Below are positions 1 to 32,176 of a stretch of DNA of 32,176 nt, in pieces (the stretch's first letter is position 1; every line of letters begins with the position of its first letter). The translations under genes were made by a program, and so were the position numbers. The notes under the pieces were generated by a model that was not told the DNA's origin, ran no database searches, and saw nothing but the letters and a program-made list of their open reading frames with translations. This DNA comes from Acidobacteria bacterium RBG_13_68_16 (GTDB taxonomy: Bacteria; Acidobacteriota; Thermoanaerobaculia; Thermoanaerobaculales; Thermoanaerobaculaceae), in NCBI GenBank assembly GCA_001766905.1, contig MEKI01000091.1:77031-109206 (forward strand), read 5' to 3'.

Positions 1-1370
1 CGCGGGTCCGGCGCCACGCGCTGGGCGAGGTCCTGCTCGACGTGGGGGGCCTCGTCCCCCGCTTCGGCAGCGAGCCAAGCGAGCGGGAATTCACTTCCCG
101 CGAGCGCGGGGGGCACGGGGGGTCTAGAGCGCCGGGCGGTGGCAGGGAGCGGCGCGGGACCCCCCGCGAAGAAAGCATTGCGCACGAGCTCTTGCGTGCC
201 TGCCGGCGGGTCGGGTTGGAAGCCAGAGTCGGCATCGCCGCCAGCGTCGGTGTGGCCAGAGCTGCAGCGAGGTGTGCTCAATCGAGTGTAGGGGCGGGGC
301 TTGCCCCCGCCCGTCGTGGCGATGCGGTCGTGGTCCGACTTGGGGAAGAGTGCACCTTCATGGCCCCGCTGCCGCTGGTGCTGCTGGAACCGCCGCCCGA
401 CCTCGCGGCGATGCTGGCGCGTTGGGGGCTCGCCACCGCCAGCGAGCTGGCCCGGCTCCCGCGCCAGGAGGTCGCGCTCCGGCTCGGGCAGGATGGGGTG
501 GCGCTCCACCGGCTCGCGTGCGGGGAGGAGACGGCCGCCTTCGTTCCCGACCCGCTGCGGGAGGTGCTGCGGGAGGGGGTGGAGCTGGACTTCCCCCTCG
601 GGGTGTTGGAGCCGTTCCTGTTCCTGGCGAGCGGCATCCTCTCGCGCTTGGAGCGGCGCCTGGAGTTGCGCGGGGAGGGGTTTTCCGAGGTCCTGCTGGA
701 GTTGCACCTGGAAGGGGGAGGGCACCGGGAGTGCCGCCTCAAGCTGGTGGCGCCCACGCGGGAGGTGCCGGCGGTGCTGGCACTGGCGCGGCTGCAACTC
801 GAGGCGAGCCCTCCGGGAGCTCCGGTGGAGGGGGTGGCGGCGCTGGTCACGCCGGGCCGGGTGCGGCTGGCGCAGGGTTCGCTGTTCGGCCCCGCCACGC
901 CGGCGCCCGGGAAGCTCTCGACCGCGCTGGCCCGCCTGGCGGCACTGGTGGGGCCGGACCGGGTGGGCGCGCCGGCCGTCCCAGACACCCACCGTCCCGG
1001 CGCCTGGGACCTCGCGCCGTTCGCTCCCGTAGAGGAGCGGGCCACAGAAAGGCAAGTGCACGACTCGGCTCGGTGGGTGGGGGAACTGCGCCCCGCACCC
1101 TGCGCGCTGACCCCTGTCTTGCGGGCGTTCCGGCCGCCGCGCCGGGTGGAGGTTGTCGCGGTCGGCGGCCGGCCCGTGGTGGTGCGGAAGGACGGAACGG
1201 GGGGGCTGGTGGTGGGGTGGGCCGGCCCGTACCGGTTCGTCGGCGACTGGTGGGGGGACGAGCCGTGCGCGCGGGAGGAGTTCGACGTCGCCACCGAGGA
1301 TGGCTCGCTGTTGCGTGTCTACTTCGACCGCCTCGAGCACCGGTGGTTCGCAGACGGGATCTATGACTGA
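1..1370 (+). CDS. imuB: DNA polymerase Y-family protein ImuB, 5' end truncated by window edge
   Basis: Frame is open from position 3 (RVRRHALGEVLLDVGGLVPRFG...). Motifs GLEARVGIAASVGVARAAAR, PLPLVLLEPPPDLAAMLARWGLATASELARLPRQEVALRLGQDGVALHRLACGE and C-terminal PYRFVGDWW...FDVATEDGSLLRVYFDRLEHRWFADGIYD are ImuB-like. It overlaps dnaE2 by 8 nt. Confidence 0.88.
   Translation, partial: RVRRHALGEVLLDVGGLVPRFGSEPSEREFTSRERGGHGGSRAPGGGRERRGTPREESIAHELLRACRRVGLEARVGIAASVGVARAAARCAQSSVGAGLAPARRGDAVVVRLGEECTFMAPLPLVLLEPPPDLAAMLARWGLATASELARLPRQEVALRLGQDGVALHRLACGEETAAFVPDPLREVLREGVELDFPLGVLEPFLFLASGILSRLERRLELRGEGFSEVLLELHLEGGGHRECRLKLVAPTREVPAVLALARLQLEASPPGAPVEGVAALVTPGRVRLAQGSLFGPATPAPGKLSTALARLAALVGPDRVGAPAVPDTHRPGAWDLAPFAPVEERATERQVHDSARWVGELRPAPCALTPVLRAFRPPRRVEVVAVGGRPVVVRKDGTGGLVVGWAGPYRFVGDWWGDEPCAREEFDVATEDGSLLRVYFDRLEHRWFADGIYD
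84..168. repeat. Candidate palindromic repeat insertion in imuB
   Basis: GCGGGAA...TTCCCGC palindrome near 84-102 and the inverted pair CGCGGGGGG (105-113) / CCCCCCGCG (160-168). It encodes a low-complexity Arg/Gly-rich peptide between conserved ImuB segments. Boundaries approximate. Confidence 0.5.
288..316. repeat. GC-rich palindromic (REP-like) repeat within imuB
   Basis: GTAGGGGCGGGGCTTGCCCCCGCCC forms a stem-loop and encodes VGAGLAPAR. GTAGGGGCGGGGCT[T/C]GCCC recurs at 4668, just after dnaE2. Confidence 0.6.
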
Positions 1371-4300
1371 TCGGTATTGCGAGCTGCACGCGCACACCGC
1401 GTTCTCGTTCCTGGAGGGGGCGTCGGCACCCGAGGACCTGGCGGAGCGCGCGGCGCGGCTCGGCCTCCCCGCGGTGGCGGTGGCCGACCGCGGCGGGGTG
1501 TACGGTATCCCGCGCTTCCACACGGCGGCCCGGGAAGCCGGCGTGGAGGCGATCGTGGGCGCCGAGGCGGTGCTCCCCGATGGCTCGAGGCTGCCGCTCC
1601 TCGTCCAGGACGCGCGCGGCTACTCCAACCTGTGCCGGATGCTCACCTCGGGGGCGCTCGGACGTCCCAAGGGCGAGGCCGTGGTGAGCTGGGAGCTGCT
1701 CGAGCAGCACGCCGGCGGCCTGTTCGCCCTTACCGGCGGTGAGAGCGGCCCGCTGGTTCGAGCCTTGAAGGGAGGCGGTGAACAGCCTGCCGCCGGTGTG
1801 CTGCACCGGTTGGTCGAGATCTTCGGTGCGGCCCGTGTGGCGGTGGAGGTGCAGCGCCACCAGCGCCGGGGCGAGGAGACACGCAACGCCGCCCTCGTGC
1901 GCCTGGCACAGGCGGTGGGGGTGCCGGTGGTGGCGACCCAGGACGCGCTTCACGCCGCGCCGGCCGACGGCCCGCTGGCCGACGCGCTGGCCTGCATCCG
2001 CGAGCACCACACCCTGGACACCGCGGGACGCCTCCTCGAGCCCAACCGCGCACGCCACCTGCGCTCGCCCGGAGAGATGGCGCGGCTGTTCGCCGACCTC
2101 CCGGATGCGGTCGCGGCAACCTGCCGCGTCGCGGACGCCTGCCCGTTCCGCCTGCACCAGCTCCCGTACCGCTTCCCCTCGGCCCGCCTGGAGGAGGGCC
2201 GCGACGAGGCGGAGGAGCTGCGGGTGCGGGTCGAGGAGGGGGCGCGCGAGCGCTACTTCACCGTCACCCCCAAGGTGCGGTTGCAACTCGAGCGCGAGCT
2301 CTCGCTCATCGGGAAGCTCGGCCTCGCCGGGTACTTCCTGGTGGTCCACGACATCGTGCGCTTCTGCCGCGCCCGCAGCATCCTCGCCCAGGGGCGGGGC
2401 TCGGCGGCCAACTCGGCGGTGTGCTACGCGCTCTCCATCACCGCGGTGGACCCGGTCGCGATGGAGCTGCTGTTCGAGCGCTTCCTCTCGGAGGAGCGGG
2501 GTGAGTGGCCGGACATCGACATCGACCTGCCCTCCGGGGACCTGCGCGAGGAGGTGATCCAGCACGTCTACCGCACCTACGGCGAGCGCGGCGCCGCGAT
2601 GACCGCCAACGTGATCACCTACAAGAGGCGCAGCGCGATCCGCGAGGTGGGGAAGGTGCTGGGGTTCTCCGCGGAACACCTCGACCGGCTCTCGGCGCTA
2701 TCCGGGAGCTGGGAGTTCGCGGCCCACGTGCGGGAGGAGCTGCCCGAGCACCTCCGGATCGCGGGACTCGCCCCTGAGGAGCGCCGCGCCCGCCTGTTGG
2801 TCGAGCTTGTGGCGCGCGTCATGCACCTGCCGCGCCACCTTGGCCAGCACTCCGGCGGCATGGTGCTGGCGGCCGGGCGCCTGGACGACGTGGTACCGCT
2901 CGAGCCCGCCAGCATGCCGGGGCGCGTGGTGATCCAGTGGGACAAGGACGACTGCGCCGACCTCGGCATCATCAAGGTTGACCTTCTGGGCCTCGGCATG
3001 CTTCAGGTGCTCCAGGACGCGGTGCCGCTCATCAAGGAGCACGAGGGGGTGGCGATCGACCTCGCCCACCTGCCCCCCGACGACCCCGGGGTCTACGACA
3101 TGCTGTGCCGCGCCGACACCGTCGGTGTCTTCCAGATCGAGAGCCGGGCGCAGATGGCCACGCTGCCGCGCATGAAGCCGCAGCGCTTCTACGACCTCGT
3201 GGTGGAGGTGGCGATCATCCGCCCCGGGCCGATCGTCGGCAAGATGGTGCACCCCTACCTCAACCGGCGCGCCGGGTGCGAGAGGGTGATCTACCCGCAC
3301 CCGGACCTGGAACCGATCCTCAAGCGCACGCTGGGTGTGCCGCTGTTCCAGGAGCAGCTGATGCGAGTGGCGATGGTGGCGGCGGGGTTCTCCGGCGGTC
3401 AGGCCGAGGAGCTGCGCCGCGCCATGGGCGCCAAGCGCTCGGTGGAGCGCATGGCGAAGCTGGAACGTCAGCTGCGCGAAGGGATGGCAGAGCGCGGCAT
3501 CGAGGGCCCGGCCGCGGACGGCATCGTGCAGGGGATCACCTCGTTTGCGCTCTACGGCTTCCCCGAGTCCCACGCCGCCAGCTTCGCGCTGATCGCCTAC
3601 GCCTCCGCCTACCTGCGTGCCCACCACCCGGCCTGCTTCCTCGCCGCGCTCCTCAACGCCTGGCCGATGGGGTTCTACCACCCGGCCACTCTCGTCCAGG
3701 ACGCGAAACGGCACGGCGTGCGCGTCCTCCCTATCGATGTGAACACCTCGGGTGTCGCGTGCCGGGTCGAGGTTTCCCCTGCTGTCATCCTGAGCCCGTC
3801 CCGCGGAGGCGGGGCGGGCGAAGGATCCCACCGCGCCTGGAGCGCGCCCTGTTCCGCTGAAGTGAGGTGGGATTCTTCGGCCGCTGCGCGGCCTCAGAAT
3901 GACAACCCTGTGCCGGCCATCCGACACCCGGATCGCGCCACGGTCCCCGGTCTTGCGGTGCGGCTCGGCCTACGCTTCGTCAAGGGCCTGCGCGAGGAAG
4001 CCGCGAAGCGCATCGAGGAGGAGGCGGCCAAAGGGCCGTTCGTTTCGGTGCGCGAGGTGGCAGCGCGCTGCTCCCTGCGCAACGACGAGCTGGCCGCCCT
4101 CGCCGAGATCGGCGCCTTCGCCTCCCTCGGCCAGACCCGCCGCTCGGCGCTTTGGCAGGTCTCGGCCCTGGACGGCCGCCGGCCTCCGCTTGCACAGGCA
4201 ATGCAGCCCGACCCGCCGCCGAGCCAGCTCCCCGAGATGACGCTGCGCGAGCGGTACGTCGCGGACTACCTGGGCTCGGGGGTGACAGTCGGACGCCACC

Positions 4301-4653
4301 CGCTGGCGCTGCGCCGCATGGAGCTGGCCGGGCGCGGCATCCTCTCCGCGGCGCAGCTTGCCCGTGTGCGTGACGGTCAGCTCGTGCGCGTCGCCGGCGT
4401 CGTGATCGTCCGCCAGCGCCCGTACACCGCCAAGGGGATGTGCTTCATGACTCTGGAGGACGAGACTGGCTTCGCCAACATCGCGGTCATGCCGAACAAC
4501 TTCGACCTGCAACGCGCCGTCATCACCACCAGCGCCCTACTCGAGGTCGAGGGCCGCGCGCAGGCGCGGGACGGCGTCGTAACCGTGCTCGCCGGCCGCT
4601 GCCGCCCGCTGCCCGCCGCCACCCCCGCCTCACCCTCGCGAGACTTCCACTGA
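1363..4653 (+). CDS. dnaE2: Error-prone DNA polymerase III alpha subunit DnaE2 (ImuC)
   Basis: PHP domain start MTDRYCELHAHTAFSFLEGASAPEDL; QGRGSAANSAVCY; PDIDIDLPSGDLREEVIQHVYRTYGERGAAMTANVITYKRRSAIREVGKVLG; HLGQHSGGMVL; PLFQEQLMRVAMVAAGFSGGQAEELRRAMGAKRS; FALYGFPESHAASFALIAYASAYLRAHHPACF; C-terminal OB fold. ATG at 1363 overlaps the imuB stop. Confidence 0.95.
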   Translation: MTDRYCELHAHTAFSFLEGASAPEDLAERAARLGLPAVAVADRGGVYGIPRFHTAAREAGVEAIVGAEAVLPDGSRLPLLVQDARGYSNLCRMLTSGALGRPKGEAVVSWELLEQHAGGLFALTGGESGPLVRALKGGGEQPAAGVLHRLVEIFGAARVAVEVQRHQRRGEETRNAALVRLAQAVGVPVVATQDALHAAPADGPLADALACIREHHTLDTAGRLLEPNRARHLRSPGEMARLFADLPDAVAATCRVADACPFRLHQLPYRFPSARLEEGRDEAEELRVRVEEGARERYFTVTPKVRLQLERELSLIGKLGLAGYFLVVHDIVRFCRARSILAQGRGSAANSAVCYALSITAVDPVAMELLFERFLSEERGEWPDIDIDLPSGDLREEVIQHVYRTYGERGAAMTANVITYKRRSAIREVGKVLGFSAEHLDRLSALSGSWEFAAHVREELPEHLRIAGLAPEERRARLLVELVARVMHLPRHLGQHSGGMVLAAGRLDDVVPLEPASMPGRVVIQWDKDDCADLGIIKVDLLGLGMLQVLQDAVPLIKEHEGVAIDLAHLPPDDPGVYDMLCRADTVGVFQIESRAQMATLPRMKPQRFYDLVVEVAIIRPGPIVGKMVHPYLNRRAGCERVIYPHPDLEPILKRTLGVPLFQEQLMRVAMVAAGFSGGQAEELRRAMGAKRSVERMAKLERQLREGMAERGIEGPAADGIVQGITSFALYGFPESHAASFALIAYASAYLRAHHPACFLAALLNAWPMGFYHPATLVQDAKRHGVRVLPIDVNTSGVACRVEVSPAVILSPSRGGGAGEGSHRAWSAPCSAEVRWDSSAAARPQNDNPVPAIRHPDRATVPGLAVRLGLRFVKGLREEAAKRIEEEAAKGPFVSVREVAARCSLRNDELAALAEIGAFASLGQTRRSALWQVSALDGRRPPLAQAMQPDPPPSQLPEMTLRERYVADYLGSGVTVGRHPLALRRMELAGRGILSAAQLARVRDGQLVRVAGVVIVRQRPYTAKGMCFMTLEDETGFANIAVMPNNFDLQRAVITTSALLEVEGRAQARDGVVTVLAGRCRPLPAATPASPSRDFH
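3783..3904. repeat. Palindromic repeat / MITE-like element inserted within dnaE2
   Basis: Left end TGTCATCCTGAG (3783-3794) and right end CTCAGAATGACA (3893-3904; reverse complement TGTCATTCTGAG) form 11/12 terminal inverted repeats. Flanked by CCCTG at 3777-3781 and 3906-3910. Confidence 0.75.
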
Positions 4654-4667
4654 CCCTCACTGTCTTC

Positions 4668-4695
4668 GTAGGGGCGGGGCTCGCCCGCGTCCGCC
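4668..4695. repeat. Second copy of the GTAGGGGCGGGGC repeat, intergenic
   Basis: GTAGGGGCGGGGCTCGCCCGCGTCCGCC shares the first ~18 nt with the copy at 288 apart from one T/C difference. Confidence 0.6.
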
Positions 4696-4849
4696 CTCTG
4701 TCATCCCCGCGCACGCGGTACCCATCGTGTCTATCAGTCTCTCGACGCGTTCGCCGGAACTGCCGCGTCTCATCGGTTTGCCGCGCGCGGTATCATGATG
4801 ACAGCGTGAAGGACCCAATCGGCCAGGTCGAGAGGAGGCGAGGCCCCTC

Positions 4850-5146
4850 GTGTCGGTTGCCTTCGCCATTCCCGCGGGTACGCCTCATCGATGTCAGGCG
4901 GGGGGCGGGAAGGGCTGCGTGCCCTACGGGCTAGTCCTCCTGCTCGGGTCCATTGGCCTCCCTCTTTACTTCGTGGTCCTGAGTGGCGCTCCGTCTCGCA
5001 TGAAGTGGCTGGTAGGCGCTCTCGCGTGCCTCTGCCTTGCCCTGGTCCTTTGGTTTCCCCGCTTTGCGATTCTCAGAACGCTCCTGCAGCTCACCGTCTG
5101 TCTCGTCGTGATCGTCTACCTGAAGGTCCACCCGTACGGGGTGTAG
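4850..5146 (+). CDS. Small hydrophobic (membrane) protein, hypothetical
   Basis: 98-aa ORF with about three hydrophobic segments (YGLVLLLGSIGLPLYFVVL, WLVGALACLCLALVLWF, LLQLTVCLVVIVYL); GGAGG upstream of the GTG. Confidence 0.5.
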   Translation: MSVAFAIPAGTPHRCQAGGGKGCVPYGLVLLLGSIGLPLYFVVLSGAPSRMKWLVGALACLCLALVLWFPRFAILRTLLQLTVCLVVIVYLKVHPYGV

Positions 5147-5222
5147 CGCTCATGGGCCAATCACGGTTTGTCGGTGCGCCGATCGGCTCGGACGTTTCTC
5201 ACGCGGCAGCGACCGCGCACGT

Positions 5223-5660
5223 ATGTCGGCGGTTCAGGAAATGTCTTCGCCTCAGAATTCTGCGTCCGAGCGCCGCCTGCCTGTGGACGTGAAGGTGCCC
5301 GAGCGCATGTCCCCGCTCCCTCATGCCGGCGCGCTGCGGGCGATCAAAGTGATACACACGATCGTGTGGGCGTTTTTCGCGTTCTGCATCCTGGCGATTC
5401 CAATCTTCGCCTGGCGCGGCGACTACACCCGTGCGGCGTGGTTCATCGGCATCGTCCTCGCCGAGGTCGTCGTGCTGACCCTCAACCACATGCGGTGCCC
5501 GCTCACACCGCTCGCGGCGCGCTACACAGAAAACCGCCGCGACAACTTCGACATCTACCTCCCCGAATGGCTCGCCCGCCACAACAAGCTCATCTTCGGC
5601 ACCCTCTACGCGGGCGGTGTTCTCTTCACGCTTGCCCGGTGGGCGGGCGCGCCGCGTTAG
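5223..5660 (+). CDS. Hypothetical membrane protein
   Basis: 145-aa ORF with hydrophobic segments (IHTIVWAFFAFCILAIPIFAW, AAWFIGIVLAEVVVLTLNHMRCPLTPLAARYTENRRDNFDIYLPEWLARHNKLIFGTLYAGGVLF). Confidence 0.7.
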   Translation: MSAVQEMSSPQNSASERRLPVDVKVPERMSPLPHAGALRAIKVIHTIVWAFFAFCILAIPIFAWRGDYTRAAWFIGIVLAEVVVLTLNHMRCPLTPLAARYTENRRDNFDIYLPEWLARHNKLIFGTLYAGGVLFTLARWAGAPR

Positions 5661-5774
5661 TTGCAGACGACCCCTAGGTACGGGCATACTGAGACAAACT
5701 GAGAACGGGGGGATCAGCGGTGCGCCAAGTGGCCGTTTTTCTGAGCCTCGCTGTTTGCAGGCCATGAGGGACGC

Positions 5775-6404
5775 GTGACCGACACGGCTCTCCGCCCGAA
5801 GACCGTGACGACCAGGTGCGTGCGGGCGATCCTAGCCGGTCGCAAAACGCAGCTCCGCCAGGTGCTCGACCCCCAGCCGCCCGAAGGCGCGGCGATCGCC
5901 GGCATCGACCTCGAAGGCCGGTTGACCTGGACCGAGGGGGGGCGCACCGTGCGTGCCGAGCCGTGCCCTCTGGGCGAGCCGGGAGACCGACTCTGGGTTC
6001 GGGAGCCGTGGGTGTTGCCCGCCGGCACGGACTGGGCGCTGGATCCGGGTCATGCGCGGCGGCACCTGCGCTACCTTGCGGACGAAGAGCTCCCGGTGAC
6101 CCATCCAGGGAGCCGACCGGTCGCCGCCGGCGAGTTCCACCCTGCGATGGAGATGCCACAGTGGGCCTCACGCCTCACCCTCGAGATCACCGGCGTTCGC
6201 CTCGAGCAGGTTCACGAGATCAGCCTCGAGGACTTGAGGTCCGAGGGTGGGGTGTGGCGGGAGGGCGCCCCCGCTCCGAGTCCGGAGGCCGACCGCGAGG
6301 GTTTTGCGCAGTGGTGGAGCGCGGTCAATGCCAACCGTGGCACCACCTGGGACCGCAACCCGTGGGTGTGGGTGGTTGAGTTCCGCCGGGTGGATGGCGA
6401 GTAG
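5775..6404 (+). CDS. ASCH-domain-like / phage-associated hypothetical protein
   Basis: TTRCVRAILAGRKTQLRQV..., PGDRLWVREPW, MPQWASRLTLEITGVRLEQVHEISLEDLRSEG, FAQWWSAVNANRGTTWDRNPWVWVVEFRRV resemble ASCH-fold proteins often found in phage and prophage. Confidence 0.65.
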   Translation: MTDTALRPKTVTTRCVRAILAGRKTQLRQVLDPQPPEGAAIAGIDLEGRLTWTEGGRTVRAEPCPLGEPGDRLWVREPWVLPAGTDWALDPGHARRHLRYLADEELPVTHPGSRPVAAGEFHPAMEMPQWASRLTLEITGVRLEQVHEISLEDLRSEGGVWREGAPAPSPEADREGFAQWWSAVNANRGTTWDRNPWVWVVEFRRVDGE

Positions 6405-6600
6405 CGCCCTCCACCAAGAGCCTTCGGCCGCCGACACGTTGTGCGGCATCTTTCGGTATGTGGTGCCGTGGACGGTGCTGCACGACCGGCTTGCCGGAAG
6501 GACGGACGGCCGAGCGGCATGACCACTGCGCCGGTGGTCGGCACACCTGGCGGGGTTAACCGTGAGTTGCCTCGAACTGGCTGTGAAACGGGAGGCCAAC

Positions 6601-6969
6601 GTGAAACGATACTCCGCGCACCTTGCACCACGACCCTGGCATCTTGCCGGCCACATGGTCTCGCGGGCCATGGCGCTGTTGCCGCTGGCGGTGGCCACGC
6701 TGGGGCTTGGGATGGCGATCTACCACTGGGTCGAGGGACTGCGCTGGCCGGACGCTTTCCTCAACGCGGCGATGCTTCTCGGCGGGATGGGACCGGTTGA
6801 CCCGCTCCACACAACGGCGGGCAAACTTCTGGCGGGCTGCTACGCGCTGTTCGCCGGCGTGGTCTTCCTGGTGCTGGCGGGCGTGATGCTGGCTCCCGTG
6901 TTCCACATCGTGCTCGAGCGATTTCACCTTGAGCCTCCGGAAGACGGCACCGGCCGAGCCTCAACTTGA
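6601..6969 (+). CDS. Small two-TM membrane protein, hypothetical
   Basis: GTG at 6601 preceded by GGGAGG. MKRYSAHLAPRPWHLAGHMVSRAMALLPLAVATLGLGMAIYHWVEG...LNAAMLLGGMGPV...LLAGCYALFAGVVFLVLAGVMLAPVFHIVLERFHLE. Confidence 0.65.
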   Translation: MKRYSAHLAPRPWHLAGHMVSRAMALLPLAVATLGLGMAIYHWVEGLRWPDAFLNAAMLLGGMGPVDPLHTTAGKLLAGCYALFAGVVFLVLAGVMLAPVFHIVLERFHLEPPEDGTGRAST

Positions 6970-7268
6970 GTGAGGGTTGGTCCGAATGGCCCCTGCTCTA
7001 GGTATGTTCGCCGAGCCGTGCTTCGATCCGAGGCGATCGGCTGGGGGATCACGTCCCCCACAGCTCTGTCCGGCGCTCCGGACGTCCTGGGGGTGTTACC
7101 ATTGGGCAGGGAAGTCGGGCGTCCCGGTCGCGCGGGTTGCGTTGCGCTGGATTTGCGCCGGGCGGGCGAGCCCGGGCGTCGGCGCGCCGCAGGCCTCAAC
7201 AGGGGAGTACGGAACCTCCGGACATCAGCGGCGCGCGGCGTGACGAGGCGGTGCCAGCGAGGAGGCGG

Positions 7269-7670
7269 ATGGCTCTCAAGCAGGTGTTGATCGCCGACGA
7301 CAGTCGAATCTTCCGGATCTTGATGAGCGAGGTGCTGCTGGAGCGCGGCATCGAAGTCTTCGAGGCCGCCAATGGGCGTGAGGCGCTCGCCCTTCTGCTC
7401 GACAAGCGCCCTCAACTGGCGATCCTCGATGGACTCATGCCGCTGCTCTCGGGGTTCGACGTCATCCAGCAGGCGCGCTTGGCCGCTCCCAACTACAAGC
7501 CGGTGATATTCATCGTCACGGCGGTCTACAAGAGCCGCGGATACGAGGCGGACGCCAGGAGACAGTATCAGGTCGAGGAGTACCTGCAGAAGCCGCTCGA
7601 GCCGGAGGACCTCTTGGCCGCGATCGCACGCCACTTTCCCGAGGTTTCTGGGTCGCCCAGCAAGGCGTGA
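7269..7670 (+). CDS. Single-domain response regulator (CheY-like receiver)
   Basis: MALKQVLIADDSRIFRILMSEVLLERGIEVFEAANGREALALLLDKRPQLAILDGLMPLLSGFDVI...FIVTAVYK...YQVEEYLQKPLEPEDL; DDS, phospho-Asp (ILDGLMP), Thr and KP motifs present; GAGGCGG just before ATG. 133 aa. Confidence 0.9.
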   Translation: MALKQVLIADDSRIFRILMSEVLLERGIEVFEAANGREALALLLDKRPQLAILDGLMPLLSGFDVIQQARLAAPNYKPVIFIVTAVYKSRGYEADARRQYQVEEYLQKPLEPEDLLAAIARHFPEVSGSPSKA

Positions 7671-7875
7671 CGATTCGCGGGACGGTGCGTTCCCGGCGTT
7701 GCGCCGGTGCCGGAGTCGGCAAACCGGCCGGCGAACCGGGATTCGGATGGCGCCGCGGATGTGCTAGAGTGACCGGCAGGTTTATTCGGGGCCCCGGCTC
7801 CCGTCAGAGGCATGCCACTGGCTTTCGGTCCTCGGGAGCTCCCGGAGTGCGGCGCTTGCAGTGGGGAGGAGGATC

Positions 7876-8277
7876 ATGAGTCTTAAGCGAGTCTTGATCG
7901 CCGACGACAGCCACGTCTTCCGCGTGTTCGTAACCGACGTTCTGCGGGAGCACGGCCTAGAGGTCTTGGAGGCCTCAACCGGGCGCCAGGCGATGGAGAT
8001 CATGCTTGCCGAGCGCCCCCAGCTCGCGATCCTCGATGGACTCATGCCGCTGCTCTCCGGTTTCGAGGTCATCGATAAGGTGCGGGCCGCTGCTCCCGAC
8101 TACAAGCCCGTTGTGTTCATAGTGACGGCCGTTTACAAGGGCCGCCGCTGGGAGTCGGAGGCGAGGCAGAAGTATCAGGTCCAGGAGTAACTGCAGAAAC
8201 CCTTCGAGCCGCAGGATCTGAGTGACGCGATACGTCGCCACTTTCCCCGCGTCCCGGCGCCACCTGCGAAGAGCTGA
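7876..8277 (+). pseudogene. Paralogous single-domain response regulator interrupted by an in-frame TAA (stop ending 8190)
   Basis: MSLKRVLIADDSHVFRVFVTDVLREHGLEVLEASTGRQAMEIMLAERPQLAILDGLMPLLSGFEVIDK...QKYQVQE* followed in the same frame by LQKPFEPQDLSDAIRRHFPRVPAPPAKS*. Full frame is 133 codons plus stop, matching the 7269 paralog. Confidence 0.75.
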
Positions 8278-8474
8278 GCGCGGGGCGGGCGCCCGCCCTC
8301 CCCCGCGTCGTGCCTCCTGTGGCTCGGTCAGGCTCAGCTGCAGACCTTCCCTGACCGTTGGGAGTTGGCAGGAGGAGGACCTGGCGAAGCGTCTGGCACG
8401 GCACTACCCTGTCCACGAGATTGGGATCCCGCTGTCCGTTCCCCCGCAACGTCTCGCGCGCCTGGAGGCACTCG

Positions 8475-8894
8475 ATGAATGTCAAGCGCTTTCTTCTTGC
8501 ATCGCTGGCGGTTTTCACCGTCGGAATGGTGTGGGGCGGGCTCGTGCATCTCGTTCTCTTGCGCGAGGCCAACGCCGCCATCGCGCACCTGATGCGTCCC
8601 GACCTGGCGGGAAAGATGTGGATGTCCGTCGTCGCCAGCGTGGGCTTCGCCTTGCTGTTCGTCCTCGGGTACAGCCGGTTTGCCCGCAGGGGAACGGTAG
8701 GCGAGGGGATCGTGTACGGGGCGTTCTTCGCCGCCGTGGCCGGGCTTCTCGTGGACGTGAACCAGTACGTGCTGTACCCGATCCCCGGGACCCTTGCCTG
8801 CACCTGGTTCCTCGCAGGCATGCTCGAGTTCGGCCTGTACGGCGCCCTGGTGAGCTGGCTGTACCCCGTCGCCTTGGGGAACCCGACCTCTTGA
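8475..8894 (+). CDS. Hypothetical four-TM membrane protein
   Basis: MNVKRFLLASLAVFTVGMVWGGLVHLVLL...MSVVASVGFALLFVLGYSRF...GIVYGAFFAAVAGLLVDVNQYVLYPIPGTLACTWFLAGMLEFGLYGALVSWLY. Confidence 0.7.
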   Translation: MNVKRFLLASLAVFTVGMVWGGLVHLVLLREANAAIAHLMRPDLAGKMWMSVVASVGFALLFVLGYSRFARRGTVGEGIVYGAFFAAVAGLLVDVNQYVLYPIPGTLACTWFLAGMLEFGLYGALVSWLYPVALGNPTS

Positions 8895-9115
8895 CGACCA
8901 CGCCGGTGCTGGCCTCCTCGCTTCGTGAGCGGCCAGCCGTTTCCCAGGTGCTCGTGGAGCGAGGCCGCCCCACGTCACCACCGGGCGGCTCAGGTGGCCG
9001 TGAGGCCCGAATCCGCCAATCGGACCGTTTATCATGGGCCGAGAAGTGCTCGCTCGTGCGCCGGCGGCCGAACGACCTCGGTACCCCGCAGCCAGCGGTG
9101 ACGCCAGAGGGGGCG

Positions 9116-9604
9116 ATGATGACGCTCAAGTTCAACGTCAAGGGGAACATCAACATCAAGAGGAGGATCATCGTCAACGGCAAGGAGTACGCCGGCCTCG
9201 AGGAGATGCCGGACGACGTCCGCCACGCCTACGAGCAGGCAATGGCCAGCGGAAGCCGCGAGGGTTACGGCATCAACGCTGCCGGTCCGCAGACGAGGGT
9301 CATCTTCAACGGTCGTGAGTACGCGAGCCTGGACGAGATGCCCGAGGCGATCCGAACGCTCTACAACGCCGCGATGGCAACGGTCGACGCACATGGAAGC
9401 GTCGAGTTCGGTGTTGGCAAAGCCCACGCATCGGCACCCGCGCTGCGAGGGCCTGGGGATGGCATGGCCGCCCAGCAGCTTTCGATGGCGCCGATCGAGG
9501 TCGGCGGAGGTGCCGCGAATTCAACGCTGAGAGTGGTGATCGCGGCCATTGTGATCCTCATGCTGCTGGGCGCTCTCTACTACCTCAGCCACCTGGCCCG
9601 GTAA
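9116..9604 (+). CDS. Hypothetical protein with two NGxEY-xxEMP motif repeats and a C-terminal TM helix
   Basis: RIIVNGKEYAGLEEMPDDVRHAYEQAM and RVIFNGREYASLDEMPEAIRTLYNAAM, then TM TLRVVIAAIVILMLLGALYYLSHLAR. Confidence 0.7.
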   Translation: MMTLKFNVKGNINIKRRIIVNGKEYAGLEEMPDDVRHAYEQAMASGSREGYGINAAGPQTRVIFNGREYASLDEMPEAIRTLYNAAMATVDAHGSVEFGVGKAHASAPALRGPGDGMAAQQLSMAPIEVGGGAANSTLRVVIAAIVILMLLGALYYLSHLAR

Positions 9605-9662
9605 GGAACGGTGCCCCGCAGGTTGTGAGCGGGGTCGGGAGTTGAAAGGGGAGCGATCCTGA

Positions 9663-10067
9663 ATGACCAAACCCAAACGTCAGAGCGTGTCGTCGGGCAG
9701 CCCGTACGAGCCGGTGATCGGCATCTCGCGGGCGGTCAGGATAGGTCAGGCCATCGCGGTCTCGGGCACGGCGCCGATCGGTCAGGACGGCAAGACGGTT
9801 GGCGTGGGCGACCCCACAGCGCAGGCGCGGCGCTGCTTTGAGATCTCGAAGCAGGCGCTAGAGAAGCTCGGGGCGAGCCTGGACGATGTCATACGCACCA
9901 GGGTCTTCCTGACCCGGATTGAGGACTGGAAAGCGGTGGCCGAGGTCCACGGCGAGTTCTTCCGGGGGGTCAGGCCGGCAAGCACGTTCGTCCAGGTCTC
10001 GCGCTTCGTGGACCCGGACTGGCTGGTCGAGGTCGAGGTGGACGCGGTCGCCCCGCCCAAGGCCTGA
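9663..10067 (+). CDS. RidA/YjgF/YER057c family protein
   Basis: YEPVIGISRAVRIGQAIAVSGTAPIGQDGKTVG...QARRCFEISKQALEKLGASLDDVIRTRVFLTRIEDWKAVAEVHGEFF...RPASTFVQVSRFVDPDWLVEVEVDAVA. Confidence 0.9.
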   Translation: MTKPKRQSVSSGSPYEPVIGISRAVRIGQAIAVSGTAPIGQDGKTVGVGDPTAQARRCFEISKQALEKLGASLDDVIRTRVFLTRIEDWKAVAEVHGEFFRGVRPASTFVQVSRFVDPDWLVEVEVDAVAPPKA

Positions 10068-10255
10068 CGAGCAGTAAGGGATCGCCGCTGGCGTGCTGAG
10101 AAGCCCTTGACAGGCAGATAGCCAAAGCCTAGCTTTCCGGCAGACGCAACAAATCCATTTGCCACGCGTGTGCCGGCGCGCTCGCATGAGGCAGCGCGCG
10201 CACGGTCCGCGTGCGGAGGGCCGAGACGGCCCGCGACGAGAGGAGAGGTTGGACC

Positions 10256-10777
10256 ATGCATCGAGCATTCCGGTTGCTGGCAGTGAGCGCCGTGCTCCTT
10301 GGTCTTACGGTGGCGTGCCGCCCGAGTGCAGCCGCACGTCTGGATGCCAACAAGGCGGTCGCTCGGCGGTATTCGGAAGAGGTCGGGAACAAGGGAAACC
10401 TGGCGGTCATCGACGAGGTGCTCGCGGAGAACTACGTCCGGCACTGCCAGGCCACTGGCCCGGACATTCACGGGCGCGAGGCGATGAAGGCGCTCTACAG
10501 GGAGTGGCATGCGACGTTCCCCGACTACCACGAGACCATCGAGTTCGGTATCGGTGAAGGAGACTTCGTTGCCGCCTACATCACGGTGCGCGGAACGCAG
10601 ACCGGTCCTATGGGGCCATTCCCGCCTAGCGGGAAGGTGATGGACTGCAAGGCCGTGGGGATCCACCGACTGGAGAACGGCAAGATCGTCGAGACCTGGG
10701 TGGCGTGGGACAACATGGCCGCCTTGGCCCAGCTCGGCCACCTGCCCCCGCCGCCGCAGGGCGCCGCGAACCACTGA
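10256..10777 (+). CDS. SnoaL-like ester cyclase family lipoprotein
   Basis: Lipobox LTVAC; RRYSEEVGNKGNLAVIDEVLAENYVRHCQ...GREAMKALYREWHATFPDYHETIEFGIGEGDFVAAYITVRGTQTGPMGPFPPSGKVMDCKAVGIHRLENGKIVETWVAWDNMAALAQLG. Confidence 0.85.
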   Translation: MHRAFRLLAVSAVLLGLTVACRPSAAARLDANKAVARRYSEEVGNKGNLAVIDEVLAENYVRHCQATGPDIHGREAMKALYREWHATFPDYHETIEFGIGEGDFVAAYITVRGTQTGPMGPFPPSGKVMDCKAVGIHRLENGKIVETWVAWDNMAALAQLGHLPPPPQGAANH

Positions 10778-10933
10778 GCCCGTCCGCCGGGCTTTCGGCG
10801 AGAAGTAGTGGGATGCGGTCGCGACGTTGGTGGCGGGAACCTGGCGGCACACCGCATCTCGGTATGAATGGTCGCGCCACCTGAACCGTCGCGCGAACCC
10901 GAACCGCTTTGTGCAGAGGGAAGGAGGCCCGGA

Positions 10934-11401
10934 ATGAAGAGGCTTGTGGTTTTGCTTGTCGCCTCGACCGTAGTGCTCGCCGTGGGGTGCCAACGGCAGG
11001 TGGACGTGACAGCCGAGACGACCGCAGTGAAGGGGGTCCTGGAGGATTACATCGCAAGCGTCGAGAAGGAGGACCTGGAGCTGTACACAAAGGTCATGGT
11101 TCACGATGTGGGGATGGTCAACTACGGCACCACCGGCGCTCCCATCGTGGGGTGGGACGCGCTCAAGGCTGTCATCGGGGACCAGAACGAGGCGCTCTCC
11201 GAGACGAAGATCTCTGCCAGGGACGTCTCGGTGAGGTTCGCGCCATCGGGCACCTGGGCGTGGGCGACATGTCTCTGGGACTTCAAGGCCGTCATGGGGG
11301 GCAAGCCCCTGGCTCTGCCCGTGAGGTGCACCTGGGTTTTGGAGAAGCGGGAGGGGCGCTGGGTCATCGTGCACTTCCACAAGTCGGTTGCGGCAGGCTA
11401 G
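10934..11401 (+). CDS. SnoaL/DUF4440-like (NTF2 fold) lipoprotein
   Basis: Lipobox LAVGC; VKGVLEDYIASVEKEDLELYTKVMVHDVGMVNYGTTGAPIVGWDALKAVI...CTWVLEKREGRWVIVHFHKS. Confidence 0.8.
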   Translation: MKRLVVLLVASTVVLAVGCQRQVDVTAETTAVKGVLEDYIASVEKEDLELYTKVMVHDVGMVNYGTTGAPIVGWDALKAVIGDQNEALSETKISARDVSVRFAPSGTWAWATCLWDFKAVMGGKPLALPVRCTWVLEKREGRWVIVHFHKSVAAG

Positions 11402-11437
11402 AATCGGCTCGCACTTCAATCGGAGGAGGAGACGAGA

Positions 11438-11695
11438 ATGGGAATCCTAAACCTCATCTGGTATCTCATCACGGGCTTCGTCGTCGGCCTCATCGCGCGG
11501 CTAATCGTGCCCGGCGTGGACGCAATGGGCATCGTCATGACGACCGTGCTCGGGGTCGTCGGCTCCGTGGTCGGGGGGCTCATCGGCGGCGTCATTTCGA
11601 AACCCAAGGAGGGCGCGAAGTTCCACCCCGCCGGACTGATCCTCTCAATCATCGGGGCAATCGTCGTCCTGTTCCTGTACAACGCGCTCAGGTGA
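11438..11695 (+). CDS. GlsB/YeaQ/YmgE family (transglycosylase-associated) membrane protein
   Basis: MGILNLIWYLITGFVVGLIARLIVPGVDAMGIVMTTVLGVVGSVVGGLIGGVIS...HPAGLILSIIGAIVVLFLYNALR. Confidence 0.9.
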   Translation: MGILNLIWYLITGFVVGLIARLIVPGVDAMGIVMTTVLGVVGSVVGGLIGGVISKPKEGAKFHPAGLILSIIGAIVVLFLYNALR

Positions 11696-11793
11696 GAGGG
11701 CGGCCGCACTGGCCGCGCCAGCTCCCAACCGCGGAGGCCTCCCTGGAGGGACACCGGCGAGGTGTTTGCGCGCACGTGTAAGGTGAGAGCCTG

Positions 11794-11970
11794 ATGAAGC
11801 GCTTCGTCGTGGTCGGATCGGTGTTGCTCCTCGGTGCACTCAACTGGGCCGCTCTGCACGACATCGTAAAGGGTGAGGCCGACGTGCGTGCGGAGTGGGC
11901 GGTGGTGCTCGGCAGCCTCGCCGTAGCTGGAGTGGCCATCGCCTGGAGGCTGGCAAGGCACCGGACCTGA
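11794..11970 (+). CDS. Small two-TM membrane protein (58 aa)
   Basis: Not in the supplied ORF list, which appears to have a minimum length just above this. MKRFVVVGSVLLLGALNWAALHDIVKGEADVRAEWAVVLGSLAVAGVAIAWRLARHRT; GGTGAGAG upstream. Confidence 0.55.
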   Translation: MKRFVVVGSVLLLGALNWAALHDIVKGEADVRAEWAVVLGSLAVAGVAIAWRLARHRT

Positions 11971-11999
11971 GGCTTCCGGTGCGGGCCCGGTCCGTTAGC

Positions 12000-13553
12000 T
12001 CAGTCAGCCAGTGTAATCTCGGTAAGGACGAACGGCTCCCGGATCACAACGCCGTCAAGAGGGAGCGCACGCTGCTGCCCCGGCCGGATAGCCGCCACGA
12101 ACCGGGTCCAGGTCCCTGGTTGGATGTCGAGCTGCTGCATCCACGTCGCGGTCCTCGAGTCCAGGACATCCGGTGTCACCCAGACGGAGTGGGCCGCACG
12201 GCCGGCACGCAGCCAGTAGGCGAGACCTTCCAGCGGCGGCAGGCCCTGGGTGCGCGCGCTTTCCACGTCCAGCGTCAGCGTCACGACGCGCCGCCCCGAC
12301 AGGTAGGGGAGCGACAGGCGCAGCGTGGGGTCGACGCCTACCGCGAGCAGCACCGCATCTTCTGGCAAAGTGGCGGAGACGAATGAGGCGATCACGCATT
12401 CGCGGCTGTTTTCGACGCGCGACTGCGGCACCGCCGACGCAAGCCCATTGACAACCAGGAGCAGGGCGAGGACCAGACCCAGGGCGATCTCTCCGGTGCG
12501 CCGCGGCAGCTTGGCGGCGCCAAACGCGACGAGGGTCGCGAATAGGGGTGTGGCCGCGACCGCATGCTCAGGGTTTCCAACATCCCAAACCAACCAGAGC
12601 GGGACGTACGCTGCGAGGCCGAGCGACGCGGTCACCGCAAGGGGGTGGCGATCCCGCGCGGCGGCGATCACCCCGGCCGCCAGCGCAACGAGCAGCAGCA
12701 CGACCGCAAGCCCACCCGCGAGATCAAGCGAGTTCGAGGTCGCGGCGGAGAATACCGGAACGCCGTGGTACCAGTCCCAAACCGCAAGACCGCCGAGAGC
12801 GCGCGCCATCGCCGCCGGGCTGGGCGACCGCAGGTAGTCCTCACCGTGCCCCGGCGCCACCACCTGCAGCCACTGGCGCGGCGCGTAGGCGTGATGAACT
12901 AGGACAAACATCGCGATGAGCAAGATGGCGGCCAGGCCCACACCGACGGCAAGCGCGGTCGCCAGCGCGGCCGGCCGCTTTCGGAAGCGAGCCGCGGTCG
13001 GCACGAGCAGGAGACCCGTCGCGAGGTGACTCAGCATCGAGGCGGCAAGCGAAACACCCACGGGCAACGGTTCAGGGCGGGCGCGCCCAACAACCGCAAG
13101 CCAAAGAAGCACGGTGGCGGCGGCCAGGGCGTAGACCTCCATGCATGTGCCGTACTGCCAGAGGCCCCCACTGGCTCCCGCGACCGCTGCTGCCAGCAGC
13201 GCCGGTCCCTCGCCCACACCCGCGCGCCGAAGCACAGGCACCAGCCCGCCTGCGACGGCCGCCGCGAAGAGAGCGGCGCACGCCGCCCCGACGTCCGCGA
13301 CGAAGGGGTGGAGGCCGGCGAGACGCAGCACCCAGCACACCGCCGCCACCAGGGGGTTGAAGAGCGCGTGATGGGGATGGAACACCTCGCGGGAGGGCCC
13401 GCCCCCCGAGAGGAGGCTGTCCACCGCCATCGCGAAGACGGTGTCGTCACCTCCGAGGTCGCGCGTCCGCGTGAGCAGGTAGGCGACGAAGAACACCCCG
13501 CCGATCACCAGCGCCTGCTGGGCCGGGGTCGCCTGCTTCCTTGTCGCGCGCAT
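12000..13553 (-). CDS. Polytopic membrane protein, possible GT-C-type glycosyltransferase / DUF2723-like
   Basis: 517 aa with about 10 hydrophobic segments; N-terminal loop GGDDTVFAMAVDSLLSGGGPSREVFHPHHALFNPL resembles the acidic/His periplasmic loop of GT-C proteins. Confidence 0.65.
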   Translation of the reverse strand: MRATRKQATPAQQALVIGGVFFVAYLLTRTRDLGGDDTVFAMAVDSLLSGGGPSREVFHPHHALFNPLVAAVCWVLRLAGLHPFVADVGAACAALFAAAVAGGLVPVLRRAGVGEGPALLAAAVAGASGGLWQYGTCMEVYALAAATVLLWLAVVGRARPEPLPVGVSLAASMLSHLATGLLLVPTAARFRKRPAALATALAVGVGLAAILLIAMFVLVHHAYAPRQWLQVVAPGHGEDYLRSPSPAAMARALGGLAVWDWYHGVPVFSAATSNSLDLAGGLAVVLLLVALAAGVIAAARDRHPLAVTASLGLAAYVPLWLVWDVGNPEHAVAATPLFATLVAFGAAKLPRRTGEIALGLVLALLLVVNGLASAVPQSRVENSRECVIASFVSATLPEDAVLLAVGVDPTLRLSLPYLSGRRVVTLTLDVESARTQGLPPLEGLAYWLRAGRAAHSVWVTPDVLDSRTATWMQQLDIQPGTWTRFVAAIRPGQQRALPLDGVVIREPFVLTEITLAD

Positions 13554-13635
13554 CGTGTTTTTACGTTAACACGGTAGGAACGCGCGTCGAAGTGCGCGGC
13601 TCAGCTTTCGACCTCGCCCGAAGCCGGGGAACACA

Positions 13636-13723
13636 TGGCGGAGGGGAGGAGATTCGAACTCCTGACGGCTTGCGCCGTGCCAGTTTTCAAGACTGGTGCC
13701 TTAGACCGCTCGGCCACCCCTCC
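13636..13723 (-). tRNA. tRNA-Ser (anticodon UGA), CCA encoded
   Basis: Reverse strand GGAGGGGTGGCCGAGCGGTCTAAGGCACCAGTCTTGAAAACTGG...variable arm...GTTCGAATCTCCTCCCCTCCGCCA; 7-bp acceptor GGAGGGG/CCCCTCC, anticodon loop CTTGAAA, long variable arm. Confidence 0.95.
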
Positions 13724-13815
13724 GCCGCGATCCCAGGATACGGTCCGGCACGCGCAACCTCAAGCGTTGAATCGGCTGCTGCGAAAACGCGCCCACTGCT
13801 TTACACTGCGCCACC

Positions 13816-14730
13816 GTGGCCATGCTTGCCGGGCTCGTGCCGGTTTTCCTGCTGCTCGGGCTCGGGGTGTTCGCACGCCGGATCGGCCTGCTCGACGAGG
13901 CCTCGGCAACGGGGCTCAATCGCCTGGTGGTCTACTTCGCCCTTCCGGCCCTGTTCATCGCCAAGGTTGGAACGGCGCCCCTCGAATCAGCCTTCTCGCC
14001 GCGGGTGATACTCGTTACGGTCGCCATCGTCGCGGTGGCGACAGGCTTGGGCCTGTGGTACGCACGCGCCGCGCATCTCCCTCCTTCGCAACGTGGCGCC
14101 CTGGCCCAGGGAGCCATGCGGGGAAACATCGTCTACTTCACGTTCCCGCTCATCCTCACACTCCACGGTGACGACGGGCTGAGGCTCGCAGCGGTGAGTT
14201 CCACGGTGCTGGTCCCCATGATGAACCTGCTCGCGGTCGGGGCGCTCGAGCTGTACCGGCCACCGGGTGTGCGCGACCGCCACATCGTGGTCCGGGTGGT
14301 CGCCAACCCGATCGTGATCGGTGCGCTCGCGGCCCTCGTTCTCGCGATCGTGCACTGGCGTCCCTGGGGTTGGCTCGGGATCACGCTCAACGCGCTTGCC
14401 GATCTGGCCTTTCCCGGGGCGCTGCTGGCGCTTGGTGCCCAGCTCGAGGTGGCACAGTGGCGGCGCATGTGGCGGAGCCTTGGGGTCGCTGCAGCCATCA
14501 AGCTCCTGATCATGCCCCTGGGTGGATGGTGGCTCCTAAAGCTGCTCGGAGCGACACCGCTCGAGACCGCCGTCGGTGTGCTGATGCTGGCGGCGCCCAC
14601 CGCTGTGGCGAGCCACTCGGTCGCGGCCGAGCTGGGCGGCGACGTGGAGCTCTCGAGCTCGTGCGTGCTCGTCACCACGGTGCTCTCGGTGGCGACATAC
14701 GTGGCCTGGGTCCTGCTTCTTCCGCGCTGA
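13816..14730 (+). CDS. AEC (auxin efflux carrier) family transporter
   Basis: MAMLAGLVPVFLLLGLGVFARRIGLLDEASATGLNRLVVYFALPALFIAKVG...GAMRGNIVYFTFPLI...VANPIVIGALAALVLA...ADLAFPGALLALGAQLE...APTAVASHSVAAELGGD. Confidence 0.88.
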   Translation: MAMLAGLVPVFLLLGLGVFARRIGLLDEASATGLNRLVVYFALPALFIAKVGTAPLESAFSPRVILVTVAIVAVATGLGLWYARAAHLPPSQRGALAQGAMRGNIVYFTFPLILTLHGDDGLRLAAVSSTVLVPMMNLLAVGALELYRPPGVRDRHIVVRVVANPIVIGALAALVLAIVHWRPWGWLGITLNALADLAFPGALLALGAQLEVAQWRRMWRSLGVAAAIKLLIMPLGGWWLLKLLGATPLETAVGVLMLAAPTAVASHSVAAELGGDVELSSSCVLVTTVLSVATYVAWVLLLPR

Positions 14731-14794
14731 CCCCCAGGGAGGTACGCCTTCTACTTCGCGTGCCGGTCGCGTCGCGCGGGGCTAGAATGAGCCG

Positions 14795-15538
14795 ATGCAC
14801 GAGCAAGAGGTTGCCCGAGCGGCCGAGCTCCTTCGCTCGGCAGAGAGGGTCGTTGCCTTCACCGGCGCCGGCGTTTCGGCTGAGAGTGGCGTGCCGACTT
14901 TCCGCGGCGCCGGTGGGCTCTGGGAAGGGCAAGCGGTAGAGGAGCTCGCGAGTCCGCGCGGCTTCTACGCCGACCCCGTGAAGGTGTGGCGCTTCTACGA
15001 GGAGCGGCGGCGAAACCTGGCTGGCGTGAGGCCCAACCCGGCGCACCACGTGCTGGCGGGGTGGCAGGAGCGCTTCCCGCAGTATGCCGTCGTGACGCAG
15101 AACGTTGATGGGCTGCATCAGGCGGCCGGTGCACGCGGGGTGCTCGAGTTGCACGGCTCGATCTGGCGCGTGCGCTGTCTCGGCTGCGGGCGCGAGCGTG
15201 AGGAGCGCACGGTGCCGCTGTCTCAGGTGCCGCCGCTCTGCCCCGAGTGCGGGGCGATGGTGCGCCCGGCAGTCGTATGGTTCGGAGAGTTCCTCCCCGA
15301 GACGGTCATGGCGGCAGCGTTCGCGGCCATCGAGCGGTGCCAGGTGTTAGTGGTGGTTGGCACCTCGGCTGTTGTCTACCCTGCGGCGGGTTTCGTGGAA
15401 ATCGCGGCAGCCGCCGGGGCGAAGGTCATCGAGGTCAACCCCGAGGCGAGCAGCATGGCGCACTTCGCGGATGTCGCCCTGCGCGGTCCCGCCGGGCAGC
15501 TTCTGCCGTTGGTGGACGCACGACTTGAGGTGGCGTGA
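14795..15538 (+). CDS. cobB: NAD-dependent protein deacylase, sirtuin family
   Basis: VVAFTGAGVSAESGVPTFRGAGGLWEG; VVTQNVDGLHQAAGARGVLELHGSIWRVRCLGCGRE; CPECGAMVRPAVVWFGEFLP; VVGTSAVVYPAAGF; zinc CxxC pairs. Confidence 0.95.
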   Translation: MHEQEVARAAELLRSAERVVAFTGAGVSAESGVPTFRGAGGLWEGQAVEELASPRGFYADPVKVWRFYEERRRNLAGVRPNPAHHVLAGWQERFPQYAVVTQNVDGLHQAAGARGVLELHGSIWRVRCLGCGREREERTVPLSQVPPLCPECGAMVRPAVVWFGEFLPETVMAAAFAAIERCQVLVVVGTSAVVYPAAGFVEIAAAAGAKVIEVNPEASSMAHFADVALRGPAGQLLPLVDARLEVA

Positions 15539-16224
15539 CGGTGCGCGTCTCGGAGCTCTCGCCAGCGGAGCGGCCTCGGGAGAAGCTGCTCGAGAAAGGC
15601 CCCGAGGCACTCTCGGACGCCGAGTTGCTCGCGGTGCTGTTGCGCACCGGCGTCTCCGGCACGGACGTGCTGGCGATGGCCCAGCACTGGCTGGACGAGA
15701 CTGGAGGTCTCGAGAGCCTGGCACGGGCGGACACACGCGAGATCATGCGCCGGAAGGGCGTGGGGCTCGCCAAGGGCGCAGTCGTGGCGGCGGCGCTGGA
15801 GCTGGGCAGGCGGCTCGCCAGGAGGCGACTCGTCGGGCAGCGGCTCCTCGATCGGCCGGAGGCTGCCGCGGACTACCTGAGGCGCCAGTACGGCCACGAG
15901 CGCGTCGAGGTGTTTGGCACGCTCACCCTCGACGTGCGGCACCGACTTCTGCGCATCCATGAACTGCACCGCGGCGCGCGCTCTCACGCGGACATCGAGC
16001 CCGCCGAGGTCTTCAACAGCGCAATCGTGGACAACGCCCACGCCGTGATCGTGTGGCACACGCACCCGTCCGGCGACCCGACTCCAAGCGGTGACGACGA
16101 GGCGCTGACCCGCCGTCTGGCGGATGCCGGCCGGCTGCTCGGCATCGCGGTGCTGGACCACCTCGTGGTGGCGAGCGGCGGCTTCACGTCGCTCCGCCAG
16201 CGGGGCGTTCTGCCCGTCACCTGA
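15535..16224 (+). CDS. radC: RadC family protein (JAB/MPN domain)
   Basis: RPREKLLEKGPEALSDAELLAVLLRTGVSGTDVLAMA...GVGLAKGAVVAAALELGRR...HRGARSHADIEPAEVFNSAIVDNAHAVIVWHTHPSGDPTPSGDDEALTRRLADAGRLLGIAVLDHLVV; GTG start overlaps the sirtuin stop. Confidence 0.95.
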   Translation: MTVRVSELSPAERPREKLLEKGPEALSDAELLAVLLRTGVSGTDVLAMAQHWLDETGGLESLARADTREIMRRKGVGLAKGAVVAAALELGRRLARRRLVGQRLLDRPEAAADYLRRQYGHERVEVFGTLTLDVRHRLLRIHELHRGARSHADIEPAEVFNSAIVDNAHAVIVWHTHPSGDPTPSGDDEALTRRLADAGRLLGIAVLDHLVVASGGFTSLRQRGVLPVT

Positions 16225-16364
16225 GCGCCCAGTCGGGGCGCACGCCGTGATGCAGGAACACGGGAAAGCGTGTATGCTCTTCGTGCCCAGCCACGTAGGG
16301 GTTGGCCTGGGGGCCTGCCGGGCCAGCGCTTCTGGCGCGGGTCTCGACGCAGGAGGCGAGCGAG

Positions 16365-17504
16365 TTGGACAGAAAACCCACAACGCCCGGCGACGTGTCC
16401 AGCGCCAAGCTTACCGGAAAGCTCGAAGAGGGGACCCTTTCAGGGCTCCTGCAGATGCTGTCCGCCAAGCGCCGGAGCGGCAAGCTGTCGCTCGCGACCC
16501 GGGACGCTCACGGGCTGGTGGTGCTCCAGGACGGGAACATCGTCTACGCCGCCTCCAACTCGGCACGCGAGGCGTTCGGGAACATCCTGATTCGCCACGA
16601 ACTCATCGACGACAGTGCTCTCATGCAAGCGCTCGAGCAGCAACACGCCTCCGGGCAGCAGAAACGGCTCGGGACGATCCTGGTCGAGACGGGCGCCATC
16701 TCGCAGGAGGACCTCGAGAACGTGCTGCGCGAGCAGACGGTGGGCATCATCCGGGAGCTGCTGGGCTGGCATGAGGGCTACTTCACGTTCGAGCCGCTTA
16801 CGATCGCCGGGCGCGAGTTGGGCGTCGACGCCAGGGACCTGGTAATGGACGAGGGCCTTGACGCCGAGCTCCTCTCGCACAGTTCAGCCAAAGCGGTCGC
16901 CCCCGTTCGCGGGCCGGCTCGAACGGAGATGCCGGAGGGGTCCACGGCCGCCGTCCAGAGCGAAGGGGTGGCATCCGCGACCCTGACCACGCTCAAGGAG
17001 GTCATGGCGGAGCTGCGTGCCCCCACTTTCGGCGGGGAGATCACGGTCTGGTTGCTTCGCCATGCCGCCGGCATCATGAAGCGATGCATTCTCTTCTCGT
17101 ATTCGCGCGACTGGATCCGGGGCATGGGCCAGGTCGGCCTCGACTCCGAGGGCGGCGGCGCCGGAGAGATCTCCAACGTGAGGGTCCCCGCCAACGAGAC
17201 GTCGGTGTTCACCCGCGTGGTGGAGACCCGGGGAAGCTACCAGGGGGAGCTGCCGAGGGGTCCGTGGAACGAGTACCTGGCGATCCAGCTCGGGGGGATG
17301 ACACCGCCGGAAGTGGTGGTTATCCCGATGATCGTGAACGGCAGCGTGGTCGCGCTGCTCTACGGAGACAACCTTCCGGCCGGCAATCCAATCGGGCCGA
17401 TCGACGCCGTCGAGGTCCTCATGCTCGAAGCCGGGCTCGCGATGGAGAAGACCACCCTCGAGATTCGGCTGCGGACCCTCCAGGAGCGGCTCGGCGGCGC
17501 GTAA
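16365..17504 (+). CDS. DUF4388 (PATAN-like) domain protein
   Basis: LTGKLEEGTLSGLLQMLSAKRRSGKLSLATRDAHGLVVLQDGNIVYAASNSAREAFGNILI; FGNILIRHELI... and RLGTILVETGAISQEDLENVL repeats; likely TTG start at 16365 after AGGAGG (ORF frame extends to 16302). Confidence 0.75.
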   Translation: MDRKPTTPGDVSSAKLTGKLEEGTLSGLLQMLSAKRRSGKLSLATRDAHGLVVLQDGNIVYAASNSAREAFGNILIRHELIDDSALMQALEQQHASGQQKRLGTILVETGAISQEDLENVLREQTVGIIRELLGWHEGYFTFEPLTIAGRELGVDARDLVMDEGLDAELLSHSSAKAVAPVRGPARTEMPEGSTAAVQSEGVASATLTTLKEVMAELRAPTFGGEITVWLLRHAAGIMKRCILFSYSRDWIRGMGQVGLDSEGGGAGEISNVRVPANETSVFTRVVETRGSYQGELPRGPWNEYLAIQLGGMTPPEVVVIPMIVNGSVVALLYGDNLPAGNPIGPIDAVEVLMLEAGLAMEKTTLEIRLRTLQERLGGA

Positions 17505-17622
17505 GGTTGCCGCACGCTCACTCCTCTCACAACCCACGAAGCGAACGCAACGCGCGCGGCGGTTCCGTTGCGCTTCACGTCGCGGTGCTATCCTTTGCGT
17601 CCTGAGGGATGAAGGAGAGGCC

Positions 17623-19545
17623 GTGGCGCGCGACACCTTCTACATCACGACACCGATCTACTACGTGAACGACCTACCCCACATCGGGCACATCTACACG
17701 ACTGTCGTGGCGGATACCGTGGCGCGGTACAAGCGGATGCGCGGCTTCGACGTGCGTTTCCTCACCGGGACCGACGAGCACGGCCAGAAGATGGACCGCA
17801 CCGCGAAGCAGCAGGGCCTGCCCCCGAAAGCACTGGCGGACCGCGTGGTGAGCCGGTACCACGAGCTGTGGCGAACACTCTCGATCACCAACGATGACTT
17901 CATCCGCACCACGGAGCCGCGGCATCACGCGGGCGTCCACGCGCTCATAGCGCTGCTAAAGGCGAAAGGCGACATCTACAAGGGGTCCTACGAAGGGTGG
18001 TACTGCGCAGGGTGCGAGGCGTTCTTCCCCGAATCGCAGCTGGTGGACGGCAAGTGCCCGGACCAGGGCCACCCCGTCGAGATGCTCAAGGAGGAATCGT
18101 ACTTCTTTCGGCTTTCGGCCTACCAGGAGCCCCTACTGCGCTTCTACCGGGAAAACCCTGAGTGCATCCGCCCGGCCTCCCGCTACAACGAGGTGGTGCG
18201 CTTCGTCGAGATGGGCCTCAAGGACCTCTCGATCTCACGCGTCTCGCTGAAGTGGGGGATCCCGTGGCCGGGTGACCCCGAGCACGTGGTGTATGTATGG
18301 CTGGACGCCCTGGCGAACTACATCACGGCCCTCGGCTTCGGCTCGGCGGACCAGACGCTCTACCGGCGCTACTGGCCTGCGACCCTGCACTTCGTGGGCA
18401 AGGACATCCTGCGCTTCCACTGCGTGTACTGGCCCGCGTTCCTGATGTCTGCCGACCTTCCCCTCCCCGAGCAGGTCTTCGGCCACGGCTGGTGGCTGCG
18501 GGACGAGCGCAAGATGTCGAAATCACTCGGGAACGTCGTGCGCCCGGACTACCTCATCGAGCGCTTCGGGCCGGACGCCCTTCGCTACTTTCTGTTGCGT
18601 GAGATGACGTTCGGGCAGGATGCCAGCTTTTCCGACGAGGGTTTCCTGGGTCGGTACAACGCCGACCTGGCCAACGGCCTGGGCAACGCATCGTCGCGGG
18701 TGCTTGCGATGGCGCGCCGCTACTTCGACGGGAAGACCCCGCCCGAGCCGTGCGAGGAGAGCCCCCTGCGGGACGTGGCCGAGGGCGCCGTGCGCCGCTA
18801 CATCGAGGCGATGGACGACTACGAGTTCCAGCGCGCCCTCGAGGGCATTTGGGAGCTGCTGACGGCCGTGGACGGCTACGTCAACGAGAAGGCGCCGTGG
18901 GCGATCGTCAAGGCCGAGGGCGTCACCTCGCTGCGGGTGGGTCGCGTACTTTACAACTGCCTCGAGGCGCTGCGCCTGGCGGCCGTGATGGTGGGTCCCG
19001 TGATGCCGGGCACGGCCGCGCGCCTTCTGGCGCAGCTCGGCATCACGCCGGCGGTCGCCACCGAGAACGCACTGCGCTGGGGCGGCCTGGCAGTAAACCG
19101 GATGCTCGGCGAGGAGGGGGCGCTGTTCCCCCGTGCTGATGTCGAGGCCTTTTTCGCGGAGGTCAACGTGGACGAGTCGAAACCCGATGGAGCTACGGCC
19201 CCGGCGACGGCCGAGGGCGATCTGCTCGGCATCGAGGAATTCGCCCGAATGAAGCTGGTGGTCGGGCAGGTGATGGTCGCCGAGCGCGTCCCCAAGTCCA
19301 AGAAGCTCGTTCGCTTGGAGGTGGACCTGGGCGAGGGGAGCCTGCGGCAGCTCGTGGCGGGGATCGGCGCCCAGTACGAACCTGAGAGGCTCATCGGCCG
19401 CCGGATCGTTGTGGTGGCAAACCTCAAGCCGGCAGTCCTGATGGGCGTCGAGTCGCGGGGGATGCTGCTCGCTGCTTCGGTGGAGGGCGCTCCGTACTTG
19501 CTCTCGGTAGACGCCGACGTGCCGCCAGGCACCGGAGTGAAATGA
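17623..19545 (+). CDS. metG: Methionine-tRNA ligase with C-terminal tRNA-binding domain
   Basis: FYITTPIYYVNDLPHIGHIYTTVVADTVARYKRMRG; TGTDEHGQKM; HGWWLRDERKMSKSLGNVV; C-terminal EMAP/Trbp111-like EFARMKLVVGQVMVAERVPKSKKLVRLEVDLGEG...VVVANLKPAVLMGVESRGMLLAA. Confidence 0.97.
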   Translation: MARDTFYITTPIYYVNDLPHIGHIYTTVVADTVARYKRMRGFDVRFLTGTDEHGQKMDRTAKQQGLPPKALADRVVSRYHELWRTLSITNDDFIRTTEPRHHAGVHALIALLKAKGDIYKGSYEGWYCAGCEAFFPESQLVDGKCPDQGHPVEMLKEESYFFRLSAYQEPLLRFYRENPECIRPASRYNEVVRFVEMGLKDLSISRVSLKWGIPWPGDPEHVVYVWLDALANYITALGFGSADQTLYRRYWPATLHFVGKDILRFHCVYWPAFLMSADLPLPEQVFGHGWWLRDERKMSKSLGNVVRPDYLIERFGPDALRYFLLREMTFGQDASFSDEGFLGRYNADLANGLGNASSRVLAMARRYFDGKTPPEPCEESPLRDVAEGAVRRYIEAMDDYEFQRALEGIWELLTAVDGYVNEKAPWAIVKAEGVTSLRVGRVLYNCLEALRLAAVMVGPVMPGTAARLLAQLGITPAVATENALRWGGLAVNRMLGEEGALFPRADVEAFFAEVNVDESKPDGATAPATAEGDLLGIEEFARMKLVVGQVMVAERVPKSKKLVRLEVDLGEGSLRQLVAGIGAQYEPERLIGRRIVVVANLKPAVLMGVESRGMLLAASVEGAPYLLSVDADVPPGTGVK

Positions 19546-19571
19546 CCGCCGCACGCGCTCGCGCGGGCTGC

Positions 19572-19636
19572 GGTCATCCTGACCCTGAGCAGAGCGAGGG
19601 GGAAGGATCCCGAGGCATACCGAGGCCGAAGTGACC
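19572..19636. repeat. Candidate degenerate copy of the TGTCATCCTGAG...GAAGGATC repeat
   Basis: GGTCATCCTGACCCTGAGCAGAGCGAGGGGGAAGGATCCCGAG...GCCGAAGTGACC shares GTCATCCTGA and GAAGGATCCC with the dnaE2-borne element. Degenerate ends GGTCAT / GTGACC. Confidence 0.55.
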
Positions 19637-19653
19637 CTCTCGCAACGTGCGCC

Positions 19654-20925
19654 ATGATTCTCCGCCTGCCCTACGGGCGCGGGACGATCACCGCGGACCT
19701 CCGCGGCCTGCACTGTCACGAGCTGCGACCGGCCACACCACGACGCGTCGCCCCCGTAAGGGACCTGGCCGCGGAGGCGCTCGACCACCCTGCCGAAGGG
19801 CCGTCCATTACGGAACTTGCCCGAGGTGTTCACCGCGTCACGGTGCTCGTCCCCGATGCGACCCGAAAGGTGCCGTTGCCGGAGATCCTGCCACTGGTCT
19901 TCGAGCGCCTTAGCCATGCCGGCGTCGAGGCCCGAGGAATCACGGTGCTGGTGGCGTGTGGGACCCATCCTTCAGGGGATGCGGAATCCCTCGCGAGCCT
20001 GCTCGGCCCGATTCCCAACGAGATTCGCGTGATCCAGCACGACGCCCGTGATACGGCCTCGCTCGTGAGCGTGGGCACAGTTCCCTCGGGGCTTGCGGTC
20101 AGGCTTAACCGCGCGGCGCTGGAGGCAGACCTGCTGGTTGCGGTGTCATCGGTCCAGCACCACTACTTCGCCGGGTTCGGGGGAGGTCCCAAGCTTGTCT
20201 TCCCCGGGGTTGCCGGGTACGAGGAGACCCAGGCGAATCACGCCAGGGTCATCGACCTGACCACGGACCCGCCCGGCCGCCACCCGCGCTGCGAGCCCGG
20301 CATGCTGGACGGCAACCCTGTCGCCGAAGAGATTGCCCTGGCCGCAAATCTGCGGCCTCCCGACTTCGCGCTGCTGCTGGTGGGCGGCGAGGACGGGCGC
20401 CCGGCCTGGTCGGCGGGCGGAACCCTCTCCGCGACGTTCCCGAGCGCCTGCGCTCGGGCTCGCGCGTGGTTCGAGGTGGAGGGCGGGCCGTTTCGCCGGG
20501 TGATCGTGACCGCGGGCGGCTACCCCACGGACCACACGCTGATCCAGGCGCACAAGGCACTCGACGCGGCGTGCCGTTTTGCGGCACCCGACGCCGAGGT
20601 GTTGTTCGTCGCGGAGTGCCACGGCGGGCCCGGATCCCCCGACATCGAGCCGTTCCTCGCAGACCCAAGAGTGTCGGCGATCGTGGCGCGTCTCGCGGGT
20701 GGCTACGTGCAGTACGGTCACACCGCGCTGCGCCTGATCGAGAAGACCGGCGCCTTCCGCGTTCTGGCGAAAACCGGGCTTCCCGCCGACCTTTCGGAGC
20801 GCCTCGGCCTGCACGTCGTCGCCGACGTCCAGGAGGTACTCGGGCAGTGGCGTGAGCAGGCCCCGCAGGAGGCCGTCGGCCTCATGGTCGGTCCGATCGT
20901 GTATCCACGCAGGGCCACTCACTAG
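19654..20925 (+). CDS. LarA-like (lactate racemase / DUF2088) family protein
   Basis: VTVLVPDATRKVPLPEILPLVFERL; VLVACGTHPSGD; NRAALEADLLVAVSSVQHHYFAGFGGGPKLVFPGVAGYEETQANHARV; RVIVTAGGYPTDHTLIQAHKALDAA. Confidence 0.88.
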   Translation: MILRLPYGRGTITADLRGLHCHELRPATPRRVAPVRDLAAEALDHPAEGPSITELARGVHRVTVLVPDATRKVPLPEILPLVFERLSHAGVEARGITVLVACGTHPSGDAESLASLLGPIPNEIRVIQHDARDTASLVSVGTVPSGLAVRLNRAALEADLLVAVSSVQHHYFAGFGGGPKLVFPGVAGYEETQANHARVIDLTTDPPGRHPRCEPGMLDGNPVAEEIALAANLRPPDFALLLVGGEDGRPAWSAGGTLSATFPSACARARAWFEVEGGPFRRVIVTAGGYPTDHTLIQAHKALDAACRFAAPDAEVLFVAECHGGPGSPDIEPFLADPRVSAIVARLAGGYVQYGHTALRLIEKTGAFRVLAKTGLPADLSERLGLHVVADVQEVLGQWREQAPQEAVGLMVGPIVYPRRATH

Positions 20926-20990
20926 CTCGATCCCTTCAAATGGGGTCACGGCACACTACCCGAATCGTTGTCGCCCAATTGGGTCGACCC

Positions 20991-21674
20991 TCATGCCCCC
21001 GGCGTGCGGATCGGGCCCACTCGCTCGACCGCACCCGCCGGGACGGTAGTCGCCGGCAGCAGGAACGCCCGCACCGGAGAGGCCTCCACGTTGGGCAGCC
21101 GCAGCGGGGCGGCGACCAGGGTATAGGTGCCCGGGATGACGCCGCTGAAGTCCAACCCCTCCAGGATCGCGATCGACTGTGCGACGCAACGCCGGTGGGA
21201 CGGGAGGTCGACCGCCGTGGGGTCATCCACCGAGGGCGTGTCGATGCCAACGAGAATCGCGCCCGAACGGACGAGGAAGTCAACGAGGCGGGGGGCCAGA
21301 CTCGCAAAGGTCGCCGGGATCGGTGCTTCGAGAGCCCAGGTCCAGGTGGCGAAGAGCACGCGAGGGGTGGCAGGCTTCCACCCGCTCGGGAGGTCGTTTT
21401 CGGAGATCGCACGATCGTGACCCGGGAGTCCGAGGACCTCGCACGGTCCAACGCAAACCGAGAGAGGAACGCCCGCCACATCGCGGCCGTGGGGGTCGAG
21501 GTGCAGGGGGGCGTCGAGGTGGGTTCCGAGGTGGGGGGAGAACTGCAGGCAGGACACGGCGGCCGTCACGGTGCCGTGCGCCTGCGTCCAGCGCTTCGAG
21601 AACGCCACGTCGCCTGGCCACGCGGCAGTGGTCGGCCCGAGGGGCCGGGTGATGTCGATGATCTTGCCGATCAC
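20991..21674 (-). CDS. Cyclase family protein, KynB-like (kynurenine formamidase type)
   Basis: IIDITRPLGPTTAAWPGDVAFSKRW...SCLQFSPHLGTHLDAPLHLDPHGRDVAGVPLSVCVGPCEVLGL...LVGIDTPSVDDPTAVDLPSHRRCVAQSIAILEGLDFSGVIPGTYTLVAAPLRLPNVEASPVRAFLLP. Confidence 0.88.
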   Translation of the reverse strand: MIGKIIDITRPLGPTTAAWPGDVAFSKRWTQAHGTVTAAVSCLQFSPHLGTHLDAPLHLDPHGRDVAGVPLSVCVGPCEVLGLPGHDRAISENDLPSGWKPATPRVLFATWTWALEAPIPATFASLAPRLVDFLVRSGAILVGIDTPSVDDPTAVDLPSHRRCVAQSIAILEGLDFSGVIPGTYTLVAAPLRLPNVEASPVRAFLLPATTVPAGAVERVGPIRTPGA

Positions 21675-21727
21675 CCGGCTATCCTCTCACGATTGGCGCG
21701 GACCGGGAAAGGCGACTGCCCGGCGGG

Positions 21728-21756
21728 TTGACAACAACAAACACCGCGCCGATCCT
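21728..21756 (+). promoter_or_regulatory. Possible sigma70-like promoter for the polyamine operon
   Basis: Perfect TTGACA at 21728-21733, 17-nt spacer, weak -10 GATCCT (3/6 match), upstream of the ORF at 21847. Confidence 0.25.
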
Positions 21757-21846
21757 GAGTGCGACTCGGTCGGTGCTTGATGTCGCCGAGGTTTCCGACT
21801 ACGCTCCGCATCTCCCGCGACGCGGGGGATCGACAGGGAGGGCCGA

Positions 21847-22404
21847 ATGCCAACACACCTCGTGCCGAAGAGGCTCTACCTCACGAACGGTGTCGGCGTT
21901 CACGCGGAGAAGCTCCAGTCGTTCGAGCTCGCGCTCAGGGACGCCGGGCTCGCGTACCTCAACCTGGTTTCGGTATCGTCCATCTACCCGCCCGGCTGCA
22001 GGATCGTCACACGCGCCAGGGGCGAGGAGTACCTGGAGCCGGGGCAGATCGGTTTCGTGGTGATGAGCCGGTCCGAGTCCAACGAGCCTCACCGGATGAT
22101 CGCAGCCTCGATCGGCGTGGCCGTGCCGGCGGACCGCCGCATGTACGGCTACCTCTCGGAGCACCACTCGTTCGGACAGACGGGCAAGGAGGCGGGGGAC
22201 TACGCCGAGGACCTGGCGGCGTCGATGCTCGCCTCCACTCTGGGCGTGGAGTTCGACGAGAACCAGTCGTGGGACGAGAAGCGCCAGATCTGGAAGATCT
22301 CGAACAAGATCGTGACCACCCGCAACGTCACGCAGTCCGCCGTGGTCGGCCGATCCGGGAAGTGGACCACCGTGGTCGCCGCCGCGATGATGCTGTTCGA
22401 CTAG
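21847..22404 (+). CDS. Pyruvoyl-dependent arginine decarboxylase
   Basis: Self-cleavage context [95 protein letters not shown]. Confidence 0.93.
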
Positions 22405-22412
22405 GTGGAGCC

Positions 22413-23525
22413 ATGGCCGACCCCAAGACGCGGTTCCTGGGTGGCGCGCGGATCCTGCCGCAGCGCGTGCGCGGCGAGATGACGGCAGCGCAACTTGTCG
22501 ATGGGGTGTTCACCGCATACAACGCCGCGCGACTGCGCGAGGCGGCACGACTGCTCGCGACCAAGATGCTCGCGCCCGACACAACCGTTGCGGCTTCGCT
22601 CACGGGCGCCCTGACCCCGGGAGGTTACGGGATCTCGTGCCTGATCCCCCTGGTCGAGGCCGGGTTTGTCGACTGGATCGTCTCCACCGGAGCGAACCTC
22701 TACCACGACCTCCACTTCGGCTTGGGGATGCGGCTCCACCATGGCTCACCGTTCGTCTCCGACGTGGAGCTGCGTAAGGCCGGAGTGATCCGCATCTACG
22801 ACGTCTTCTTCGACTACAAGGTCCTGCTGGACACCGATGCGTTCGTGCGTGAGGTGATCCAGGCCCCGGAGTTCCAGCGCCCGATGTCCTCCGCCGAATT
22901 CCACAACGTTCTCGGTCGCTACGTGACCGAGCGCGAAAAGGTCCTCAAGATCGAGGGGAGCTCCCTGCTTGCAGCGTGCCACAGGGCAGCCGTCCCCGTT
23001 TACACGTCATCGCCGGGCGACTCCTCAATCGGCATGAACGTGGCGGCGCTGGCGCTGACCGGCTCGAGGCTCACCATCGACCCCAACCTCGACGTCAACG
23101 AGACAGCCGCCCTCGTGTACGACGCCAAACGGTCCGGTGGGAAGAGTGCGGTCCTGATCCTCGGAGGCGGTAGCCCGAAGAACTTTTTGCTCCAAACCGA
23201 GCCCCAAATTCAGGAGGTCCTGGGGCTCGAGGAGAGGGGCCATGACTACTTCCTGCAGGTCACCGATGCCCGCCCCGACACCGGCGGTCTCTCCGGGGCG
23301 ACGCCGGCCGAGGCGGTGTCGTGGGGAAAGATCGACCCTGATCAGCTTCCCGACGCGGTTGTGGTTTACACGGACACGACCATCGCGCTGCCGCTGCTCA
23401 CCGCTTACGCGCTCGCCAACCGGGAGCCGCGCCCGCTCAAACGCCTCTATGATCGTCGCGAGCAGATGCTCGGTCGGCTCCGGGAGGACTATCTTGCCGC
23501 CCGTGGGAGCAAAGGGAATGACTGA
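22413..23525 (+). CDS. Deoxyhypusine synthase-like family protein
   Basis: [125 protein letters not shown], containing the DHS catalytic-Lys motif EAVSWGK (Lys codon 23328-23330). Confidence 0.92.
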
Positions 23526-24423
23526 CGACCGTTACGCCCCCTACCAGGATTTCCTGGGCGTCCCGGCGGGGGCAAAACCGACGCGGCCGGCCCGGGCCGC
23601 CATCCTCCCGATCCCGTACGACCTCACAACCTCGTACCAGCCGGGCGCCCGCCGCGGCCCGCTCGCAATCCTCGAGGCCTCCACACACCTCGAGACGTTT
23701 GACGACGAGCTGGGCCGCGAAACCTGGGAGGAGGTCGGGATCGAGACGCTTGCCGCGGTGGTTCCGGACACGGCTGGTCCCGCGCCCACGCTGGACCGCA
23801 TCGAACGCGTCGCGCACGACGTCGTCTCGAGCGGGCGATTCCTCGTCGGGCTGGGAGGCGAGCACTCGGTGACCGCGCCGCTGGTGCGCGCCGCCCGGTC
23901 AAAACACCCCGACCTAGGTGTCCTTCAGCTCGACGCCCACGCAGATCTGCGCGACTCCTTCGAAGGCTCCCCGCACAACCACGCGTGCGTCATGCACCGG
24001 GTCATCGACGACGGTGTGGCGCTCGCCCAGGTGGGGATCCGGTCGCTCACCGGCGAGGAGCGGAAGCTCATCCGCGAGCTCGGGATATGCACGGTGTTCG
24101 CGCCGGAGGCCGTCGGGGCGCCGGTGGAAAGCTGGATTGGCCGGGTCCTCTCCGCGCTGCCCGAGGATGTCTACGTCACCGTGGACCTGGACGCCTTCGA
24201 CCCGGCGGTCATGCCGGCCACCGGGACGCCGGAGCCCGGGGGACTGGACTGGTACCGCGCCCTGGCCGTTCTGAGGGAGGTTGCGCTCCGCAAGAGGATC
24301 GTCGGCTTCGACGTGGTCGAGCTCGCGCCCATTCCTGGCAACGTCGCGCCCGATTTCCTCGCCGCCAAGCTCGTGTACCGACTCCTGGGCTACGCGTTCC
24401 TTCTCGAGCGCAACGCGCGGTGA
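23518..24423 (+). CDS. speB: Agmatinase / ureohydrolase (arginase) family protein
   Basis: [110 protein letters not shown]; metal-ligand motifs intact. Confidence 0.92.
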
Positions 24424-24621
24424 TCCTGCTGCCCGCTACCTCGTCGCGAGCACGGCAGGCGACAGGTCCTTCGGCCCGGGCGCGAGCCGGCCCCCTACAT
24501 GTGGGCGGGTTACAATCGTCTCCAGTGAGAGGGGGCCCGCCATTCTTGACCTGGCCATCAACCGGCTCATGGGCGTGCGGCACGCGCTGACTGCGATGGC
24601 GCCGGCGGACCCGGCCTTGCG

Positions 24622-25917
24622 ATGGCCGCACTGAAGCGCCGCATTCCGCTCCACACGCAGATGCTCCTGGGTGGGGCGTTCGGTGCCGGTGCCGGCGTGA
24701 CGGCCTACATCTTCGCAGGGCAGAGCAGCGGCCTCGAAACGTTCGTCAAGTACGTCGCCCATCCCGTCGGACAGATCTACCTGCGGCTGCTGTTCATGCT
24801 GGTGTTGCCCCTGATCGTCTCGGCGCTCGCCCTCGGCGTCGCACAACTGCGTGACCTCCGCCAGCTGGGGCGAATCGGCCTCAAGACGCTGGCCTACACC
24901 GTCGTGGTGTCGGCGATAGCGGTTCTGATCGGCCTCACCCTGGCGAACGTGCTGCGCCCCGGGGACGGGATGTCGCCAGAGGCGCGTGCCCGGCTCATGG
25001 AGGGCGCATCGGGGCGCGCGGCTGCGGTCGGCGGCGCGATGGCGCCCCGTTCAGGACTCGAGCTTCTCGTCGGGATCGTGCCCAAGAACCCGCTCGCAGC
25101 GGCGGTGGAGGGGGACTACCTGGCGGTGATGTTCTTCGCCCTCATGCTGGGCGTGGGACTGGCCTTCACCCGCACCCCCGCGGCGCGGAAATTCGAGGAT
25201 GCGCTCGAGGGCCTCTACGACGTGACGATGAAGCTGATTGGCCTCGTGATCTCCACGGCGCCGGTTGGCGTGGCGGCACTCCTGTTCACGCTCACAGCCC
25301 AGCTCGGCTACGAGATCATCGCCCAGCTCGCGCGCTACGTCGGTGTTGTGCTGCTCGCGCTGGGACTGCATCAATTCGGGGTCTACTCCCTGTCGGTCAG
25401 TCTGCTAGGTCGGATGAGCCCGCGGCGTTTCTTCGGAGGGATCGAAGAGGCGATGATCACCGCGTTCTCAACGGCGTCGAGCAACGCGACATTGCCGACT
25501 GCACTCAAGGTGGCGGACGAAAACCTGAGGCTTCCGCAGTCGGTCAGCCGCTTCGTGCTCACGATTGGCGCGACGGCGAACCAGAACGGCACGGCGCTCT
25601 TTGAGGGGATAACTGTGCTGTTCCTGGCTCAGTTCTACGGTGTCACGCTCACGCTTTCTAAGCAGGCAATCGTGATGGTCATCTGCATTCTGGGCGGGAT
25701 CGGCACCGCCGGCATCCCGGCAGGGTCGATCCCAGTTGTCGCGATGATCCTCGGCACCGTCGGTATTCCGGTCGAGGGGATCGGTCTGATCCTGGGCGTC
25801 GACCGCTTCCTCGACATGTGCCGCACGACACTCAACGTGACGGGCGATCTCGCGGCCGCTGTGGTTGTTTCCCGTGGGGAGGGTGCCGGCACCCCCCTGC
25901 CGCCAACCCCCGCGTAG
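24622..25917 (+). CDS. Dicarboxylate/amino acid:cation symporter (DAACS family)
   Basis: VGQIYLRLLFMLVLPLIVSALALGVAQL; MITAFSTASSNATLPTALKVADENL; RFVLTIGATANQNGTALFEGITVLFLAQFYG; GTAGIPAGSIPVVAMILGTVGIPVEGIGLILGVDRFLDMCRTTLNVTGDLAAAVVV. Confidence 0.94.
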   Translation: MAALKRRIPLHTQMLLGGAFGAGAGVTAYIFAGQSSGLETFVKYVAHPVGQIYLRLLFMLVLPLIVSALALGVAQLRDLRQLGRIGLKTLAYTVVVSAIAVLIGLTLANVLRPGDGMSPEARARLMEGASGRAAAVGGAMAPRSGLELLVGIVPKNPLAAAVEGDYLAVMFFALMLGVGLAFTRTPAARKFEDALEGLYDVTMKLIGLVISTAPVGVAALLFTLTAQLGYEIIAQLARYVGVVLLALGLHQFGVYSLSVSLLGRMSPRRFFGGIEEAMITAFSTASSNATLPTALKVADENLRLPQSVSRFVLTIGATANQNGTALFEGITVLFLAQFYGVTLTLSKQAIVMVICILGGIGTAGIPAGSIPVVAMILGTVGIPVEGIGLILGVDRFLDMCRTTLNVTGDLAAAVVVSRGEGAGTPLPPTPA

Positions 25918-26036
25918 CTTTCTCGACCGGCCGACGCCCGCGCAACGGTCTCTCGCCCGCGCCAGTCACACCGACCTTGACGCCAGAGCAAACGAGACTT
26001 AATCTTGTTGGTGTCCAGTACAAGAAAAGGGGAGGG

Positions 26037-26354
26037 ATGCCCATGATCCTGGTGCGCGACGTGTTCCGACTCAAGTTCGGCAAGGCAAAGGAGGCCCGAG
26101 CGCTGATGAAGGAGGGTCTGCGCATCGCGGCGAAGGCGGGGTTTTCCTCTCAGCGGCAGCTGGTGGATCTCACGGGGCAGTTCTACACCCTGGTGCTGGA
26201 GAGCACACACGCCAGCCTGGCGGCGTGGGAGTCAGCCATGAGCGACACGGGAGACGCACAGGTCGCCAAGGAGTGGGGTGCTTGGTACGAGAGGTTCAAG
26301 CCCCTGGTGGACTCCGGCCACCGCGAGGTCTTCACGGTGCTGGACGAAGGGTAA
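26037..26354 (+). CDS. Hypothetical protein, possible dimeric alpha/beta barrel (NIPSNAP-like)
   Basis: MPMILVRDVFRLKFGKAKEARALMKEGLRIAAKAGFSSQRQLVDLTGQFYTLVLESTHASLAAWESAM...WYERFKPLVDSGHREVFTVL; GGAGGG immediately upstream of the ATG. Confidence 0.65.
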   Translation: MPMILVRDVFRLKFGKAKEARALMKEGLRIAAKAGFSSQRQLVDLTGQFYTLVLESTHASLAAWESAMSDTGDAQVAKEWGAWYERFKPLVDSGHREVFTVLDEG

Positions 26355-26432
26355 CGGCCGCGTGCAGGGTCCGCCGACCCAGGCGGCCGGGCAAGCAGCG
26401 ACCGGTGCACCTTGCGCGCGAAGGGGGCTGGA

Positions 26433-26996
26433 ATGCCAGAGCACGGGGAAGCCAGCAAGCCGGCGGGCATCAGCGATGCGACGGTAAAGGCGAGGACCGG
26501 GAAGAGCTGGTCCGAGTGGTTCGCCATCCTTGACGAGGCGGGCGCCCTCGAGCTGGGGCACAAGGGGATCGTCGCCGTCCTCTCCGAACACAACCGGGTC
26601 GGTCCGTGGTGGCGCCAAATGATCACTGTCGCGTACGAGCAGGAGCGGGGCCTGCGCGAGAGACACCAGACGCCGGAGGGGTACCAGGTGAGCGTCAGTA
26701 AGACGATCGCTGCCCCTGTCGGTACGGTGTTCGACGAGTGGACCGACGACAATACACGCACGGAATGGCTGAAAGCCGCGAACTTCACGGTTCGCAAGGC
26801 GACCCAGGGAAAATCCCTGCGGATAGCGTGGGGAGCAGGGACCAGCTCGGTTGACGTCAACTTCTACGCCAGGGGGCCCGAGAAGAGCCAGGTCGTCGTT
26901 GACCACCGGCGGCTTGCCGACGCGGATGAGGTCGCCCGGATGAAGGCGTTCTGGACCGAAGCCCTGGACGCGCTCAAGAAGATCTCCGAGCGGTAG
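26433..26996 (+). CDS. SRPBCC-domain protein with N-terminal DUF4287-like region
   Basis: ISDATVKARTGKSWSEWFAILDEAGA...HKGIVAVLSEHNRVGPWWRQMITVAYEQERGLRERHQTPEGYQVSVSKTIAAPVGTVFDEWTD...VVVDHRRLADADEVARMKAFWTEALDALKKI. Confidence 0.82.
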   Translation: MPEHGEASKPAGISDATVKARTGKSWSEWFAILDEAGALELGHKGIVAVLSEHNRVGPWWRQMITVAYEQERGLRERHQTPEGYQVSVSKTIAAPVGTVFDEWTDDNTRTEWLKAANFTVRKATQGKSLRIAWGAGTSSVDVNFYARGPEKSQVVVDHRRLADADEVARMKAFWTEALDALKKISER

Positions 26997-27029
26997 AACT
27001 CGCGAGGGGCGGCGCACGATGGGGAAGCG

Positions 27030-28715
27030 CTAGAACTGGGGAGCCAGAGGAACGCCAGCGGCGCCGACCTTGCAGACCACTAACGCGATGTCGTCCTGCT
27101 GAGGCCCGTCGCCCGAGAATGCCCCCGCGGCATCGTGAAGGCCTTGGACGAGCAAAGCAGCAGGTTCTTCGAGATGGCCTCGCAGAAACCTGAGGGTGCG
27201 CTGAGCCCCGAACTCGTCCTGGTCATCGCGCATCGCCTCCGTAATGCCGTCGGTGAGAAGAACCATCGTGTCGCCTCGTTCGAGCTGGATGATCCGGCTC
27301 GATGAGTAGTCGCTACCGGGGAACATGCCCAGGGGAGGGCCGGTGCTGTCGAGGACGTGGCCGACCTCTCCGGAGGACCGCAGCAGGTAGCCGGACACGT
27401 GTCCGGCGTTTACGTACTCCAGGGTGCGTTTCGAAGGGTCCAGGCGGGCCAGCACCAGCGTCACGGAATGCCGCCCCTCTAGGTCGCTCGCCAAGACGCC
27501 GTTGACGCGATTGAGGAGAGCACCGATGGTCGGCTCCATTCCCGAGTAGGCGCGCAGGCACGCTCGCGTCTCTGCCATCACCAGAGCGGCTCCGAAACCG
27601 TGACCACTGACGTCGCCGATGACCATGTCCAGGCGCCCGTCGGGTTGAGGAAGGAAGTCGAAGTAGTCACCTCCGGTCTGGTGGGCGGGGAAGGCAGCAG
27701 CCGCAATGTCGAAGCCGGGAACGGACGCGTGCTGCTTGTAGTAGCGCTTCTGGACCTCGCGGGCTAGGTCCAGGAAGAACTCCTGCTTCTGCATCTTCCT
27801 CAGCTCGGTCACGTCCTTGAGTACGGACACGAAGTGGGTGACCCGTCCGCCGTCGTCCTTCACCGGGGTGATCGTCTGCTCGGCCCAGTAGTACTCGCCG
27901 GACTTCTTCCGGTTGACGATCGTGCCGAGAAAAGGCTTGCCTGCGAGGAGCTTCATCCAGAGCTGCCTGTAGAACTCCCGGTCGTGGTAGCCCGACTTGA
28001 GGATGCGCGGTGTGCTGCCGACGGCCTCGTCGCGGGTGTACCCCGTGGTCTTCTCGAATGCGGGGTTCACGTACTCGATCAAGCCCTGCCTGTCGGTAAT
28101 GACGACCGTGTCGGCCGTCTGCTCAACGGCCCGGTAGATCCTGTCGTAGCACTCGCGGAACTTGGCGAATCTCTCGAGGCAGCCCGTGCATTCCATGCCC
28201 GGCACCGGCTCGCTGAGGGCTGCGTCGGCTCCGATGATACCCAGCGTCTCGACGGTGATCTTGCGCAGCGCGTTCTGGCGCTCGGTGACATCGCGGAAGA
28301 CGACAAGACCGCCACTCAGCTTGCCCCCCCTGTCCCCGAGCGGCCTGCCGCTGACGTTGATCCACAGGCCTTCGGGGTGATGGGGGTTGCGGATGAAGAT
28401 GAGCTGGTTGAGGGCCTCTTCGCCCCGAAGGGCTCGTGCAAGAGGGAGCCGCTCGGGGGGGTAGGGCGTGACCTGATCTGGGAGGTAGCAGCCATAGACT
28501 GCCGACCACGCGCTGGGGACCGTGTCCCTCGCCCCTATCCCCAGGATCCTTTCGGCCTCCGGATTGAAGAAGAGAAACCTGCCCTGCTGGTTGGCCACAA
28601 CCAGCCCGTCGGTGAGGTTTTCCAAGACGGCCCGAAGCGTCTGCAGCTCCTCCAGCTCCTCGACATCGGATGTGCGTTCGCTCGCCACTCTTCCTTTCCC
28701 CATACTCCGCCCCAT
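27030..28715 (-). CDS. PAS-PAS-SpoIIE (PP2C-type) phosphatase
   Basis: PAS: LTDGLVVANQQGRFLFFNPEAERILGIG and ADTVVITDRQGLIEYVNPAFEKTTGYTRDEAVGSTPRILKSGYHDREFY; SpoIIE: AFPAHQTGGDYFDFLPQPDGRLDMVIGDVSGHGFGAALVMAETRACLRAY, LERGDTMVLLTDGITEAMRDDQDEFG, QQDDIALVV. Confidence 0.93.
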   Translation of the reverse strand: MGRSMGKGRVASERTSDVEELEELQTLRAVLENLTDGLVVANQQGRFLFFNPEAERILGIGARDTVPSAWSAVYGCYLPDQVTPYPPERLPLARALRGEEALNQLIFIRNPHHPEGLWINVSGRPLGDRGGKLSGGLVVFRDVTERQNALRKITVETLGIIGADAALSEPVPGMECTGCLERFAKFRECYDRIYRAVEQTADTVVITDRQGLIEYVNPAFEKTTGYTRDEAVGSTPRILKSGYHDREFYRQLWMKLLAGKPFLGTIVNRKKSGEYYWAEQTITPVKDDGGRVTHFVSVLKDVTELRKMQKQEFFLDLAREVQKRYYKQHASVPGFDIAAAAFPAHQTGGDYFDFLPQPDGRLDMVIGDVSGHGFGAALVMAETRACLRAYSGMEPTIGALLNRVNGVLASDLEGRHSVTLVLARLDPSKRTLEYVNAGHVSGYLLRSSGEVGHVLDSTGPPLGMFPGSDYSSSRIIQLERGDTMVLLTDGITEAMRDDQDEFGAQRTLRFLRGHLEEPAALLVQGLHDAAGAFSGDGPQQDDIALVVCKVGAAGVPLAPQF

Positions 28716-28810
28716 TAGAGAACCTTCGCGCCGTCGGCAGTCGCTAACACCATCATTCCGTGGGCTTATTCCTGCGTGACCAGTACTTTTCAGCTTGCCG
28801 GAGTGTTAAA

Positions 28811-28826
28811 CGTGATCGTGGTCACA
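28811..28826. promoter_or_regulatory. CRP/FNR-like palindromic operator candidate
   Basis: CGTGA-TCGTGG-TCACA matches TGTGA-N6-TCACA at 9/10 positions, in the divergent intergenic region. Confidence 0.3.
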
Positions 28827-29016
28827 CGTCGGGCACGAGTTTGGTCGGGCGAGGGCACCACGCGGCATGCTCGCCGGGGGAAAGCGAGGTCGGAACGATG
28901 ACCCGGTCTTGGCCTTGCTCGCGATATGGACAACGGGCAGGGGAACCGGGGCCGTCAATGGCTGAGCGTGTCAAGGCTCGACGCCCCTCAGGCCAAACGG
29001 TGGGAGAATCGGGTTC

Positions 29017-29517
29017 GTGGCGACGGAGACGAAAGCGGGAGATGGGGCAGTGCGGCGCGGTCTGCTGAGGCATCGGCTTCTCAAGATGATGAACTTGTAC
29101 CCGCCGTTCCTCGGTGCGGGGATCCGCGTGCGGCGTGGCTCCGACGGGCGAACGTTCGAGGTGCGGATGAAGCTCAACTTCTTCAACCGCAACTACGTCG
29201 GCACCCACTTCGGCGGCTCGCTCTACGCGATGTGCGACCCCTTCTTCATGCTCATCCTGATTCCGGCGCTCGGCCCGGAGTACGTCGTGTGGGACAAGGA
29301 GGCGACGATCCGGTTCAAGCGCCCGGGCCGCGGTACCGTCCATGCCACGTTCCACGTACCCCCGGGGCGCATCGAAGAGATCCGGCGAGCGGCCGACGAG
29401 GGTGGAAAGGTGGAACCGGTGTTCACAGCGGCGGTGGTTGGGGACGACGGCTCCGTCGTCGCCGAGGTGGAGAAGGTCATCCACGTTCGTCGAAGGCGAG
29501 GCGGAGAGACCGGCTGA
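29017..29517 (+). CDS. DUF4442 (hotdog-fold thioesterase-like) protein
   Basis: LLRHRLLKMMNLYPPFLGAGIRVRRGSDGRTFEVRMKLNFFNRNYVGTHFGGSLYAMCDPFFMLILIPALGPEYVVWDKEATIRFKRPGRGTVHATF. Confidence 0.85.
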   Translation: MATETKAGDGAVRRGLLRHRLLKMMNLYPPFLGAGIRVRRGSDGRTFEVRMKLNFFNRNYVGTHFGGSLYAMCDPFFMLILIPALGPEYVVWDKEATIRFKRPGRGTVHATFHVPPGRIEEIRRAADEGGKVEPVFTAAVVGDDGSVVAEVEKVIHVRRRRGGETG

Positions 29518-29543
29518 GCGTTCGCGGCTTCAAGCCCAGGAGA

Positions 29544-30923
29544 ATGTCGATGAAGACCGTCATCGAGCCGTTTCGAATCCGGATGGTCGAACCGATCCGG
29601 GTGACGACGCGTAAGGCGCGCGAGGTTTTGATCCGCGAAGCCGGGTACAACCCTTTCCTGCTCAAGGCGGAGGACGTGATGATCGATCTCGTCACCGACT
29701 CCGGAACCTCTGCGCTCTCAACGCGCCAGTGGTCGGGGATGCTGGGCGCCGACGAGTCGTTCACCGGCTCGCGCAGCTTCTACCGCTTCCAGGAGGCCGC
29801 GCGGTCGCTGTTCGGCCACCGCCATGTGATCCCGTGCCACCAGGGCCGCGCCGCCGAGCACCTGATCGGGCACGCCCTCCTCACACCGGGTTCCGTGGTG
29901 TTCGCGAACACACATTTCTCCACGACGCGAGCGAACATCGAGGAGGCCGGGGTCGAGGCGCACGACCTGCCGATCCCCGAGGCGCTGGACGCTGCGAACC
30001 CGCACCCTTTCAAGGGAAACATCGACCTCGAGGCGCTCAACGCCGGCATCCGAAAGGCTGGGCCAGCCAGGGTTCCGTTCGTGATCCTCACGGTGACCGA
30101 CAACTCCCGCGGGGGTCAGCCGGTGAGCATGGCCAACATCGCGGGGGCAGGGGAGATCTGCCGGCGGCACGGTGTTCCCCTGCTGCTCGACGCGGCACGC
30201 TTCGCCGAGAACGCCTACCTCATCAAGCTGCGCGAGGCAGGGTTCTCCGAGATGAGCCCGCGCGAGATCGCCAGGCGAATGTTCGCGCTCACCGACGGTG
30301 TCTTCCTGAGCCTGAAGAAGGACGGCCTCGGCAACACCGGTGGCGTGATCTCGGTCAACAGCGACGAGTGGGCGGAGAAGATTCGCGTCAGGTTGCTGGT
30401 GAGCGAGGGGATCCCCACGGCCGGGGGTCTCGCTGGTCGAGACCTCGAGGCACTCGCCGCGGCTCTCGACGAGACGCTGGACGAGGGGTATCTCGCGCAC
30501 CGCATCGCCTCGACCTCGCGCCTCGGCACGCAGCTCGCCGAATCCGGCGTGCCGGTGCTCCAGCCGTTCGGCGCGCACGCGGTCTACGTGGACGGGCGTG
30601 CGTTTTGCGACCACCTCCCGGACGAGCAGCTTCCGGCGTGGTCGCTCACGGTGGCGCTGTACGTCTCCAGCGGCGTCCGGAGCTGGGAGACGGGCAACGT
30701 GATGCAGGGGCGCCAGGACCCGGCAACCGGGCGGTGGCAGTGGCCGGCGCTCGACCTCCTGCGACTCGCGATCCCGCGCCGCGTGTACACGCAGAGCCAC
30801 CTGGACTACGTGGCCGAGGCGATGGCCGAGCTGCACGGGCACCGCCACGAGGTGCGCGGCCTACGCTTCGTCTACCGCCCCCCGGTTCTGCCCCAGTTCG
30901 TCGCGACGTTTGAGCAGGTCTGA
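29544..30923 (+). CDS. Tryptophanase / beta-eliminating lyase family protein (PLP)
   Basis: EPFRIRMVEPIRVTTRKAREVLIREAGYNPFLLKAEDVMIDLVTDSGTSALS; DESFTGSRSFYRFQEA; DNSRGGQPVSMANI; LLLDAARFAENAYLIKLREA; DGVFLSLKKDGLGNTGG; LLRLAIPRRVYTQSHLDYVAEAM. Confidence 0.92.
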   Translation: MSMKTVIEPFRIRMVEPIRVTTRKAREVLIREAGYNPFLLKAEDVMIDLVTDSGTSALSTRQWSGMLGADESFTGSRSFYRFQEAARSLFGHRHVIPCHQGRAAEHLIGHALLTPGSVVFANTHFSTTRANIEEAGVEAHDLPIPEALDAANPHPFKGNIDLEALNAGIRKAGPARVPFVILTVTDNSRGGQPVSMANIAGAGEICRRHGVPLLLDAARFAENAYLIKLREAGFSEMSPREIARRMFALTDGVFLSLKKDGLGNTGGVISVNSDEWAEKIRVRLLVSEGIPTAGGLAGRDLEALAAALDETLDEGYLAHRIASTSRLGTQLAESGVPVLQPFGAHAVYVDGRAFCDHLPDEQLPAWSLTVALYVSSGVRSWETGNVMQGRQDPATGRWQWPALDLLRLAIPRRVYTQSHLDYVAEAMAELHGHRHEVRGLRFVYRPPVLPQFVATFEQV

Positions 30924-31001
30924 GATTGCTCGCAGGTCGCCCCCGCAAATGGCACGTCCTGCCATACCGGACACGGAAGGACGGGCGCGCCGGGAAGATT
31001 C

Positions 31002-32165
31002 TCAGGGCCGGGGCCGCGGTTCTCCCCGGAGTGCGCCGTGACTGCGGAGGATCTCGAGCACACGGTCGACGGGGAGCGCCTCGGCGACGTGGCCGCCGAA
31101 CCCGCGGGTTGTCGTGGCGGTAAACAGCGAGTTGAGCACCGCCTCTTCTGTTGCCTCCACGACCGAGAGGAACAGCGGCGAGAGGTCGTTGTCGGCGAGC
31201 ACCGTGACGGTGCGCACGCCGCGCACGCCGTTGGGAACACGACACGAAGGGTGCGTGCTGAACGCGATGGCGTAGTCCCCGCTGCCGTTGCTGGCGAACG
31301 CGCCCGTGCGCGCCAGGCCCATCGGCATGCGCGCCGCGAGCCGGCTTAGCTGGCGGGCGTCGAGGGGGGCATCGGTCGCGATCACGACCATGCAGGAACC
31401 TCGCTCGGGCGCAGCCAGCTCGTCCCTGAACGCGTGACGGCCCAGCTCGACGCCGACCGGGACGCCGGCTACCGTGAGGACCCCGTTGAAGTTGGTCTGG
31501 ACCAGCACGCCCACGGTCCACCCGCCGAGTGAGGGAGGCAGCCTGCGTGAGGCCGTCCCGATGCCACCCTTCCACCCGAGGCACTTGGTTCCCGTCCCGG
31601 CGCCCACGCACCCCTCCGTGACCGCGCCGCCAGCGGCGGCGCTAATCGCGGCGAGCAGCTGTTCGCGGCCAACCGGGCGCTTTCGGATGTCGGACAGGTC
31701 GCCGTCGTTGCACTCCCCGACCACCGGGTTGACCGAGAGCACCTCACCGTTGCCGGGCAGGCCGAGCACCCACTCGGCGAGCGCGTCGGCCACCCTCCAC
31801 GTGCTCAGCGTGCCTGTCAGCGCGATCGGCGTCTCGAGCGTTCCCAGCTCCTGCACCTGCGTCACGCCGGTGAGCTTGCCGAAGCCGTTGCCCACGAAGA
31901 TCGCCGCCGGAACCTTCTCCTGGAAGACGTTTCCGGAGTGGGGCAGCACAACGGTGACGCCGGTGCGGATGTCCTCGCCGGCGACGAGTGTGGCGTGCCC
32001 GACCTTGACCCCCGCGACGTCAGTGATCGCGTTGAGCGAGCCGTTGGGCAGAATACCCACCACGACGCCGACGTCGCGCGCCCTTGGGCGGGGCTGCTCG
32101 GCCGGGGATACGCTCGCAACGACGGTCAAGGCGGCGAGAGCGACGGGCACGAGCAGACGTTTCAT
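31002..32165 (-). CDS. P1 family (DmpA-type) Ntn-hydrolase peptidase with N-terminal signal peptide
   Basis: MKRLLVPVALAALTVVASVSPAEQ signal; AITDVAGVKVGHATLVAGEDIRTGVTVVLPHSGNVFQEKVPAAIFVGNGFGKLTG; CVGAGTGTKCLGWKGGIGTASR; ERGSCMVVIATDAPLDARQLSRLAARMPMGLARTGAFASNGSGDYAIAFST (Gly-Ser autocleavage motif). Confidence 0.93.
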   Translation of the reverse strand: MKRLLVPVALAALTVVASVSPAEQPRPRARDVGVVVGILPNGSLNAITDVAGVKVGHATLVAGEDIRTGVTVVLPHSGNVFQEKVPAAIFVGNGFGKLTGVTQVQELGTLETPIALTGTLSTWRVADALAEWVLGLPGNGEVLSVNPVVGECNDGDLSDIRKRPVGREQLLAAISAAAGGAVTEGCVGAGTGTKCLGWKGGIGTASRRLPPSLGGWTVGVLVQTNFNGVLTVAGVPVGVELGRHAFRDELAAPERGSCMVVIATDAPLDARQLSRLAARMPMGLARTGAFASNGSGDYAIAFSTHPSCRVPNGVRGVRTVTVLADNDLSPLFLSVVEATEEAVLNSLFTATTTRGFGGHVAEALPVDRVLEILRSHGALRGEPRPRP

Positions 32166-32176
32166 GCATCCTCCTG

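Follow-up and report, generated by a model that had tools for sequence, protein, structure and literature searches.

Tandem receiver genes and the interrupted frame

The window analysed here is a 32,176-nt stretch of a 3.61-Mb draft genome (163 contigs, 91% complete; G000, contig C91, positions 77031-109206). On its forward strand it carries two tandem genes for receiver-only, single-domain response regulators. The first, paralog 1 (7269..7670), is intact. Its 133-aa translation, which contains YQVEEYLQKPLEPEDL, matches the Pfam family Response_reg (PF00072) at 1.1e-17 and 64.6 bits. Sequence and predicted fold (AlphaFold2, mean pLDDT 91) both make it a CheY/Spo0F-like protein; Spo0F and CheY are the solved structures closest in sequence. 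The closest named homolog in the search, 61% identical, comes from an Acidobacteria metagenome assembly (PMLC01000098), so that the host is probably an acidobacterium.

Paralog 2 (7876..8277, forward strand) is a gene of the same kind, with 134 codons including the final TGA and one in-frame stop. Its frame reads MSLKRVLIADDS...QKYQVQE, then the stop, then LQKPFEPQDLSDAIRRHFPRVPAPPAKS and the terminal stop. The interruption is a TAA at codon 105 (8188..8190), at which paralog 1 has TAC, a single C-to-A difference, and every aligned relative has a tyrosine. Beyond the TAA the frame is open up to its natural TGA, no second stop or frameshift is present, and the length of 402 nt equals that of paralog 1. 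Re-reading the frames bore out the first-pass annotation in its coordinates, lengths and codons for both genes as well as in its description of an open frame of unchanged length past the stop; we can add that the tail and an intact ortholog from a genome of the same genus (G005, contig C330) align position by position. As written, paralog 2 has a readable product of 104 aa plus stop (7876..8190, forward strand), followed by a 3' remnant (8191..8277, same strand) that retains the original TGA and, judging from the frame and from the comparison with G005, is still constrained. The fragment scores 51.8 bits against Response_reg over profile positions 1-78 of 111 only, and like paralog 1 it clears the gathering score of 30.2 bits. 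Since both frames match this family and the post-stop sequence aligns to the intact G005 ortholog, the paralog 2 frame is not a chance one. A scan for promoters and terminators found none.

What the stop removes

In an alignment of 25 homologs, from which the disrupted copy was left out, Asp54, Thr84, Tyr105, Lys108 and Pro109 are invariant. The AlphaFold2 model of paralog 1 places strand beta5 at residues 104-107 and helix alpha5 at 112-120. A product that ends at residue 104, about one fifth short of the full protein, therefore has an incomplete (beta-alpha)5 fold, with only the first residue of beta5 left and alpha5 gone. This agrees with the earlier proposal that truncation would take away the beta5/alpha5 part with its Lys-Pro motif: Lys108, the receiver active-site lysine, is lost together with Pro109. 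The earlier description had not included that the lost codon 105 is itself the invariant switch aromatic at position K-3, known as the "Y-T coupling" residue (PMC12632262). Because the switch residue, one of the five catalytic residues, a core strand and a helix are all removed, loss of function is to be expected. We infer from the sequence and the structural model that the 104-aa product would not be a working phosphorylation switch, and the fragment is most likely unstable.

Genes of this kind share with receivers of the CheY and Spo0F type (PF00072) the receiver-only architecture, the Asp-Asp pair, the phospho-acceptor Asp54, Thr84, Lys108 and the K-3 aromatic, whereas paralog 2 as written halts ahead of the K-3 aromatic and the lysine and is without alpha5. 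From the active-site set of five (DD, D, T, K) it keeps D10/D11, D54 and T84, with Lys108 lying past the stop. An otherwise receiver-like domain that lacks at least one of these five residues has been defined as a pseudo-receiver (PMC12632262). Paralog 2 fits the wording of this definition and not its sense: its lysine is missing because a nonsense codon breaks off the fold and leaves the domain incomplete, not because of a substitution within a whole domain, and in this it differs from pseudo-receivers and atypical response regulators.

Relatives of the pair and the age of the stop

The G005 genome has the same tandem pair on contig C330, at nearly equal spacing. The surroundings also match those in the window, with a DnaE2-like polymerase gene on one side, a small membrane protein gene on the other and a GMP-synthase-like gene in between. 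The comparison with orthologs that the first-pass annotation had proposed finds the G005 copy of paralog 2 (C330:3189-3587) intact, 89% identical over 132 aa and with Tyr at codon 105, and no relative shares the stop. The search across 17 genomes of the family returned 24 close homologs, of which the window copy alone is interrupted within the domain; a seemingly second interrupted case, a "TGA inside" in genome G010, was rejected as the natural end of that gene. The lesion is thus absent from orthologs, as in a young pseudogene.

In the phylogenetic tree the two paralogs 2 of the window and G005 are paired (support 100/99), as are the two paralogs 1 (92/89), and the four tandem copies form one clade (98/95). 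This pairing of like with like places the tandem duplication before the split of the two lineages. Beyond the window genome and G005, the tandem pair was not found in the genus (nine genomes). The branch of the window paralog 2 is long (0.10, vs 0.026 for G005), a feature that is not peculiar to the interrupted copy, since the branch of the window paralog 1 also exceeds that of its G005 counterpart (0.27 vs 0.085). A third copy, which belongs to the most widespread form of the family and has a STAS-domain gene and an aminotransferase gene as neighbours, is intact both in the window genome (C110) and in G005 (C200); the C110 copy is probably the ancestral one. With paralog 1 and the C110 copy both intact, the organism could do without paralog 2, which would be partly redundant.

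Between the window and G005 copies of paralog 2, dN/dS is 0.073 over codons 1-104 and 0.064 over codons 106-126, values that point to purifying selection on the sequence on both sides of the stop. The codons past the stop have not changed nonsynonymously at a significantly higher rate than those ahead of it (Fisher p 0.27 for codons 106-126 and 0.11 for codons 106-132). A stop dating back to the split between the lineages would be expected to be followed by 13-31 nonsynonymous changes; approximately 4-6 are seen. At the 95% level this places the origin of the stop no earlier than the final 25-70% of the window branch, a loose bound because G005 is distant (dS approximately 0.7) and the post-stop region short (21-27 codons). 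The gene shows no other decay, and its constraint is of the kind inherited from a functional ancestor.

One could envision that the 104-aa product has been retained as a functional atypical receiver, acting as a decoy or in a dominant-negative manner. The purifying selection on the 5' part of paralog 2 (dN/dS 0.07) is compatible with such a role, and pseudo-receivers without a catalytic residue are common, some of them working without being phosphorylated (PMC12632262). However, the stop is conserved in no relative and the post-stop part is as constrained as the body of the gene, a constraint for which a retained truncation would have no use; furthermore, pseudo-receivers as defined there miss catalytic residues, whereas the fragment additionally lacks alpha5 entirely and beta5 except for its first residue. 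We consequently reject a selected truncation and consider a retained, functional fragment highly unlikely. Its more specific form, in which the fragment would be expressed and kept and would compete, independently of phosphorylation, with its intact neighbour for the latter's partners, seems less probable still.

The open and constrained frame past the stop might alternatively mean that the TAA is read through by a suppressor tRNA, by recoding or by leaky termination to yield the full-length protein. A recent mutation accounts for the constraint equally well, and both the ortholog and the paralogs use a sense codon at position 105. No ochre-suppressor tRNA was found among the 39 tRNA genes detected in the approximately 91% complete genome: none has a TTA anticodon as read by ARAGORN, and the tRNA-Tyr has GTA. 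This absence is strong evidence, short of absolute given the completeness of the genome, and on its basis we reject a suppressor tRNA. Read-through in any form appears to us the least probable of the explanations considered.

A probable young nonsense allele or, less likely, a wrong base

The four options listed in the first-pass annotation do not fare alike. An intact ortholog, a constrained tail and a stop confined to one genome fit both recent pseudogenisation and an error of sequence or assembly; read-through, with no TTA-anticodon tRNA and a stop seen in a single genome, and a selected decoy, given that the stop occurs in no relative and that truncation costs the fold a core strand and a helix, find no support. 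In the error scenario the gene is intact in the organism, and sequencing, assembly or the mixing of strains has put one wrong base into the draft consensus. The draft genome has a metagenome-assembled character and is probably metagenome-derived, one C-to-A difference is the sole defect of an otherwise constrained frame, and the stop recurs in no relative. Weighing against this, the contig carrying the pair is long (109.5 kb), and real bacterial genomes commonly contain pseudogenes with a single nonsense codon. Approximately 350 kb of the same assembly were also scanned by codon usage for stops with in-frame coding sequence on both sides; on our reading of the resulting list, this yielded only gene junctions and antisense frames. 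The scan is weak for short tails, its 27-codon version having ranked paralog 2 itself 53rd of 217. Since no second clear nonsense-split gene emerged from these approximately 350 kb, false stops do not abound in the consensus, and we reject an error-ridden assembly; one wrong base at this codon is a lesser possibility, on the unlikely side, that deserves to be kept in mind.

Paralog 2 is probably a young, real nonsense allele in a duplicated gene, either fixed or segregating. It would be one member of a tandem pair, specific to this lineage, of genes for a CheY-like single-domain response regulator, and its codon 105 would have mutated to a stop in the sequenced population too recently for other decay to have followed. 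The allele may still be segregating there, and the gene would now encode a 104-residue fragment halting at the first residue of beta5. With nonsense pseudogenes of redundant bacterial paralogs it has in common a single stop, intact orthologs and paralogs and no further decay, and nothing notable sets it apart from them save the possibility of an artefact in the draft consensus. A literature search for nonsense pseudogenes in metagenome assemblies returned no matches. The wider significance is small: this is another duplicated signalling gene losing a copy, or else a one-base error in a draft genome, rather than a new kind of regulator. For annotation purposes, paralog 2 should be flagged as disrupted instead of being listed as a novel, short receiver.

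Neighbouring genes

The neighbourhood of polymerase and receiver genes is common to the window and G005. A frame at 42-1370, which by eye resembles a Y-family polymerase or ImuB relative, precedes the DnaE2-like polymerase frame (1153-4653), and the arrangement suggests that window positions 42-4653, which lie upstream of the two receiver genes, may form an ImuB-DnaE2 mutagenesis cassette. Within the DnaE2-like frame lies an in-frame stretch of repeat-derived appearance (3751-3957), a 34-nt piece of which is 94% identical to a sequence elsewhere in the same genome (L138:12270-12303). At the corresponding point the dnaE2 gene of G005 carries another in-frame insert, which differs from this one and contains a palindrome (L072:752-907). 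On the other side, the small membrane protein gene (8477-8894), which gave no Pfam or NCBIfam match, has a conserved counterpart next to the two receiver genes of G005 (L072:4892-5395).

In several genera of the family, the most widespread form of this receiver has as its neighbours a class-III aminotransferase gene and a small gene for a STAS-domain (SpoIIAA-like) protein (STAS-adjacent loci: L074:4276-5220, L075:4334-5282, L012, L014, L015 and L017). Besides this STAS-adjacent form, the genus has tandem copies of the receiver that are specific to a lineage. It is possible that receiver and STAS gene constitute a signalling pair.
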